NCBI GenBank assembly: GCA_014584395.1
Contig: JACTMY010000010.1
Span: forward strand, 186,001 to 250,000
Length of the DNA: 64,000 nt
Reading direction: 5' to 3'
Origin: Planctomycetota bacterium
Lineage (GTDB): Bacteria; Planctomycetota; Planctomycetia; Gemmatales; HRBIN36
Shown: one piece after another, positions 1 to 64,000 of the stretch
How the letters are laid out: each line of letters starts with the position of its first letter
Position numbering within the stretch: the first letter of the stretch is position 1
Translations under genes and position numbers: made by a program
The notes under the pieces: generated by a model
What the model saw: only the letters and a program-made list of their open reading frames with translations
The model's database searches: none
Told to the model about the DNA's origin: nothing

Positions 1-524
1 TCCATGTCCACGGGGGCATTCACCGCCGCGACGGCGCGGAGTTGAGAAATGGGTCGATCGGCCAACTCCGCGGCTGCCTTGAGCACGATGTTGCCCCCCA
101 GGGAGAAGCCGATAAGGAGCATGGGAGCATGGGGATAGCGGGCAGACATGGCTTCAAGGAGTTCGATGAGGTCGCCGGAACAACCGCCGTGGGCAGGCCG
201 CCGCGACAGCGCCACCCCTTCCCCGCAGCCGCGCAGATCGACGCGCACAACCTGGCAACCCTCATTCAAAAATCGCTGGGCCACCCGCTGCATGTAACGG
301 GAACGTGCGGATCCGCCCATGCCATGCACCATGACCGCCAGGGGCTGAGCCGAACTTTGAATCCTGGGTTGATTCCAATGGAGCACCAACCGGTCGCCAT
401 CGGACAACGTGAACGTGTGCGGTTTCCCGCGCAGTAATGGCAAACGTCCAGGCCACCAATGGCCAAGAATCGTTTGCAAGTGCGGATGGCTCAACCACGG
501 CAGTGGACGAAAATCGAGGGGCAT
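1..524 (-). CDS. YheT-family alpha/beta hydrolase (partial, runs off left edge)
   Basis: This gene is not in the ORF track because it has no stop inside the window; I read it from the reverse strand. It starts MPLDFRPLPWLSHPHLQTIL, has the oxyanion-region motif MVHGMGGS, the loop VRVDLRGCGEG, and the nucleophile elbow GFSLGGN, where the serine is the expected catalytic residue. The PHLQTI opening and the GxSxGGN elbow are typical of the YheT branch of serine hydrolases, often annotated as esterases of unknown substrate. The catalytic Asp and His should lie beyond the left edge. The start ATG sits 6 bases after the stop of the upstream redoxin fusion gene, so the two are probably one transcript. 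Specific substrate unknown. Confidence 0.85.
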   Translation of the reverse strand, partial: MPLDFRPLPWLSHPHLQTILGHWWPGRLPLLRGKPHTFTLSDGDRLVLHWNQPRIQSSAQPLAVMVHGMGGSARSRYMQRVAQRFLNEGCQVVRVDLRGCGEGVALSRRPAHGGCSGDLIELLEAMSARYPHAPMLLIGFSLGGNIVLKAAAELADRPISQLRAVAAVNAPVDM

Positions 525-530
525 AAGAAC

Positions 531-2321
531 TCAATCATCGTCGTCATTGGAGCCGTCGACGACGTAATAATCGACGAAGCCGATCATCATTTCCTCCCAT
601 GTCTGATCGCCCCAGCGAACTCGGGCCTTGGGATTAGGATTGTTGGGATTGTTTTCGCTATTGTCGAAATGAGCGACACATTCAATCTTGGTTCCCTTGG
701 GCAAACGCAGCGGCTCCTTGAGAATGTAGTTGGTCTGCCAGTTAAAATCGTAGCGGGGCACCGACAGCACTACTTTCCGGCGGCCGTCGGGGTAAACAAT
801 CGTGTATTCGAAATCCTTGCCCCGCAAGTGCATGTGGGGGCTGAGGCTCAGCAGCATGACTTCCTTCTGGAAGACCGTGGCAGCGGTCACTTGGTGATGG
901 GCGGCGCCAGGGGGGATCACAAAGCGCGTGTTGTGAATGCTGCGGGTCTTGATTTCGTGCTTGGGCGGCTCCTTGCAGAATATGACTCCCAAGGAGGACA
1001 GGTCCTCGCATGCGACGCCGTTCGGGGTGTAGTGCATCTGCAGAAAGAGAACGCTCCCCTTGGGCAGCTTTTTGCCAAATCCTGGCGGAAAAATGGCAGG
1101 CTCATCGCCGGGGACGTAGGAACAGAGAAAGCCGTCGCCGATGCCTTCATTGCGGTCGCGCTGGCCTGGCTGACGAACGTAGGCGATGATGTGATGGACG
1201 ACGGCGCGCTGGCCCGGGCGGGCTTCCATCGCTTGCACCCAAAGGTCTTCCGTGACCCGGCGTTCCAACACCATGTACTGATAAGGGACCCCGCGCTCAG
1301 GCATCTCGGCGGGCACCTTGAAGGGACTTTGCATCGCATAGATTTTATCCGGCTGACCCATGCGCCAACCTTCGACGAATGACGGCTTCTCGCTAGAAGT
1401 GGACCTTGTCGTTCCTTCAGGGCATCCCGCATCGATCCAGGATAACAGTGTTTGCATCTCTTGGTCCGTCATCCAGCGTTCATTGCGGAAGCGCCCCAAT
1501 TGACTGACGTCCGCGTGCCACGGCGGCATGCGCCGCTCGGTGACCACTTCGCGAATGCTGTCTCCCCAGCCCACGGCGTCCTTAAAGGTCAACAGCGACA
1601 TGGGGCCGATCTCCCCGGGCCGATGGCACCATTGGCAGTGCTTCTGCAAGATCGGGGCAACATGGGAGTGATAACCGACGGTTGCGTTTTCCTTCGGCTG
1701 CGTCACCCTGGCGATGAGACAGCCAGCCACGGGCGTGGAAGCCTGGCGAATGGGACGCCCCGCCAAGTGATCTTCCATGGCTTCGACCAGGTCTTGGCGC
1801 AGGGGTTTGGTGCGCTTGTAGCCGATGCCGAATTGATCATCGATGCGTCCCTGATACAGGATCGTTCCCTGCGAGTCGAGAAGGAAGACTTCAGGGGTGC
1901 GCTGCGCTCCCATGCGATCCGCCACGACGTTGTTCACGTCCTTGAGCACGGGGAAGGGAATTTGATATTCCTTGGCGTGTTTAGCCACGATAGCGGGCGA
2001 TTCATGTTTGTTGGCGTTGATGGCCAGGAAATAGACGCCCTTGGGGGAATATTCGCGATAGAGCGCCGCCAGCTTCGGCAGGTAGTTGTTATTGATCGGG
2101 CAGCTCACCCCGATGAACAGCACGACCACGGCCTTGGACTTGGCACATTCGTCCCACGACCAGCTTCCCCCCTCAGCTCGGTCGAGCTGGAACGGCGCCA
2201 CGATCTTGCCAGGCGGCGGGGTCTTTGGCTGGACCTCTTGACCCTGGGAAGACAACCAGGGCAGGACGACCCAAGCGACCAAGCATAGAACCACACACCA
2301 GCGACTCTTAGAACGGACCAT
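531..2321 (-). CDS. Secreted redoxin / haem-motif / copper monooxygenase-like fusion protein
   Basis: The 596-residue protein has an N-terminal hydrophobic signal ending near SSQGQ. Residues about 35-190 form a thioredoxin-like redoxin domain with GVSCPINNNYLP (the CP position of peroxiredoxin/TlpA folds but no CxxC). Residues about 215-300 hold CQWCH, a c-type haem attachment motif, followed by RRMPPWHAD. The C-terminal half (about 340-590) has VVHHIIAYV, LQMHYTPNG and PHMHLRGK, His-rich motifs like those of copper type II ascorbate-dependent monooxygenases. This order of domains is common in planctomycetes and is probably periplasmic; the reaction is unknown. It precedes the YheT-like gene by 6 bases. 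The first ATG, preceded by GAGG, was taken as start. Confidence 0.85.
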   Translation of the reverse strand: MVRSKSRWCVVLCLVAWVVLPWLSSQGQEVQPKTPPPGKIVAPFQLDRAEGGSWSWDECAKSKAVVVLFIGVSCPINNNYLPKLAALYREYSPKGVYFLAINANKHESPAIVAKHAKEYQIPFPVLKDVNNVVADRMGAQRTPEVFLLDSQGTILYQGRIDDQFGIGYKRTKPLRQDLVEAMEDHLAGRPIRQASTPVAGCLIARVTQPKENATVGYHSHVAPILQKHCQWCHRPGEIGPMSLLTFKDAVGWGDSIREVVTERRMPPWHADVSQLGRFRNERWMTDQEMQTLLSWIDAGCPEGTTRSTSSEKPSFVEGWRMGQPDKIYAMQSPFKVPAEMPERGVPYQYMVLERRVTEDLWVQAMEARPGQRAVVHHIIAYVRQPGQRDRNEGIGDGFLCSYVPGDEPAIFPPGFGKKLPKGSVLFLQMHYTPNGVACEDLSSLGVIFCKEPPKHEIKTRSIHNTRFVIPPGAAHHQVTAATVFQKEVMLLSLSPHMHLRGKDFEYTIVYPDGRRKVVLSVPRYDFNWQTNYILKEPLRLPKGTKIECVAHFDNSENNPNNPNPKARVRWGDQTWEEMMIGFVDYYVVDGSNDDDD

Positions 2322-2324
2322 CGT

Positions 2325-2661
2325 GGCAACCTCACTTATACTCGGTCAGTTGACTGTTACCGAAGTCGAGCCATGCCCCAGCTTCGTTGCTGCTCGTTTG
2401 TTATTCGTTACTTTGCCGGGACCATTGATGTTTCACCTCCAGCGGACGCTCATTGTCAGGCCAGGCCAAACGAGGCTTTCCATCCACGGCATTTATTCTC
2501 ACAAGAAACCGAGACTTCTGCAACCTGCATCAATCGACTTGACAGTGGAGATGGTTCGTTCCATGCTTAATGAAAGTTTCACATCTGCTTCACAGTCGCT
2601 CAGGCTCTTCAGTTGAGACTCAACCTGGTCGGTAATCATCCTTTCAAATGGGGAGCAAGTC
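2325..2661. other. Non-coding gap of about 340 bases
   Basis: This is the space between two divergent genes. A plus-strand ORF (2323-2616) crosses it but its translation resembles no protein and it has no ribosome binding site, so I left it out. TTGACA at 2539-2544 is a perfect -35 match, but the best -10 at 17-base spacing (CATGCT) is poor, so a promoter for the DUF1559 gene is only suggested. I see no repeat or strong hairpin. Confidence 0.4.
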
Positions 2662-3771
2662 ATGCAACCACTGCCAAAAGCAACCCCCAGAGACGGTTTC
2701 ACGTTGATCGAGCTCATGGTGGTCATCGGGATCGTTGTGCTCCTCTTGGCCCTGCTCATGCCGGCGATCCAGCGCGTTCGCGAGGCGGCCAATCGGACCG
2801 TGTGCGTCAATCATCTCAGCCAAATCGGCAAGGCCATTTTGGCGTTTCAAGCGGAGAACGATGGTGCGTACCCTTCGGGCGGCGGCGACGTTCAATGGGG
2901 GGCAAGCCCCGTGCCCCGATCCTTGAACAGCGCGGGAGTGCCCGGAAAGCTGCTCGATCAGGACTGGGGCTGGATGTATCAGATTCTGCCATATCTCAGC
3001 CAACAAACCCTGTGGGGTCTGCCCGCCGGCCAGGATGCCACGATCGTCTCCACGCCGATCAAGGTCTTTTTTTGCCCGACGCGCCGGAATCCCGAAGTGG
3101 TGCGCAATGAGGGCGAAATGGCTGCATTTGGCGAGCGGGCCGGCTGCGATTACGCCGGCAACCTCGGCTTTGCCACCCTGCTTTACAATGGCGTGTTGCA
3201 TGAACCTTGTGCCAACGCCATGGCTTACACCAGCGGCGGATTGCCGGTCTTTCGCAATGGCATCTTTGTCAAGTCGCGCACCCTGATGGCTTCGGGGAAC
3301 TATCGCCGCATCGATGGCCGGCTGCAGGCCAGCGACGTCCTCGATGGCCCCAGCCACACCATCATGGTGGCGGAAAAACGGATGAATCGCGCATTCATTG
3401 GAACGGGGATCGCACAAGAAGGCGACAAAGCAGGATACGCCAGCGGTTTTGGCGTGAGTAGTTTGCGGGCGGGTTTGATCCAACCCCACGTCGATGCCTT
3501 CAACCCAGGCGATTTCGTTGGGGACGGTTTTGGCTCCGCTCACCATGGCAGCATGAACACGCTCTTCGCGGATGGTTCCGTCCGCAGGGTGCGGTATGAC
3601 ATCGGCCCCGATCCCGTGATCCTGCCGCTTTGGAGCCCCATTATGAACAACGTGGGGATGCAGCCTCTGCCAAGTCCGCCGCATCCCCCCAATTCCATTT
3701 TCGTGTCGCTGTTTCAGCGGTTATGTCACCGCGCAGATGGGTCGCGCATCGACGGCATGGAAGCGAATTGA
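2662..3771 (+). CDS. DUF1559 prepilin-type protein
   Basis: The N-terminus RDGFTLIELMVVIGIVVLLL is a type IV prepilin signal: a prepilin peptidase would cut after the Gly before FTLIE and methylate the new Phe, leaving a long hydrophobic helix. The remaining roughly 330 residues match the planctomycete DUF1559 (SBP_bac_10-like) pattern, ending with the H-X9-DG signature (HHGSMNTLFADGS). These proteins occur in large paralogous families in planctomycetes and are thought to form or decorate pilus- or pseudopilus-like surface structures; the exact role is unknown. GGGGAG lies 6 bases before the ATG. It stands alone, ending 11 bases from the convergent proC gene. Confidence 0.92.
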   Translation: MQPLPKATPRDGFTLIELMVVIGIVVLLLALLMPAIQRVREAANRTVCVNHLSQIGKAILAFQAENDGAYPSGGGDVQWGASPVPRSLNSAGVPGKLLDQDWGWMYQILPYLSQQTLWGLPAGQDATIVSTPIKVFFCPTRRNPEVVRNEGEMAAFGERAGCDYAGNLGFATLLYNGVLHEPCANAMAYTSGGLPVFRNGIFVKSRTLMASGNYRRIDGRLQASDVLDGPSHTIMVAEKRMNRAFIGTGIAQEGDKAGYASGFGVSSLRAGLIQPHVDAFNPGDFVGDGFGSAHHGSMNTLFADGSVRRVRYDIGPDPVILPLWSPIMNNVGMQPLPSPPHPPNSIFVSLFQRLCHRADGSRIDGMEAN

Positions 3772-3782
3772 TTCATCCCGGG

Positions 3783-4610
3783 TTACGCACCATTGCCCTT
3801 GCCCAACTCGGCGGACCGCTTGGCGGCGGCCACGATGGCGTCGATGACGCTGCCGCGAAACGTCTCGCGTTCCAAGGCATGAAGACCGGCGATGGTCGTG
3901 CCTCCCGGGCTGGCGACCATGTCCTTGAGCTGAGCGGGATGCAATTTTTCTTCCAGCAACATCCGGGCAGCGCCGAGCACGGTTTGAGCGGCAAGGGAAG
4001 TCGCCATCTCTCGCGACAAACCGCAGCGCACCCCGCCATCGCTCATTGCCTCGATCATGACGGCAACATAAGCGGGTCCGCTCGCGGAGAGCCCGGTGAC
4101 GGCGTCCATGTAAGCTTCGCCGACTTCGTGAATGATGCTGATGGTTTCGAAAATACGCTCGACCACGTCCACGTCCACGGGCGTCGCATGGCTTCCCCGG
4201 CAGAAGGCGACGGCCCCGGCTCCCACCAAGCAAGGCGTATTGGGCATGACGCGAATGATTCGCGTGCCCGAGTCAAGCTCTTGAGCGATGTGCTTCAGTG
4301 AAATGCCCGCAGCAATCGAGACCACCAACTGTTCGGGTGACAGCACCGGACGAATTTCCTGCAAGACCTTGCTAAGGATTTGCGGCTTAACCGCCAGGAA
4401 GACCACATCGCACTTGCGCACCAATTCCAGGTTCGAGTCGAGCAAACGGATGGAGGTGCTCGTCAAGGGATGTTTGGTCAACGTGATGACGTCGCTGGCA
4501 AAGATGCGTTCGGGAGTGGTGAGTTTGGAGCGGAGGATGCCCTTGATGATGGCCGTGGACATTTTCCCTGCCCCAATAAAGCCCAGTCGAGGAAAGTCAT
4601 GGTTGGCCAT
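3783..4610 (-). CDS. proC: Pyrroline-5-carboxylate reductase
   Basis: ProC catalyses the last step of proline synthesis, NAD(P)H-dependent reduction of 1-pyrroline-5-carboxylate. The 275-residue protein starts MANHDFPRLGFIGAGKMSTA with the dinucleotide-binding GxGxM loop, then has VVFLAVKPQ, RVMPNTPCLVGAGA and the C-terminal dimer region with GLSASGPAYVAVMIEAM and ASPGGTTIAG, all typical of ProC. The ORF track start is 29 codons earlier; I chose the internal ATG because GGGAG lies just upstream and it matches the usual family length (about 270). No other proline genes are near. Confidence 0.95.
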   Translation of the reverse strand: MANHDFPRLGFIGAGKMSTAIIKGILRSKLTTPERIFASDVITLTKHPLTSTSIRLLDSNLELVRKCDVVFLAVKPQILSKVLQEIRPVLSPEQLVVSIAAGISLKHIAQELDSGTRIIRVMPNTPCLVGAGAVAFCRGSHATPVDVDVVERIFETISIIHEVGEAYMDAVTGLSASGPAYVAVMIEAMSDGGVRCGLSREMATSLAAQTVLGAARMLLEEKLHPAQLKDMVASPGGTTIAGLHALERETFRGSVIDAIVAAAKRSAELGKGNGA

Positions 4611-4805
4611 CAAAACTCCCGCCTGATCTGAAATGGATCCTTGAAACTGCTGTCCCGCCAGCCCTAGAGGGAGGCGACAACTGATTTGTGTCTTCAAGGA
4701 TATAGCATGGAAAAAACGGCGCGGCCAACAAACTCTGGCTTTTGCCGGAGAATACCGTTATACCAGTTCCATATTCACGCACGTACGCCAAGACATGGGG
4801 CCAGC

Positions 4806-6446
4806 ATGCATCCACCCAGCGAACCCGCCTCCCAAGTTCCCCCTTCCTCGACACACTGGACGCGCCAACTCAACCGCTATCATTGGTTTGTTTTCGTCGT
4901 GGCGGCGTTGGGATGGTTGTTCGACACGATGGATCAGCAGTTGTTCACGCTCGCGCGCGTCCCCGCCATGAGGGAATTAATCCAGCCCATTCCCGGCGAG
5001 GAGGCCAGTCAGCGCAATGCGCGGATCGCTCAATATGCGGGCAATAGCACGTCCATCTTTCTGATCGGCTGGGCGACGGGGGGCATCGCCTTCGGCATCA
5101 TGGGGGACCGCTACGGCCGTGTCAAGACGATGCTGTTGACGATTCTGGTATACTCCATCTTCACGGGACTCAGCGCGCTGTCGGTCGGCTTTTGGGACTT
5201 TGCCTTGTGGCGGTTTCTCACCGGATTGGGCGTCGGCGGCGAGTTTGCCGTGGGGATATCCCTGGTCGCCGAGGCGATGCCTGATCGCGCGCGGCCCTAT
5301 GCTTTGGGATTATTGCAAGCTTGTTCCGCCATCGGCAACGTCACGGCCGCCTTCATCAGCATGACGGGCATTTCCTGGCGGTTGATGTTTCTGATTGGCA
5401 CTGCCCCCGCTTTGCTCACCCTGTTTGTCCGCCGCCGCTTGCGCGAACCCGAACGATGGCAAGCGGCCACAATGACCGAGGGTATGCAAAAGCAACTCGG
5501 CTCATTCCGCGAGTTGTTCGGCAACACTTTGTATCGCAAGCATGCCCTGCTCGGGCTCGTTCTGGCCAGTTCGGGTGTCATCGGCCTCTGGGGAATCGGT
5601 TTCTTCGCCGTGGATTTGAATCGCATTGTGTTTCGTCCGGACATCGAGCGCCCCTACCGCGAAGCGCAAGAACCGCTCCGCGATCAAGGCTTCCTCAAGT
5701 TGTTGATGCACGATCAAGCCCTGGCGGAACGGGCCGCGCAACAATTGACCGTGGACGATTGGCTCGACGCGCCAGGTCTAAGCAATAAGCAGGATTGGCA
5801 GCTCATCCTGCTTCACCATCGCAAGCCGCATGCGGCCCCCGCTGCGGACTGGGAAGCCTTGCAATCCCGCTTGCAGCAGGCTTCTGCCCCCGCCGAAAGC
5901 GGCGAAGCCTTGCTGCAACTCATGATGCAGCGCAGCCGATCCATCAACCATCAATTGAGTTTCTGGTCGGGCATCACAGCCCTGTTCCTCAACGTGGGCG
6001 GTTTCTTCGGCATTTATCTCTTCAGCGTCGTGAGCCACTACCTGGGCCGCCGCGCGACGTTTGCCTTGTGCTTTCTGTTGGCTTTGCTTGGCACCGCGCT
6101 AGTTTATTGGTATCTCGGCAGAATCCTCGGCTTCGCCGACATTTTCTGGATGGTGCCCATCATGGGTTTCTGCCAGCTTTCATTGTTCGGCGGCTACGCG
6201 GTCTACTTCCCCGAACTCTTTCCCACCCGCTTGCGGAGCACGGGAACGTCCTTCTGCTACAACATCGGTCGCTTTGTGGCCGCCTTGGGCCCTTATACCT
6301 TGGGCCTTTTGACTAGCCGCGTGTTTGTCGACCTGCCCCTGGAGCCGATGCGGTACGCTGGAGTCGTGATGAGCGGCGTCTTTCTCATTGGCATGTTGGC
6401 CTTGCCCTTTTTGCCTGAGACGAAAGACAAACCGTTGCCGGAATAG
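4806..6446 (+). CDS. MFS transporter with large central loop
   Basis: A 546-residue major facilitator superfamily permease. The first half has the MFS motif A sequence GDRYGRVKTM between helices 2 and 3, preceded by FDTMDQQLF, a pattern seen in the sugar/organic-acid branch (YjhB/ShiA-like). The second half carries a related loop (SHYLGRRATF) and ends in VFLIGMLALPFLPETKDKPLPE, the common PETK end. Between the two six-helix halves is a hydrophilic stretch of about 110 residues (roughly 275-385), longer than in ordinary MFS proteins. Substrate cannot be read from the sequence. The start MHPPSEP was preferred over the track start because the 40 upstream residues look unstructured; its ribosome binding site is weak. 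Confidence 0.85.
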   Translation: MHPPSEPASQVPPSSTHWTRQLNRYHWFVFVVAALGWLFDTMDQQLFTLARVPAMRELIQPIPGEEASQRNARIAQYAGNSTSIFLIGWATGGIAFGIMGDRYGRVKTMLLTILVYSIFTGLSALSVGFWDFALWRFLTGLGVGGEFAVGISLVAEAMPDRARPYALGLLQACSAIGNVTAAFISMTGISWRLMFLIGTAPALLTLFVRRRLREPERWQAATMTEGMQKQLGSFRELFGNTLYRKHALLGLVLASSGVIGLWGIGFFAVDLNRIVFRPDIERPYREAQEPLRDQGFLKLLMHDQALAERAAQQLTVDDWLDAPGLSNKQDWQLILLHHRKPHAAPAADWEALQSRLQQASAPAESGEALLQLMMQRSRSINHQLSFWSGITALFLNVGGFFGIYLFSVVSHYLGRRATFALCFLLALLGTALVYWYLGRILGFADIFWMVPIMGFCQLSLFGGYAVYFPELFPTRLRSTGTSFCYNIGRFVAALGPYTLGLLTSRVFVDLPLEPMRYAGVVMSGVFLIGMLALPFLPETKDKPLPE

Positions 6447-6628
6447 CACTGGCCTGCTTGCGGACGGCTCAAGGCGATGACCTGCATGGATTTGAGTTTA
6501 TCGCCACATTAGGAATTAATCTGATTCATCCTCGTTCAAAGCTTGAACTGCCTTGACTCACGCTTATAATGGGGTGGGTTTGGCATTAAAGGTTCGACGT
6601 TGAATTTTTGTTGGGAGCACGAAGCACG

Positions 6629-7438
6629 ATGGCGGCAAGGCACTCGAGTTGGCGCTGCACGGTTCTCATGGCTGGACTCAGCTTCTTCATGGCCGCGGCC
6701 TGGGTAACGGCTGGGGAGCGGGCTTTTCCAAAGGACTTGATCCCGGAAGCCGATTTCGTGAAGCTCTATGTTGAGACCGTAAAGCAAATGCAGGAGTATG
6801 CCCGCAGCCAAAGCAGTTTGAATCAGGATTACAAAAAGCTCGAGAATGAAGCCTATCATTTGATCGTGCTGTGCGCCGTGCAGCGCAAGATCGGCGACGA
6901 GGCATCGATCCGCAAAGCCATTGCCGCTCAAAACGCGGGCAAGGTCATCGCCGCGGCAGCCGTGAAAAAAGATCACGCCACCGTGAAACAACTGCTCACG
7001 GACATCGCCGATTGGAACAAAATCCAGGCCGAAGAAGCCATCCAGCCGCAGGTCAAATCGCTCATCGACGATGTGCCCATGGATAATTTCATGAAGGGCC
7101 TGGTCCAGCCGCTTTTCGACCGCTTCGATAAAACGCCTCGTGCCTATCGCAATCTTAACGCAGCCAATTTCAATGCCAAGCTCCCTGAAATCCAGTTGGC
7201 TTGTTACAAGATGGCCATCTATTCCTGGGCGACCTATTTCTACGTCCCCGAGGCGGATGACATTCCCAAAGGCAAGTCGGACAAGGATTGGGAAAAATGG
7301 ACCGCGGATATGATGAAGGCCAGCGAGGATCTGCTCGCTGCCACCAAGGCCAAGAAGCAGAGCGATTTGCGTTCCGCGGTCAGGCGTTTGGATTCGTCTT
7401 GCACGAAATGTCACGACGATTTTCGCATGAAGGATTAG
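6629..7438 (+). CDS. Secreted cytochrome c-like protein with C-terminal CxxCH
   Basis: A 269-residue exported protein. It has a signal peptide (residues 1-28, ending VTAGE), a helix-rich body, and a single haem-binding motif CTKCH nine residues from the C-terminus followed by DDFRMKD. One CxxCH close to the C-terminus in a helical protein recalls class II cytochromes (cytochrome c prime), where haem attaches at the end of a four-helix bundle; here two bundle-sized segments seem present, so it may be a duplicated form. Likely a periplasmic electron carrier or sensor. I moved the start from the TTG in the track to the ATG at 6629; GGGAG lies 11 bases upstream. Confidence 0.75.
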   Translation: MAARHSSWRCTVLMAGLSFFMAAAWVTAGERAFPKDLIPEADFVKLYVETVKQMQEYARSQSSLNQDYKKLENEAYHLIVLCAVQRKIGDEASIRKAIAAQNAGKVIAAAAVKKDHATVKQLLTDIADWNKIQAEEAIQPQVKSLIDDVPMDNFMKGLVQPLFDRFDKTPRAYRNLNAANFNAKLPEIQLACYKMAIYSWATYFYVPEADDIPKGKSDKDWEKWTADMMKASEDLLAATKAKKQSDLRSAVRRLDSSCTKCHDDFRMKD

Positions 7439-7523
7439 TCAAAGGTCCGACTCGCTGGCTTATGGCGTGGAGGACCTTGGAGGAAAGCAGTCCTCAACCA
7501 TTCTTCAGGAGGAGGAATAGGCC

Positions 7524-7751
7524 ATGCCCATCTCCACGACGTCGCCCTTGAAGACGCCAGCTCGGGAGGCTTTGCAAAAAAGCGCGGTTCCCGCGCTCCG
7601 CCAGATCATGGTTGAGGAGACCAACGATCACCTCATCCTCAAGGGTCGTTTGCCCAGTTATTACTACAAACAGCTAGCGCAGGAGACGGTCGTACCGCAT
7701 CTCCAGGGGCGGACGTTGCTCAATCAAATTGTCGTCAACGCCAAGGGTTAA
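7524..7751 (+). CDS. BON-domain protein
   Basis: A 75-residue protein that is almost entirely one BON domain (residues about 15-72). The body LRQIMVEETNDHLILKGRLP and the ending LNQIVVNAKG fit the alpha-beta pattern of BON, a small domain associated with membranes or phospholipids. There is no signal peptide, so it is presumably cytoplasmic. A very strong ribosome binding site (AGGAGGAGG) lies upstream. Its stop overlaps the start of the next gene (TAATG), so the two are translationally coupled. Confidence 0.75.
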   Translation: MPISTTSPLKTPAREALQKSAVPALRQIMVEETNDHLILKGRLPSYYYKQLAQETVVPHLQGRTLLNQIVVNAKG

Positions 7752-7951
7752 TGGCCGAGCCGCGCAAATCCGCTTGGCTGCACGCGGCGATCGTAATCCT
7801 CGTGCTGCTGGGCATGATCGCGATCGAAGTGGGGCTTTGGTTTTACCTGTTGGATCAAAGCGGCCCCTGGGGGGTGTGGCTGGGAGCGATCCTCCTGGGC
7901 CTGGCACTGTTCCTCAGTTGGTTCTCACGCGAATCACAAATGAAACAATAA
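7751..7951 (+). CDS. Small two-helix membrane protein
   Basis: A 66-residue protein with two clear transmembrane helices (AAIVILVLLGMIAIEVGLWF and VWLGAILLGLALFLSWF) joined by a short loop DQSGP. Family not recognised. Its ATG overlaps the stop codon of the BON-domain gene and its own stop forms the first bases of the terminator stem, so it is the last gene of that operon. It may anchor or partner the BON protein, but that is only inferred from coupling. Confidence 0.65.
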   Translation: MAEPRKSAWLHAAIVILVLLGMIAIEVGLWFYLLDQSGPWGVWLGAILLGLALFLSWFSRESQMKQ

Positions 7952-8004
7952 CCAACCAGCCCACTCGGCAAGCGGTTGCCTTCGAGTGGGCTGGTTGGTT
8001 TTTT
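7950..8004 (+). terminator. Rho-independent terminator
   Basis: A perfect 18-base inverted repeat (arms AACCAACCAGCCCACTCG and its complement, 7950-7967 and 7983-8000), with GCAA/TTGC able to pair inside the loop, is followed by TTTTTT. It ends the BON/small membrane protein operon. The minus-strand side is only moderately T-rich, so use by the convergent BBP7 gene is possible but weaker. Confidence 0.93.
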
Positions 8005-8049
8005 GACATACCAATGGCGCGCAAAGTACGTGTGGGAATTGGCCGATGC

Positions 8050-9363
8050 TTAGTAGCGCAGCTCCACCGAAAAGTTCACGCCTTGAAGCCAAAAGCTGCT
8101 TTGATCAAACGGCACCACGGGTCGAGCCGGGCCGGTGAAGGGACCGAAATTGCCCGAGAGCGGCAGCGGCGTGGTGTTGATGACGCGGTCGATCTGCTCG
8201 CCGGGCCGAACCACCTTGTTCCAGTACAAGAACGTGTATCCCGCGCCAACGCGGACCGTCTCGTTCAATTGGTAATAGGTCTGAAAACTCACTTCGGGAA
8301 CGACGCCAAACTCATCGTTCGTGTGTCGGCCCATATTCGTCACCGGGCTGGCATAGATGCCCCCGGGCGCTATGTCGATGCCGCTCGTTGGCGTTTGCTT
8401 TAGGAAGGAAAAGCCATCGACGCGAATGATCTGTTCGGTCCATCCCAAGGCCAGCTTGGCGGTCGACTGCAACGTGAAACGGCCGACGTCGTAGCTCGCC
8501 CGAACACCGATTTGGCCGCCGTAGAAATGATTGCTGGTCTCGAAGTTATCCTGATGGCCGACGATGGCGCCGACGTCCGGGATATCCACGCCGTTGAAGC
8601 TCGTGCCGAAGCGGTTGCCGATGGTTTCGGAAACACCCTGGTAGTGCAAATTCTCTTGCAGTCCCAGATAGCGGAATCCCGCCAGGCCATCGATCCGCAA
8701 GCCGCAAGCTCCCGCCCCGTTCAAGTCATTGAAGGCGATGTTCAGTTCCGCTCCCCAAGCCTGGGCGTCCAGCGAAAAATGAACTCCGCCGGCAAAGTCC
8801 GTGGGGAAAGTGTAGATGAATCGGCCTTCGGTGCCATTGACGCGCTGGAACGGCAGACTCAAGACGGGAAAGCCCTCGGAATTGGTCGTAAAGGTCTGAT
8901 TGACCCGCCGTTGTTCCAGCAGAAACCCGTTGCCTTCCAGCGTGATGGAACCATCCGTTCGCAGATGGTAGCCAAACCCCACCCGCATACCGGAAAAGAC
9001 GCCATATTGGAAATCCTCGTTGCCCAAGAGGATCAGGGTGTCTGACTGCCCCAGTACGCCGGTGTTGGTGAAGATGTCGGGATTGCTGACGATCGTCGTG
9101 GTCAGGAGCGGCACCGAGACGGGGCTGCGTTTCATGGACCACAGCAAATAGTCAGCGCTGACCCAAAACCGCGGCGGACAAGCGCCATGGCACGGCAGGG
9201 GCTCGCACAACTCGCTCCATACCGAGGGAGGCTGAGGGCCAAAGGCCGTACCCACAACGTGGGACATGGGCCGTTCCGACATGATGACCAAGGGTTCCTG
9301 AGCTGCACCACTGAGCCACCAACTGGCCGCCAACCCTATGGCGAACAGGCCTTTCCTGAGCAT
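8050..9363 (-). CDS. BBP7-family outer membrane beta-barrel protein
   Basis: A 437-residue exported protein with signal peptide MLRKGLFAIGLAASWWLSGAA. After a short Cys-containing linker comes RFWVSADYLLWSMKRSPVSVPLLTT, the characteristic opening of planctomycete BBP7 proteins, then alternating amphipathic strands (QYGVFSGMRVGFGYHL, ITLEGNGFLLEQ, GFRYLGLQENLHY, IGVRASYDVGRFTLQSTAKLALGW). It ends in aromatic FSVELRY, a terminal pattern recognised by the outer-membrane assembly machinery. Probably a surface barrel or porin-like protein; cargo unknown. It stands alone and converges on the terminator at 7950-8004. Confidence 0.88.
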   Translation of the reverse strand: MLRKGLFAIGLAASWWLSGAAQEPLVIMSERPMSHVVGTAFGPQPPSVWSELCEPLPCHGACPPRFWVSADYLLWSMKRSPVSVPLLTTTIVSNPDIFTNTGVLGQSDTLILLGNEDFQYGVFSGMRVGFGYHLRTDGSITLEGNGFLLEQRRVNQTFTTNSEGFPVLSLPFQRVNGTEGRFIYTFPTDFAGGVHFSLDAQAWGAELNIAFNDLNGAGACGLRIDGLAGFRYLGLQENLHYQGVSETIGNRFGTSFNGVDIPDVGAIVGHQDNFETSNHFYGGQIGVRASYDVGRFTLQSTAKLALGWTEQIIRVDGFSFLKQTPTSGIDIAPGGIYASPVTNMGRHTNDEFGVVPEVSFQTYYQLNETVRVGAGYTFLYWNKVVRPGEQIDRVINTTPLPLSGNFGPFTGPARPVVPFDQSSFWLQGVNFSVELRY

Positions 9364-9620
9364 GACGATTCACTCCATTGAATCCACATGGACACTCGCA
9401 CACATCCTTATCCATGCCATTCGGCTCGAATCTCCATTCATCACCAACCGGTTCGATCCAATCCTCTCGATCTGATGGAGAAGCAGCCTGCTAACATTGC
9501 TTTAACCGTTAAATCCCCAAAGGTCCCCGAAAGTCAGGGATCGAGCAGACAAACCCCGCGGCCTTTGGCATAATAAAAAGGTTCAATTCTCATGGTCCAA
9601 GACCAGGAAAGTTACCTCCC

Positions 9621-11534
9621 ATGATCAACGAATCCCTCAAGAATCAAATTCGCAAGCTGCTACTGCGCGTCCAGAAACCCGCTCAATATCTCGGCGGGGA
9701 ATTGGGTAGTGTGATCAAGGATCATCGCCAAGTCGAAGGAAAACTTTGCCTGGCTTTCCCTGACACGTATGCCCTGGGCATGAGCCACCACGGCCTGCAA
9801 ATCCTCTACAGTGTCATGAATAGGGACCCGCGCTGGGCATGCGAGCGGGCTTTTGCTCCATGGATTGATTTTGAAAACGCACTGCGGCGAGCCCACCTCC
9901 CCCTGTACAGCCTGGAAACCTTCACGCCCTTGGATGCATTCGATCTCATCGGCTTCAGTCTGCAATACGAAGTCTGTTTCACCAATCTCCTGACCATGCT
10001 CGATTTAGGCCGCATCCCGCTCCATGGGCAGGAGCGCACGCTCGACCAGCCTTTGGTGATTTGCGGCGGACCCGGCGCGCAAAACCCCGAACCGCTCGCT
10101 CCGTTCGTGGATGTGTTCCTCATCGGCGATGGCGAGGAGAGCTTGCCCTGGGTGATGGAGCGATGGATGGCCCTCAAACGCGCTGCTCAACGCGATTTGG
10201 ATTCCATGACGCATGATGCCATGAACGATGACGAAGTGCGCCAGCGATCACGGCATTGCCGCGAGGAAGCGCTGGCTCAATTGGTCGCCGAGTTGCCTCC
10301 CAGCGGTGATCCCTTCCTCTATGCACCTCGGTTTTATGAGCCGGAATACGACGCTCAAGGAAACCTGGTCGCCGTGCATCGCACCCGGCCCGACGTGCCC
10401 CGGCAAGTCATGGCGTGCACGATCCAGCAAGACTTCGATGCGTTTCCCCTGCCCACGCAGCCAATCGTGCCCTTTGTGGAAACGACTCACGACCGCATCG
10501 CCATTGAAATCATGCGCGGCTGTCCTTGGCAATGCCGCTTTTGTCAGAGCACGGTGATCAAGCGGCCGCTGCGGACCCGGTCCGTGGAGACGATCGTTGC
10601 CGCGGCCCTGGAGAGCTACCGCCACACGGGGTACAACGAAATCAGCTTGCTCTCCCTCTCTTCAAGCGATTACCCCGAATTCGAGCGGCTCGTTCGCAGG
10701 ATGCATGAAGTGTTCCACCCGCTGGGCGTGAACGTCTCCCTGCCCAGCTTGCGAGTGAACCATCAACTCCGCAGCCTGCCGCAACTGATCAAGGGTGTGC
10801 GCCAACATGGACTCACCTTAGCCCCCGAAGTGGCGCGGGATGACATGCGCGAACAGATCCGCAAGCCCGTGAGCAATGAGGACCTCTATGAAGGCTGCCG
10901 GGCCGCTTTCAAGCATGGCTGGCGGCGCGTCAAACTGTATTTCCTGATCGGCTTGCCCGGCGAGCGCGCCGTGGACCTCGATGGGATTGTCGACATGGCC
11001 GAGCGCATTAGCCGCATCGGCAAGGAAACCACCGGCCGCTTCGTTGAGGTCACGGCTTCGGTCTCCAATTTCGTGCCCAAGCCGCATACGCCCTATCAAT
11101 GGAACGGCATGCAAACCCGGGACTATTTCCAGTGGGCCGGGCGTTATCTCAAACAGCGGTGCCAACTCCGCTCGGTGCGCATCAAGCAGCACGACGTTGA
11201 ACGCAGCCTGCTGGAAGGATTGCTCACGCGCGGGGATCGCCGTGTCGCGTCCGTGCTTGAAACCGCCTGGAGGCGCGGCGCGCGCATGGATGCGTGGCAG
11301 GAGTGCTTTCATCCCGAGCTATGGTGGCAAGTCTGTGCCGACCTGGGCATCGACTTGAACCAGGCCATCCATGAAGCCCGCCACGTCGACCAATTGCTGC
11401 CATGGGATCACGTCAACGTCAAGAAGGGACGCGAGTATCTGGAGAAAGAACAGCAGCGCAGCGTCGTCCAACTCGGCGTGATGGCTCACGCCCGAGAAGA
11501 CCGGCCGACGGAGCACTTTGTCGTTCGCCCATGA
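9621..11534 (+). CDS. TIGR03960-type radical SAM protein
   Basis: A 637-residue radical SAM enzyme. The N-terminal 250 residues resemble the B12-binding-like domain of this family (DTYALGMSHHGLQILYSVMN, VICGGPGAQNPEPLAPFVDVFLIGDGE). The radical SAM core starts near residue 290 with MRGCPWQCRFCQS, giving the CxxxCxxC cluster ligands, then ISLLSLSSSDYPEF, LAPEVARDDMREQI and KLYFLIGLPGE. This matches TIGR03960, whose reaction is not established. In many bacteria it is followed by a DUF2344 partner; that partner is absent here and the C-terminal 100 residues do not look like it. Start ATG as in the track. Confidence 0.88.
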   Translation: MINESLKNQIRKLLLRVQKPAQYLGGELGSVIKDHRQVEGKLCLAFPDTYALGMSHHGLQILYSVMNRDPRWACERAFAPWIDFENALRRAHLPLYSLETFTPLDAFDLIGFSLQYEVCFTNLLTMLDLGRIPLHGQERTLDQPLVICGGPGAQNPEPLAPFVDVFLIGDGEESLPWVMERWMALKRAAQRDLDSMTHDAMNDDEVRQRSRHCREEALAQLVAELPPSGDPFLYAPRFYEPEYDAQGNLVAVHRTRPDVPRQVMACTIQQDFDAFPLPTQPIVPFVETTHDRIAIEIMRGCPWQCRFCQSTVIKRPLRTRSVETIVAAALESYRHTGYNEISLLSLSSSDYPEFERLVRRMHEVFHPLGVNVSLPSLRVNHQLRSLPQLIKGVRQHGLTLAPEVARDDMREQIRKPVSNEDLYEGCRAAFKHGWRRVKLYFLIGLPGERAVDLDGIVDMAERISRIGKETTGRFVEVTASVSNFVPKPHTPYQWNGMQTRDYFQWAGRYLKQRCQLRSVRIKQHDVERSLLEGLLTRGDRRVASVLETAWRRGARMDAWQECFHPELWWQVCADLGIDLNQAIHEARHVDQLLPWDHVNVKKGREYLEKEQQRSVVQLGVMAHAREDRPTEHFVVRP

Positions 11535-11573
11535 TGCTCACTTCCACAGCAGCCGGTTCCGTTTAGCTATGGA

Positions 11574-12179
11574 TTAGCCGCGGTGTAAGATGGCACACAG
11601 TGCCCTGGCGCCGCCGGGGTGGGCCAAACTTTCATAACGAATCGGACGAATCTCCCGAACGTGCCATCCTTGATGAAACACTTCATGGATCTCCCGCTCG
11701 CTGACCCGGCGGGGACCGATTTCGGATGTTTCCTCGGTGCTGAAACAGAGAAGAATCAAGGTTCCATGGGGCTTGAGGACCGCATGGAGTTGCTGAACAT
11801 ATTGGCCGCGATCATCGTCACTGAAAACGTGAAAGAGACCGCTATCGAGGATGACATCGAATTCGGTGCCGACAGATTCTAAATGCAGGGCATCATGCGT
11901 GAGGAAAGTCACGTTCAGGCCGCGTTCCCTGGCCTTGGCCTGGGCCGCCGCCACAGCCAAGGGCACCGCGTCCAAGCCGACGACTTCGCAGCCATGCTGG
12001 GCCAGGTAAAGGGCGTTCTCCCCCGTCCCACACCCCACGTCGAGGACCTTGCCATGAAGCAGGCCTTCCTTCGTTAGCCGAATGACTTCCGGTTGAGGTC
12101 GGCCGGTTTCCCAAGGGGGCGCTCCCTCCTGATAAACTTTGTGAAAAAACTGACTCGGCACCCCTCGCTCATCGGTCAT
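11574..12179 (-). CDS. Class I SAM-dependent methyltransferase
   Basis: A 201-residue protein with the seven-strand methyltransferase motifs: VLDVGCGTGENALYLAQ (motif I, SAM-binding glycine loop), VVGLDAVPLAV (acidic residue binding the ribose), and DVILDSGLFHVF with TLILLCFSTEE later on. The N-terminal FFHKVYQEGAPPWETGRPQPEV is typical of the TehB/thiopurine-methyltransferase-like group (PPWD/E-type). Substrate unknown. Not in an obvious operon; it converges on the radical SAM gene. Confidence 0.85.
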   Translation of the reverse strand: MTDERGVPSQFFHKVYQEGAPPWETGRPQPEVIRLTKEGLLHGKVLDVGCGTGENALYLAQHGCEVVGLDAVPLAVAAAQAKARERGLNVTFLTHDALHLESVGTEFDVILDSGLFHVFSDDDRGQYVQQLHAVLKPHGTLILLCFSTEETSEIGPRRVSEREIHEVFHQGWHVREIRPIRYESLAHPGGARALCAILHRG

Positions 12180-12387
12180 GCGTCACCTCGAGTGTTCAAA
12201 TTCATTAGCCACGTCGCACAAGGCTCTCTTTGAGGGTTTCCTACTCGATAAAACACCCAACTTGCCTGCTTGGTCTTCAAACCTGAAAATCACATGCCAG
12301 GCCGCTTTAAAAGTTAAAGTTTACCCGCTTTAACAGCCGAGTTGAATGGGGGGAACCGAATCTTCTTTGCAAGGGGATGCTTCGTCC

Positions 12388-13821
12388 ATGATCGGTCGAA
12401 GCTGGACATGGGTGCTGGGGTGGCTGCTCCTGGGCGGCACCTGCGTGCTAGGTCAGGATGATCCTGGTGTTTCCTACGTCCGCAAGCAGCGCTTTCCCAT
12501 TCCTTTCAACATCACCCCCGGCGACGAGCAGCGCGTGCGCGAAGTTCGCCTCTCCGTCTCCGAGGATCAAGGGCGCAGTTGGCGCTTTTATCGCTCGGTG
12601 CTTCCCCAGGATAAGTATTTCGATTTCTCCTGCCAGCGGGATGGCATGTATTGGTTCATCGTCCAAACGCTCCATACCGACGGCACTTTGCTGCCGCCGC
12701 ACTTGGATAACGTTCCCGCCGGGCTGAAGGTCGTCGTCGACACGCAACCGCCGCAAATTACCTTGCGGCCGATCCCGACTCAAGGAGATCAGGTTGGCGT
12801 GGAATGGGATATCCGCGAGGAGTATCTCGACCGCGGCAGCATTCTTCTCGAAGCGCGCCCGCCGCAAGGCGAATGGCAAACGATCTCGATCGAACCCCAA
12901 CCCTACGGCCGACGAACCTGGAATTGGACCGGACGAGGCCAACTGGAGGTCCGGTTGCGTGCCCGCGACCAGGCCGGCAATCAAAATTCCGCATTCACGC
13001 AAGTCACTGGATCGGGAACGGGCACGGGTAGCGGTTCCTTCGATGCTCCGCGCAATGATCCAAACTTCGGTCAACGCCAACCGCCACGCCAACCGTCTGG
13101 GTCTGGAGTTGGATCAGGAAGCCCTGAGCCTTCCTCCAACACCGTCTACGTCAATCACACGGACATCAACGTTCGCTTCGCACTGGAGGATGTGGGTCCT
13201 TCCGGCGCCGTGGTGGAGTTGTACTACACCAAGGGCGGTGGCCGATGGGAGAAATACCGGGAACCGCAAACCTTCCGCGAATCCAGCCAGCGCGAGGCCA
13301 GCTTTCGGGCCACTCTGCCCGGCGAAGGGGCCTATGGCGTCTCCTTGTCGATCAAAAGCGGCGTGGGTTATGGTGATCCGCCGCCGCGTCCCGGTGAAGC
13401 ACCCCAAATCTGGGTGGTCATTGATCTCACCAAGCCGCAGGTCAAAATGGGCAAGGTGCAAGCCCAGCGCACCGCCGACGGCGGCGTCCTAACCATCCAA
13501 TGGACCGCCCACGACACCTACCTCGACGGGCAACCCATCACGCTGCTTTACGCTGATGAACTCAAGAACTCCTGGCAACCCATCGCTCGAAACATCGACA
13601 ATCAAGGGCAATACACTTGGCGGCTTCCCCCTGAAGTGCCGCCCAGAATTTACGTCAAGGTCGAGGCGCGCGACAAAGCTGGCAACGTGGGCTTCGCCGA
13701 GACGGATCAACCCGTGATCGTCGATCTGTCGCAGCCGCGCGGTCGATTAATCGGCGTCGATCCCGCGGGTCCCAGCACCAGCGGCGGCTCTTCTTCGAAC
13801 CTGCCCTCGATCGATCCTTGA
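12388..13821 (+). CDS. Secreted protein with tandem beta-sandwich units
   Basis: A 477-residue exported protein of unknown function with signal peptide MIGRSWTWVLGWLLLGGTCVLGQ. It appears to be an internal duplication. Each half begins with a Y-V segment and a strand-rich stretch about response to something (EVRLSVSEDQGRSWRFYR; VVELYYTKGGGRWEKYRE), then a second sandwich ending ARDQAGNQ or ARDKAGNV. The ARDxAGN ending is typical of Ig/fibronectin-like or Y_Y_Y-type modules. A Gly/Ser/Pro-rich linker (residues about 210-255) joins the halves. The start at 12388 gives a proper signal peptide, and AAGGGGA lies 11 bases upstream. No catalytic motif seen. Confidence 0.7.
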   Translation: MIGRSWTWVLGWLLLGGTCVLGQDDPGVSYVRKQRFPIPFNITPGDEQRVREVRLSVSEDQGRSWRFYRSVLPQDKYFDFSCQRDGMYWFIVQTLHTDGTLLPPHLDNVPAGLKVVVDTQPPQITLRPIPTQGDQVGVEWDIREEYLDRGSILLEARPPQGEWQTISIEPQPYGRRTWNWTGRGQLEVRLRARDQAGNQNSAFTQVTGSGTGTGSGSFDAPRNDPNFGQRQPPRQPSGSGVGSGSPEPSSNTVYVNHTDINVRFALEDVGPSGAVVELYYTKGGGRWEKYREPQTFRESSQREASFRATLPGEGAYGVSLSIKSGVGYGDPPPRPGEAPQIWVVIDLTKPQVKMGKVQAQRTADGGVLTIQWTAHDTYLDGQPITLLYADELKNSWQPIARNIDNQGQYTWRLPPEVPPRIYVKVEARDKAGNVGFAETDQPVIVDLSQPRGRLIGVDPAGPSTSGGSSSNLPSIDP

Positions 13822-14004
13822 ATCAAATCCTGCCATACAGCTTTGCGCCCAGAGCGGCTCACGTATCGAACTCCCGCCTAAATCGAAAAAACATCTCACT
13901 ACTCTGGCGTTGGCTTGTTAGACTATGATCAAGGTGTCATCGAACACCCACAGTGCCGAAACCCATTTTGCCATAGCCAGTTCGGAAGTTGGAAAGGGCA
14001 GCCC

Positions 14005-15120
14005 ATGCAGCCACCACAACCACCTCGAGGGATGTATCCCGGTGGAGTTCCTCCGCAATTGAGCCGCTCTGGAACGCAATCCCCTCTGGGCCAACCGCCG
14101 ATGGCGCCGAACATGCCGGGGATGCCTGGAATGACCGGCCTGCAGCCCGTGCCGCCTCACATCACGCCGCCTCCGGTCCCGCCAGGGATGGAAATGCGTA
14201 CAAACATCGTCGTGCGCCGGCAGCCCGTGATTCGATACTTTCGCCGGGCCAGAGTAGGACAAGTTCATTCCCTGCAGGTGCGCATCGAGGCTGAAGGGGC
14301 GGCGGGTTCGCGGTCCGGCTCCGAAATCACCGGCACGGAACCGATGGTAACGATTCAGCCCGTTATCCCCGGGGCGATCATCACCCCCGCTTCCGCTGAC
14401 ATTTTGCTGCAGCCCGGCAGCGAGGCCAATTTCTCGGTGTTGCCCTTGGGACATGGCCGATTGCGCGGCGCTCGGGTTGACTTGTCGCGCCAGGGCCGCA
14501 AGCTCACGTCCGTGGACCTGCCCATGCGCGCCAATCGCGGCCGGTTAGTTCGCTTCCTGGTGCTATTGACAATCCTTGGATTGATCATCATCAAGTATCC
14601 CTGGAAGGCTAATTGGGAATACTCCATCGAGAAAGTGACCCCTGCCGTGGTCAAGGAGCCTGCGCCCAAGGAGAAAACTCCCGACCTTGCCGCACCGCCG
14701 GAAGCAGACGGCAACAATCCACCCAAACCCGACAAGGATGCCCCCACTCCGAGCGGTGCCACGCCCAAATTGCTGGGTGGCACGGTCGATAAGAAAAATC
14801 AAATGTTAAAATTCGAGCATGACGAAGCGATTCGCCAATACATCGACATCCATGCAGGCAAATTAGGTTTGGGTGAAAAGGCAGCTGGCTTGGCCAAACC
14901 CGTTCAAGATTGGACGAGTTTCGATTTCTTCATCGCTGGCGCGTTCCACATCAAGCCAGGCATTCTTTGGACTTACAACGGCATTCTCACGATCCGCGAG
15001 ACGCCGCTGGGTGACATGTATTTCCTCGGCGTGATGGCGGGATTAACGTTGATCGCTTCGGTCCTGACCAGACCCTTGCAACGACGCATGCCCGGCCCCA
15101 TGCTCGAAGTTCGAACCTAG
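14005..15120 (+). CDS. Pro-rich membrane protein of unknown function
   Basis: A 371-residue protein I do not recognise. Residues 1-60 are rich in Pro, Gly and Met and probably disordered. Residues about 70-175 look like a beta domain (IVVRRQPVIRYFRRARVGQV, SLQVRIEAE, FSVLPLGHGRLRGARVDLS). A transmembrane helix follows at about 182-198 (LVRFLVLLTILGLIII), then a charged Pro-rich linker and a folded segment, and a second helix at about 335-352 (YFLGVMAGLTLIASVL). The track ORF starts 30 codons earlier at TTG and would add a Cys-containing segment (CRNPFCHS); I prefer the ATG at 14005 because GGAAAGGG precedes it, but the upstream start is possible. Confidence 0.55.
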   Translation: MQPPQPPRGMYPGGVPPQLSRSGTQSPLGQPPMAPNMPGMPGMTGLQPVPPHITPPPVPPGMEMRTNIVVRRQPVIRYFRRARVGQVHSLQVRIEAEGAAGSRSGSEITGTEPMVTIQPVIPGAIITPASADILLQPGSEANFSVLPLGHGRLRGARVDLSRQGRKLTSVDLPMRANRGRLVRFLVLLTILGLIIIKYPWKANWEYSIEKVTPAVVKEPAPKEKTPDLAAPPEADGNNPPKPDKDAPTPSGATPKLLGGTVDKKNQMLKFEHDEAIRQYIDIHAGKLGLGEKAAGLAKPVQDWTSFDFFIAGAFHIKPGILWTYNGILTIRETPLGDMYFLGVMAGLTLIASVLTRPLQRRMPGPMLEVRT

Positions 15121-15131
15121 GAATCGAACTT

Positions 15132-16484
15132 TCACGAAGCGGCCAGCGACACCTTGGGATGCATCACTTCATCCAGCACTTGACCGAAGATCTGCAAGGC
15201 CGTATCCACCTGGGCCGGCGTCAAGCACAAGGGACCACAAAAACGGATGCTGGTTTCACCGCAGCCGAGCAGCAGCAATCCATGCTCGAAGGCTCGATCC
15301 ACGACTTGATCTCTTAATGCGGTGTCCGGTTGACCCGACGACAAAAGATCCACCGCAATCATGAGTCCCATGCCGCGGATTTCTCCCAGCCGGCAAGGAC
15401 CAAAGCGTTGCTGCAAAGAACGCAGTCCCGCTTGCAGATGTGCGCCGATTTCATGAGCATTGGCCATCATGCCTTCTTCCAACAAGTCCATGGTCGCCAA
15501 CGCGGCCTCGCAACAAACGGGATTGCCGCCGAAGGTCGATGCATGACTGCCGCTGGGCCAGCTCATGACGTCGCTTTTGGCGATGATCGCTCCCAGGGGC
15601 AAGCCGCTGGCGATGCCCTTGGCCGTGCAGAGAATGTCCGGTTCGACCCCGGCATGCTCGATGGCGAACCATTTTCCCGTTCGGCCCATGCCGCTTTGGA
15701 TTTCATCGACGACAAGCAAGATGCCATGCCGGTCGCACAGCTCTCGCAAGGCTTGCAAGAACGGCAGCGGTGCGGCGTAATAACCGCCCTCTCCCTGAAT
15801 AGGTTCGACGAAAACGGCCGCCACTTCATCCGGCGGCGCGACCCGCTTGAGCAGATTCTGCTCAATTTCGAAAACGCAGGCGCATTCCGAAGGTTGTCGG
15901 CAGCGGGTGCAGCCGCGTGGAAAAGGCACGTGATGAATCTCCGGCACCAGCGGTCCGAAGCCGCGGCGATGGACCAGCTTCGAGGCGGAAAGCGACATGG
16001 CCCCATACGTCCGTCCATGGAAGGCGCCATAAAAGGCGATCAAGCGGGATCGGCCCGTGTGTTTGCGGGCCAATTTCATGGCCGCTTCGATGGCTTCCGT
16101 GCCGCTGTTGGTGAAAAACACTTTTTTGGGGGAAGGCCCCGGCGCGATGCGAGCCAGCCGTTCCGCCAGCTTGAGCTGTGGTTCATAATAAAAATCGGTG
16201 CCGGACATGTGGAGCAGCTTGGCGGCCTGTTCCTGAACCGCCGCCACTACCCGCGGATGACAATGGCCTGTCGCAGTAACGGCGATGCCCGCAGTGAAAT
16301 CCAGAAAAAGATTGCCGTCGACGTCCTCGATCACGGCACCGCTCCCGCGGGCCGCCACCAGGGGATAGCCGCGCGTGTAGGACGGGGAGACAACGCGCTC
16401 ATCTCGTTCGAGAAAGGCTCGCGCTTTGGGCCCTGGCAGCGGCGTATGCAAACGCGGCACTGGGCAGCCATCGAACAACCACAT
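15132..16484 (-). CDS. Class III (PLP) aminotransferase
   Basis: A 450-residue PLP enzyme of the class III (acetylornithine/ornithine/4-aminobutyrate) aminotransferase family. Motifs: FTAGIAVTATGHCHPRV, FFTNSGTEAIEAAMKLAR (phosphate binding), FYGAFHGRTYGAMSLS, VFVEPIQGEGGY, LVVDEIQSGMGRTG (Asp to the pyridine N) and CTAKGIASGLPLG with the Schiff-base Lys. The HRRGFGPLVPEIHHVPFP stretch and Cys-rich CTRCRQPSECACV resemble the archaeal-type ornithine aminotransferase/broad-specificity racemase branch, so the donor cannot be assigned. I chose the ATG with GAGGG upstream, 13 bases after the upstream methyltransferase stop, over the track start. Confidence 0.85.
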   Translation of the reverse strand: MWLFDGCPVPRLHTPLPGPKARAFLERDERVVSPSYTRGYPLVAARGSGAVIEDVDGNLFLDFTAGIAVTATGHCHPRVVAAVQEQAAKLLHMSGTDFYYEPQLKLAERLARIAPGPSPKKVFFTNSGTEAIEAAMKLARKHTGRSRLIAFYGAFHGRTYGAMSLSASKLVHRRGFGPLVPEIHHVPFPRGCTRCRQPSECACVFEIEQNLLKRVAPPDEVAAVFVEPIQGEGGYYAAPLPFLQALRELCDRHGILLVVDEIQSGMGRTGKWFAIEHAGVEPDILCTAKGIASGLPLGAIIAKSDVMSWPSGSHASTFGGNPVCCEAALATMDLLEEGMMANAHEIGAHLQAGLRSLQQRFGPCRLGEIRGMGLMIAVDLLSSGQPDTALRDQVVDRAFEHGLLLLGCGETSIRFCGPLCLTPAQVDTALQIFGQVLDEVMHPKVSLAAS

Positions 16485-16497
16485 GTCGCCACCCTCG

Positions 16498-17238
16498 TTA
16501 CGACGCTTCATGCCGGCGCAGGATCGAGATCATCTCGTGGCCTGATTGAACAAAGGTTTCGATCTCAAAACCGACAAGGGGCCGCATGGCAAGCAGAAAC
16601 TCGAGCCACGAAGCCTGCGTCCAGACATGGTAATGAATGCTGTAACGAATGGCTTCGAGATGCTCGATCTGCCGCCGCGCATCCTCGTCATCCTTGGCCT
16701 GGTTGACCAGCCACACCCACTCTTCGAGGTGCTGGCGGCGGGACGATTGCGGCCCATGCTCGTGATCGCAGAACAAATGCCCCAAAGTCGTTTCCCGGCG
16801 ATGCCGATCAAAAGTGAACCGTTTGTCGGGGACGGCCAGATAGGCGATGCCATCAGGCTTCAGCACGCGAAAGAAATGCTTCAACGTGCCGATTGGGTCC
16901 TCGCAATGCTCTAAAAAATGATTGGCAATCACGAAGTTTTGCGACCCCGAGTCTACTTTATGGAGCTTTTCACCATCGTCGAGCAGATCGACGTCCACCA
17001 GGGGAAACTCGTTCAACTCCGGATACTGCCGGCGCAGGTCATCGACCGGGAGACGGTCGACGTAAAGCACCGAGGCCTTGTCGGAAAGGGGCAGCGGGTT
17101 GTGCAAGGCTCCGATTTCAATGCCTTGGCCTTGCAGGAATTGGTTAGCCAGAAAGATGCGATCCAGGGGGGGATTCGAAGGTTTTTGCTTGCCAGCACGA
17201 CGGCGCGGGCGAACCCACTCCTTCATCAAACCGATCAT
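16498..17238 (-). CDS. Class I SAM-dependent methyltransferase
   Basis: A 246-residue protein with a divergent methyltransferase fold: GIEIGALHNPLPL replaces the usual motif I (an IEIGA-type loop found in methyltransferases near polysaccharide or glycosyltransferase genes), then VIANHFLEHCEDPIGTLKHFFRVLKPDGIAYLAVPDKR, the usual motif IV-V region. Later HYHVWTQASWLEFL is also common in that branch. The N-terminal 25 residues are basic (RPRRRAGKQK). The start with AAGGAGG just upstream was chosen over the track start. It precedes the aminotransferase by 13 bases, so they likely share a transcript; substrate unknown. Confidence 0.8.
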   Translation of the reverse strand: MIGLMKEWVRPRRRAGKQKPSNPPLDRIFLANQFLQGQGIEIGALHNPLPLSDKASVLYVDRLPVDDLRRQYPELNEFPLVDVDLLDDGEKLHKVDSGSQNFVIANHFLEHCEDPIGTLKHFFRVLKPDGIAYLAVPDKRFTFDRHRRETTLGHLFCDHEHGPQSSRRQHLEEWVWLVNQAKDDEDARRQIEHLEAIRYSIHYHVWTQASWLEFLLAMRPLVGFEIETFVQSGHEMISILRRHEAS

Positions 17239-17425
17239 GCAAGCCTCCTTGCACAAAGCTTCTCGGATGCACCATCCTAAGGTTCGGGGCTTGCGACCCC
17301 GTTCACTTGTTCCATCACGTGCTTGAGCCTGCGTGGTGCCAAGTCAGGCTCATATAGGGCGTCATGTCCATGAATGATGACACGCCCTTCACCGGTGCGT
17401 TGCGGCTCACGGCTGTCGCTGGAAG

Positions 17426-18946
17426 TCAACTCTCGACGTCCGCCTTCAAGCCTTGAGCCATCTTGATCTCTTCCGCGTGATTCACGGTCCAGGAGACCTT
17501 GTGAGTGACCACGTCGGCCAAGCCCGCCGCGGACGGATGGCCGTTGCCGCTCTTCTTCACTCCGCCAAAGGGTAAATGGACTTCCGCTCCAATGCAAGGC
17601 AGATTCACGTATCCCATGCCAAATTCACATTCCTCCCGGATGAGCCTCATGTTCCGATAGCTTTCCGTGATGACGGCCAGGGACAGGCCATAATCGACGT
17701 CGTTGTAGATGCGGATCGCGTCGTGGACATCTTTGAAGGGAATCAAGGCCAAGTGCGGACCAAATACTTCCTCGCGCACAGTGCGTACACCGGGTCGATG
17801 TTCTTGGCGATAAACAAAGGGAGCGAGATAGCAACCCTTGGACCATGGCTCCTGCGCCATGCGGCCGCCTTCAAGCAAGACCTTGGCTCCTTCTTGCTTG
17901 GCCAAGTCGTTGTAGAATTGGATTTTTTCGACGGCTACCTCATTGATGACAGGCCCAGTAAAGCTCTTGGGATCCATCGGATCTCCCACCTGGAGCCGCT
18001 TGGCCGTGGCGACGAACCGCTCGGCATAGGCATCGATTATTTTTTCATGAACCAGAATGCGGCCGGCAGAAACGCAGCGCTGACCGCTGGTTTTAAAGGC
18101 GCTTAATATCCCAGCGTTCACGGCCAGGTCGAGCCGGGCGTCTTCGCAAACAATGACCGCGCTTTTCGAGCCCATCTCGCAAGCAACAATGCGGTCATAA
18201 AACTGCGTCGACAGTTTTTGAATCCGCGCGCCCACGTCGTAACTACCCGTGAAGAGGACGATGTTGACATCGGGATTTTGCACGAGGGCTTCGCCCGTGC
18301 CGCCATCGCCATGGACGAGATTGACCACGCCCGGCGGAAATCCCGCCTCGAGAAAGAGTTCGATCAAACGCTGGCCAATGGTCGGCGTATCTTCCGAGGG
18401 CTTGAAGACGACTGTGTTGCCCTCGAGCAAGGTCGGCCCCAACATCCACAAGGGCACGGCAAAGGGGAAATTCCAGGGTGTGATCACCGCCGCCACGCCC
18501 CAAGGCTTGCGGCGAATGAAGGCATCCTTTTCCGGGATTTCGGAAGCGACGATCTGGCCGACCGGCATGCGGCCCGTGCCGAAGACATACTGCACCATGT
18601 GCAGTCCCTCAATCACTTCGGCGCGGCATTCGTTCCGGACCTTGCCGCATTCGAACGTCATGAGGTTCGCCAGCGATTCCACCTCTCGTTTGATGATCTG
18701 GCACAACTGATCAAACAATTCAGCGCGGTAGATGCGGCTGGTCCGTCGCCAGGCGGGATAGGCTCGACGAGCCGCGGCCACGGCTTTCCCGGCAACTTCC
18801 GGAGAAGCGATCGGAAATTCCCCCAGCACCACGGAGCGGTTCGCCGGGCTTTGGCTGGAAAATCCTGACCTCCCCGTGTCCGAGGGATTGCCTTCAATCA
18901 AATGGCTGCCTTGCAATCGAGGGGGAGGCTGAATGGCCATGCTCAT
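17426..18946 (-). CDS. NAD(P)-dependent aldehyde dehydrogenase
   Basis: A 506-residue member of the aldehyde dehydrogenase superfamily. It shows VITPWNFPFAVPLWMLGPTL and FKPSEDTP (cofactor binding), LFTGSYDVGARI (Rossmann turn), ACEMGSKSAVIV with the general-base Glu in a variant of the usual ELGGK motif, and SGQRCVSAGR with the catalytic Cys. EEVFGPHLALIPF and LPFGGVKKSGNG are near the C-terminus. The substrate is uncertain; semialdehydes are likely from the family resemblance. AGGAG lies 7 bases before the ATG at 18946. Divergent from the dienelactone hydrolase gene; not obviously in an operon. Confidence 0.88.
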   Translation of the reverse strand: MSMAIQPPPRLQGSHLIEGNPSDTGRSGFSSQSPANRSVVLGEFPIASPEVAGKAVAAARRAYPAWRRTSRIYRAELFDQLCQIIKREVESLANLMTFECGKVRNECRAEVIEGLHMVQYVFGTGRMPVGQIVASEIPEKDAFIRRKPWGVAAVITPWNFPFAVPLWMLGPTLLEGNTVVFKPSEDTPTIGQRLIELFLEAGFPPGVVNLVHGDGGTGEALVQNPDVNIVLFTGSYDVGARIQKLSTQFYDRIVACEMGSKSAVIVCEDARLDLAVNAGILSAFKTSGQRCVSAGRILVHEKIIDAYAERFVATAKRLQVGDPMDPKSFTGPVINEVAVEKIQFYNDLAKQEGAKVLLEGGRMAQEPWSKGCYLAPFVYRQEHRPGVRTVREEVFGPHLALIPFKDVHDAIRIYNDVDYGLSLAVITESYRNMRLIREECEFGMGYVNLPCIGAEVHLPFGGVKKSGNGHPSAAGLADVVTHKVSWTVNHAEEIKMAQGLKADVES

Positions 18947-19172
18947 GAACAATTCTCCTGGCTAGCTGTCGCACATGCATTCGGCTCGTAGGCGAATTAT
19001 AAGTCAGCAGGGGAAGGGGAGCAATGCTGGATCAGCCACCGTTTCCATTCAGCCCATGGCCCGTCATTACGAAAAAAATTCGTGGCGTCTCGATGCTCAT
19101 GAGATCACAATGGCGGCAAAGGTCTGTGCTCGGTCCAGCCATCCGATTCAAATTTTTTATGCGAGGAATGTC

Positions 19173-19973
19173 ATGCGTTGGCTAGGTTGTTTGCTCTTGG
19201 GATGGTCGCTCACGGCTTCCACTTCAGCTCAGGATTTCGCCAAAGAGCGTTTGGAAAAATCACCCCGCCACCATGAATGGGTGGAAGTGAAGCGTGGCGC
19301 ACGCACCGTCCATTGCTTCGTCGTCTTTCCCGAAATTAAGGACAAGGCCACGGCCGTCATCGTCATTCACGAAAATCGCGGCTTGACCGATTGGGTTCGT
19401 TCGGTAACCGATCAATTGGCCGAGGCGGGTTTTCTTGCCATTGCGCCTGATCTATTGTCGGGCATGGCGCCTGAAGGCGGTAAGACCAGCGATTTTCGCA
19501 GCGGTGATGAAGCCGGGCGAGCGATTTACAGCTTGAAACCCGATCAGATTACATCGGACTTGAAGGCGGTCGGGGATTATGTGCTGCAAATCCCCGCTTG
19601 CAATGGCAAGCTTACCGTGGCGGGCTTTTGCTGGGGAGGCGGGCAATGCTTCCGCTTTGCAACGCAGCGCGCGGATTTGAAAGCAGCCTTTGTGTTTTAT
19701 GGCAGTTATCAACACACTCCCGAAGAACTCGCAAACCTCCAATGCCCTGTGTATGGGTTTTACGGCGGCAACGATGCCAGAATCAACGCCACGATCCCCA
19801 AATCCATTGAGATGATGAAAGCGGCAGGCAAACTTTACGACCCGATCACCTATGAAGGAGCTGGCCATGGTTTCATGCGCGCCGGGGAAGACCCGAACGG
19901 CTCCCCCGCCAATCGCAAGGCGCGCGCGGAAGCCTGGGCTCGATGGACAAAGCTTTTGCAGGGTTTGCCATAA
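19173..19973 (+). CDS. Secreted dienelactone hydrolase-family protein
   Basis: A 266-residue alpha/beta hydrolase with a signal peptide (MRWLGCLLLGWSLTASTSAQ). The dienelactone hydrolase catalytic set is intact: Cys153 in GFCWGGG, Asp201 in GGNDARI and His232 in GAGHGF; VIHENRGLTDW is also typical. These enzymes hydrolyse lactones or related esters; here the protein is predicted to be exported, so a periplasmic substrate is expected. The track ORF starts 66 codons earlier, but GAGGA lies just before the ATG at 19173 and that start makes the signal peptide N-terminal. Confidence 0.88.
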   Translation: MRWLGCLLLGWSLTASTSAQDFAKERLEKSPRHHEWVEVKRGARTVHCFVVFPEIKDKATAVIVIHENRGLTDWVRSVTDQLAEAGFLAIAPDLLSGMAPEGGKTSDFRSGDEAGRAIYSLKPDQITSDLKAVGDYVLQIPACNGKLTVAGFCWGGGQCFRFATQRADLKAAFVFYGSYQHTPEELANLQCPVYGFYGGNDARINATIPKSIEMMKAAGKLYDPITYEGAGHGFMRAGEDPNGSPANRKARAEAWARWTKLLQGLP

Positions 19974-19983
19974 GGGCTTTAGG

Positions 19984-20811
19984 TCAGGCGGCCAAGTCCA
20001 AGTCGACAAAGCGTGCTGGCCCTTGAACGCCGCTGATGCCGCGCTGCGAACTCCGGACGAATTGTATGTATTCTTGAACCACGTCGAAATGGCCCAGTTC
20101 CGCTTCGACGCGAGCCAAGGCATTGGGCAGATTTAAGCGCTGCAGATACATGATGTGATAGAGCTTGCGGATCGCGTTGATTTCCTCGGTCTTGAGGCCG
20201 GCGCGGCGCATGCCCACGACGTTCACGCCGACGACGTGGTTGATGTTTTGCTGCATGATGAAAGGTGGAATATCCTTCGTGGCGCCCGAAAGGCCCGACA
20301 AAAAAGCTAATCGCCCCATGCGGCAGAACTGATGCATGGCCGCATTGCCAGAAAGAAAAGCGTTGTTGGCGACTTCGCAGTGACCGCCCAACAGAGCATT
20401 GTTGGCCAACAGGCAGCGATCGCCGACGATGCAATCGTGCGCGACGTGGCTGCCCGCCATGAAAAAGTTGTGGCTGCCAATGCGCGTCACCCACCTGGCC
20501 GTGGTGGCGCGATGAACGGTGACATTCTCCCTGAAAATATTGCCGTCGCCGATCTCCACCCGGGTCGCTTCGTCCTTGTATTGCAAATGTTGCGGTTTGC
20601 CGCCGAGGATGGCGTTGGGGTATACCTCATTCCGACAACCCATCGTTAATGGACCGATCAAGTGAGCGCGGGCTTGGATGATTGATCCCTGACCGACTTT
20701 GACCTGTCCTTCGATGATGGCAAATGCCCCAACCTGAACATCATCGGCCAATTCCGCTTCGGGTGAGATGATGGCCGTGGGATGAATCCGGCCCGGTTCC
20801 ATCAGAGCCAT
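19984..20811 (-). CDS. lpxA: UDP-N-acetylglucosamine acyltransferase
   Basis: LpxA performs the first step of lipid A synthesis, moving a hydroxyacyl chain from ACP to UDP-GlcNAc. The 275-residue protein has the left-handed beta-helix hexapeptide pattern (IHPTAIISPEAELADDVQVG and so on), the LpxA-specific GGKPQHLQYK and FRENVTVHR, the catalytic region SHVAHDC (His125 by this start), and the C-terminal helical part with GLKTEEINAIRKLYHIMY. AGGGG lies 7 bases before the ATG at 20811; two upstream in-frame ATGs are possible. The usual neighbours lpxD, fabZ and lpxB are absent, so the pathway genes must be scattered. Confidence 0.93.
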   Translation of the reverse strand: MALMEPGRIHPTAIISPEAELADDVQVGAFAIIEGQVKVGQGSIIQARAHLIGPLTMGCRNEVYPNAILGGKPQHLQYKDEATRVEIGDGNIFRENVTVHRATTARWVTRIGSHNFFMAGSHVAHDCIVGDRCLLANNALLGGHCEVANNAFLSGNAAMHQFCRMGRLAFLSGLSGATKDIPPFIMQQNINHVVGVNVVGMRRAGLKTEEINAIRKLYHIMYLQRLNLPNALARVEAELGHFDVVQEYIQFVRSSQRGISGVQGPARFVDLDLAA

Positions 20812-21186
20812 GAGTGGTCCCCTATCTTCCATGACCTGCCCCATTTGAATCGAGCATTCCCCCTCGAGGGCAGTCGAGCAAGGAGTGGTATAAACCAGGT
20901 CGTCATTTCAAGCTAGATCAATTTACCCTTCCCGTTGGCGGGGGCGTTTTTCCTTCGGACGGTGTGACAACACGATCAAATCGATAAGCTATGTCCCCTA
21001 AAACCCCGCACTGGCCCGGCTCGTTGCGCCAGGACCTGCCCTTGACAGACCAAGTGGTCGATTCTATCGTCCGCCGCTCGTACCGACGGACCCCATTTTG
21101 CAGGATCTCTTGCCACCGCAACTGAATCGAGAGATCAAGGAAGAACCCCGGGGATGCGCCGGCCGAACAGGGTGGGAGTGGAAATC
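20812..21186. other. Non-coding gap of about 375 bases between divergent genes
   Basis: The gap separates lpxA from the FlgI/HEAT lipoprotein gene. It contains the promoter candidate listed at 21042-21070. The short minus ORF at 20918-21121 has no family resemblance or ribosome binding site. Nothing else definite is seen. Confidence 0.45.
21042..21070 (+). promoter_or_regulatory. Sigma-70-type promoter with palindromic spacer
   Basis: TTGACA and TATCGT are separated by exactly 17 bases, about 115 bases ahead of the FlgI/HEAT lipoprotein start. The spacer begins with GACCAAGTGGTC, an inverted repeat (GACCA/TGGTC) that could be a regulator site. This is pattern matching only. Confidence 0.45.
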
Positions 21187-22923
21187 ATGCAAGGCGAACG
21201 TGGACTCGGTCTCTTTTTGCTATTGATCATGATGGGCTGCCAGCCTTGGGGATGGACATCCCGCAGTGAAAAGGCGGCGGTTCAGCCTCCGCCCTTCCCT
21301 GAATTGAAAACGGTCGGCACTTACACTTCCTTTTTCGGCATCGAGCCGATCCGCGTGCATGGCTTGGGCATCGTCCATAACCTGCCCGGCACGGGAAGCA
21401 ATCCCCCCCCTGGCCCCGCGCGCCAACAGGCCATCCACCGACTCAAGCAGATGGGCGTCAGCGCACCTGACGAAGCCCTTGCTTCCCAGGAAATAGCGCT
21501 GGTTCAGGTATCGGCTTCGATCCAACCCGGAGCATACCGCGACGATCGAATCGACGTTGAACTGGAGGCCATGGGCGACGACAAAAACGTGGACCTCCGG
21601 GGAGGAACCTTATTGACCAGCGATCTGTTCGAATATGCTGACGCCAACCAAATTATGGGCAAGTCCAATCAAGGACAACGCATGCTGGCCCATAAAAAAC
21701 TCGTCAAGGCCGAAGGCGTCATCATGCCGGATATGAGCGACAAAGCGTCTGACCCCAAGCGCCGCGGGGTGGTCTGGAGCGGCGGCCGGGTGCTCGAAAA
21801 CATCCCCTTTGACCTGATCATGAATAAAGAGCATCAAGAAACGCGTTTGGCCATGCTCATCGCTACGACGATCAACCGGCGTTTTCACGGCAAGGTTCAA
21901 GATCACGCCATGCGCGGCATGGCCGATGCACAGACGAAAATGGTCATCCGGCTGCGCGTCCCCGAGAATTATCGCCTCAACTGGGGCCGCTACCTGCTCG
22001 TCATTCGCCAGGTTCCCATCGTCGAATCGCCCCAGGTGCTGCGCGAACTTCGCCGCAAGTATGCGGAAGATCTGCTCAATCCTGATTTCAGCGTCGTGGC
22101 GGCCCTGCAACTGGAAGCTTTGGGACAAGAATGCGCCGGCGAACTTAAGCGAGCCTTGAAACATCATCATCCCAAGGTGCGTTTCTGCGCGGCCGAAGCC
22201 CTGGCGTATCTTGGCGACCCGAGCAGCGCCGAAACCTTGGCCGAAACCGCCAAGGCGTTTCCGGATTATCGTGCTTACGCCCTGACGGCGCTGGCCTCCA
22301 TGGATGAAGCCATTGCCCAGATCAAGCTTCGCGAGTTGATGACCGAAAACGAGCCAGAGTTGCGTTACGGCGCCTTTCGGGCGTTGCAAGTCATGAACGC
22401 GCGCGATCGCACGATCCCTTGCGAAGTGATCAACCAGCGGTTCAATCTGTACCGCGTCTACAATGACAGTCCGCCGATGGTGCACCTGTGCACGCGGTCT
22501 TACCCCGACATCGTCGTGTTTGGCAGTGATCCGCAATTGCAGCCGCCCTTTAGCCTGACGGCTGGACCCGACTTCGTTCTCACGGCCCGCGAAGGGGAAG
22601 ATAAGTGTTTCATTAGCCGCATCAGTCTGCAAGGGGCCCATTCTCAGGACGTCGCCTCGCTCAAATTAACGGAGATCATTCGGAAAATGGGAGCCATGGG
22701 CGCGCATTACGGCGACGTCGTGGAACTGCTGCAGCAGGCGAACCGACTGCAAAACTTGAGCTGCCCGGTGGCCATCGATGCCCTTCCGAAAGCCCCCTCA
22801 TTGGAGACCTTGGCCCAGCAGGACCCCATGAATCCCGGAGCCGCGCCGACCACGCCCGCCAATAAATCCCTGTTCGAGGGATGGAGCTTTACACCGAGTC
22901 TTTTCGCCAACAAACGCGAGTGA
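21187..22923 (+). CDS. Lipoprotein with FlgI-like fold interrupted by HEAT repeats
   Basis: A 578-residue predicted lipoprotein: signal GLGLFLLLIMMGC with the lipidated Cys at 18. Residues about 45-290 resemble flagellar P-ring protein FlgI: VHGLGIVHNLPGTGSN, then LVQVSASIQPGAYRDDRIDV and LRGGTLLTSDL, then IRLRVPENYRLNW. About 300-410 are HEAT-like repeats (FCAAEALAYLGDPSSAETLAE, LRYGAFRALQVMNARD). The end, IIRKMGAMGAHYGDVVELLQQA, again resembles the FlgI C-terminus ([20 protein letters not shown]). So a P-ring-like fold seems to hold an inserted repeat domain. No flagellar genes are near; function unknown. GGGAG lies before the ATG at 21187. A good promoter lies upstream. Confidence 0.75.
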   Translation: MQGERGLGLFLLLIMMGCQPWGWTSRSEKAAVQPPPFPELKTVGTYTSFFGIEPIRVHGLGIVHNLPGTGSNPPPGPARQQAIHRLKQMGVSAPDEALASQEIALVQVSASIQPGAYRDDRIDVELEAMGDDKNVDLRGGTLLTSDLFEYADANQIMGKSNQGQRMLAHKKLVKAEGVIMPDMSDKASDPKRRGVVWSGGRVLENIPFDLIMNKEHQETRLAMLIATTINRRFHGKVQDHAMRGMADAQTKMVIRLRVPENYRLNWGRYLLVIRQVPIVESPQVLRELRRKYAEDLLNPDFSVVAALQLEALGQECAGELKRALKHHHPKVRFCAAEALAYLGDPSSAETLAETAKAFPDYRAYALTALASMDEAIAQIKLRELMTENEPELRYGAFRALQVMNARDRTIPCEVINQRFNLYRVYNDSPPMVHLCTRSYPDIVVFGSDPQLQPPFSLTAGPDFVLTAREGEDKCFISRISLQGAHSQDVASLKLTEIIRKMGAMGAHYGDVVELLQQANRLQNLSCPVAIDALPKAPSLETLAQQDPMNPGAAPTTPANKSLFEGWSFTPSLFANKRE

Positions 22924-23026
22924 CGCGACCGTTATGCAACGAAGCTTCGGTCGCCGCCATCGAAGCCTGGCCTCGTTGAACCGGACGCGTTCGCAGGGAG
23001 TTTGATAGGAATCTGGACCAGCCACC

Positions 23027-26000
23027 ATGCTCAAGCGACTGGAACTCCTGGGTTTCAAAAGTTTCGCGGATAAGACCGAGTTCACTTTCGGTTCCGGCAT
23101 CACGGCCATCGTCGGCCCCAATGGCAGCGGCAAAAGCAACGTCGTCGACGCCATTCGCTGGATCATGGGTGAACAAAGCGCCAAAAGTCTGCGCGGCGGT
23201 GAAATGACGGACGTCATTTTCAATGGATCGAGCACCCGTAAAAGCCTGGGACTGGCTGAAGTGACGCTCGTGTTGGACAACCGCCAGCGGCGACTCGCTT
23301 TCGAAAGCGATGAAGTACAGATCACTCGGAGGGTGTACCGCGATGGGCAAGGCGAGTATCTGATTAATAAGCAGCCCTCGCGCCTTAGGGATATCAAGGA
23401 CCTGTTTCTGGGCAGCGGCGCCGGTGCGGACGCCTATTGCATCATCGCTCAGGGCAAGGTCGACGCCCTGCTTCAGGCCTCCAACCACGAACGCCGCCAG
23501 GTCTTTGAGGAAGCCGCCGGAATCAGCCGCTTTCGAGCCAGAAAAATCGAATCGCAGCGCAAACTCGAACAAGTCGAACTGAATCTGCAGCGCGTGCGCG
23601 ACATCATGGAGGAACTGCGCCGTCAACTGCACGGGGTGCAGCTCCAAGCTTCCAAGGCGCGCAAGTACCAAGAATATCAAGGTTTGCTCCGCGATAAGCT
23701 GACCACGGTCAGTCTGCATGAATTCCATCGCTGGCACGTAGAGAAAAGCCAGGTCGAAGCCTCTTTGCAAGAACTGCGCGAGCAATTGGCCCAGCAACAG
23801 GAGCAAGCCGAGCGGCTGGAAGCCGCGCACCGCGAATTGGAACAACAATGGTCCGAAGCCGAGGAGCAGATTCGCCGTGCGGAAGCAGACTTGGCGTCCC
23901 TGCGCGAACGGCAAGCCGTGCTCGAAAATACACTGCGCCACGAACAAGCCCTGGTCGAACAGAAGCAGCAAGAAAGGCAGCGCGCCCAGGAGCGCCGCGA
24001 TGCCTTGGAATCGCTGCTTCAGGACCTGCGGCAACGCGTCCAAGCTTGCCAGGCGGAATGGGTGGAAGTGGAAACGCGCCGCTCAGCCTGCGAGCAAGCG
24101 GTGACCCTTCTGCAAGGCCAGCATGATGATCTGGCCCAGCGGCTCAAGCTGCTTCGCCGCCGGCATCAAGAGGACCAGGCCAAACTGCTCGAGGTCATGC
24201 GCGAGGCAGCTCGCTCACATAACGAATGGGTGAGCTTGAAGGCGCACGGTCAAAACCTGGAACAACATCGCCAGCGTTTGCATCAGAGGTTCGACCAAGC
24301 CAATCTCCACCTTAGCCAAATGGATCAGGAAGTTCGGGTCCTGGAGGACGCTGAGCGGGACACCCTGCGGCAGTGGGACCAGGCGCGCGCGCACCAAACA
24401 GCCATGGATCAGCAAGCGGAAGCCTTGCGGCAGCAGATCGACCAACTCCGCGAGGAACTCATGCAAGGTAAAGCCTTGCGCCATGGCCTGCTCAGCCAAG
24501 CACAGCTCTTGGAGGCCTTAGCACGCAACCACGAGGGATTGAATCCCCTGGCCGTGCACATTCTCGAACGGGCTGAGCAGTCGCCCGCTTTCCCTTGGAA
24601 TCAGGTCTACGGCGTCCTGGCGGATTGGCTGGAAGTGGTCCCTGAATACGCCAGTCTGATCGATCTGCTCTTGGCGGAAAAAACGCAGAGCATCCTGATC
24701 AAAGATCAGGCCACCTTGGAAGCCATCCTGCAAGCGTTGTCAGAGGATCTGACGGGCCGGGCTGATTTCATATTGCTCGACCACCTCGCGCCCCAACCTC
24801 CCTCGGCCAACGGAGAATGGACCCTTTCCTCGGCATCCACTTCATTGCCAGGCCTTCACTCCGCGGTCAGCGAGGCCACTCCTGGCTTGCAACCTGAGGA
24901 CGTGCCCGGGTGGATCGGCCCAATGGACCGATTGGTCGTTTGCCCGCGCCCTGATGCCGCGGGATTGGTGGAGTCGCTACTGAGCCGAACCTATCTGGTT
25001 CAGGATTTGGAAACGGCCCTGCTTATGTCGCATCAGATTCCCGAGGCACGGTGGGTCACCCCCTTGGGCGAATGCTGCGAAAAGGGCAGCCACGTCTGTC
25101 TAGGGCAAGCCAAAAGCTCCACGGGCATGTTGTCGCGAAAAAGCCAGTACCGCGACTTGCAGGAGCAAATGCAGCATCTGGACGAACGGCTGCAGCAGCA
25201 AGAACAGCATTTGAATCAACTTCAAGAACAAGCCAGCCGGCAAGCCGATCAGTGCACGCACAGCCAACAAAACGTCCAAGTCCTGGAAGAGCAGCTCGCC
25301 GACCTGCGCTCTCGGCTCGCCCAGCACCGCGAACGCAGCTCCGTGATGTCTCAGGAAGTGCATTGGGGTCGCAAGGAATTGCAGCAGCTCGAAGAGGAAT
25401 GGAATCAGGTCCAAAACCAATTGGAACAAGCCTTGGCCAAGGCGCAGTCGGCGGACGCCAGGGTCCAGGAACTGCAGCGGAGCCTGGAACAGGGCACCGA
25501 AGCCTCCGTGCAATACGAGCAACAGCTCCATCAACTCTATCAACAACTCACGCAAGCCAAAGTCGATGCCGCCACGGTGGATGAAAAGCGCGCCGCCGCC
25601 GCTGCTTTGCTCCAACAAGCCACCCAGCAAGAGCAGAATCTTCGCGAGGAATGGGATCGTTTGCTCCAGCAACAGCAAGCACATTCGGAACAGATCGTTC
25701 GCGGTCAACAAGCCTTGGCCGATGGGGCCGCCCAGCGTGAAAGCTTGCAGTCCCAATACGAGGCCGCTCAGGCCAGATTATTGGAATGGCAATCTCGCGG
25801 CGCGAAGTGGCGCGAGGACAGGCAGCGTCTGCTCGAAGCGTCCCAGCAATTTCGAAGCCGCTGGCAAGAACAACTCGATCAAAAACATCAACTCGAGCTG
25901 CGCTGCAATGACGCGGCCTTGAAGCAGGATCATCTTTGTTCCCGCATGCAAGAAGAATTGGAATGGGACCTGAGAGCGGCCCATGCGAATTATACGCCCC

Positions 26001-26704
26001 CAGAGGCGCCCTTGGACCTTGCCAGCATGCACGCGGACATGGCCGACCTCAAAAAGAAAATCCATCGCTTGGGCAGCATCAACCTCGACGCTTTACAGGA
26101 ACTGCATGAATTGGAAGCGCGTGCGGCCCATTTGCAAACGCAGCACGACGACTTGGTCCAGGCCAAGACCGCCTTGGATGAAATCTTAGAGAAGATCAAC
26201 GGCGACAGCCGGCGCTTGTTCATCAGCACGTTCGATGCGGTTCGGCAGCATTTTCAGGACCTCTTTCGCAAGCTGTTCGGCGGCGGCTTGGCGGATATCG
26301 TCCTCGAGAATCCCGAGGACGTGCTCGAATCCGGCATCGAGATCATCGCCCGCCCTCCAGGGAAAGAGGCGCGTCATTTGTCCCTTTTGAGCGGCGGCGA
26401 AAAAGCCCTGACCGCGGTGGCGCTCTTGCTCGCCATTTTTCGCAATAAACCTAGCCCTTTCTGCATCATGGATGAAGTGGACGCGGCTTTGGACGAAGCC
26501 AACGTGGGGCGGTTCGCCGCTGTGCTGCGCGAATTCCTCGATCTCTCGCAGTTCATCATCATCAGCCATTCCAAGAAGACCATGGCCGCCGCGGACGTGC
26601 TCTACGGCGTGACCATGCAAGAAGCGGGCGTGTCCAAGCGCATGGCCGTCCGCTTGGAAGAGGCAGCCACGCAGGCGGAACCTTCACCGGCCCTTGCCGC
26701 GTGA
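23027..26704 (+). CDS. smc: Chromosome segregation protein SMC
   Basis: SMC is the core ATPase of bacterial condensin. The 1225-residue protein has the N-terminal head MLKRLELLGFKSFADKTEF with Walker A GPNGSGKS (30-37), a long coiled coil rich in Gln, Glu, Leu and Arg, a hinge at about 520-690, a second coiled coil, and the C-terminal head with signature LSLLSGGEKALTAVALLLA and Walker B FCIMDEVDAALDEAN. The hinge includes a low-similarity stretch (LAPQPPSANGEWTLSSAST) that may be an insertion. Length is near the family norm (about 1150-1200). It starts about 100 bases after the FlgI/HEAT gene; ScpA and ScpB are not in the window. Confidence 0.96.
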   Translation: MLKRLELLGFKSFADKTEFTFGSGITAIVGPNGSGKSNVVDAIRWIMGEQSAKSLRGGEMTDVIFNGSSTRKSLGLAEVTLVLDNRQRRLAFESDEVQITRRVYRDGQGEYLINKQPSRLRDIKDLFLGSGAGADAYCIIAQGKVDALLQASNHERRQVFEEAAGISRFRARKIESQRKLEQVELNLQRVRDIMEELRRQLHGVQLQASKARKYQEYQGLLRDKLTTVSLHEFHRWHVEKSQVEASLQELREQLAQQQEQAERLEAAHRELEQQWSEAEEQIRRAEADLASLRERQAVLENTLRHEQALVEQKQQERQRAQERRDALESLLQDLRQRVQACQAEWVEVETRRSACEQAVTLLQGQHDDLAQRLKLLRRRHQEDQAKLLEVMREAARSHNEWVSLKAHGQNLEQHRQRLHQRFDQANLHLSQMDQEVRVLEDAERDTLRQWDQARAHQTAMDQQAEALRQQIDQLREELMQGKALRHGLLSQAQLLEALARNHEGLNPLAVHILERAEQSPAFPWNQVYGVLADWLEVVPEYASLIDLLLAEKTQSILIKDQATLEAILQALSEDLTGRADFILLDHLAPQPPSANGEWTLSSASTSLPGLHSAVSEATPGLQPEDVPGWIGPMDRLVVCPRPDAAGLVESLLSRTYLVQDLETALLMSHQIPEARWVTPLGECCEKGSHVCLGQAKSSTGMLSRKSQYRDLQEQMQHLDERLQQQEQHLNQLQEQASRQADQCTHSQQNVQVLEEQLADLRSRLAQHRERSSVMSQEVHWGRKELQQLEEEWNQVQNQLEQALAKAQSADARVQELQRSLEQGTEASVQYEQQLHQLYQQLTQAKVDAATVDEKRAAAAALLQQATQQEQNLREEWDRLLQQQQAHSEQIVRGQQALADGAAQRESLQSQYEAAQARLLEWQSRGAKWREDRQRLLEASQQFRSRWQEQLDQKHQLELRCNDAALKQDHLCSRMQEELEWDLRAAHANYTPPEAPLDLASMHADMADLKKKIHRLGSINLDALQELHELEARAAHLQTQHDDLVQAKTALDEILEKINGDSRRLFISTFDAVRQHFQDLFRKLFGGGLADIVLENPEDVLESGIEIIARPPGKEARHLSLLSGGEKALTAVALLLAIFRNKPSPFCIMDEVDAALDEANVGRFAAVLREFLDLSQFIIISHSKKTMAAADVLYGVTMQEAGVSKRMAVRLEEAATQAEPSPALAA

Positions 26705-26804
26705 CGACCCGGGGCGAATTCTCCATCCCCCGCCCTTGATCCTTGCCCTTCATGTGACTTTCGTTTAAGAAAAACATCGACCGTCAAATACAAGGGGGAG
26801 CACG

Positions 26805-28178
26805 ATGAGCCAACCCGCTTTGGACTTTCGCATCGAACGGCTTGGCCCGGCCGCCATCGAGTCGCCGCTTTGTTCCGCGTGGAGCAACGAGGTGAAGCTC
26901 TTCGTTCACGATGACGAAAGAACCTTGTACGACACTACGGGCGTCTCCTGGTATCACAATGAATTGCCCACGCATCTTGACCCCTATACTCTCGAAGTGG
27001 CGGGTCCGCGGGAATTCATTTTTTTCGAACCCAGCCAAACCCGCGCTGCCATCGTCACCTGCGGCGGCCTGTGTCCCGGAATCAACAACGTGATCCGCGG
27101 CCTCACCCACATGCTGCTTCTGCAGTATCGGATCAAGGAGGTTTTGGGGATTCGTTACGGCTACGCCGGCATGGTCCCCCAGGGGTATGATCCCATTGTT
27201 TTAACCTTGCCGCTGATCGAATCGATTCACGATCAGGGGGGCACCTTCCTCGGTTCTTCCCGCGGCCCCCAGCCAATCGACAGCATGTTGCAGTTCCTTA
27301 AGCAACACGAAATCAACATCCTGTTCAGCATTGGCGGGGATGGCACGCAGCGCGGCGCGGCGGAGATCGCCAAGCTGGCACGCGCGCAAAAAATGCCTCT
27401 GTCCGTCATTGGCATCCCCAAAACCATCGATAACGACCTGAACTACGTCGAGAAAACCTTCGGCTTCGAGACCGCTTTCTCCATCGCCGACATGGTGCTC
27501 AAAGCCGCACACGCCGAGGCCAAGGGCGCCTTCAACGGCATCGCCATCGTCAAGCTCATGGGCCGCCATTCCGGCTACATCACGACCTTGGCCTCCCTCG
27601 CCAACGGCAATGTGAATTTCACTCTGATCCCCGAGGTGCCCTTTGATTTGCACGGACCTCATGGCTTCCTCAAAATTCTGGAACGCCGCATCTTGGCTCG
27701 AGGGCATGCCGTGATCGCGGTAGCCGAGGGAGCGGGGCAGGACTTACTGGCTGATGAAGTGGAAAAGCTGGGCCACGATGCTTCGGGCAACAAACGCTTG
27801 GCCGATATTGGCGTGGCTCTCAAACGGTTCATCGAGCAGCATTTTCACGATCAGCAGATTCCGGTCAACGTGCGCTACATCGATCCGAGCTACATCATTC
27901 GTTCCGCCCCAGCCACGCCCAATGACAGCGTGTTCTGTTTGCAGTTGGCGCATCACGCCGTCCACGCCGCCATGTCGGGTCGAACGTCGATGGTCGTGGG
28001 TTTATGGAAAAACACCTTTATCCATGTGCCGCTGAAGGAAGTGGTCAAGGGACGCAAGGAATTGGATCCCAATAGCCCGTTGTGGCTGTCGCTGCTGCAA
28101 TCCACGGGCCAGCCACGGATCATGAAAAACTCGGCCGCGTCCTCAATGACCGTGTCGACCACACCCTGCTCAACATGA
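26805..28178 (+). CDS. Clade-X 6-phosphofructokinase (3' end possibly frameshifted)
   Basis: A 457-residue phosphofructokinase, phosphorylating fructose 6-phosphate in glycolysis. CGGLCPGINNVIRG, GGDGT (177-181), PKTIDND (205-211), KLMGRHSGYI and IPEVPFDLHGPHG closely follow the plant-type/TP0108-type clade X. In that clade, Gly in GGDG with Lys in PKTID goes with ATP rather than pyrophosphate use, so ATP dependence is inferred. GGGGGAG precedes the ATG. The last 15 residues (NSAASSMTVSTTPCST) look non-native: after the A5 run at 28125 the minus-1 frame reads KLGRVLNDRVDHTLLNM and goes on to a stop at 28213. The end overlaps the convergent beta-RFAP synthase gene. Confidence 0.9.
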   Translation: MSQPALDFRIERLGPAAIESPLCSAWSNEVKLFVHDDERTLYDTTGVSWYHNELPTHLDPYTLEVAGPREFIFFEPSQTRAAIVTCGGLCPGINNVIRGLTHMLLLQYRIKEVLGIRYGYAGMVPQGYDPIVLTLPLIESIHDQGGTFLGSSRGPQPIDSMLQFLKQHEINILFSIGGDGTQRGAAEIAKLARAQKMPLSVIGIPKTIDNDLNYVEKTFGFETAFSIADMVLKAAHAEAKGAFNGIAIVKLMGRHSGYITTLASLANGNVNFTLIPEVPFDLHGPHGFLKILERRILARGHAVIAVAEGAGQDLLADEVEKLGHDASGNKRLADIGVALKRFIEQHFHDQQIPVNVRYIDPSYIIRSAPATPNDSVFCLQLAHHAVHAAMSGRTSMVVGLWKNTFIHVPLKEVVKGRKELDPNSPLWLSLLQSTGQPRIMKNSAASSMTVSTTPCST

Positions 28179-29129
28179 TTCGAGCAGCGCTCCATGATTT
28201 GCGGCTCGGGTGAGCATGAGGACGTAACCTAGCTGTGCCATTTTGGACTCGAGCTTAGTCTTCACCTCTTGTGCCCCTTCCTCTGAAGCAGCGAAACCGG
28301 CCGCCGTCGGCCCCCACGAGGATTGGATCGCGCCTCGAACCCCGGCGTCGTGAAGCCAGCCAATCGCTTGAGCGATGCTGGGGCTGGCGAAGTCGCCCCC
28401 TTGAGTTTCTCGATACCATTCCCCGGCCCGGCGGTTATATTCGTCCAAAGCATCAGCAAAAGCATCGAAGTCGCTTTCCATCACGGCTGGGATGATGCCT
28501 TGAAGCAGCAATTGACAGAGCCGAGGCGTGGGGGATGGATCCAGTCGAGGCAGCCGTTCGAAGGCGCGACGCTCTTTCTCCTCCGCCCAATCCGAGGCCG
28601 CAGTCGGCAGGCATAAAAGCACCCGCCAATTCGCGGGAAACGCCACATGGGACACCAATGGCGACAGATGAGCTGAACCTTGGACCTTGCCGGCCTCGAC
28701 GACCAGCCCCCCGCCTTCAAACCCATAAGCCCCTATGGCGGACCGCAATCCTCGCCCAGTCCATTGAACGAGATCGATCAAGCGCGGTTCAGCCCGAGAG
28801 ACGCTGGCCCATAACAACCTCGCCATGGCCAGGCTCAGTTGCGTCCCCGACCCCAGCCCCAAGTGCTCGTGAACGTTCTGTTCCAACTCAAACGCTTGCG
28901 GCGACAAGCCATGATGGCGAGCCAGCGGATGAACGAGGAGCCGTTGCAAAATCTTTTCGGCGCGTTCCGCACCCTTGCCGCGAACCTGCCATTCGGAGTG
29001 AGGACGCATGGTGATCCTGAACGCCGGCTCTTGGATCATAAGCCCCGCGCCCCCCGACACCCTGCCCTGCTCCGTCCGCGGGGCCAAGAGTCCAAAATGC
29101 AATCGGCTCGGCGTCGTGATGCGGATCAT
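28170..29129 (-). CDS. Beta-ribofuranosylaminobenzene 5'-phosphate synthase
   Basis: A 319-residue GHMP-superfamily protein starting IRITTPSRLHFGLL, with the GHMP glycine/serine loop LGLGSGTQLSLAMARL and, later, GAIQSSWGPTAAGF. This combination is typical of beta-RFAP synthase, which condenses 4-aminobenzoate (or 4-hydroxybenzoate) with PRPP and releases CO2 and PPi, the first committed step of tetrahydromethanopterin synthesis. Planctomycetes and methylotrophs use this cofactor for formaldehyde oxidation. Its ATG overlaps the DUF447 stop (ATGA). The 3' end overlaps the phosphofructokinase gene tail to tail by 9 bases, or by 44 if that gene continues in the other frame. Confidence 0.88.
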   Translation of the reverse strand: MIRITTPSRLHFGLLAPRTEQGRVSGGAGLMIQEPAFRITMRPHSEWQVRGKGAERAEKILQRLLVHPLARHHGLSPQAFELEQNVHEHLGLGSGTQLSLAMARLLWASVSRAEPRLIDLVQWTGRGLRSAIGAYGFEGGGLVVEAGKVQGSAHLSPLVSHVAFPANWRVLLCLPTAASDWAEEKERRAFERLPRLDPSPTPRLCQLLLQGIIPAVMESDFDAFADALDEYNRRAGEWYRETQGGDFASPSIAQAIGWLHDAGVRGAIQSSWGPTAAGFAASEEGAQEVKTKLESKMAQLGYVLMLTRAANHGALLESC

Positions 29130-29761
29130 GGCCCTTGTTTTTCCTGTCGTGGCGATGGTGCAAGGGGATGTTCCCGAATGAACTCACGCAACAACTGCCA
29201 AGCTTCCCGTTCTCGGCTCCCTCCCGTCTTGTCAACCAGCGGCTCGAGCTGATCCAATTGCTGTTCGATCGTGCACCGTGCCAGCAAGTGAACCCGGGTG
29301 GCCAGGATGGCGGCTTCGACCACCGCGAATTTGGCACGGTTCAGTCCGAAAAAATCACGCAAACGGCCCTGGCCAACCACCTGGGCATGCAGTTCCGCCC
29401 GCTCGCCGCTTTGGTCCACCTGATCAACCTTGAATTCGTAGTAGCGGCACGCATCGAGCAAAATATGACCGCGAACCTCCTTGGCCATCATCGTCCGCAC
29501 CCCCGCATCGAGTCGACCGATGGCTGCCCTGGCCAGCAAAAGCACGTCGTCCACCACGTGAAACACCCCCTCTCGAGCCGCGAGAAGGTGTTGCAATGTG
29601 TGGCTGGTCGAAAAGGGGCGCAGCAGCAATTGCCGCATGGCGGCATCGCACCGCGGCCCCATGGGAGCCACGTGAAAATGGCCGTCCGGGCGAACGGTCG
29701 TCACCAGTCCTTCCAAAATCAGGGAATCCCTCGCCATGACGTCGACCTTCCCGGCTTTCAT
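29126..29761 (-). CDS. DUF447-family protein of the methanopterin cluster
   Basis: A 211-residue protein matching DUF447: ILEGLVTTVRPDGHFHVAPMGP near the start, LLRPFSTSHTLQHLLAAREGVFHVVDD, and YYEFKVDQVDQSGERAELHAQVV, a split-barrel flavin-binding-like pattern. DUF447 genes sit in H4MPT gene clusters of methylotrophs and planctomycetes; the reaction is not established. The start at 29761 overlaps the pabB stop as ATGA. A second ATG at 29737 (MARDSLIL) has GGGAAGG just upstream and could be the real start. Its 3' end overlaps the beta-RFAP synthase start. Confidence 0.85.
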   Translation of the reverse strand: MKAGKVDVMARDSLILEGLVTTVRPDGHFHVAPMGPRCDAAMRQLLLRPFSTSHTLQHLLAAREGVFHVVDDVLLLARAAIGRLDAGVRTMMAKEVRGHILLDACRYYEFKVDQVDQSGERAELHAQVVGQGRLRDFFGLNRAKFAVVEAAILATRVHLLARCTIEQQLDQLEPLVDKTGGSREREAWQLLREFIREHPLAPSPRQEKQGP

Positions 29762-31224
29762 TCAACCAGCGTGCGCATCCAGCCGGCCGCTTTGTGCAGC
29801 GTTTCCTCGTATTCCTGTTCCGGATCGGAGTCGGCCACGATGCCTCCCCCCACGGGAAACTGGCCATGGCCGGCATGGCATGTCAAGGTGCGAATCAGGA
29901 TGTTGGTGTCCATGGCGCCGGAGAAACTCCAGTATCCCATAGAACCACAATAGGGGCCTCGCACCGTCGGCTCCAATTCAGCAATGATCTCCATGGCTCG
30001 AACCTTGGGAGCACCGGTCACCGATCCCCCCGGAAAGGCCAACTTGAATGCTTCGAACGGCGACCGCCCCGCAAGAAGTCGGCCTTTCACCACCGAAACC
30101 AGGTGATGCACCGTGGGATAACTTTCCACCTGACACAGCGCCGTCACCTCAATCGAACCATATCGGCAACTGCGGCCCAAATCATTCCGCAGCAAATCAA
30201 CGATCATGACGTTCTCGGCGCGATCCTTCGACGATTGTGCCAATTCTCTGATGCGGAGTTGATCCTCGTCGGCGTTCGCGGCTCGCGACCGGGTGCCCTT
30301 GATCGGTCGCGTTTCAAGTTCACCTTCCGCCGACAATTTGAGAAACCGTTCCGGCGAAGCGCTGATGACGGCCACGTCCCCAGACTGCATCAAGCCGCCA
30401 AACGTGGATGGATTCCGCTCACGCATGGTTTGATACAGGGTCATGGGGTCGGCCGGTAGCGGCATGTCCAGCCGCTGCGCCAGATTGACCTGAAAACAAT
30501 CGCCTGCCCGAATGTACGCCAACGCCCGCTCGATGGTTTTCAGATATTTCTCGCGGCTAAAATTGCTCGTCAAGCTCGGTGCATGAGGAATGGGGTATGA
30601 GGGATAAGCGGGTCCTCGAGCGGGCTTGCTTCGCTGAGGATATGGCCTTGATTGTGGGGATTCCCTGATCCATTGTTGGACTTGTTCGATGCGCTCCCAG
30701 GCCCTCTTTTCACGAGCCAAGGGATCCGTTTCAGGCCAACCCGTGGCGATGAGCCATTGGCGGTTTTGCACATGGTCGAATCCGATCACCCAATCGTACA
30801 AACCAAGGCAGTAGTCCGGGAGTCGAGCGTCATCCCATGCCGGAAAGGGGATGGCTTCCAAGGAATGCGCCATTTCATAACCGATCCATCCTGCCAAGCC
30901 GCCTTGAAAGGGCGGAAGATCGGGGTGATGATGGAGCGGGTATTGACGCAAGGCGTCGACCCACTCGGCCCAACCAGGATAGGAAATCGCCGTGGCGCCG
31001 GCCTTTCGTGGAATGCGTCCGATCCATGAACGGAGCGGGTCAGCCGAGACAAAGGAATAGCGACCGAGTTCGGGATGCCGCAACGTGCTCTCCAACAAGA
31101 GGGCATGGTCCCGATGGGCCACGCGCTGATAGACATCCCAAGGTTGGAACGGCAGGTGAAGTTCCAAAGCCCACGGTTCGCCCAAGGGATTGGCTGTCTT
31201 TTCGTGTTGAAGGGACATGAGCAT
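29758..31224 (-). CDS. pabB: Aminodeoxychorismate synthase component I
   Basis: A 488-residue chorismate-utilising enzyme. GGLAGWIGYEMAHSLE lies in the N-terminal domain. The chorismate-binding domain has RAGDCFQVNLAQRL, ASPERFLKL, RPIKGTRSR, KDRAENVMIVDLLRNDLGR, FPGGSVTGAPKVRAMEII and YCGSMGYWSF. Lys309 in PIKGT is the residue that marks PabB; TrpE has Ala there. The product, with a PabA amidotransferase and a lyase, is 4-aminobenzoate for folate and also for methanopterin. A low-complexity linker (about 185-220) separates the two halves. It heads the minus-strand operon with DUF447 and beta-RFAP synthase, joined by two ATGA overlaps. No pabA or pabC is in the window. Confidence 0.9.
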   Translation of the reverse strand: MLMSLQHEKTANPLGEPWALELHLPFQPWDVYQRVAHRDHALLLESTLRHPELGRYSFVSADPLRSWIGRIPRKAGATAISYPGWAEWVDALRQYPLHHHPDLPPFQGGLAGWIGYEMAHSLEAIPFPAWDDARLPDYCLGLYDWVIGFDHVQNRQWLIATGWPETDPLAREKRAWERIEQVQQWIRESPQSRPYPQRSKPARGPAYPSYPIPHAPSLTSNFSREKYLKTIERALAYIRAGDCFQVNLAQRLDMPLPADPMTLYQTMRERNPSTFGGLMQSGDVAVISASPERFLKLSAEGELETRPIKGTRSRAANADEDQLRIRELAQSSKDRAENVMIVDLLRNDLGRSCRYGSIEVTALCQVESYPTVHHLVSVVKGRLLAGRSPFEAFKLAFPGGSVTGAPKVRAMEIIAELEPTVRGPYCGSMGYWSFSGAMDTNILIRTLTCHAGHGQFPVGGGIVADSDPEQEYEETLHKAAGWMRTLVE

Positions 31225-31454
31225 AAGAACTCATTGTAGCAGTTCAACGACCCCGTTCATCCTGTCGAACCATCCGCTTCTCAGGAATCGCTTCGGCCTC
31301 CCAACCGCCATGACAGCGCATCGTTTGCAAATCATCCCCATCCTCAGGATGCTTCCATGATGACCATGCGTCAAAATTTATGGCAACTTTCTTGTCCCCA
31401 AGGTGCAACGATCATGTTAAGATAATGTAAATTCACTGCCCGTTGGAATGCGCT

Positions 31455-32792
31455 ATGAGCCAAAAGGCCCCCGCGATTAAAACTCCCATCCCTGGTTACG
31501 ACTTGAAAGAATACGTCGCCATGACCGACGTTGGGGTGCGTCGCAGCCATAATCAAGATGCCTATGGCATGTTGACGGCCACCACCGAAGACGTTTGGCG
31601 CGAACGGGGCCACGTCTTTCTGGTCGCCGATGGCATGGGCGCTCACGCGGTGGGCGAAATGGCCAGCGATCTGGCCTCGGACTTGATCCTGCATACCTAC
31701 CAAAAACATGCCAACCTGGGCCCGGTGGCCGCCTTGCGCCGCGCTTTTCAGGAAGCCAACACGAAAATCCATCAACGCGGCCAACAGAACCGCGAATTTC
31801 AAGGCATGGGCACGACCAGCACGGCCGTTATTTTGCGGTCTGAAGGCGCCTGGATCGGCCACGTCGGCGATAGCCGCGCATATCGCATCCGTGGGAATCA
31901 GGTCGAACAAATCAGCTTTGACCACAGCCTGCAATGGGAATTGGCGCGCCGGCAGCAGGTCTCTCCCGATCGCATTGCCGGTGTTCCCAGCAATGTGATC
32001 GTCCGCTCCCTAGGCCCCGAAGCCAACGTGCAAGTGGACATCGAGGGTCCCCATCCGGTCCTGCCCGGCGATATCTACGTTTTGTGCAGCGATGGCTTGA
32101 GCAACCAGTTGACCGATCAGGAGTTGGGGGCGGCCTTCACCCATTTGCCGCTGGCCGAAGCGTGCAAATTCCTGATCGATTTGGCCAATCTGCGCGGCGG
32201 CCCCGATAACATCACAGTGGTCTCCGTCCGGCTCGAGGGAGAAGCCCCAAAGGCGGGCCTTTCGGGCACGCAAAAACTGATCCGTCCTCCAAAAAGCCCG
32301 ATCTCTTTCAAGAAATTACCCTGGCCTTCGATCGCCGTGGGTTCGGGCATTTTGTTGTCCATCTTGGCGCTGTTCTTGGTCATCAGTGAATGGCGCTGGC
32401 CGGCCATCTTCATCTTCTGCCTGGCCGCCGGCATCCTGGTCACGGGCATTATCGGCCTCGTGGGCAACTATCGCCGCGAATTAAACTCCGACGGCGCCGA
32501 CGAAGAAACGTCCACGCCAGCCCAGATTTATCGCCAAGCCAGTTGCACCGTGGACGCCAGTTTGCTCGAAAGGATGATGCAAACCGAAAAAGGTTTGATC
32601 GAGCTGGCTCGTCAGAAAAATTGGCAGCTCAATTGGGATCAGCACAATAAACATCATTCTGCTTCGATTCTGGCCTTTCAAAAGGGCCAACTCGACTTGG
32701 CCTTCAAGGAACAGTGCCGAGCCATGGCCATCCTCCTGGACGTGCTTCGCGAACATCGCCAGCGAGACGAGCATTTCAAACCCAATTGGTAA
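31455..32792 (+). CDS. PP2C-family serine/threonine phosphatase, membrane-anchored
   Basis: A 445-residue protein. Residues about 15-260 form a PP2C domain with all metal-binding motifs: DVGVRRSHNQDAYG, VADGMGAHAVGEMAS, GTTSTAVIL, GHVGDSRAYRI, LCSDGLSNQLTDQE and GGPDNITVV. Two transmembrane helices follow (SIAVGSGILLSILALFLVIS and WPAIFIFCLAAGILVTGIIGL), then a C-terminal cytoplasmic segment of about 95 residues containing LDLAFKEQCRAMAILLDVLRE. The domain arrangement places the phosphatase in the cytoplasm, probably opposing a Ser/Thr kinase; none is in the window. The ATG at 31455 was used in place of the upstream TTG. Confidence 0.9.
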   Translation: MSQKAPAIKTPIPGYDLKEYVAMTDVGVRRSHNQDAYGMLTATTEDVWRERGHVFLVADGMGAHAVGEMASDLASDLILHTYQKHANLGPVAALRRAFQEANTKIHQRGQQNREFQGMGTTSTAVILRSEGAWIGHVGDSRAYRIRGNQVEQISFDHSLQWELARRQQVSPDRIAGVPSNVIVRSLGPEANVQVDIEGPHPVLPGDIYVLCSDGLSNQLTDQELGAAFTHLPLAEACKFLIDLANLRGGPDNITVVSVRLEGEAPKAGLSGTQKLIRPPKSPISFKKLPWPSIAVGSGILLSILALFLVISEWRWPAIFIFCLAAGILVTGIIGLVGNYRRELNSDGADEETSTPAQIYRQASCTVDASLLERMMQTEKGLIELARQKNWQLNWDQHNKHHSASILAFQKGQLDLAFKEQCRAMAILLDVLREHRQRDEHFKPNW

Positions 32793-33005
32793 ACCCACTT
32801 CGCCAACGTTGCAACAAGGTAATCTTTCAAGGGGCTGATACCGCAATCTCAGAACGTCATGGGACCATCTTTTTCCGTAAGACCGCCCCCTTGCCGTCGA
32901 CTCGCTTTTTCTTGATACTTACAGTTACCGTTCACTCGAAAATTTGAAAGCTTGCCCCTTCCTGTGAAGGAGCAAGACCTTGTTTTTTGTTCTTCATGGT
33001 GCCGC

Positions 33006-33647
33006 ATGTCCGAGAATTTGAAAACGATCAACGCCACGCCAAGAAAAACCCATGGCACGCAAAAAGCCGTCCAACTGCGCCGCCAGGGCTTGGTCCCCGC
33101 GATTGTCTACGGCCACAAGGAAGCCGTGGTCAGCATCAGCATCTCCGTGGATGACATGAAACGCGTCATTCGCCAGGGCAGCCGGATCATCGACGTCGCC
33201 ATTGACGGCAAGCCGGAGAAATGCCTCGTGCAGGAAGTGCAATGGGATGTGTTCGGCAAGGACTTTCTCCACGTGGATTTCAAGCGCATCAGCGCGGACG
33301 AAAAGGTCCAAGTGACCGTGGCGATCCAACTCCGCGGCACTGCCAAGGGGCAAGCCGAGGGCGGCGTCGTCAACATGCAGTTGCACGACCTGGAAGTGGA
33401 ATGCTTGGCCACCCAAATTCCAGATTCGATCCGCATTAACATTGCGGATTTGGACTTGGATCAGGCCATTCACATTCGCGAACTGAAGTTACCGGAAGGC
33501 GTCAAGGCGCTTGGCGATCCCGACGAAGTGGTCGTCAGTTGCGCCAAGCCGATGGAGGAAGAAGAAAAGCCGGCGGAGGCCATGGAAGGAGCCGTGGAAC
33601 CCGAAGTCATCACCGCCCGCAAACCCGCCGAGGAAGAAGCGGAATAA
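33006..33647 (+). CDS. rplY: Ribosomal protein L25 (long, CTC-type)
   Basis: L25 binds 5S rRNA in the large subunit. The 213-residue protein has the N-terminal 5S-binding domain (INATPRKTHGTQKAVQLRRQGLVPAIVYGHKE) and the C-terminal TL5/CTC domain (VQVTVAIQLRGTAKGQAEGGVV, PDSIRINIADLDLDQAIHIRELKLPEGV), ending in an acidic tail (EEEEKPAEAMEGAVEPE). The length fits the long CTC type. The ATG at 33006 starts a normal L25 N-terminus; the track ORF adds 18 unlikely residues. It is followed by pth, a pairing seen in many bacteria. Confidence 0.95.
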   Translation: MSENLKTINATPRKTHGTQKAVQLRRQGLVPAIVYGHKEAVVSISISVDDMKRVIRQGSRIIDVAIDGKPEKCLVQEVQWDVFGKDFLHVDFKRISADEKVQVTVAIQLRGTAKGQAEGGVVNMQLHDLEVECLATQIPDSIRINIADLDLDQAIHIRELKLPEGVKALGDPDEVVVSCAKPMEEEEKPAEAMEGAVEPEVITARKPAEEEAE

Positions 33648-33656
33648 CATTCGAGC

Positions 33657-33705
33657 GTGCTTTCTCCCAGGCCTGTGTTCCAGTTGGACCCGCCGTGGAA
33701 AGCAC
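33657..33705 (+). other. Inverted repeat after rplY
   Basis: GTGCTTTC and GAAAGCAC form an 8-base perfect inverted repeat with a 33-base loop, directly after the rplY stop. No T-run follows, so it is not a classical terminator. It could be part of a structured rplY-pth intergenic RNA. Confidence 0.35.
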
Positions 33706-33728
33706 AAGAGGGAGTGCATCAATAGACC

Positions 33729-33780
33729 GACAAGGCCGCGGCTCGTCAGGCGTTCCGCCTACCGGACCCATGGCCTTGTC
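33729..33780 (+). other. Two-level stem-loop ahead of pth
   Basis: GACAAGGCC (33729-33737) pairs perfectly with GGCCTTGTC (33772-33780). Inside lies a second hairpin, AGGCG-TTC-CGCCT (33748-33760). The structure ends 26 bases before the pth start codon. Without a U-tract it looks more like a leader or processing structure than a terminator. Confidence 0.4.
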
Positions 33781-33806
33781 CGTTGCTTTAACAGGTAACC
33801 CGCGCG

Positions 33807-34403
33807 ATGAAACTGGTCGTGGGACTCGGCAATCCCGGCCATGTTTATGCCGGCACCCGACATAACGTCGGCTTCATGGTTTTGGATTACCTGAGCCAGC
33901 ATCCCAACGTGGGGAGTTGGCATGATCGTTTCGACGCCGAGGTGGCCGAGGGGATGGAAGCCGGCGGCAAGGTGCTTTATGCCAAGCCGCAGACCTTCAT
34001 GAACCTGAGCGGCCGCAGCGTCAGACAGGCCATGGATTTTTATAAGATCGAGTTGCCGGATGTGTTGATCGTTTGCGATGACATCCATCTCCCTTTGGGC
34101 AAATTAAGGGTTCGGGCCAGAGGGTCGCCAGGCGGTCACAATGGACTGAAGGATATTGAAAGGCACCTGGGCACACAGGACTATGCTCGCCTGCGGATCG
34201 GTATCGGCGCTCCCACCGGCGAGAAACCCCTGGTCGACTATGTGTTGAGCCGCTTTCGACCGGGAGAGAAGGAAACGTTGGAAAACACGATCGCCCAGGC
34301 AGCCCAAGCAGTCTTGCTTTGGCTTCGAGATGGAATCAACGTTTGCATGAATCGGATTAACGCGGATGAATCGAAGAAACCCAAACCCCGAGACGACGCT
34401 TAG
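33807..34403 (+). CDS. pth: Peptidyl-tRNA hydrolase
   Basis: Pth releases tRNA from peptidyl-tRNAs that drop off the ribosome. The 198-residue protein has KLVVGLGNPGHVYAGTRHNVGFMVLD (catalytic His in TRHNVGF), YAKPQTFMNLSGRSV, VCDDIHLPLGKLRVRARGSPGGHNGLKDI (Asp and His of the active site) and RLRIGIGAP. This is a full match to the family and to its normal length. It lies between rplY and rpsF in a translation-related block. Confidence 0.96.
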   Translation: MKLVVGLGNPGHVYAGTRHNVGFMVLDYLSQHPNVGSWHDRFDAEVAEGMEAGGKVLYAKPQTFMNLSGRSVRQAMDFYKIELPDVLIVCDDIHLPLGKLRVRARGSPGGHNGLKDIERHLGTQDYARLRIGIGAPTGEKPLVDYVLSRFRPGEKETLENTIAQAAQAVLLWLRDGINVCMNRINADESKKPKPRDDA

Positions 34404-34411
34404 CGCGCTGC

Positions 34412-34431
34412 TTCCCGCCCTGGGGCGGGAG
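34412..34431 (+). other. Hairpin in the rpsF leader
   Basis: TTCCCGCC and GGCGGGAG form an 8-base stem (one T-G pair) with loop CTGG, between pth and rpsF and about 46 bases before the rpsF start. No U-tract follows. It may be part of an rpsF leader structure, but the S6:S18 binding motif cannot be confirmed by eye. Confidence 0.3.
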
Positions 34432-34477
34432 TTCGCCTATGCCCCACTCACGTCGTCCGTGACGAAGGAGAGCTGCC

Positions 34478-34885
34478 TTGCCCGCCAATGTTTATGAATG
34501 CATGTTTTTGCTCGACAGCGCCCGCTACAACGCCGATGCCAATGGCGTCGTGTCTGGCATCCACGCCATGTTCGAAAAGCACAAGGGTGAAATTCTCATC
34601 AGCCGCCCTTGGGATGAGCGCCGGTTAATGTACTCGGTTGCTGGTCAAAAGAAAGGCACCTACTACCTCATCTACGTCAAGATCGAGGGCCGAGCCTTTG
34701 AACAGATCGGCAACGATTTCAGCCTATATGATCCCATCCTGCGCCACTTGATCATCAAGATCCACCCGAAATTGGTCGACGCCATGCTCAACGTGGCTCG
34801 AGATGAACACGCCGCCATCGCCCTGCATGCCCCGGGATTGTCCGAGGAAGTCGAAGGCGTCCCCGTCGCGGTGGACAAGGACTAA
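34478..34885 (+). CDS. rpsF: Ribosomal protein S6
   Basis: S6 is a small-subunit protein that binds 16S rRNA together with S18. The 135-residue protein has the S6 pattern YECMFLLDSARYNADANGVVSGI, RPWDERRLMYSVAGQKKGTYYLIYVKIEG and LYDPILRHLIIKIHP, with a short acidic tail. It starts with TTG: AAGGAG ends 7 bases before the TTG at 34478, and no ATG lies nearby that keeps the fold complete. It leads the rpsF-ssb-rplI-dnaB block, which here lacks rpsR. Confidence 0.93.
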   Translation: MPANVYECMFLLDSARYNADANGVVSGIHAMFEKHKGEILISRPWDERRLMYSVAGQKKGTYYLIYVKIEGRAFEQIGNDFSLYDPILRHLIIKIHPKLVDAMLNVARDEHAAIALHAPGLSEEVEGVPVAVDKD

Positions 34886-35007
34886 CCGCTCCAGGAAGAC
34901 TTGGCCTCGACCTGGATTTTTGTCTAGGCATACCGCCTTGGAGCCGTGTATATTCAAACTCGTGGATATTCGTTCCCTAGTCGCCGCAATGCGGCAAGTT
35001 GGACGCC

Positions 35008-35484
35008 ATGGCGAATCTCAACCGAGTCATGCTTATCGGCCGCCTGACCCGCGACCCCGAAGTCCGCGTGTTCTCCAACGGCGGTAAAGTGGCCAAGTTT
35101 GGCTTTGCGGTCAACAATCGCAAAAAAAACATTCAATCAGGTCAATGGGAAGACGAACCGGTCTTCCTGGATTGCGAAGTTTTCAATCGCGGCGAAGGCG
35201 GCCGCAAAGCGGACCTGGCCGAACAGTATCTGGCCAAGGGACGACAAGTTTTCATCGATGGCCATCTGCGCATGGACCAATGGACCAGTCAAGACGGCCA
35301 AAAGCGCAGTAAACTCGTCATCGTTGTCGACGACTTCCAATTCCTCGAACCACGCGGCGAAGGCAGCGGCACCAGCTCGCGCTCGGGCAGTTCCAAGCCC
35401 GCCCCGGTTTATGAGGAAACGCCCGACGACGAGATGCCGGAATTCGGCAAACCCTCGTCGGCCGACAACGATATTCCCTTTTAA
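35008..35484 (+). CDS. ssb: Single-stranded DNA-binding protein
   Basis: A 158-residue SSB. The OB-fold occupies residues 1-112: NRVMLIGRLTRDPEVRVFSNGGKVAKFGFAVN, then VFLDCEVFNRG, LAKGRQVFIDGHLRMDQW and KLVIVVDDFQFLEPRG. A Gly/Ser/Pro-rich linker leads to the acidic tip DNDIPF, which recruits replication and repair partners. The ATG at 35008 matches the family start MANLNRV. Located between rpsF and rplI, the common arrangement. Confidence 0.96.
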   Translation: MANLNRVMLIGRLTRDPEVRVFSNGGKVAKFGFAVNNRKKNIQSGQWEDEPVFLDCEVFNRGEGGRKADLAEQYLAKGRQVFIDGHLRMDQWTSQDGQKRSKLVIVVDDFQFLEPRGEGSGTSSRSGSSKPAPVYEETPDDEMPEFGKPSSADNDIPF

Positions 35485-35510
35485 TCTCCCCCAGTACATC
35501 GGATCCAACC

Positions 35511-36083
35511 ATGACCGAAACGACCAAGAAAAAGAAACGCACGAAGGCAGCGGAGAAGGGCCCATCCGCCCTGCCCGCCAAAAAGGAACGCAAGCCGCCG
35601 ATCCCGCGCGGCCCGCATCTGGGCGTGCAATTGCTCCTCGTCGAAGACGTTGAGCATCTGGGCAAGGCCGGGGAAGTCGTCGAAGTCAAGCCGGGCTATG
35701 CCCGCAACTTCCTCCTGCCCCGAGGATTGGCTACGTTCGTCAATCCGCACAACCTCAAGCTGCTCGAGCTGCACAAAATCAAAGTGCGGAAGATGCGCGA
35801 GGCCAAGCTGGCCGATCTGCGGGCCTTGGCCGAGCAGTTGCAGCGCGTCACCGTGACCATCGAAGCTCACGCCAACGATCAGGGCCACCTCTTCGGCTCC
35901 GTTGGCGCGGTGGAAATCGCCAAGGCCCTCAAGGGCATGAACCTCAACGTCGACACCGAGATGATTCGCTTGGAAGGTCCAATCAAGGAATTGGCGCTCT
36001 ATGCCGTCAAGATTCATCTTGCTCCTGAAGTCGATTCGGAAGTCAAGGTGTTGGTCATCAGCCACTCGACGGAGAAAAAATAA
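35511..36083 (+). CDS. rplI: Ribosomal protein L9 with basic N-terminal extension
   Basis: The L9 body runs from about residue 40: VQLLLVEDVEHLGKAGEVVEVKPGYARNFLLPRGLA (23S-binding N domain), a long helix (LLELHKIKVRKMREAKLADLRALAEQL) and the C domain (GHLFGSVGAVEIAKALKGMN). Ahead of it are about 39 residues rich in Lys and Pro (TKKKKRTKAAEKGPSALPAKKERK) that standard L9 lacks; total length is 190 against about 150. A GTG at codon 40 could give a standard L9, but it has no ribosome binding site, so the extension is probably translated. Confidence 0.93.
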   Translation: MTETTKKKKRTKAAEKGPSALPAKKERKPPIPRGPHLGVQLLLVEDVEHLGKAGEVVEVKPGYARNFLLPRGLATFVNPHNLKLLELHKIKVRKMREAKLADLRALAEQLQRVTVTIEAHANDQGHLFGSVGAVEIAKALKGMNLNVDTEMIRLEGPIKELALYAVKIHLAPEVDSEVKVLVISHSTEKK

Positions 36084-36100
36084 GCCGCGTTGACAAAGGT

Positions 36101-36133
36101 GAAAGGCGGGGAGTCCATTTTTCCTCGCCTTTC
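36101..36133 (+). other. Hairpin between rplI and dnaB
   Basis: GAAAGGCGGGGA and TCCTCGCCTTTC pair over 12 bases (one G-T) around loop GTCCATTTT. No T-run follows. It may be a processing or attenuation hairpin separating rplI from dnaB. The ORF at 36090-36278 overlapping it is not convincing. Confidence 0.4.
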
Positions 36134-36338
36134 GACCTTGAAATTAGCAGGCGGAACAACTCGACAAGGGAAGATCAAGGACGTTTATCCTCATCCAAAA
36201 ATAATTTCAACTTCACGCTTGCAACGCGAAGGGGAAATGGCGAACATGGCGGTCGCTTTTCGTTTCACCGCGGAGTGAACGGGGTGTTCACTCCCAATGG
36301 ATTGAATCAGGATTACAGCTAGGATTGAAGGCGGAGCC

Positions 36339-37724
36339 ATGCCCACGGACACGGTGCCATTCCCGACGGCCTCCTTGCCGTCGTCGCGAACGTTACTTCC
36401 CCCGCAGAACATCGAAGCTGAGCGGAGCGTTCTTGGCAGCATCCTTAGGGACAATGCCATGATCCCCGACGTCCTGAATATCTTTCAGGACGACCATAAT
36501 TTCTACAAGGACGCCCACCGCAAAATCTTCGCGGCCATCAAGAACTTGTACGACAAAGGCTTCCCCGCCGACCTGGTGACTGTGGGCGAGGAATTGTCGC
36601 GTCTAGGGCAAGTCGAGGACATTGGCGGCTACGACTATCTCGCCGAGATTCTCGAAGACACCCCCACTTCGGCCAATGCGGAGTTTTACGCCCATATCGT
36701 CCGGGATAAGTCGATCCTCCGCAACCTCATCCACGCCGGCAACGAAATCGTCCGCGATTGCCAAAATCAAGTCGGTCCTGCCACGGAGCTATTGGAAACT
36801 GCCGAACGCAAAATCTTCGAAATCGCCGAGAGCGGCGTCGTCGGACAAACGTTTCCCATCACCGAGGCGATCAACCTGGCCTTCGATCGCCTGGACCAGC
36901 GCATCGAGCGCGATTCCGACAGCACGGTGAGCGGCCTGCCCACGGGCTATATCGATCTGGACCGCTTGACGGCAGGCCTTCAGGATTCGGAATTGATCAT
37001 CGTCGCAGCCCGGCCGAGCGTAGGTAAAACGGCCTTCACGCTCAATCTAGTCCGCAATCTTTCAGTCGTGGAGAACTTCCCCGTCTTTTACGTCAGTCTC
37101 GAACAGTCGCGGGTGGAATTGGCGGAGCGCTTGCTGGCCGCCGAAGCCCAAGTGGACAGCCATAAGCTGCGCATTGGCCGGATCAATGCAGACGACCATC
37201 AGCGGATCGTCGAGGCTGGCGGTGTCCTGCGCGAATCCAAGATCATCATCGACGACTCCCCCGGGCAAAACATGCTGCGGATTGCCGCCAATGCCCGCCG
37301 GCTCAAGCTGCGGCACCACATTCGCGCCGTTTTCGTCGATTACCTGCAATTGGTGGAGCCGGACCCGCGCATCGACAATCGGCAGGAACAAGTGGCCAAC
37401 ATTTCCCGGCGGCTCAAGTTCCTGGCCAAGGAATTGAAAATTCCGGTCATCGCCTGCGCTCAGTTGAATCGCGGCGTGGAAATGCGATCTGAAAACGAGC
37501 CCAAGCTCTCCGACTTGCGCGAGTCGGGCAGCATTGAGCAAGACGCGGATACCGTCATGATGCTGCACCGCCCCAAGGATAAAAACACGGGGCAAGACAT
37601 GGATGGCGTGCTCGAGATCATCATCGGCAAACAGCGCAACGGTCCCACGGGCCGTCTGGCCCTGACCCACATCAAACATTGCATGCGCTTTGAAAATTTT
37701 GCCGGGCAATGGCCGCTGCCGTAA
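36339..37724 (+). CDS. dnaB: Replicative DNA helicase DnaB
   Basis: DnaB is the hexameric helicase of the replication fork. The 461-residue protein has the N-terminal helical domain (PPQNIEAERSVLGSILRDN, DFYxDAHRKIF-like segment) and the RecA-like ATPase: GLPTGYIDLDRLTAGLQDSELIIVAARPSVGKTA (Walker A 224-231), VFVDYLQLVEP (Walker B), ISRRLKFLAKELKIPVIACAQLNRGVEMR and LRESGSIEQDADTVMMLHRP. No intein is present. Its place after rpsF-ssb-rplI matches the common rplI-dnaB linkage. The gap before it (about 255 bases) holds a hairpin. Confidence 0.96.
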   Translation: MPTDTVPFPTASLPSSRTLLPPQNIEAERSVLGSILRDNAMIPDVLNIFQDDHNFYKDAHRKIFAAIKNLYDKGFPADLVTVGEELSRLGQVEDIGGYDYLAEILEDTPTSANAEFYAHIVRDKSILRNLIHAGNEIVRDCQNQVGPATELLETAERKIFEIAESGVVGQTFPITEAINLAFDRLDQRIERDSDSTVSGLPTGYIDLDRLTAGLQDSELIIVAARPSVGKTAFTLNLVRNLSVVENFPVFYVSLEQSRVELAERLLAAEAQVDSHKLRIGRINADDHQRIVEAGGVLRESKIIIDDSPGQNMLRIAANARRLKLRHHIRAVFVDYLQLVEPDPRIDNRQEQVANISRRLKFLAKELKIPVIACAQLNRGVEMRSENEPKLSDLRESGSIEQDADTVMMLHRPKDKNTGQDMDGVLEIIIGKQRNGPTGRLALTHIKHCMRFENFAGQWPLP

Positions 37725-37777
37725 GTTCCTAAGCGAAAGCTACCCGCCCTGGCGATGCCGCCGTGGACTGTTTGTGA

Positions 37778-38653
37778 TCATTGAAACCGAAAGGGGCGGT
37801 TGGGTTGTTGCTCGCTGGATTGATAAAGAGGCATGGCCTCGCTCAACCAGCCCTGCAGGTCGTTGGCCCGCGTCTCATGACTGGGGTGCGTGGAGGCAAA
37901 CGCCGGCACGCTGCTCCCCGATGACTGCTTCATCCTCTGCCAAAAGCGAATCGACTCGCGCGGATCATAGCCCGCATCCGCCATCAGCAGCATGCCCATG
38001 TGGTCCGCCTCGGATTCATGCTTTCGACTGAACGGCAACAACACGCCGTATCGCGATCCCGCTCCCAGAATGGCATAAAGCTGCCATTGTTGTTCCCGCT
38101 CCAGGTTCGAAAAGGATTGAGCCAGAGCCACTTGACCCAGTTGCGTCAATTGCTGATGGGCCATGCGTTCGGCGCCGTGATGCGCCAGGGCATGGGCGAT
38201 TTCGTGGCCCATGACGCACGCCAGGGCCGCTTCGTTTTGACAAACGGGTAGAATCCCCGTGTAGACAACTACTTTGCCGCCAGGCAAACAAAACGCATTC
38301 GCTTGCGGGTGGCGAACGACCCGAAATTCCCATGCAAACTGTTGCGGCTTCATGCGCATCGCTTCGAGCACCCTCGGCGACTGAGCGGATTGGGCGATCC
38401 GACGACCGATGTTTTCCACGACGTCGACGATCGGCCCCTGTCGCACGACGTCCGATTCACGCAGAATTTGCTGAAACGCTTGGGCCCCCAGAGCCGCCTC
38501 TTGATCAGGGGACAAGGCCACGATTTGCGATCGACCAAACGGCCCCTCCTGGCAACCACGCAGCATCATAAAGCCCGCCGCGATCAGGGCGAGCAACAAG
38601 GGTGCTAAGCGAAACCCAAGCGGCTGACGGGAATGAGAATGCCCCAATGACAT
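37778..38653 (-). CDS. M48-family metalloprotease, probable lipoprotein
   Basis: A 291-residue M48 peptidase. The N-terminal hydrophobic segment LAPLLLALIAAGFMMLRGC ends in a Cys, so lipid anchoring is likely though the lipobox is imperfect. ANAFCLPGGKVVVYTGIL, the zinc motif HEIAHALAHH and the downstream ESEADHMGMLLMADAGYDPRES (third zinc ligand Glu) are typical of the Oma1/LoiP-BepA branch that does protein quality control in the envelope. GGAG lies before the ATG at 38653. It follows hslU by 53 bases and may share the hslVU transcript, which would join two quality-control proteases. Confidence 0.9.
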   Translation of the reverse strand: MSLGHSHSRQPLGFRLAPLLLALIAAGFMMLRGCQEGPFGRSQIVALSPDQEAALGAQAFQQILRESDVVRQGPIVDVVENIGRRIAQSAQSPRVLEAMRMKPQQFAWEFRVVRHPQANAFCLPGGKVVVYTGILPVCQNEAALACVMGHEIAHALAHHGAERMAHQQLTQLGQVALAQSFSNLEREQQWQLYAILGAGSRYGVLLPFSRKHESEADHMGMLLMADAGYDPRESIRFWQRMKQSSGSSVPAFASTHPSHETRANDLQGWLSEAMPLYQSSEQQPNRPFRFQ

Positions 38654-38706
38654 GCTCGGCTCCTGTTTTCCGTAGGTGGCGATCAAGAATGGAAGAACCG
38701 TTCTTC

Positions 38707-40047
38707 TCAGAGAATGTACTTGCCTAGGTCTTCGCGCTTGAGCAGCGGCTCCAGCTTTTCGCGGACAAAGGGACCTTGGAGGTTGAGCTTCTTCGGCCGA
38801 TAATCGGCGGACTCGAAGCTAATGTCTTCCACGACCCGTTCGATGATGGTATGCAGCCTCCTGGCGCCGATGTTTTGCTGCGTGCGGTTGACTTCATAGG
38901 CGATCTCGGCCATGGCCTTGATCGCTTCTTCCGCAAAGGTGATTTGCAGCCCCTCCGTTTGGAGCAATTCCGTATACTGCTTGGTCAAAGCATGTTGCGG
39001 TTCCGTGAGAATGCGAATGAAATCGTCCCGCGTCAGGTCCGTCAATTCGACGCGAATGGGGAACCGTCCCTGCAACTCTGGCATGAGGTCCGATGGCTTG
39101 CTTAAATGAAATGCCCCGGCGGCGATGAACAGGATGTGGTCCGAGCGCACCGGCCCATAGCGGGTTTGCGTCGTCGTTCCCTCGACGATGGGCAGCAAAT
39201 CCCGCTGCACGCCCTGCCGCGAGACGTCCGGGCCATGCGAGGTTCCGGTGCTGCCGAGCTTGTCCAATTCGTCCAGAAAAATGATGCCGTGGTTTTCGGC
39301 TAAAGCCACGGCTTTCTCAGCCACGACTTGCTTGTCGATCAGAGCCTCGCTTTCTTGGTCCAAGAGGATCTGCCGCGCTTCCTTGACCGTGACTTGCCGC
39401 TGCTGGGCCTGTTTGGGCAGGATTTTCTCGAACATGGATTGAAAATCCATGTCCATCTGCTCGAGGCCCATGCCGCCAAAGACCTGCACCGCCGGGGTCT
39501 TTTGCTCGATGGTCAGTTCCACCATGCGATCATCCATTTCCCCCGCCGCCAGCTTGGCGCGCATTTTCTCCCGCGACCGTTTGAGCCGCGCGGCCTCTTT
39601 TTCATCCGCTGGTTCCATTTCCCAGCGCGGCGGCGGCATGAGCAAGTCGAGCAGGCGATCCAGCACGCGCTCCTGGGCTTTGGTCTCGACCAGGCGGCGC
39701 TGCTCGTTGCGAACGATGCCGGCGGCTGTTTCGGCCAAGTCGCGGATCATGCTCTCCACGTCCCGGCCGTGGTAGCCCACTTCGGTGTACTTGGTCGCTT
39801 CCACCTTGATGAAAGGAGCGCCGACGAGCGCGGCCAGGCGGCGGGCGATTTCCGTTTTACCCACCCCCGTCGGGCCGATCATGATGATGTTCTTCGGCAA
39901 GATGTTCTTCTGCTGTTCCGGGGACAGTTGTGCGCGCCGCCAGCGGTTGCGAATGGCGATGGCGACGGCGCGCTTGGCCGCGGCCTGGCCTACGATGTGC
40001 TTGTCCAGTTCCGCCACGATTTCCTTGGGTGTCAATTCCGATGCCAC
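38707..40047 (-). CDS. hslU: ATP-dependent protease ATPase subunit HslU
   Basis: HslU is the AAA+ unfoldase that feeds HslV. The 446-residue protein begins ASELTPKEIVAELDKHIVGQ, has Walker A GPTGVGKTE (58-65), the GYVGRD-like pore loop (here GYHGRDVESMIRDL), the I-domain (about 110-235), Walker B GIIFLDELDKL, and the C-terminal LKREDLGKYIL, whose last residues dock on HslV. I chose a GTG start: AAGGA lies 7 bases upstream and the length fits the family; the track ORF adds 40 residues that do not belong. It follows hslV by 61 bases. Confidence 0.95.
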   Translation of the reverse strand: MASELTPKEIVAELDKHIVGQAAAKRAVAIAIRNRWRRAQLSPEQQKNILPKNIIMIGPTGVGKTEIARRLAALVGAPFIKVEATKYTEVGYHGRDVESMIRDLAETAAGIVRNEQRRLVETKAQERVLDRLLDLLMPPPRWEMEPADEKEAARLKRSREKMRAKLAAGEMDDRMVELTIEQKTPAVQVFGGMGLEQMDMDFQSMFEKILPKQAQQRQVTVKEARQILLDQESEALIDKQVVAEKAVALAENHGIIFLDELDKLGSTGTSHGPDVSRQGVQRDLLPIVEGTTTQTRYGPVRSDHILFIAAGAFHLSKPSDLMPELQGRFPIRVELTDLTRDDFIRILTEPQHALTKQYTELLQTEGLQITFAEEAIKAMAEIAYEVNRTQQNIGARRLHTIIERVVEDISFESADYRPKKLNLQGPFVREKLEPLLKREDLGKYIL

Positions 40048-40108
40048 GCGTCGTTCCTTTATCGAAAGGCCTTCATGAACGATGCCGGAGTCTGGTGTCA
40101 GCCCGACT

Positions 40109-40663
40109 TCAAGCCAGTTCTTCCACGAGTATTTTTTGGTTGGTGTAGATGCAGATGTCCCCGGCAATCTCCAGTCCCCGCTGCACGATCTCGGCCGCCG
40201 TCAGGGACGAGGCATGGGCCAAGAGAGCCCGCGCCGCGGCCAGGGCGAAGCCGCCTCCGGAGCCAATGGCAACGATGCCATCGCTGGGTTGGATCACTTC
40301 CCCTGTCCCGGAGAGCAGCAAAATGTGCTCGCGATCGGCGGCGACGAGCATCGCTTCCAAGCGGCGCAGCACACGATCCGTGCGCCAGTCCTTGGCCAGT
40401 TCCACGGCCGCGCGGTGAATGCCGCCATGATGATCCGCCAACTTGGCCTCGAAGCGTTCCATCAAGGCGAAGGCATCGGCCGCGGCCCCGGCAAACCCCA
40501 CCAGCACCTTGCCATGATGCAGTCGGCGAATCTTATGCGCATCCTGCTTGACCACCTGGTTGCCCAACGTCACCTGCCCATCCCCGCCTATGGCGACGCG
40601 GCCTTGATGCCGGACGGCCAGGATCGTCGTGGCGTGGATAACGTCTTGCGGATGCGGCTTCAT
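40109..40663 (-). CDS. hslV: ATP-dependent protease proteolytic subunit HslV
   Basis: HslV is the proteasome-like threonine peptidase of the HslUV complex. The 184-residue protein begins [21 protein letters not shown]; the mature enzyme should start at the first Thr of TTILAVR, so there is an 11-residue propeptide, as in ClpQ of Bacillus, unlike the single Met of the E. coli protein. [32 protein letters not shown] and [18 protein letters not shown] are family motifs. AGGAG lies before the ATG at 40663; the track start is 16 codons too early. Confidence 0.95.
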
Positions 40664-40904
40664 GGTGCATTCTCCTGCATTGACATTATGGACTGTCGCC
40701 ACCGGCCACAAGTGGAAAGCGGCAAGGGCAAGACAGCCGCGAAGAGGCTTGTCCCCGCATTTTAGATTATCCTGTGCATTTTGCTCCGAGGCCTATTAAA
40801 ATGTTCGACAGATTAGCTTGGTTCCCACAAAAAGCGAGACCATCCTTGCCCCGCACATTTGCATGTCGCCAATTGGCGAGCTTTTGAAACGGAGGGTCAT
40901 GACC

Positions 40905-41945
40905 ATGAAGCCCATCCATTGGCGTTTTGCCGCATGCTTGCTTTTGATGGGTCTGACATCGAACCTTATGGCGACCGCCGCCATGGAATCCAATCATGTG
41001 ATGGATCAAGGCAGTTTTTTTTCATCCGAGGCCATCCAAAAGGCCAACGAACAGATCGACCGCTTCATGACCAATGGCCGCCAGATCATCATCGAAACCT
41101 TTCCATCCATCCCCGACAACAGGAAGGCGTCTTTCAAAGAAGACAATAAGGAGCCCTTCTTCAAGGAATGGGCGATGGAGCGGATGCAAGAACGTCAAGT
41201 CAATGGGGTCTATGTGCTCATTTGCAAAGAGCCTTCGTTTCTCGAAGTGGGCGTTTCCAGTTCGGTCTTTCCGCGTTTGTTCAACGCCAATAACCGAGAA
41301 TTGCTAACCAAGGAACTGATCGCCCTTTTCAAGCAAAAGAAGTATGACGAAGGTTTGCTGATGATCACTCAGTCAGTTCCGCGCATGATGCGGGAAAACG
41401 CCCGCGGCGGCGTGCGCGTGGGCATGGTTCGCATCGAAGCCCCACCCGAGTTTGAACGCAAACTGGCCAGCGGGGAGATCAAAGCTCCTAACGCCGAACC
41501 AGAGCAAGGGTTTTCGATTCTGTGGATCGTGGCCGGGGTGCTGGGGATTTGGATCCTGTTTGGGTTAATCCGAGCGCTCCTGCGGCCAGCAACACCGCCT
41601 CAACAGGCAAGCGGCGCCATGGCCATGGAAGGCGCGGGGTCCGATCAAGCTGGTGGCTACGCCAGACCGACTCCCCTGTATGGCCGAGGGGGTGGCGGCT
41701 TTTTCAACACTTTCCTCGGCGGCATGTTTGGAGCCGCCGCGGGCCATTACATTTACGACTCATTCTTCCGCTCCGCACCCACGTCCAGCGGATCGGCTTT
41801 TGGCACGGGTGAAGTCACGCCGCCCGCCGCCGGTTCAGGGCCGGCTTATGGCGATCAATTTAGCCTGGGCGAGGACGACCGTTTCGGGGGCGGCGATTAC
41901 GGCGGCGGGGACTTTGGCGGGGACTTTGGCGGAGGAGAGTTCTAG
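40905..41945 (+). CDS. TPM-domain (TLP18.3/Psb32/MOLO-1) membrane protein
   Basis: A 346-residue exported protein. Signal peptide (RFAACLLLMGLTSNLMATA), then a TPM-like domain at about 30-185 (QIDRFMTNGRQIIIETFPSIPD, GVYVLICKEPSFLEVGVSS, RELLTKELIALFKQKKYDEGLLMITQSVP). A transmembrane helix (ILWIVAGVLGIWILFGLI) is followed by a Gly-rich tail (GRGGGGFFNTFLGGMFG, GGGDYGGGDFGGDFGGGEF), which resembles the ending of many TPM proteins. TPM proteins are linked to membrane repair or assembly; the role here is unknown. GGAGG lies 9 bases before the ATG at 40905. Confidence 0.82.
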   Translation: MKPIHWRFAACLLLMGLTSNLMATAAMESNHVMDQGSFFSSEAIQKANEQIDRFMTNGRQIIIETFPSIPDNRKASFKEDNKEPFFKEWAMERMQERQVNGVYVLICKEPSFLEVGVSSSVFPRLFNANNRELLTKELIALFKQKKYDEGLLMITQSVPRMMRENARGGVRVGMVRIEAPPEFERKLASGEIKAPNAEPEQGFSILWIVAGVLGIWILFGLIRALLRPATPPQQASGAMAMEGAGSDQAGGYARPTPLYGRGGGGFFNTFLGGMFGAAAGHYIYDSFFRSAPTSSGSAFGTGEVTPPAAGSGPAYGDQFSLGEDDRFGGGDYGGGDFGGDFGGGEF

Positions 41946-42035
41946 TTTGCGCGGGTCGATGGCGTACACCCCAAATAACACACATGCGTTTCGTTCCAGT
42001 TCACAAACATCCTTCCTCGGCGCGATGAACTGTTC

Positions 42036-42518
42036 ATGGCGACGTCATGCTTGTTCTGCGACAAGTTGGCCAAACATACTGGACCACCATCGGCGGATCC
42101 TGATTGGGTTTGGTCATTCCGCCATTCCACGGCCTGGCTCGGCCCCTGGCAGTATTATCACGGTTATTGCCTGCTGGTCGCTCATGAACATGTGACGGAA
42201 TTGTTTCATTTAAATGAATCGGTGCGGCTCGCTCTCATGTCCGAAATGGTACACCTTGCTCAGGCCATCGCCGAGGAGTTTCATCCCCGCAAGATGAACT
42301 ACGAACTGCTGGGAAATCAAGTGCCACATGTCCACTGGCATCTATTTCCACGCTACGAGGACGATCCTTGGGCGCTCAAGCCCGTTTGGCTCCGGATCGA
42401 GCAGGGCGAAACTTCTCCCGACCGTAAACGGGAATTGGAAGGCGACCCGCGCGACCGAGCGGATACCGTTCAACGATTGCATTATCGCTTATCGTTGACC
42501 ATGGGTGATCGAGCATGA
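42036..42518 (+). CDS. HIT-family protein
   Basis: A 160-residue histidine-triad protein. The nucleotide-binding motif is HVHWHLFP (HxHxH), preceded by MNYELLGNQVP, and the N-terminal CLFCDKLAKH is a common zinc-like CxxC opening. HIT proteins hydrolyse or transfer nucleotide phosphoramidates and dinucleoside polyphosphates; the substrate is unknown. Its stop overlaps the hemC start (ATGA), so the two are coupled, though no functional link to haem synthesis is evident. Confidence 0.88.
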   Translation: MATSCLFCDKLAKHTGPPSADPDWVWSFRHSTAWLGPWQYYHGYCLLVAHEHVTELFHLNESVRLALMSEMVHLAQAIAEEFHPRKMNYELLGNQVPHVHWHLFPRYEDDPWALKPVWLRIEQGETSPDRKRELEGDPRDRADTVQRLHYRLSLTMGDRA

Positions 42519-43435
42519 CCCCTCTGCGCATCGCAACGCGCGGCAGCGCCCTCGCCCTTTGGCAAGCACGCTGGGTCGCAGATCGGCTGCGAACGCTTCA
42601 TGCCAGCCTCGCCATCGAACTGGTGGAACTCAAAACCATGGGGGATGAAAAATCCCATCTCCCCCTCGTCCAAATTGGGGGCCAAGGCGCTTTCACCAAG
42701 GAAATTCAACTCGCCGTGCTGCGCCGCCAAGCGGACGTGGCCGTGCATAGTTTGAAGGATTTACCCACGGAACCGATCCCTGGGCTTCGCCTGGCAGCCA
42801 TCCCTGAACGCGGCCCCGTGGGCGAGGCTTTCCTTTCCAAACGTCATAGACGATTCGTGGATTTGCCCCCGGGAGCCACGGTGGCCACGGGCAGCCCGCG
42901 CCGCCGAGCCTTGCTGCTGCATCGCAGACCCGATCTGAAGCTTGTCGAAGTCAGGGGCAACATCGACACGCGTTTGCGCAAATTGTCAGAACAGGGTTGG
43001 GATGGCATGATCCTGGCTGAGGCCGGCTTGACGCGTTTGGGGTGGCCCCATGAAATCAACGAAATTCTCGATCCCGCCTGGATGTTGCCCGCCGTCGGAC
43101 AGGGAGCCTTGGCCATTGAATGCCGCGAGGACGATGAGGCCGCGGCGGCCTTGGTGGCTCAACTGCATCATGCGCCAACGGGTTTCGCTGTGACGGCGGA
43201 ACGAGCGTATCTTCTGTCCCTTGGGGGAGGTTGCATGTTGCCCACGGGAGCAATAGCATCGGTGATTGACTCGACCATGACTTTGCAAGCCGTCTACGTC
43301 GAGCCTAGCGGCCGGTTTCGAATCGATGAAGCCGCCTCAGCCTCGATTGAAGAAGCGATCGACTTGGGACATCGCGTGGCTGGACAGATGCAAAACAGAC
43401 TCGCAGCCATGAATTCCAAGAACACGGCAGGTTGA
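42515..43435 (+). CDS. hemC: Hydroxymethylbilane synthase (porphobilinogen deaminase)
   Basis: HemC polymerises four porphobilinogens into hydroxymethylbilane for haem. The 306-residue protein has RIATRGSALALWQARW, GGQGAFTKEIQLAVL, VHSLKDLPTE (catalytic Asp), TGSPRRRALLL, LVEVRGNIDTRLRKL, AVGQGALAIECR and LGGGCMLPTGA, where Cys240 carries the dipyrromethane cofactor. All expected motifs are present. Coupled to the HIT gene by a 4-base overlap; other hem genes are not in the window. Confidence 0.96.
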   Translation: MTPLRIATRGSALALWQARWVADRLRTLHASLAIELVELKTMGDEKSHLPLVQIGGQGAFTKEIQLAVLRRQADVAVHSLKDLPTEPIPGLRLAAIPERGPVGEAFLSKRHRRFVDLPPGATVATGSPRRRALLLHRRPDLKLVEVRGNIDTRLRKLSEQGWDGMILAEAGLTRLGWPHEINEILDPAWMLPAVGQGALAIECREDDEAAAALVAQLHHAPTGFAVTAERAYLLSLGGGCMLPTGAIASVIDSTMTLQAVYVEPSGRFRIDEAASASIEEAIDLGHRVAGQMQNRLAAMNSKNTAG

Positions 43436-43513
43436 ACTGCTAAGCAGGCCCTGAATTCATAAAATGATCCCTTCATGGCTGGCAACATCATTGAGTTCGA
43501 TGGAAGCATGACG

Positions 43514-43531
43514 ATGGCTTCATGAAGCCAT
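43514..43531. repeat. 18-base perfect palindrome before yidC
   Basis: ATGGCTTCATGAAGCCAT equals its own reverse complement. It lies 20 bases before the chosen yidC start and just before AGGAG. It could be an operator or, as RNA, an 18-base fold near the ribosome binding site. The alternative yidC ATG at 43522 is inside it. Confidence 0.6.
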
Positions 43532-43551
43532 TCAGGAGATTGGTTCCCAAC

Positions 43552-45732
43552 ATGGATAATAGACGCCTTTTAACTTTTTTTCTGGTCACGTTTGCAGCCA
43601 TCATTTTGATGATGCAGATCAAGAAAAGTCTTTTCCCGCCGCCCGCTCCCGTGCCCGTGGCCTCCCAAACTGCACCTCAAGACACTTCGACCGCGCCGGC
43701 GATCCAGTCACCGCCTGTTTCCGTTGATGCTTTCTTGACCGGCGCCTTGCAATTAACCAGCCCCGGCTGGCCCAGCCCGATCCTTACGGTGCTGACTCAC
43801 CCCCTGGTGGCGGAACAGGTTCAAAAGGAAGCGCAGCGCGCCCAGGCCATCGCCAAGGCCAAGGAAATGGACAAGGAATGGGAGAAAATCCCCGATGACG
43901 ATTTAGTCCTGGGCAATTCCGAAAGCAAGCTGCACGTCGTTTTCTCCAGCCGCGGGGCAGCGGTGCGGCGTTTAACCTTGAATCATCATCGCACTGCGAC
44001 TCGAGACTACGCCAAGCCAGACCCCTCTAAACAGCCTTTGGTTCTGCTCAGCGAGAATGAAGGCCAATCGGGCTTCGAGAACGAGGAACAGCGGCTTGCC
44101 CATCAGTCCTATCGTCTCGCCATAGAAAACGAAAAACTGTTCTGGCGCGTGTTGCCCGGCCACAATGAATCCCAAATCGCCTTCGAGGCTGAACTGCCTC
44201 ACCGCAACTTGCGCATCCGCAAACAGTTTTCCCTGGACCCGCAAGTCTATCACATGCAATTGGAACTGACGTTTTCCCCCATCGATCCGGCGCGCCCCAT
44301 CGCCTTCGATTATGAATTGCACGGACCCCGGGGGTTGGCCATCGAGGGCATGGCATGGAAGCAAATGTCGTTTCGCCAGGCGGTCACGTGCAGCGTCGAT
44401 CCCAATGACGTCCGCGTGGCCCAGCGCATTCTGGACGAACCGAAAATGATCGACCCGCAACGGGATAACAAGGCCCTGCCCCACATTTTCAATGACCCCA
44501 AAAACGACCGCATTTGCCAATATAGCGGGATCATGACCCAATATTTCTCGTCGCTGGTGATCGTGGATCGGCCCGAAAATCAGGTGCCGCCCCGGCACAT
44601 CGATCGCGTGATTCCCTATTACGTCCACAACGACCCCGATGCTTCGGAACGCCAGCTCGCCTTGCAAGGCCACGTCGGCGTCAAACTGGTTTCGCGGCCG
44701 CAAAAGCCGGAGATCGGCCAATCGGTCACCCATAAATACTTGCTCTTCGCTGGCCCAAGCAAGGTGCTGTTGCTGAGTTATGAACCGGACACCAAGCCGG
44801 GATTGACGGAGACCTACTCAAACCTGCATCTCAACCTAATCACGGACGCGCCGTTTTACAGTTGGACACAGTCCATCGGTTGGACTTCGGTCGTCGTCTT
44901 TTTCACCAATCTGATGCATCAGTTCCTGGAATGGCTGCATCGCGTGTTTGGCTCCTACGGCGTAGCCATCATCATCATGACGATCGTGGTCCGGGCCATG
45001 ATGTTCCCCATCAGCCGCAAGCAAGCGATCATGTCGCAAGAGACCTCCGCCAAGATGGCCAAGTTGAAGCCCGAGCTGAAGAAGTTGGAAGAAAAATACA
45101 AGAATGACTCCCAAGCACGCGGCGTGGCCCAGATGGAACTCTTCCGCAAGCATGGGGTCAATCCCCTTTCCGGCTGCACGGGGTGTCTCATTGTGATGCT
45201 GCAAATGCCCATTTTCATGGGACTGTATTACGCGCTCTATGAAAGCACGCACCTTCGCCTGGAAGGATTTCTTTGGACCAGCAACCTGGCTGCTCCCGAC
45301 ATGATGATCCGCTGGGCGGAGTGGCCGGGCATTGGCTGGTTCGTGACTAAGTTCCTTAACTTCGGCGACTTCTTCAATCTGCTTCCCATTGTGTCGGTCA
45401 TCCTCATGTACTGCCAACAGCAGATGATGATGCCCCCCGCCCTCGATGAGCAGCAGGCCATGCAGATGAAGATGATGAACTTCATGATGATTTTCATGGG
45501 CTATTTGTTCTACTGGATCCCTTCGGGGTTATGCATTTACTTCATCTTCAGCAGCGCCTGGGGCATGTTGGAGAGGAAATTCATCCCCAAACTGGTCCAC
45601 CATCACGCCAGTTCGGATGCCATCAAAGCGGGTGATAAAGCAGCCAAGACGACGCCGACCGCTCCAGGTTGGAAGAAAAAGCTGACCGATTGGATCGTGA
45701 AACTGCAAAAACAAGCCGACAAAAAGAAATAG
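43552..45732 (+). CDS. yidC: Membrane protein insertase YidC
   Basis: YidC inserts and folds inner-membrane proteins. The 726-residue protein starts MDNRRLLTFFLVTFAAIILM (first helix), has a large periplasmic domain (about 80-410) and then the conserved core: FTNLMHQFLEWLHRVFGSYGVAIIIMTIVVRAMMFPISRKQ (with the hydrophilic-groove Arg), KKLEEKYKNDSQARGVAQMELFRKHGVNPLSGCTGCLIVMLQMPIFMGLYYAL, and FYWIPSGLCIYFIFSSAWG. The C-terminal tail is basic. AGGAG is 13 bases from this ATG; an in-frame ATG lies at 43522. It is followed 9 bases later by the tandem VWA gene and then mnmE. Confidence 0.94.
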   Translation: MDNRRLLTFFLVTFAAIILMMQIKKSLFPPPAPVPVASQTAPQDTSTAPAIQSPPVSVDAFLTGALQLTSPGWPSPILTVLTHPLVAEQVQKEAQRAQAIAKAKEMDKEWEKIPDDDLVLGNSESKLHVVFSSRGAAVRRLTLNHHRTATRDYAKPDPSKQPLVLLSENEGQSGFENEEQRLAHQSYRLAIENEKLFWRVLPGHNESQIAFEAELPHRNLRIRKQFSLDPQVYHMQLELTFSPIDPARPIAFDYELHGPRGLAIEGMAWKQMSFRQAVTCSVDPNDVRVAQRILDEPKMIDPQRDNKALPHIFNDPKNDRICQYSGIMTQYFSSLVIVDRPENQVPPRHIDRVIPYYVHNDPDASERQLALQGHVGVKLVSRPQKPEIGQSVTHKYLLFAGPSKVLLLSYEPDTKPGLTETYSNLHLNLITDAPFYSWTQSIGWTSVVVFFTNLMHQFLEWLHRVFGSYGVAIIIMTIVVRAMMFPISRKQAIMSQETSAKMAKLKPELKKLEEKYKNDSQARGVAQMELFRKHGVNPLSGCTGCLIVMLQMPIFMGLYYALYESTHLRLEGFLWTSNLAAPDMMIRWAEWPGIGWFVTKFLNFGDFFNLLPIVSVILMYCQQQMMMPPALDEQQAMQMKMMNFMMIFMGYLFYWIPSGLCIYFIFSSAWGMLERKFIPKLVHHHASSDAIKAGDKAAKTTPTAPGWKKKLTDWIVKLQKQADKKK

Positions 45733-45741
45733 GTCGACGCC

Positions 45742-47391
45742 ATGATTGGCCTTCTCCCTTGCGGCGTATCGTGGTCCCTCCAGAGACTCGGCCGGATTAG
45801 CGCCGGGCTGCTCCTGGCCCTGCCCATTACGGCTTCTTTCTGGCTATCTTCAAGTCATGCCAACTCCGCCAACACGGCGCCCCCCTATCGCATCGAAATG
45901 GTCGGAGCCGTCGATGCCAGCGACTTCCCGCAGATTACCATCCGTTTTCAAATTCTCGACGCCGCAGGGAAACCGGCTGAGCAGCTGCCCAATGTCGATA
46001 TCGTCATTCACGAGGATCAACAGGAAGTTCATCGCCTCAAACCCTTGCGCCTCCGAGAGCATCCCACGTCCATGATGCTGGTGATCGACACCAGCGGCAG
46101 CATGACCCATCTAAACAAGATGACGGAAGCCAAGCGTGCTGCCGCCGACTTCCTCCATCGCATCGATCCGCAAATGCCTTGCGGCCTGGTGCTGTTTCAT
46201 CATGAACCCTATCTCACGGCGGCTCCCACCTTGTCCCGAATGGATTTGGCCCAACGGGTGGAGGCCGCCGTGGCTCGCGGAGGCACGGCGTATTTCGACG
46301 CCATCATGTCCGCCTTAGACGAACTGCCGTTGGCTGAGCCGGATCAACGCCAGGCAGTCGTGGTCATGACCGATGGCCGAGACGTCAACAGCCGCCAAAC
46401 GCTCACGGAAGTGATCGATGGCGCGCGAAAACGCAAAGTCCCTATCTACACCTTGGGCTTGGGCAAGCCTGGCGATGATTCCCTGGTTCGAACCGTCCTC
46501 GTGCTCGACCGCAGCGGCAGCATGCGCGAGGAAGGCAAATTCCACAACCTCTTGAAAGCCGCTCGGCGCTATATCGATTTGATGCCCCATGAATCCGCCG
46601 ATTCGACGATCATTGTTTTCAATGATCGTGTCGAGTTCGCCCTGAATCCGCCTAGCTTCACCAGCGACAAGGACAAACTCTTCGCCGCCCTGAACCGGAT
46701 TCGCCCGGAAGGCGAAACGCGGCTCTACGACGCCATCCATGAAGCCCTTAAATTGCTGGAAACCAGTCAAGATGGCTCGGAGCGCCGACTCAAAATGGCC
46801 GTCATTGCCCTGACGGACGGCATCGACAATCGCAGCATTCACCGCCGTTTCCAAGAGAGCGTCATCCCTCTCGCCAAGCAATGGCGGATTCCGATCCACA
46901 TGCTCGGCTTGGGGCGAGCGGAGGAGATCAATGAAGTTCACATGCGAACCATCGCCGAGGAAACCGGCGGTCACTATTTCCATGTCACTCACGGGGATCA
47001 GTTAACCGAAATCTTCGAACAACTTTCCATCGACTTGCATGACCAGGGAATCGATGAGGTTTCCTTGAGGCAACTGGCGCGGGAAACGGGCGGCGAATAC
47101 TTTCACGCCAGCGATGCCGATAAACTGCGCGAATTATTCAAACAGGTGGCGACCTCTCTCGAAAACACATACACCGTGACCTTTCGAAGTCTGCGCGATC
47201 GGCCCGACGGCACGGGCCGCAGCATTCGCATCACTTTTCTGGAAACCTCTCTCAGCAGCGGTTATAAAACCCATGGTCTGATCACGCCGATCAGCGATCC
47301 TGCATTGTATCTTGGCCTGTTACTGGGGCTGCTGGTGTTGCTGTTCTTGCCCGCGCTGTTTCGCCGTCGTCCCTCTTCCTCAACGAATTGA
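45742..47391 (+). CDS. Tandem von Willebrand A-domain membrane protein
   Basis: A 549-residue protein. An N-terminal hydrophobic segment (18-37) is followed by two VWA domains: the first with MIDAS DTSGS near 116, the second with DRSGS near 256. Each MIDAS should bind a metal and a partner. Near the end of the second domain a motif recurs, AEETGGHYFHVTHGDQLTEIFEQL and ARETGGEYFHASDADKLRELFKQV. A C-terminal helix (ALYLGLLLGLLVLLFLPALF) precedes a basic tail. It is probably anchored with both VWA domains outside the cytoplasm. Spacing to yidC is 9 bases and to mnmE 6, so it belongs to that operon. Function unknown. Confidence 0.8.
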   Translation: MIGLLPCGVSWSLQRLGRISAGLLLALPITASFWLSSSHANSANTAPPYRIEMVGAVDASDFPQITIRFQILDAAGKPAEQLPNVDIVIHEDQQEVHRLKPLRLREHPTSMMLVIDTSGSMTHLNKMTEAKRAAADFLHRIDPQMPCGLVLFHHEPYLTAAPTLSRMDLAQRVEAAVARGGTAYFDAIMSALDELPLAEPDQRQAVVVMTDGRDVNSRQTLTEVIDGARKRKVPIYTLGLGKPGDDSLVRTVLVLDRSGSMREEGKFHNLLKAARRYIDLMPHESADSTIIVFNDRVEFALNPPSFTSDKDKLFAALNRIRPEGETRLYDAIHEALKLLETSQDGSERRLKMAVIALTDGIDNRSIHRRFQESVIPLAKQWRIPIHMLGLGRAEEINEVHMRTIAEETGGHYFHVTHGDQLTEIFEQLSIDLHDQGIDEVSLRQLARETGGEYFHASDADKLRELFKQVATSLENTYTVTFRSLRDRPDGTGRSIRITFLETSLSSGYKTHGLITPISDPALYLGLLLGLLVLLFLPALFRRRPSSSTN

Positions 47392-47397
47392 TCGGCC

Positions 47398-48804
47398 ATG
47401 TCGGCTCGCGCCTCGAACCTGACTCCCACGTTTCACCATCGTCTCGAAGACACGATCGTGGCCCAGGCGACGCGCTCGGCCCCAAGTGCCCGAGCCATTC
47501 TGCGCATCAGCGGCCCCGAGGGATGGCCCCGAATCCGATCCCGATGCGTGAGCGACGCACCCTGGCCAGAAACGCTCCCGCGACGTCGTTGGTTTTGCCG
47601 CTTTCAACCTTGGCAGCAGTGTGAAGCGATTCCCATCACAGTGCTGACCTGGCCCGGGCCGCGCAGTTACACGGGACAAGACCTCATCGAGCTTCATTTG
47701 CCAGGCAGCCCCGCCCTCGTCGAGGTTCTATTCACTTGGCTTTTGCAGCCGCCCCTGCGGCTCGCGGAGCCGGGCGAATTCACCCTCCGGGCTTTCCTGG
47801 CAGGCAAACTGAATCTGCTGCAAGCCGAAGCCGTTCATGGCTTGATCGAAGCACAAACGCAAGATCAATGGCGTGCTGCCATGGATCAGCTCACCGGCCG
47901 ATTGACCTCGCCGCTTGCATCCTTGCGTGAACGGTTGCTTCAGCTTCTGGCGGAGATCGAGGCCGGACTGGATTTTGCCGAGGAGGATTTGTCGTTCTTG
48001 CATCCAAACGAAGTGCAGCAGCAGCTCGCTGAATCTTTGACGGAGGTCGATCATTGCCTACGTGAAGCGGCAAAGTCAACTCCCAAGGATCGCCCATTTC
48101 GTGTGGTCCTGGCAGGCTCGCCCAATGCTGGGAAAAGCAGTCTCTTCAATGCACTCTTGCGCCGCCACGCCGCGCTGGTGAGCCCTCATCCAGGCACGAC
48201 GCGAGATTACCTGGAAGCCGCGATCTTGATCGACGAAGTACCCATCGAGTTGGTGGACACGGCTGGCTTGGCCGAAGTGGACGTCGATGACCATGCACAC
48301 GAAGTGGATCAACTCGCCCAACAAGTTCGTGGCCGCCTATGGTCAGAAGCGGATTTAATTTTGCTCTGCGTGGCCAGCCATGATACTGACAAAGCCGCTC
48401 AGCAGCGCTTGGAACAAGAGGTTTCCTGTCTCCCCATAGAGGTGCCCGTGATGCGCGTGCTCACCAAGGCCGACCTGGGGACTGTTGAACAGCCAGGCTT
48501 TTTGTCCACAAGCATGATGACTGGCCAGGGACTAGCTGAGCTTCAATCGATGATGTTGCAACAAGCGCGGCGCAGTCGAACGCTGGCCAGCGGCAGTTCG
48601 AGCCTGCGCCGATGCCTTGCCCAGTTGGCAACCACGAAGCAGCATTTGGAACAATGCCAGCAAATAATTCTGCTCTCAGAACCGGCCGAATTGATGGCGT
48701 TCGAGTTACGCTTGGCCGTCGACGCCCTGGGCCAAATCGTTGGTTCGGTTTACAGCGAGGACCTGCTCGACCGCGTCTTCAGTCGCTTCTGCATTGGCAA
48801 GTAA
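47398..48804 (+). CDS. mnmE: tRNA modification GTPase MnmE
   Basis: MnmE with MnmG modifies uridine 34 of certain tRNAs. The 468-residue protein has the N-terminal folate-binding domain (LEDTIVAQATRSAPSARAILRISGP, TYTGQDxxEL-like YTGQDLIELHLPGS, EPGEFTLRAFLAGKLNLLQAEAV), then the G domain inserted in the helical domain: AGSPNAGKSSLFNALL (about 239-254), TTRDYLEAAI, VDTAGLAEVD, LTKADLG. It ends with the catalytic CIGK (RFCIGK). All motifs are intact. It lies at the end of the yidC-VWA-mnmE block; mnmG is not in the window. Confidence 0.94.
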   Translation: MSARASNLTPTFHHRLEDTIVAQATRSAPSARAILRISGPEGWPRIRSRCVSDAPWPETLPRRRWFCRFQPWQQCEAIPITVLTWPGPRSYTGQDLIELHLPGSPALVEVLFTWLLQPPLRLAEPGEFTLRAFLAGKLNLLQAEAVHGLIEAQTQDQWRAAMDQLTGRLTSPLASLRERLLQLLAEIEAGLDFAEEDLSFLHPNEVQQQLAESLTEVDHCLREAAKSTPKDRPFRVVLAGSPNAGKSSLFNALLRRHAALVSPHPGTTRDYLEAAILIDEVPIELVDTAGLAEVDVDDHAHEVDQLAQQVRGRLWSEADLILLCVASHDTDKAAQQRLEQEVSCLPIEVPVMRVLTKADLGTVEQPGFLSTSMMTGQGLAELQSMMLQQARRSRTLASGSSSLRRCLAQLATTKQHLEQCQQIILLSEPAELMAFELRLAVDALGQIVGSVYSEDLLDRVFSRFCIGK

Positions 48805-48965
48805 CCATGGAATGCATTTTTTTGCGTTAATCCCAAATAGATGCACCTTGCCCTCAACGAACTTGACGACCTTTGCTTCCCGCCATTAGGATGGTTAAAC
48901 TGCGTGCGATATCCTCGGATCCATCATGCCTGTTGTTCGACTCCTTGCGAGAAATGGAGTGCCTC

Positions 48966-50234
48966 ATGAAAACTCGTGCACATTTGCTTTTCTTGAGTTG
49001 TTTATTCCTAGGAACCACTTTGATCGGCTCGGAAAAAGTCGATGGACAGGATGCCGCTGGCAGCCCCATCGTCAGCGATGCTCAAGGGAAGGCGATTCTT
49101 GAACGCATGTTGGATACGCTCAAAAAAGCAGAAACGATGAGCTATCAATGCGCCTATCAATGGGCCAGTGATGGCCAAGTTCTCGGCAAAGCGGAATTCG
49201 ACATATGGCTAAAAAAACCTTATCTGGCCCGCATGGAGGCCAAACCGGCCGGCGGTCAAATCACGGGTGTATTAGTAGCGGATGGCAAACAGCTATGGAT
49301 CTATTGGCCGCAAGAGCGGCCTTATTACTCGATGGAGCAGCCGGAAGATCACGCCCGATCAAACAAGCAAGTCTATATGCGCGAGACAATCGACCCCAAA
49401 AAGTTCTCTCTCTCACATAAAGCTCCCCACTTGGGAGCCGGGGCGAGCATGTTGGTTCATCAACCGAGCCGTTTTCATGGCTACGTCGATTCACTCCAAC
49501 CCTATTTTGACGGGGTCCGCTTGGCGGGCACCGAATCTGTTGAGGGTGAAGAATGCGACGTGATCGAAACCAGCTATGCCAAGGGCCAGAGATACCATCG
49601 CATCTGGGTGGCGCGGAAGGATCATTTACCGCGACTCCTGAAAGAAACCATTTATACCACCAAAACGATCACCGTCGAAGAACGCTGGTCGAAGGTGAAC
49701 CTCAATGCCGCGATTCCGGACGAGAAGTTCGCTTGGCAACCGCCGCCGGGGTGGAAAGAATGGCGCATGCCCAGCATTGAAACGGCCCTTTTGCCCCCCG
49801 GAACGCCAGCGGTGGATTTTACGTTTAACTCCGCGGACGGCGGCAAGATCTCCTTATCCGATTACAAGGGCAAAGTCGTCTGGTTGGTCTTCTGGCGAAT
49901 CGGCTGCCCTCCCTGCCGGGTCGAGTTCCCTTATTTGGAAAAGCTCCATCGCCAGCATCGCGGCCAAGATTTGGTGATCCTCGGTTTCAATTCCGTGGAC
50001 GACACTGAATTGACCAAGGAATTCCTCAAACAGCAGGAGATTACCTTCCCCAACATCCTGGACTCGTCTCCCGCCGCTCAAAAAATCAACCTCGAAACTT
50101 ATCAGCGCGGCCTCTTCGCCGTGCCGCTGAATTACATCATCGATCGCGAGGGAAAAATCGCCTATGGGTGGTATGGGTATGAAAAAGATGACCCGCGCCC
50201 ACAAGAGCATTTGAAAAAACTGGGGATTAAGTAA
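48966..50234 (+). CDS. Secreted LolA-like domain fused to TlpA-like thioredoxin
   Basis: A 422-residue exported protein. The signal peptide TRAHLLFLSCLFLGTTLIGS is followed by a LolA/DUF2092-like beta domain (about 40-250: MLDTLKKAETMSYQCAYQW, AEFDIWLKKPYLARMEAK, GKQLWIYWPQERPYYSM). From about 275 a TlpA/AhpC-like thioredoxin domain has KGKVVWLVFWRIGCPPCRVEFPYLEKLH with an intact CPPC redox motif and FAVPLNYIIDREGKIAYGWYGY. It probably acts in periplasmic disulphide reduction coupled to sensing or carrying a lipid-like partner. GGAG lies 6 bases before this ATG. It overlaps the next convergent gene by 8 bases. Confidence 0.8.
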   Translation: MKTRAHLLFLSCLFLGTTLIGSEKVDGQDAAGSPIVSDAQGKAILERMLDTLKKAETMSYQCAYQWASDGQVLGKAEFDIWLKKPYLARMEAKPAGGQITGVLVADGKQLWIYWPQERPYYSMEQPEDHARSNKQVYMRETIDPKKFSLSHKAPHLGAGASMLVHQPSRFHGYVDSLQPYFDGVRLAGTESVEGEECDVIETSYAKGQRYHRIWVARKDHLPRLLKETIYTTKTITVEERWSKVNLNAAIPDEKFAWQPPPGWKEWRMPSIETALLPPGTPAVDFTFNSADGGKISLSDYKGKVVWLVFWRIGCPPCRVEFPYLEKLHRQHRGQDLVILGFNSVDDTELTKEFLKQQEITFPNILDSSPAAQKINLETYQRGLFAVPLNYIIDREGKIAYGWYGYEKDDPRPQEHLKKLGIK

Positions 50235-50688
50235 CCACTTGATCTGAGGTTTTCGATGCGTCGGCCGGCTGATCGGTGCGCTGCGCTGCTCGTTGCCATT
50301 GGATCAAGCTCGCGGCCATCAGCAGCACCATGGCCCCCAGCCACAAGTGGCATCCTATCAAGATGTCTCGGCCCAGAATTAACCAGCCGCTTAAGGTGAT
50401 GGCGATCATGCAGCTAATCAGGCTCAGCCGATACCAGCGAAGCATCAGCAGCAAAACGGCCCCCCAGTAGAATGGGTTGGACAGCCACATGGGCATGGGA
50501 AAGGGCTCTTCCGGGCCGAGGGCGACCATGGCCTTGAAGCTATGGCCGAATGCTTCATAGCCTGTCATCCTGCTCGTCTCGGTCGGCTGGCCGTTGGAGC
50601 GGCGCTTCAGGTCCATGACCGGCAAGAAAAAGGAAACGGCATAAGCGAGCAGAGAGACGACCAATAGCACGTTGGGAAGAGACCGCAT
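50227..50688 (-). CDS. Small multi-pass membrane protein
   Basis: A 153-residue protein with about four hydrophobic helices: NVLLVVSLLAYAVSFFLPVM, PFYWGAVLLLMLRWYRLSLIS, MIAITLSGWLIL and LWLGAMVLLMAASLIQW. No family recognised. The loop after the first helix contains GYEAFGHSFKAMVALGP. The 3' end overlaps the preceding convergent gene by 8 bases. It may be co-transcribed with the small coiled-coil protein just upstream (22 bases between). Confidence 0.65.
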   Translation of the reverse strand: MRSLPNVLLVVSLLAYAVSFFLPVMDLKRRSNGQPTETSRMTGYEAFGHSFKAMVALGPEEPFPMPMWLSNPFYWGAVLLLMLRWYRLSLISCMIAITLSGWLILGRDILIGCHLWLGAMVLLMAASLIQWQRAAQRTDQPADASKTSDQVVT

Positions 50689-50710
50689 GGCAAGCTCCTA
50701 AAGGCGAGAA

Positions 50711-50974
50711 TTAGTCGCCTCGCGAAGAGGGATCCTTCGGAGCGGGCAGCCGCGATCGAAGCTGGCGAATTTCCTCCGTATTCGCTTCGACGGCTTTTTG
50801 CAATTCAACGATCTGCAATTGCAAACCACGGATTTGCCCTTCCAATCCCTTGCCGCTGTATCCCCCAAAAAAAATGACAATCATCGCAATCAAAATCAAA
50901 GTCCCACACCCCAAACTAACTTCTTGTCCGCGCACCAATCTCACTTTCGGCGGTTTGTCAATTTCAGTACTCAT
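50711..50974 (-). CDS. Small membrane-anchored coiled-coil protein
   Basis: An 87-residue protein with one transmembrane helix (LIAMIVIFFGGYSG) and a coiled coil (LEGQIRGLQLQIVELQKAVEANTEEIRQLRSRL) with heptad Leu/Ile spacing. The N-terminus (STEIDKPPKVRLVRGQEVSLG) is charged. Family unknown. AAGGGGG lies 8 bases before the ATG at 50974. Probably co-transcribed with the four-helix protein downstream. Confidence 0.6.
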   Translation of the reverse strand: MSTEIDKPPKVRLVRGQEVSLGCGTLILIAMIVIFFGGYSGKGLEGQIRGLQLQIVELQKAVEANTEEIRQLRSRLPAPKDPSSRGD

Positions 50975-51178
50975 CAAATTTCCCCCTTCGAAATGCTACT
51001 TCGGTTTCAATTTCCAAGTCATCTGAGCCTTGATCTACTGATCATGCCTTGCAACGAAATCGCCACAGGCCATTCTAAGCTGCCTGCGATTCGATCTCTA
51101 CATCCATTTCCAGGGCTGTCTAATCTTCCAAATCCCTATAAGATAAAGGCGTTATACGATGGTGAGCAGGGGTATATC

Positions 51179-51451
51179 ATGAGCTTCGAATTGAATGAAA
51201 ACCTCAAGCAAGAATGGACCGATCAATTCGTGGAAGTAGACGCCAGCCGTCCGGAGTTGAAGCGCTTTGAGGGCTTGGTCGGCCGGGTCGTGACCGTGAA
51301 TTGGAATCAACGCTGCCTCGTCGATTTCGCCGATGGCGCCTGGTATGACATCGCCCCCGCTTTCTTGCGCAAGGTGGAATCGGAAGAAGCGAAAAAGAAA
51401 TTCGACGCCACGGCGAACACGGCCCAGCCATTACCCTCGCGCCAGAGCTAA
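51179..51451 (+). CDS. Small SH3-like/KOW-like protein
   Basis: A 90-residue protein embedded in a longer ORF. MSFELNENLKQEWTDQFVEVD leads to RFEGLVGRVVTVNWNQRCLVDFADGAWYDI, a beta pattern like small SH3/KOW barrels, and a charged C-terminal tail (EEAKKKFDATANTAQP). AGGGG lies 6 bases before this ATG and a good terminator follows the stop, which both support an independent gene. Family not recognised; the barrel may bind RNA or peptides, but that is speculation. Confidence 0.65.
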   Translation: MSFELNENLKQEWTDQFVEVDASRPELKRFEGLVGRVVTVNWNQRCLVDFADGAWYDIAPAFLRKVESEEAKKKFDATANTAQPLPSRQS

Positions 51452-51469
51452 TCATTGATTCACGCCTAT

Positions 51470-51502
51470 CGATCCTAGCCCAAGCTGCTAGGATCGTTTG
51501 TT
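51470..51502 (+). terminator. Rho-independent terminator
   Basis: CGATCCTAGC (51470-51479) and GCTAGGATCG (51487-51496) form a perfect 10-base stem around CCAAGCT, then TTTGTTATT. It ends the small SH3-like gene; the next gene, mutM, starts about 200 bases downstream. Confidence 0.85.
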
Positions 51503-51699
51503 ATTGAGAGCGTTAATTCCTGAATGATGACACGATAAGCTATAGGGTACTTGACCCTTTATCGCCGCTACTCATCGTGCAACGCGATCGATAGCCATCC
51601 TTGCGTCAAGACGAGCTTCAATGATCGTGACAGGTTTCTCTGGCGACCTGGATTAAGAGAGCGTTATAATGTGCGACATTCAAGCACCGTGAGGAATCC

Positions 51700-52545
51700 G
51701 TGCCAGAACTACCCGAAGTGGAAACCGTTATTCGGTCGTTGCGGCCCCAACTCGTGGGACAAAGGATGGGCCGCGTCCAATTCGTGGGACAACCGCTGCG
51801 CCGCCCCTGGAAGCCCGCCTGGAGCCGGGCTTGCTTCGGTTTGTGCATCCAATCCATCGAACGGCGCGGCAAATGGATTCTGCTCAATCTAACCTCGGAT
51901 CGCTGCCTGATCGTGCATCTGGGGATGACGGGCCGATTATTGGTCGCAGATCGGCGGACCCAGCGGCCAGCCCATACCCATCTGCTTTTTGATTTGCCCT
52001 CCGATCGGCAGGAGATGCGGTTCATCGATCCGCGCCGTTTCGGTTCGGTCACGCTCTCGACCCAAACCGAGCGGAATCGCTTTTTGGGTCGAGCAGGACT
52101 TGGTCCTGAACCTTGGCAGTTGGCGGATCGCGAGTGGCGGCAAGCCCTCCGCCGATCGCGACGGAGCCTCAAGGCGATCCTCCTCGATCAACGAATCGTT
52201 GCGGGTCTAGGCAATATTTACGCGGATGAGTCGCTTCATCAGGCCCGACTCTCGCCTCTCTTGCGCGGCTGCGACGTGACGCAAGCCCAGGCACGACGGC
52301 TGCGCCTGGCGATCCTGAACGTCTTGGAGCGCGCGATCCAGCTTCATGGATCCACCATTCGCAATTTTTACTATGGCGAGAGCGAAACGGGCGACTATCA
52401 AAAAGAATTCCGCGTTTACGATCGAGCGGATCAGCCGTGCCGTCGTTGTCGATCGACCATCCACTGCATGCGCTTGGCCGGCCGCAGCACGCACTTTTGT
52501 CCCCAGTGTCAAATGAAACCCAAGGTGGATCAGCGGACGAGTTAG
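51700..52545 (+). CDS. mutM: Formamidopyrimidine-DNA glycosylase
   Basis: MutM (Fpg) removes 8-oxoguanine and formamidopyrimidines from DNA. The 281-residue protein starts with GTG, giving MPELPEVETVIRSLRPQL, where the Pro after Met is the catalytic nucleophile and Glu follows. HLGMTGRL, RFGSV, LLDQRIVAGLGNIYADESLHQARLSP (helix-two-turn-helix) and the C-terminal zinc finger CRRCRSTIHCMRLAGRSTHFCPQC are all present. GAGGA lies before the GTG. It is followed 6 bases later by the histidine kinase gene. Confidence 0.95.
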   Translation: MPELPEVETVIRSLRPQLVGQRMGRVQFVGQPLRRPWKPAWSRACFGLCIQSIERRGKWILLNLTSDRCLIVHLGMTGRLLVADRRTQRPAHTHLLFDLPSDRQEMRFIDPRRFGSVTLSTQTERNRFLGRAGLGPEPWQLADREWRQALRRSRRSLKAILLDQRIVAGLGNIYADESLHQARLSPLLRGCDVTQAQARRLRLAILNVLERAIQLHGSTIRNFYYGESETGDYQKEFRVYDRADQPCRRCRSTIHCMRLAGRSTHFCPQCQMKPKVDQRTS

Positions 52546-52551
52546 GGAACG

Positions 52552-54177
52552 ATGTCCTATCGGGCTTTCAAACGATTACTCGGCGAAACCTCGCTGGAAC
52601 GCAAATGCCGCTTCCTGTTTGGCATGGCCACGCTGCTGCTCATCACGGCCAGCTTTTGGGTCTATGCCTGGTACACTGAGGACGTGGCGTATCAGCAGGC
52701 GGAAGCCGCCGCCCGACTCGTTGCCGTTCATGCCCTGACTAAGGCCCACGTTCGTACGAAACTGCCCGCGGATTGGCAGGCCCTGCTGGAGACGCTGCCG
52801 CGAGATTATTTGCCGGACGATGCCGAGTTCGACGATGAAATCATCACTCACCAATCCAAAAGCGAAGAGAAGCAGCGCATCTTTCAGCAAGTCAAGGAAC
52901 TCAGCCCGACTGACGTCTTCGTGGGGCCGATCTCCTCAACTGACCGCACCTATTATTTCGCCCTCAGGGCCGATCGCGCCTGTTTGAAATGCCATCAAAC
53001 GCTGCAGCCCGGCCTTCAGGAACACGACCTGCTCGGCGTCGCCAGCATCAAGCTGCCCAATAAGGAATTGGAAAACAGCATTCACCGCAACCGTGCCTTG
53101 CTCATCAGCACCGCGTTCGTGTCGGCCTTGCTCCTCATGGCGGGCAGCTACTTGATCGTCCGCTATGTGATCGTCAAGCCCGTGAAGCATCTCAAAGACG
53201 TGAGCGACGCCATCTCACATGGCCAGCTCAACATTCGCAGTGAAATCCAAACCGGCGATGAATTCGAAGATTTGAGCCACGCTTTTAATCGCATGCTCCG
53301 CCACCTGGTCAGCATGCAGGATCAATTGCGGAAGGTGAATAGCGACCTGGACAACAAAGTCGATGAACTGGCCCAGGCCAACATGGCCCTTTATTCGTCG
53401 TATCAATTGAAAAGCGACTTCCTGGCCACCATGAGCCACGAATTGCGCACGCCGCTCAACAGCATCCTGGGGTTCAGCGATCTCCTACTCTCGCAAGCCT
53501 TGAACGACAAGCAACGCAAGTGGGTGGAAAACATCCACGGCAGCGGCAAGCATTTGCTTGGACTGATCAACGACATCCTCGACCTGGCCAAGATGGAAGC
53601 GGGGAAAATGCAACTCCGCGTCGAGGAGTTCAGCGTCCGCGACGTTTGCGAGGGGCTGATGGCCCTGTTTCGGCCTCAAGCGGACCCAAAAAACATTCAA
53701 TTGGAATGCAAGATCGACCCTGGCCTCCCGCCGGTGCAACAGGACCCCAACAAGCTGCAGCAAATTCTCTGGAATTTGCTTTCCAACGCGGTGAAGTTCA
53801 CCCCCGAAGGAGGGCGCGTCGTCCTGCAAGCGGACACGGATGGCATGCACATCATCCTTTCCGTGACAGACACGGGGGTGGGCATCGCCGCGGAGGATCA
53901 GGAAATCATCTTCGAGAAGTTCCGCCAGGGCAGCAGCACCCTCACTCGCGAGCACGCCGGAACCGGTCTGGGACTCTCCATCGTCCGCGAAATGGCCAAG
54001 CTCCTGGGCGGTGACGTCCGCCTACAAAGCGAACTGGGCCGCGGCAGCACGTTCACCGTCACGTTGCCGCTCCATCTGCATGCGGAGGCCAAACTCGGAG
54101 CGGACCTGATGCCCCCTGCGCTCACGGCGCCCTCTCGTGATATTCGGCTCTTCGGTTCCCCCACGACGACCCATTGA
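52552..54177 (+). CDS. Sensor histidine kinase with haem-motif sensor domain
   Basis: A 541-residue kinase. Between TM1 (22-41) and TM2 (183-205) lies an extracytoplasmic DUF3365/Tll0287-like sensor with CLKCH (144-148), a c-type haem attachment motif, suggesting a redox or gas sensor. A HAMP linker follows (VKHLKDVSDAISHG), then a short coiled coil, the HisKA helix with phosphoacceptor His296 in MSHELRTPLN, and the HATPase with WNLLSNAVKFTPEGG (N box), DTGVGIAAED (G1) and GTGLGLSIVREMAKLLGG (G2). No response regulator is in the window. It starts 6 bases after mutM, so mRNA may be shared. Confidence 0.9.
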   Translation: MSYRAFKRLLGETSLERKCRFLFGMATLLLITASFWVYAWYTEDVAYQQAEAAARLVAVHALTKAHVRTKLPADWQALLETLPRDYLPDDAEFDDEIITHQSKSEEKQRIFQQVKELSPTDVFVGPISSTDRTYYFALRADRACLKCHQTLQPGLQEHDLLGVASIKLPNKELENSIHRNRALLISTAFVSALLLMAGSYLIVRYVIVKPVKHLKDVSDAISHGQLNIRSEIQTGDEFEDLSHAFNRMLRHLVSMQDQLRKVNSDLDNKVDELAQANMALYSSYQLKSDFLATMSHELRTPLNSILGFSDLLLSQALNDKQRKWVENIHGSGKHLLGLINDILDLAKMEAGKMQLRVEEFSVRDVCEGLMALFRPQADPKNIQLECKIDPGLPPVQQDPNKLQQILWNLLSNAVKFTPEGGRVVLQADTDGMHIILSVTDTGVGIAAEDQEIIFEKFRQGSSTLTREHAGTGLGLSIVREMAKLLGGDVRLQSELGRGSTFTVTLPLHLHAEAKLGADLMPPALTAPSRDIRLFGSPTTTH

Positions 54178-54298
54178 TCGGTTCGATCCATTCATGCCGA
54201 GGGCTCCGACTCGCCACTGGCGCCATCGCCGCCAATCGGCTCAAGTCAAGCGGCCGCGCAGGTCGATGTTGATGATTGGCCCCGAGGAGACGCCGATC

Positions 54299-55231
54299 AT
54301 GATCACCCCCGCCGCGCCGGTTTCCAAACCACTCCGCGAATTGCAAGGCGATATCAAAGCCTTCCGCCATTATCTCCAGACGGAGCGGGGGCTAGCGGCG
54401 AACACGCTCTTGGCTTATGGTCGCGATCTCGAGCATTTCGTGGAATGGTTTGTCGGTAAAAAGCTCAACGACCATCTCAACTTGTCCGTGACCGACTTTT
54501 CCGGATTTGTGCAGTTCCTAAGAGAAAAAGAGCTGTCTCCTCCGAGCGTGGCCCGGCATCTCGTGGCCTTGAAGGTCTTCTATCGCTTCCTCAAGCTGGA
54601 AAACCGCGTGTCTGATGCGCGCGTCGAACTGTTGAGTTCGCCCAGTTTATGGGATCGTGTGCCCCACGTGCTCAGCCCTGATGCCATCGATCGGCTGCTG
54701 CATGCCCCCTTGCCCAAGGACCGCTTTTATCTCCGCGATCGAGCCTTATTGGAATTGCTGTACGCCTCGGGAGCCAGAGCCTCGGAAGTCGCTCATCTCA
54801 AACTGGCGGATCTTTTCCTCGATCAAGGCTTCTGCCGGTGTCATGGCAAAGGGAACAAACATCGCATCGTGCCCCTGGGACGCGCCGCCGTCAAGTCGGT
54901 ACGGTCCTATCTCGATGAGCAGCGGCCGCATTTGCTCAGGGGCCTGGCCGAGGCGCCTTGGGTTTTCGTGAGTCGAGGCGGGAAACCGTTGTCGCGGGTC
55001 ATGATTTGGCGGCTGGTTCGGAAGTATGCTCTCATGGCGGGATTGGCTGGCAAGGTTAGCCCGCATACGCTGCGGCACAGCTTTGCCACGCATTTGCTCG
55101 AGGGGGGAGCGGACTTGCGCGTCGTTCAGGAATTGCTTGGCCATGCCAACATCAGCACGACGCAAATCTACACGCACGTCGACCGCAAGAGGCTCAAGCA
55201 ACTCCATCAAAACCACCATCCCCGGGCATGA
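54299..55231 (+). CDS. Tyrosine recombinase XerC/XerD
   Basis: A 310-residue tyrosine recombinase of the Xer size. The N-terminal SAM-like domain has LQTERGLAANTLLAYGRDLEHFVEW, and the catalytic domain has the full active site: Arg160 (ASGARASE), Lys184 (GKGNKHR), His256-Arg259 (SPHTLRHSFATHLL), His282 (LLGHANISTTQIY) and Tyr291. It resolves chromosome dimers if it is XerC or XerD; the two cannot be told apart here. GAGGAG lies 9 bases before the ATG at 54299; earlier in-frame starts (54266 and further) overlap the kinase gene. No integrated element or attachment site is evident. Confidence 0.9.
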   Translation: MITPAAPVSKPLRELQGDIKAFRHYLQTERGLAANTLLAYGRDLEHFVEWFVGKKLNDHLNLSVTDFSGFVQFLREKELSPPSVARHLVALKVFYRFLKLENRVSDARVELLSSPSLWDRVPHVLSPDAIDRLLHAPLPKDRFYLRDRALLELLYASGARASEVAHLKLADLFLDQGFCRCHGKGNKHRIVPLGRAAVKSVRSYLDEQRPHLLRGLAEAPWVFVSRGGKPLSRVMIWRLVRKYALMAGLAGKVSPHTLRHSFATHLLEGGADLRVVQELLGHANISTTQIYTHVDRKRLKQLHQNHHPRA

Positions 55232-55279
55232 GGGTCATGCAGCCGGGGATGATGCGCCTCTCGATCTATTTTGCGCGGA

Positions 55280-56194
55280 TCACCACGCATCGGGCGACAT
55301 GCCGGGATCGTGACTATGGGGAGCGAACGAACTAAGCAACCGCGGAGCCACCTTGGAGTTCGAAGGTTTCCAATCTTGCGGCAAGCTGGGTGAATCCGGG
55401 AAATGACGAACGACGCGGCGCTGCCAAGTCACGGCATTGTCCAATTCAATCTTGCTGCCCAGACCCATCACGTTTGAGGCGAAGGTCGACCCTTCACCAT
55501 AACACGCATTGCCCGATCCCCCCGTGATGCAAGCGGGAAGCTGCTGCACCTCGCCGATGTGGCGCTGGCCAATGCAGTGCCCCACTTCATGGACCACGGT
55601 GTAAAACATCGATTTTGATCCCGATGAGCTAAAGCTCGCCGACAACGTGTCCACGTGATCCCAGAGGGTCATATGCGAGCGAAAGCCCAAGGGTCCCGAA
55701 CTTTTGTCCGGCAACCGCACGACGCGAACTTTGATGTGGGCCTTGGAGGCGTCCTTCGTGCGTTCGCAGCGGAAGCGGCACCAAATGTTGGCGCGATGCG
55801 TCGTTTTGGCGGCCCCCAACGGCCAATCCAAGCCGTGGACATAGTCCGGCGTCTTCAACCATAATTTGCCATTGCCCGCGTAACCATTCCAATAGTGATT
55901 GGCTTGCCAAACGGCCGATCGGCAGAACTCATCGAAAACGTTGCTGCTGGGCCATTCCACGATCTTGAATTCCGCCCCACCCACGTCCTTGATTTTCATG
56001 CTGCTGGGCGTCCCATAGACGTCATCATCTTCCCAGGTGACGGCATGGAAGAGAATGCGGAGTGTAATGGTCAATTCCGCGTTGGTTTGCCCGTTGACCA
56101 TGCTCGTGGCCAAACAGGAATCGAAATGGGGTTTGTCCAACTGTTCATTTCCGAGATTGTTATTCGTCTTGTAGATGTTCTTGATCAAGCCCAT
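55280..56194 (-). CDS. Metzincin-like zinc metalloprotease without signal peptide
   Basis: A 304-residue protein carrying the extended zinc motif HEVGHCIGQRH (202-212), the HExxHxxGxxH signature of metzincins, and a downstream NVMGLGS in which Met243 fits the Met-turn. The upstream region is beta-rich (AELTITLRILFHAVTWED, KAHIKVRVVRLPDKSS). The N-terminus MGLIKNIYKTNNNLGNEQLD has no signal peptide or prodomain, so it may act in the cytoplasm or be exported by another route. Family not recognised. GAGGA lies before the ATG. Possibly in an operon with the DUF695-RraB and alpha/beta genes upstream. Confidence 0.75.
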   Translation of the reverse strand: MGLIKNIYKTNNNLGNEQLDKPHFDSCLATSMVNGQTNAELTITLRILFHAVTWEDDDVYGTPSSMKIKDVGGAEFKIVEWPSSNVFDEFCRSAVWQANHYWNGYAGNGKLWLKTPDYVHGLDWPLGAAKTTHRANIWCRFRCERTKDASKAHIKVRVVRLPDKSSGPLGFRSHMTLWDHVDTLSASFSSSGSKSMFYTVVHEVGHCIGQRHIGEVQQLPACITGGSGNACYGEGSTFASNVMGLGSKIELDNAVTWQRRVVRHFPDSPSLPQDWKPSNSKVAPRLLSSFAPHSHDPGMSPDAW

Positions 56195-56284
56195 GATAGT
56201 TCCTCGCTGAATGACAGAATGAATGAACTTATGAGGGTAATGACACGGCCAGTCACAATCGAAACAAAATCGGGCTAGGAGAAG

Positions 56285-57070
56285 TCAATTTTTCTGACAT
56301 GGCGACGCATCCCAGCCGTCATAAAGGCCTTGCGTCTCCTCGGCCGCGACAATCAGTTCATCCACCTGGTCATGGATCGTGGCCGCATCCACCGGACCAA
56401 GACGCTCGATCTCCAGGAGAATGGAATGGGGCTCTTCCTGTTCGCGTAAAGGCGACCGTTCATCGTCGCCTGGCTGAATGATGCGAACGGTCCGGTAGCC
56501 CCATTCCGCCACCTTGCGGATGCAAGCTTCGCAATCATCCATGGTTTGAAAGAGCAACCAATGGTGGACGGGGCGAGGACGCTCCAAGTCGTCGCCTTGT
56601 TGCCGCAATTGTTCGATCTTTTGCTCATTAAAAAGGTGCTGCATTTCCAGCGGCGAGGGATAAAGAAAGTCGCTGTAATAAAGCCATCCCGGATCGTTCT
56701 CCCACTCTGCCACGAAATCATGGCCGGGCAGTTGCAGCATGCGCTGCCGCAGATCTTTTTCAATTGCTGGCTGAACGTCGGGCATGTAACTGAACAACTG
56801 CCACTGTCCCTCATGGATGACCCAGCCCACCACGCGCGCGGCGAAATCGCTCTCCCAATGCCGCTTGAGCTGCATGCAGAATAACTGCAGCCGATCGGCT
56901 TCCGCTTCTCCGGGCAAGCCGTCTTCGTCGGGTTCCTTGATCTCAAGGGCAACGATCAAGAGATGGGGGCGATTGGCGTCGGGCGCATCGACCAGCGCGT
57001 CCATGTCGACTCTAAACAGCGCGGGTTTCTCATCAATGGCGCTTTCGTAACTTACCCAACCTGACAGCAA
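56285..57070 (-). CDS. DUF695 domain plus RraB-like domain protein
   Basis: A 261-residue protein. Residues 1-130 resemble DUF695 (SGWVSYESAIDEKPALFRVD opening, LFCMQLKRHW, FAARVVGWVIHEGQWQLFSYM). Residues about 160-255 resemble the RNase E inhibitor RraB fold (HHWLLFQTMDDCEACIRKVAEWGYRTVRI, HDQVDELIVAAEETQGLYDGWDA). The two together are a known combination of unknown function. It starts with TTG: AGGAGG lies 7 bases upstream and overlaps the stop of the alpha/beta-hydrolase gene. Cytoplasmic; real RNase E inhibition is not shown. Confidence 0.72.
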   Translation of the reverse strand: MLSGWVSYESAIDEKPALFRVDMDALVDAPDANRPHLLIVALEIKEPDEDGLPGEAEADRLQLFCMQLKRHWESDFAARVVGWVIHEGQWQLFSYMPDVQPAIEKDLRQRMLQLPGHDFVAEWENDPGWLYYSDFLYPSPLEMQHLFNEQKIEQLRQQGDDLERPRPVHHWLLFQTMDDCEACIRKVAEWGYRTVRIIQPGDDERSPLREQEEPHSILLEIERLGPVDAATIHDQVDELIVAAEETQGLYDGWDASPCQKN

Positions 57071-57081
57071 GGGACGACCTC

Positions 57082-58176
57082 CTAGAATCCCAATGGCCGA
57101 AAATCGACCATGCTCGGTTCGAGGTTCCCCTTGTGCACGGACCAGGGGCGGTTCAATGACTCCGCCTGCTGTTTCAAGGCCTGAATGATTTTGGTTTTCA
57201 CTTGCAAGGCTTCGTGGTCCAGTAGTTTCAAGCCCATGAGACTCGTCCCTTCAATGAGGGTCGTCCCCAGGATCGGTTCCTCACGCTTTTTTTCCTGTCC
57301 ACGCTGGCTGCCTGCAATCCAGTTCCAAAATTCCCGAGAGGGTCGATCATTCTCGCCAAATACCCCATGGAGCGGCATGGGTTTAAGGCGCAGTTGGCTG
57401 AACCATCTTTGAATCAGTGCTCCTTCGACGCGGTCCATCCCTAGCCGATCCGTCATGGAAACCCAAATCGCCCCGGCCAGGTCGTCTCCTTCATACCGAT
57501 CAATGCGGCCCAACCGAACGCTTGAAACGTCCATAGGTCTTTGCGCGTCCTGTAATTCATTGGTCATCCACAGCGTCCCCAGCAGGGCGGCCTGTTCGAA
57601 GCCGATCAGAAAAAGGGCATGGGAATGACAACGTCTGTCATTATTTTGCAGATTCATCCACACCTTGATCGCCACGAGATCATTGACCAGATGCAGCCAA
57701 TCGTAACGGCTCATGAATTCCTGATTGTCGATTTTGGTCGACTTGATTTGGTTCGGCGTACGCGGCGTATGCTGCGACCAGAATTTTTCGGCATCGATGG
57801 CCTTACTGTCGCCGTAGCCGCGGAAATCGAAGGTAATCACGGCAAAGCCGGCTTTGCGCAGCTCCTCGGGCCACAAACCGAAATCGCGCCGGCTCGCATG
57901 GGCTTTACCAGGTCCGATGGGATGGAGCAGCACGACGCAAGGCGCCACGAGACGCCGTGTATCAGGAGCCGGGTAAAAGTCCCCCGCCAGGGTGACGCCA
58001 TCCGCAGTTTCGCAAGTGAACGTCTCCGCCGGGGGCCAAGTCGTCGGTTGAGGCGGCTGATCATCGGTCCAACCCTGCCAACTCAGAGTCAGCATGATGA
58101 GCACCGCCAAGCCAGGCATGATCGATCTTCCAGACAGGCTCCATGCTCGCAAGGCAAACGTCGGGTTGATCGTCAT
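57082..58176 (-). CDS. Secreted alpha/beta hydrolase-like protein lacking nucleophile Ser
   Basis: A 364-residue exported protein. The signal peptide is SIMPGLAVLIMLTLSWQGWTDD. The fold is alpha/beta hydrolase: CVVLLHPIGPGKAHAS and GFAVITFDFRGYGDSKA are the classical second and fourth strand motifs. At the nucleophile elbow the sequence is LFLIGFEQAALLG, so Glu stands where Ser belongs. It may be a binding or structural relative of hydrolases, or use another residue. AAGGA lies before the ATG at 58176; the track start is 26 codons earlier. It is followed 11 bases later by the DUF695-RraB gene. Confidence 0.78.
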   Translation of the reverse strand: MTINPTFALRAWSLSGRSIMPGLAVLIMLTLSWQGWTDDQPPQPTTWPPAETFTCETADGVTLAGDFYPAPDTRRLVAPCVVLLHPIGPGKAHASRRDFGLWPEELRKAGFAVITFDFRGYGDSKAIDAEKFWSQHTPRTPNQIKSTKIDNQEFMSRYDWLHLVNDLVAIKVWMNLQNNDRRCHSHALFLIGFEQAALLGTLWMTNELQDAQRPMDVSSVRLGRIDRYEGDDLAGAIWVSMTDRLGMDRVEGALIQRWFSQLRLKPMPLHGVFGENDRPSREFWNWIAGSQRGQEKKREEPILGTTLIEGTSLMGLKLLDHEALQVKTKIIQALKQQAESLNRPWSVHKGNLEPSMVDFRPLGF

Positions 58177-58246
58177 GGGGATTCCTTCCACACAGAAGTC
58201 AGAATCGTTAATGCACTCTGATCTTAAGGATGCATGGGGGGGTGGG

Positions 58247-58456
58247 TCAAGCAAGGGGACGAGCGATCATGGTCGCCATCTGACTCATGCCGTCAAACTC
58301 TAGGGATTCCGAAGCCTTCGCCAAGGATGAGCGGTTGAACCAGAACATTGCACCCTCCAAGTAGTTCAATTTACTCTTGTCGTTTTCCCTGACGTCATAG
58401 CTTGCAGATACCCATTCGTCCGAATCGGACTTGCGGGATTTCCTCGATCCAGCCAT
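58247..58456 (-). CDS. Small ORF, hypothetical
   Basis: A 69-residue protein (AGSRKSRKSDSDEWVSASYDVR...) with no family recognised. GAGG lies 7 bases before the ATG. It ends 70 bases before the alpha/beta hydrolase-like gene on the same strand, so it may lead that operon. Weak support, but composition is protein-like. Confidence 0.4.
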   Translation of the reverse strand: MAGSRKSRKSDSDEWVSASYDVRENDKSKLNYLEGAMFWFNRSSLAKASESLEFDGMSQMATMIARPLA

Positions 58457-58505
58457 GCTTTAGCCTCAAATACAACCCCTTTGAAACCTGCCAGGAGGGC
58501 ATGCG

Positions 58506-58763
58506 ATGAGATTTTTGCTGTTTGCTTCGTTCAGTGGCTGTATGATTTGGGCACATGGCTGTCATACGGGAGGACATGATGACGACTTGAATCTCCCCCG
58601 GCGGCCACGGTTGGTGCTGAGCGTCCATCCGTGCAACTTGAATGAAATCCGCTTTTTTGGATGCCGGGTGGATGCGAATCCGCCCTCATTGTCAAATGGC
58701 GCGGATCACGACTATTCACGAATGATTGCCGACTTTATGGATCGTAGCAATCATAACGAGTGA
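58506..58763 (+). CDS. Small ORF, possible lipoprotein
   Basis: An 85-residue protein starting MRFLLFASFSGCMIWAHGCHTGG, which looks like a short signal with one or two candidate lipidation Cys residues. AGGAGGG lies 7 bases before the ATG. Family unknown. It is divergent from the small minus ORF (50 bases between starts). A hairpin follows the stop. Confidence 0.45.
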   Translation: MRFLLFASFSGCMIWAHGCHTGGHDDDLNLPRRPRLVLSVHPCNLNEIRFFGCRVDANPPSLSNGADHDYSRMIADFMDRSNHNE

Positions 58764-58771
58764 GCAGATCA

Positions 58772-58799
58772 GGGAATTGACCAAGACTGGTGAATTCCC
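58772..58799. other. Hairpin after the small ORF
   Basis: GGGAATT and AATTCCC pair over 7 bases, then ACCA with TGGT, around AGAC. No T-run follows. It could be a weak terminator for the small ORF or an operator for the next gene. Confidence 0.4.
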
Positions 58800-58882
58800 G
58801 ACGACTTGCTTCCCGTTGGATGGTTTCCATGCGAAAATCACGATGAACCATAGACGATCCGTCGTCCGAGGAAGAGCACACC

Positions 58883-61141
58883 ATGCGCCGGTCGCTGATT
58901 ACTTTCAGTCTGCTGCTGCCGATATGGACAACCTTGGTCGTGGCTCAGCCTTCGGAGTCCTTCCAGGGGCAAGCTTCCGCCTACCAAGCACGATTTCGTT
59001 ACGAAATCGACGCTGGACGGACCTTGCGCTTTCGTCTTTATCAAGCCATGACTGCTCGGTTGACAGAAGCCGGTTTTAAGAAAGAGCCGGGGCTGGCCGG
59101 CGAGGAACTCTATGGCAATTACATGGCCGGCACCTTGCCCGCTGAGGGCGTGAAGGCGCTGCTGCAAGAAATCGCCATTCGCACGGTGATCCTGATCCCG
59201 GAGGAACAACGTTTCTCCGAGGATGATCAAGTGCTCGTCAAGCTAAGCTTGAGCAAGGCTTTTGGCCCGGCGCTCCAGCGCGATATGGCCCATCTCGCCC
59301 GAGCCAAGCTCAAGGCCCTCAATTTTGAAGAGTTGATGGGTTATGACCATCAAAAACATCAACGCCTGCTCGGCCGAATGGCGTATGGCAAATTAAACGA
59401 ACTGCTCAAGGCGGACATCGAGGTCGACATTCCCACGTCGACCCGCCAGCCCAAGGAAAAAACACCGCTGGTCCGATTGGCGGAGGTGCTGCCCGAACCG
59501 AGCAACCTGCCCATGGTTGGCAGAGTGTCTTCCGACCCAGCTCCGACGAACCATGTCTTAAATAAGGTATCCCCCGAACTGCGCCGATTGGCGGAGGCTG
59601 AACCGGAGGCCCCTGTCAGGGTCGAGGTGATCCTGCGAGAATCCCCTCCCCCGAATTCGTTATTGCCAGAATTAGTCGGTGCTCCCGCTTTTATGCAACT
59701 CGAAGGCCGCTTGGAGACGTTGGTCACAGGGACGATCCAAGGCGGCGATCTGGCTGCGCTGGCTGGCGTCCGCGGGGTTTCCACCGTACGCTTGCCGCAA
59801 GCCGCCCGCGATTTCACAGGGCCAGTCAAATACGTTTCCCTCAATCAACCCTCTACTCCCCAAGAATCCATGGAAGCCTGGGTGCGCCGCGGACCGGGCA
59901 GCAAAGCCGTGGTCGTGGCTCATGATTTCCGAGGCTACAAAGCGAAAATCGGCGACGGCCTTCCCGCCAAGACCCATTTCGTGGACCTGACCATCGAATT
60001 ATCGACGGAACTGTTGCCCCAGGAAGGCTCAGGCGAAGAAGGCATCGGTTCGGGCACGCAAATGGCCTTGGAGTTGATGAAGTCGGCGCCGGTGGAAGAG
60101 GTGGTTCTCGTGCGCATCGACACTGCTTCCCCCTTCCAACTGAAGGAGTTGGCGGAAGCCCTGGACTCCGGCCTTTACCATTCTTTTGCCCTTTATTTCC
60201 GCAAGGAAGAACTGCGGCGCGAATCCGCCCGACTGGAAAGCGAACGGACCGAGATTCGCGTGCTGCGGCGCTTGTCCCTCGACAACTTCGGCATCGACGA
60301 TTCCGCCAAGGAAGCCCGCGAGCGTTACCGGGAACGACAGCGGCAATTCGATGAGAGCGCCGTCAAGCATGGGGAACTGGATCGCCGCATGCTCGAGTTC
60401 ATGAAGGCCGTCCGTGCGCTTCAGGGAGCTCAAACCGTGATCATCGGCCTGAATTGGACCGATGGCCATCCCGACCTATCGGGAAGCCCCCCCACGCTCC
60501 GTTTGCTTAAATCCACGGTCAAGTCAAGTTCCGCATCCTGGATTCAAGCCGTGCCGCAGCGAACCCATCAAGTCTGGACTGGCCTCTTCCGCGACCAAAA
60601 CCAGGATGGCGTGATGGAGTTTGCCGCCGAGTCCACCGCTCGAAACGATCTCAACTTCCTTCGCTGGCAGCCCAAGGAAGGCGCCTCTCAAGCGACGCTC
60701 CCCGCGGGCTCCGTTCTTCAGGTGATGCTGCAATGGCAAGAAGCCCACGACCCGAACTATTTTCAATTGGATGACGACCTCTATCGTCAACCGTTGACGA
60801 CGCTCCGCATCCTGCTCCTCCGGCAACGCGATCCTTCGGGGCAAAAGCTGCCGGACGATGTTTTCGACGTGATCGCCATGAGTTCCGGATGGCCCGACCG
60901 GGTCGAACATCTGCCGCGTTCGTCCGTTTACCAGGCCCAGATTCGCGTTCAGATTCCGCAAGAGGGCCGCTATGCCCTGCAAATTTTAGGGGAAGCCCCC
61001 ACAGGCATTGCGCCGGCCGGTTCCGCGGAGATTATCCCTCAACGCACCGAATTGCATCCCAAGCTCATCATCGACACGATCGATCCAGCTCATCGTGCAC
61101 GGGGCAGCATTCAGCTTCAGTCCCACAGCAGCGGCGAATAA
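58883..61141 (+). CDS. Large secreted protein, degenerate subtilase-like
   Basis: A 752-residue exported protein with signal peptide RRSLITFSLLLPIWTTLVVAQ. Residues about 60-190 are helical. From about 225 comes a propeptide-like region (NKVSPELRRLAEAEPEAPVRVEVIL, then VRGVSTVRLPQAARDF). From about 340 GSKAVVVAHDFRGYKAKIGDGLP resembles the first strand of subtilisins with the Asp, but the His motif is replaced by GIGSGTQMA and no GTSMA-type Ser motif is seen. A coiled-coil-like segment (about 435-515) and a C-terminal beta domain (VYQAQIRVQIPQEGRYALQIL) follow. It looks like a catalytically dead subtilase relative; function unknown. Confidence 0.65.
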   Translation: MRRSLITFSLLLPIWTTLVVAQPSESFQGQASAYQARFRYEIDAGRTLRFRLYQAMTARLTEAGFKKEPGLAGEELYGNYMAGTLPAEGVKALLQEIAIRTVILIPEEQRFSEDDQVLVKLSLSKAFGPALQRDMAHLARAKLKALNFEELMGYDHQKHQRLLGRMAYGKLNELLKADIEVDIPTSTRQPKEKTPLVRLAEVLPEPSNLPMVGRVSSDPAPTNHVLNKVSPELRRLAEAEPEAPVRVEVILRESPPPNSLLPELVGAPAFMQLEGRLETLVTGTIQGGDLAALAGVRGVSTVRLPQAARDFTGPVKYVSLNQPSTPQESMEAWVRRGPGSKAVVVAHDFRGYKAKIGDGLPAKTHFVDLTIELSTELLPQEGSGEEGIGSGTQMALELMKSAPVEEVVLVRIDTASPFQLKELAEALDSGLYHSFALYFRKEELRRESARLESERTEIRVLRRLSLDNFGIDDSAKEARERYRERQRQFDESAVKHGELDRRMLEFMKAVRALQGAQTVIIGLNWTDGHPDLSGSPPTLRLLKSTVKSSSASWIQAVPQRTHQVWTGLFRDQNQDGVMEFAAESTARNDLNFLRWQPKEGASQATLPAGSVLQVMLQWQEAHDPNYFQLDDDLYRQPLTTLRILLLRQRDPSGQKLPDDVFDVIAMSSGWPDRVEHLPRSSVYQAQIRVQIPQEGRYALQILGEAPTGIAPAGSAEIIPQRTELHPKLIIDTIDPAHRARGSIQLQSHSSGE

Positions 61142-61323
61142 GCTGCTCTCTTGTCACGATTTTTGTCCGAGAGCGCACTCCACGCCAACCTTGCCGGTCG
61201 CATGGCGCCGTTGCTTTGAGCGCGGCGTCGGCGAATCGGCGTTTTTTTTCGTTGACCGTCCTCGAGGAGGTAGAGCAGAATTGAGGAAAAGTTCCGACGA
61301 CGCTGGCCTCTGAGGATCGCATT

Positions 61324-62565
61324 TTGAAGAACCTGCTCACGGTCATTCTCGCGGGAGGGAAAGGAACTCGACTCGAACCTCTGACTCGCGATCGCGCCAA
61401 ACCTGCCGTGCCCTTCGGCGGCCTCTATCGCATCATCGATTTTACGCTCTCCAATTGCCTCAACAGTGGCATTCGCAAAATCTTGATGCTCACACAATAC
61501 AAGGCACAAAGCTTGCATCGGCACATCATGCGCGGCTGGAAATTCCTGAGCCGCGAATTGGACGAGTACATCGAGGTCTTGCCGCCGCAGCAGCGCATCG
61601 ATGAAAACTGGTATCAGGGAACCGCCGACGCGATCTATCAAAACATTTACAGCATCGAGAAGGAAAACCCCAAAGACGTCTTGATCCTGGCGGGAGATCA
61701 CATCTACAAGATGGACTACGGTGCCATGTATCAGGATCATCTACAGCGGGGCAGCGATTTGACCATCGGCTGCTTAAAGGTCCCCGTCGAGGAATGTTGC
61801 CATTTCGGCATCATGCAGGTGGACGCAGACGGCAAAGTGCTTAGTTTCCTGGAGAAACCCAAGGAAGTAGCAGGGTTGCCAGACGACCCGCGGCACTGTT
61901 ACGCCTCCATGGGCATCTACATCTTCTCCGCCAAATGGCTGTATGAACTACTGTGCGAGGATGCGATGCGGCGGCACAGCCAGCATGATTTCGGCAAGGA
62001 CATTATTCCGCGGATGATTCAAACGAATAAGCTCTATGTCCACCGGTTCCGCGATCGCAACGAGAAATCCATGCCTTATTGGCGTGATGTGGGAACGCTG
62101 GATGCATATTATCAAGCCAACATGGATTTGATCGAGATCGATCCGCAATTGAATCTTTACGACAACAGTTGGCCGATTCGGACGCATCAACCGCCCTTGC
62201 CGCCTCCCAAGTTCGTGCATGGCGAGGAGGGGTTGGGGCCGCAATTTCGGCGGGGAGAAGCCATCGACAGCATGGTCTGCCAAGGCTGCATCGTCAGCGG
62301 CGGGCACGTGCGTAAAAGCATTCTCTCCCCCAATGTGCGGGTCAACAGCTATGCCCTGGTGGAAAATTCCATCCTGTTTGAAGGCGTGGACGTTGGGCGC
62401 CATTGCCGCATTCGCAAGGCCATCATTGACAAGGACGTGCGTATTCCCCCGGGGGTGAGCATCGGTTATGATTTGGAGTTGGAGCGCAAGCGCGGCTTTC
62501 CAGTAACTGATCAGGGCGTGGTGATCATTCCCAAGGGAGAAATCACGGAAGCCTTCCACGATTAA
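61324..62565 (+). CDS. glgC: Glucose-1-phosphate adenylyltransferase
   Basis: GlgC makes ADP-glucose, the donor for glycogen synthesis. The 413-residue protein starts with TTG (GAGGA lies 7 bases upstream): MKNLLTVILAGGKGTRLEPLTRDRAKPAVPFGG holds the nucleotide-binding loop. Further motifs are WYQGTADAIYQN, LILAGDHIYKMDY, FLEKPKE, ASMGIYIF and YWRDVGTLDAYYQANMDL. A C-terminal left-handed beta-helix region (SPNVRVNSYALVENSIL) is typical. No other glycogen genes are near. Confidence 0.95.
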   Translation: MKNLLTVILAGGKGTRLEPLTRDRAKPAVPFGGLYRIIDFTLSNCLNSGIRKILMLTQYKAQSLHRHIMRGWKFLSRELDEYIEVLPPQQRIDENWYQGTADAIYQNIYSIEKENPKDVLILAGDHIYKMDYGAMYQDHLQRGSDLTIGCLKVPVEECCHFGIMQVDADGKVLSFLEKPKEVAGLPDDPRHCYASMGIYIFSAKWLYELLCEDAMRRHSQHDFGKDIIPRMIQTNKLYVHRFRDRNEKSMPYWRDVGTLDAYYQANMDLIEIDPQLNLYDNSWPIRTHQPPLPPPKFVHGEEGLGPQFRRGEAIDSMVCQGCIVSGGHVRKSILSPNVRVNSYALVENSILFEGVDVGRHCRIRKAIIDKDVRIPPGVSIGYDLELERKRGFPVTDQGVVIIPKGEITEAFHD

Positions 62566-62626
62566 GTATCCATGCCTGCTAAATCGGCTTTTTGAGCAAA
62601 TGCTTTGACCCTTGCTTCATGGCGAT

Positions 62627-63322
62627 ATGCATATGGTCCAGCCGCTTTCTGAACCCGCTGCCTCGACTTCCCCTCCCCCTCCCGTACAACCTCCCCCCAT
62701 CCGGTGGTGGTTCTGGACGCTGGTTTTTCTGTTGGTCATCACTTGCGCCGCCATCGTGACCATGATCGTTTGGCATCAATCTCGACTCGCCCTGACGCGC
62801 GATCGTTTGGACGCTGCTCGGCTGCGCTGGCTGGAAAACCGGCCCGAGCGGTATCAGCTCGAGATTCAGGTCGCCGGTGCGACGACGGGCCATTATGAGT
62901 TGATCGTCGATGGCAAAGAGGTCGTCGCGTTCAAAATGAACGGCCAGCCCGCCGACTTGGCCAAGGGACGCTTTTGGACCGTGGATAATTTCCTTGAGGA
63001 AATTCTGCTGCGCGAGTGGGAAGCCATGCGGCAACCCCAGCCCACGTGCTTTGCCCAGGTGGAATTCGATGAGCATTATGGTTATCCCAGAAACTACATC
63101 CGAACGGCCCAGTCTCGTTCCACCAAGACCCTCATTGAGATGAAGCCTCTCCCGAAGAACACCCTGCAACCACCAACAAGCGCCCCCGCCCATAAAGGCA
63201 TGCGGTTAAACACGCACCGAACTTCCGGTTTTCGGATTGCAGCCCATGGAAGATCGGACGAAACGGCAAAAAGCACAAACTATCCCCAAACCGATTACCT
63301 GGCATCATCTTTGCACATGTAA
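62627..63322 (+). CDS. DUF6174-like membrane protein
   Basis: A 231-residue protein. A Pro-rich cytoplasmic N-terminus (TSPPPPVQPPP) leads to one transmembrane helix (WWFWTLVFLLVITCAAIVTMIVW) and then an extracytoplasmic domain: RLRWLENRPERYQLEIQVAGATTGHYELIVDGKEVVAFK, with FDEHYGYPRNYIRTAQSRS later, a pattern close to DUF6174. The last 50 residues (NTLQPPTSAPAHKGMRLNTH) look disordered. The start is uncertain: ATGs at 62627 and 62633 lack a good ribosome binding site. It starts about 60 bases after glgC. Confidence 0.65.
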   Translation: MHMVQPLSEPAASTSPPPPVQPPPIRWWFWTLVFLLVITCAAIVTMIVWHQSRLALTRDRLDAARLRWLENRPERYQLEIQVAGATTGHYELIVDGKEVVAFKMNGQPADLAKGRFWTVDNFLEEILLREWEAMRQPQPTCFAQVEFDEHYGYPRNYIRTAQSRSTKTLIEMKPLPKNTLQPPTSAPAHKGMRLNTHRTSGFRIAAHGRSDETAKSTNYPQTDYLASSLHM

Positions 63323-63516
63323 GCCTCGATGATGGCTTGCAATCGTCGATTAGTCCGCTAAATTGAAATAATTGCCGTTTGCAGCCGAAATGGGACTGTC
63401 GCCCAGAACAGATAGGAAGGATAACATCAAGCGATCCGTCCATCCTCCGATGGGGTTCGCCGCGTGCTTCGGGGACATTGCTCGGACTTAGACCGAGCCA
63501 TGTGAGTAGAACATCT

Positions 63517-64000
63517 ATGCGCCGCGTCGTCGTGTCAGGATTGGGGATCGTGTCTCCCAACGGGATTGGCCGGGAAGCTTTTTGGCATGCCTGTTGTGAA
63601 GGCAAAAGCGGGGTCAGTCAAATTAGCACGTTCGATAGCAGCCGCCATCCGGTGCAGATTGCCGGTGAGATCAAATCCGTGGACATCGAACCATATCTGG
63701 TGTCCGGGCTGCGGAAAAGCGTAAAAATCATGAATCGGGCAGCACGATTCGCCTTGGTCTCCGCGGGCCAAGCCCTGGCTGACTCGGGATTGGATTTGGA
63801 TCGGCTGAATCCCGAGCGCGTTGGCGTGGCCATGGGCACGGGGGTCATCCCGTACGATCTCCCCGAAATCACTCCCGCCCTGGTCCGATCCGCCGATGAA
63901 GTCGGCCAGCTTAACAGCGCGATCCTCGGCGAGCAGGGGCAACAATCCATTCAACCACAATGGATCTTGCGGCAACTGCCCAACATGATCGCCGCTTACA
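63517..64000 (+). CDS. fabF: Beta-ketoacyl-ACP synthase II (partial, runs off right edge)
   Basis: The visible 161 residues are the N-terminal part of a KAS enzyme: RRVVVSGLGIVSPNGIGREAFWHACCEGKSGVS, FDSSRHPVQIAGEIKSVD, NRAARFALVSAGQALADSGLDLDRLNPERVGVAMGTGV. This fits FabF, which elongates fatty acids, although related KAS proteins of polyketide clusters share the pattern. The catalytic Cys-His-His lies beyond the right edge. A short hairpin (GCTCGG/CCGAGC, 63480-63498) lies just before the gene. Not in the ORF track because no stop is inside the window. Confidence 0.85.
   Translation, partial: MRRVVVSGLGIVSPNGIGREAFWHACCEGKSGVSQISTFDSSRHPVQIAGEIKSVDIEPYLVSGLRKSVKIMNRAARFALVSAGQALADSGLDLDRLNPERVGVAMGTGVIPYDLPEITPALVRSADEVGQLNSAILGEQGQQSIQPQWILRQLPNMIAAY

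Follow-up and report, generated by a model that had tools for sequence, protein, structure and literature searches.

A putative envelope lipoprotein of Planctomycetota that joins a non-flagellar FlgI fold to inserted HEAT repeats

Within the literature found, FlgI (PF02119; Salmonella structures 7bgl and 7cbl) is known only as a part of the flagellum. In the published structure of the flagellar P-ring, FlgI is made up of three domains, designated OR, IRU, and IRL, and a flexible loop of the IRL domain probably forms the density seen under the ring (PMC8298488). Residue roles in Salmonella FlgI were taken from the same study, in which I18, M46, L50, and M104 bind FlgH, while K95 faces the rod (PMC8298488). 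No description of a non-flagellar FlgI, of a planctomycete P-ring, or of a linkage of either to smc was found in the literature searched, and the main text of a paper on the essential genes of Planctopirus mentions neither flagella, nor the P-ring, nor smc.

The stretch of DNA analyzed here, which we refer to as the window, covers 64,000 nucleotides of contig JACTMY010000010.1 (positions 186,001 to 250,000) of assembly GCA_014584395.1, a genome from the order Gemmatales in the class Planctomycetia. An ORF on its forward strand (21187-22923) encodes a protein of 578 aa, with an in-frame ATG at 21154, upstream of the ORF, as an alternative start. A preliminary description, made from the sequence alone, presented this protein as a lipoprotein with a P-ring-like fold that is interrupted by HEAT repeats. 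The parts that we distinguish in the protein are listed in Table 1, along with the gene that follows it.

Table 1. Parts of the FlgI-HEAT protein and its downstream neighbour, in window coordinates.
Feature	Residues	Position	Strand	Basis
Signal peptide, with the lipobox ...LLLIMMGC (C18) at its end		21187..21240	+	Sequence; conservation of C18
Low-confidence linker	19-40	21241..21306	+	pLDDT <50 at residues 19-33
FlgI N-terminal part	41-285	21307..22041	+	Pfam; profile against 7bgl; hhalign
Inserted HEAT solenoid	286-404	22042..22398	+	HEAT_2, E 2.8e-10; helices in the model; conservation
Beta-rich part after the HEAT solenoid	405-475	22399..22611	+	Strands in the model; position between two FlgI-matching stretches
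C-terminal FlgI end	485-530	22639..22776	+	Alignment to the last FlgI residues
Variable C-terminal tail	531-578	22777..22920	+	Low conservation
smc, downstream neighbour		23027..26704	+	Pfam SMC_N and hinge

Similarity to FlgI was found at both ends of the protein. PF02119 matched residues 48-279 (72.2 bits, cut-off 25.3; E 4.7e-20), and the Salmonella P-ring chain 7bgl was matched by phmmer (E 6e-9). A profile built from an alignment of 44 relatives (A1) matched 7bgl in two colinear stretches: positions 38-279 of the profile aligned with FlgI 19-253 (i-E 1.2e-23), and positions 467-522 aligned with FlgI 309-364, which are the final residues of FlgI in this chain (conditional E 7.5e-8, i-E 0.013). 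When compared by hhalign to canonical planctomycete FlgI, the N-terminal part matched with an E-value of 2e-26 and the C-terminal end with 3.6e-5, the latter at the exact C-terminus of FlgI, and the HEAT part gave no match. The FlgI motifs that had been noted in the N-terminal half, and the likeness of the C-terminal end to that of FlgI, are thus both confirmed by profile comparison. The complete FlgI fold is present, up to and including the 2 helices and the last strand of its C-terminal end, and there is hardly any doubt that the protein is a homolog of FlgI. At the same time, NCBIfam subfamily/equivalog models of FlgI gave 61.1 bits of the 300 required and 35.8 of the 557 required. With scores this far under the cut-offs, the protein is a relative of FlgI, but not a standard FlgI; nor does it represent a new fold, since Pfam places the family in FlgI.

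The protein differs from FlgI in carrying a HEAT insert and a lipobox, and in lacking flagellar partners. HEAT repeats were indeed found between the FlgI-like ends, as first described: PF13646 (HEAT_2) scored 40.8 bits against a cut-off of 27.7, and the region is modeled as about 4 helix pairs. All 44 members of A1 matched both PF02119 and HEAT_2. The FlgI N-terminal part is the counterpart of the OR and IRU domains and the start of the IRL domain. Judging from the alignments and the predicted structure, the solenoid is inserted in this last FlgI domain, between its first and its later strands, although the exact strand is a matter of inference. We propose that the beta-rich part that follows is the remainder of the lower inner ring domain, with a putative strand-by-strand equivalence. 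The inserted repeats are of the same type as those of HEAT_2 repeat proteins and of the designed alphaRep proteins; unlike in these, the solenoid is embedded in an exported FlgI fold. Of all parts of the protein, it has the highest mean conservation, suggesting that it has a conserved partner, and we consider it reasonably probable that the HEAT part is what binds this partner, in line with the binding arm proposed in the preliminary description.

In the AlphaFold model for A1 (pLDDT 87.4, pTM 0.84), a helical solenoid is flanked on either side by beta-rich parts that resemble FlgI. A Foldseek search of the PDB with this model returned 4 P-ring chains on top (E 2e-14 to 4e-13), in alignments of about 500 columns that spanned the insert. 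The same order of elements was found in the model of a relative from outside the class (L215; pLDDT 87.7, pTM 0.83), which has roughly 22% identity to the window protein and again had the P-ring as its top Foldseek hits. The P-ring-like fold proposed earlier therefore stands as far as the closest structural match is concerned, but not at the level of rigid superposition, which was poor for both models (TM to target 0.38-0.41, rmsd 8-19 Å). Either the domains are arranged differently from those of a ring subunit, or their arrangement is ill-set in a model of a monomer.

The signal peptide ends in a lipobox, whose cysteine, C18, ranks with the best-conserved columns in the alignment of the 44 relatives. 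Most members in the class carry the lipobox, and in the few that have lost the cysteine, a hydrophobic N-terminus is retained; among the members examined from outside the class, nearly all have it. These features bear out the lipid anchor that had been suggested, and make it very likely that the protein is a periplasmic lipoprotein in this genome. By the same sequence features, FlgI-HEAT proteins are predicted to be exported, and to be lipid-anchored in most members. In one family (f95), 2 genomes (L075 and L076) encode a FlgI-HEAT protein without a lipobox, and smc does not adjoin the gene.

The PF02119 match could also be taken to mean that the protein is a divergent but functional flagellar P-ring of this organism. 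This we consider extremely improbable. The window protein is the single FlgI match in its own genome (87% complete), in which FlgH was not found, and neither FlgA nor FlhA was found above the cut-off, so that no flagellum was found in this genome, in keeping with the lack of flagellar genes first remarked on for the surroundings. One FlhA candidate (E 0.0024) fell below the cut-off and was judged spurious. A search with the window protein recovered relatives from 148 of the 149 class genomes sampled, and from 135 of the 136 that are of high quality. FlhA was present in 127 of the same 149 genomes and FlgH in 78; of the 22 genomes that lack FlhA, at least 21 must therefore carry a FlgI-HEAT protein. 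The protein is present in flagella-less genomes of the order, and flagellated genomes bear a separate, canonical FlgI besides it.

The residues that would contact the rest of the flagellum point in the same direction. Residues of the fold core (GTG, D85, L97, G99, and G100, the glycines being part of a shared LRGG motif) are kept in both the HEAT family and canonical FlgI. In the class, however, members of the HEAT family mostly have Glu, Asp, Arg, Ser, or Gln at the FlgH-binding positions I18, M46, L50, and M104, and Thr in place of the rod-facing K95, whereas canonical planctomycete FlgI has a largely hydrophobic pocket (with Gln common at M104) and usually a Lys at K95. Thus, the family has neither the hydrophobic FlgH pocket nor the rod-facing lysines of a flagellar P-ring, which is the pattern expected once the flagellar contacts have been lost. 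We are confident that the window protein is not the flagellar P-ring.

Phylogeny agrees with a long separate history. A tree built from the N-terminal part of FlgI placed the HEAT forms together, set off by a branch with a support of 96/93, and canonical FlgI, including that of Salmonella, in a group of its own (98/95). Members from the class and from outside it separated within the tree, as vertical descent predicts. FlgI-HEAT proteins are also present in several further families of the phylum, and the best 80 of 372 relatives, obtained from 84,980 species genomes, came from records titled as planctomycetes, with few exceptions; these were titled, for instance, uncultured bacterium or Bacteroidales. 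As far as searched, the FlgI-HEAT family is specific to Planctomycetota. Genes of the class type were also seen on contigs L123, L106, and L132, which bear the title Bacteroidales or Candidatus Kuenenia stuttgartiensis; these public records probably carry a wrong name or come from mixed bins.

With FlgI homology at both ends, a clade of its own, and a genome in which no flagellum was found, the repurposing from the P-ring that had been suggested is best read as an ancient, vertically inherited, non-flagellar paralog of FlgI. In it, a component of the flagellum has clearly been removed from its machine, with the fold kept, the contact sites lost, and a HEAT solenoid gained. The paralog is spread over much of the phylum and persists where flagella are gone; in such genomes, a Pfam match alone would mislabel it as flagellar.

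The start of smc lies 103 nt downstream of the window gene, and the genome has no other SMC, this gene containing its only SMC hinge. In 29 of 35 loci, the next gene downstream was smc, on the same strand, and no other position within 3 genes held a homology cluster larger than 4. In a larger, partly redundant set, smc adjoined in 83 of the 103 loci with room to judge. The linkage extends beyond the class, where it was found in 9 of 11 loci with gaps mostly below 160 nt, and is both old and specific. Neither this linkage nor the conservation across the class had been noted in the preliminary description. A cytoplasmic HEAT subunit of condensin that works with SMC was considered as a candidate for the protein and rejected, as members inside and outside the class alike retain the signal peptide and lipobox.

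This neighbourhood invites the reading that the protein and SMC cooperate in segregating chromosomes or in division by budding, with the protein serving, for instance, as an anchor in the envelope and its gene being co-transcribed with smc. HEAT proteins are condensin partners elsewhere, which would fit such a role. However, the signal peptide and lipobox put the protein outside the cytoplasm, where it could not contact SMC directly; the gaps in the class are often 150-450 nt, which is not a tight operon; and the adjacency is absent from Isosphaera-type loci and a few others. We therefore regard joint action with SMC as distinctly unlikely. Since an exported protein has no direct access to SMC, the linkage is most simply read as co-regulation. 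Planctomycete envelopes offer a different setting for a reused P-ring fold, namely the crateriform structures, pits that join the outer and inner membrane and bear fibres. The protein could form a periplasmic collar around the fibre or pore of these structures, which have been called enigmatic and described as unique to planctomycetes (PMC5394234). In favor of this, the gene is near-universal in the class. This is a correlation only, though, and relatives of the protein occur outside the class as well, while Phycisphaeraceae were reported to be without crateriform structures (PMC8882080), a possible conflict that falls short of proof. Taken together, a crateriform collar appears very unlikely. 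A further proposal is that the protein is a monomeric lipoprotein that forms no ring, in which the FlgI fold is merely a module for binding peptidoglycan or protein. The models do not recover the geometry of the P-ring and the known interface residues of the P-ring are not kept, both of which favor a monomer; retention of the entire FlgI fold, C-terminal end included, instead of a single module speaks against it. We see the monomer as a serious possibility, if short of probable.

On balance, we favor, with some reservation, a FlgI paralog that was cut loose from the flagellum and became anchored as a HEAT-bearing lipoprotein of the envelope, likely as a scaffold. Held in the periplasm by its FlgI part, the protein might be an oligomer or a ring, and its conserved HEAT part would dock the conserved partner, so that the overall role would most likely be that of an envelope scaffold. 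Counting against this explanation are the lack of an FlgA chaperone and of an L-ring partner in this genome, and the loss of the lipobox in a few members. Whether the scaffold closes into a ring, as first suggested, is doubtful: with a TM of about 0.4 and a large rmsd to the P-ring subunit, the geometry of the subunit need not support the same ring, which in the flagellar protein is 26-fold and lies in peptidoglycan. If a ring does exist, the position of the insert within IRL would place the HEAT parts on its lower face. In its most far-reaching form, the protein would make an ancient non-flagellar envelope ring with HEAT arms, near-universal in the sampled class and conceivably the collar of the crateriform pits, which we hold to be fairly unlikely. 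The gene nevertheless provides a concrete candidate for study of the unexplained planctomycete envelope.

Two further observations concern flagellar genes in the phylum. At least 49 of the 149 class genomes, mostly in one family (f95), contained an FlhA-type export gate without FlgH. This suggests either that their export apparatus has no L ring or that it belongs to a non-flagellar type III system. In addition, a third kind of FlgI, and another non-canonical paralog, was found in Planctomycetaceae (family f2; L090:8142-9959 and L089:9448-11337). In this FlgA-FlgI fusion, a single chain contains an N-terminal anchor, a ChapFlgA-like stretch (E 2.8e-4 in L089), and, downstream of it, the FlgI domain. 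It has no HEAT repeats, and its position in the tree is on the side of canonical FlgI.
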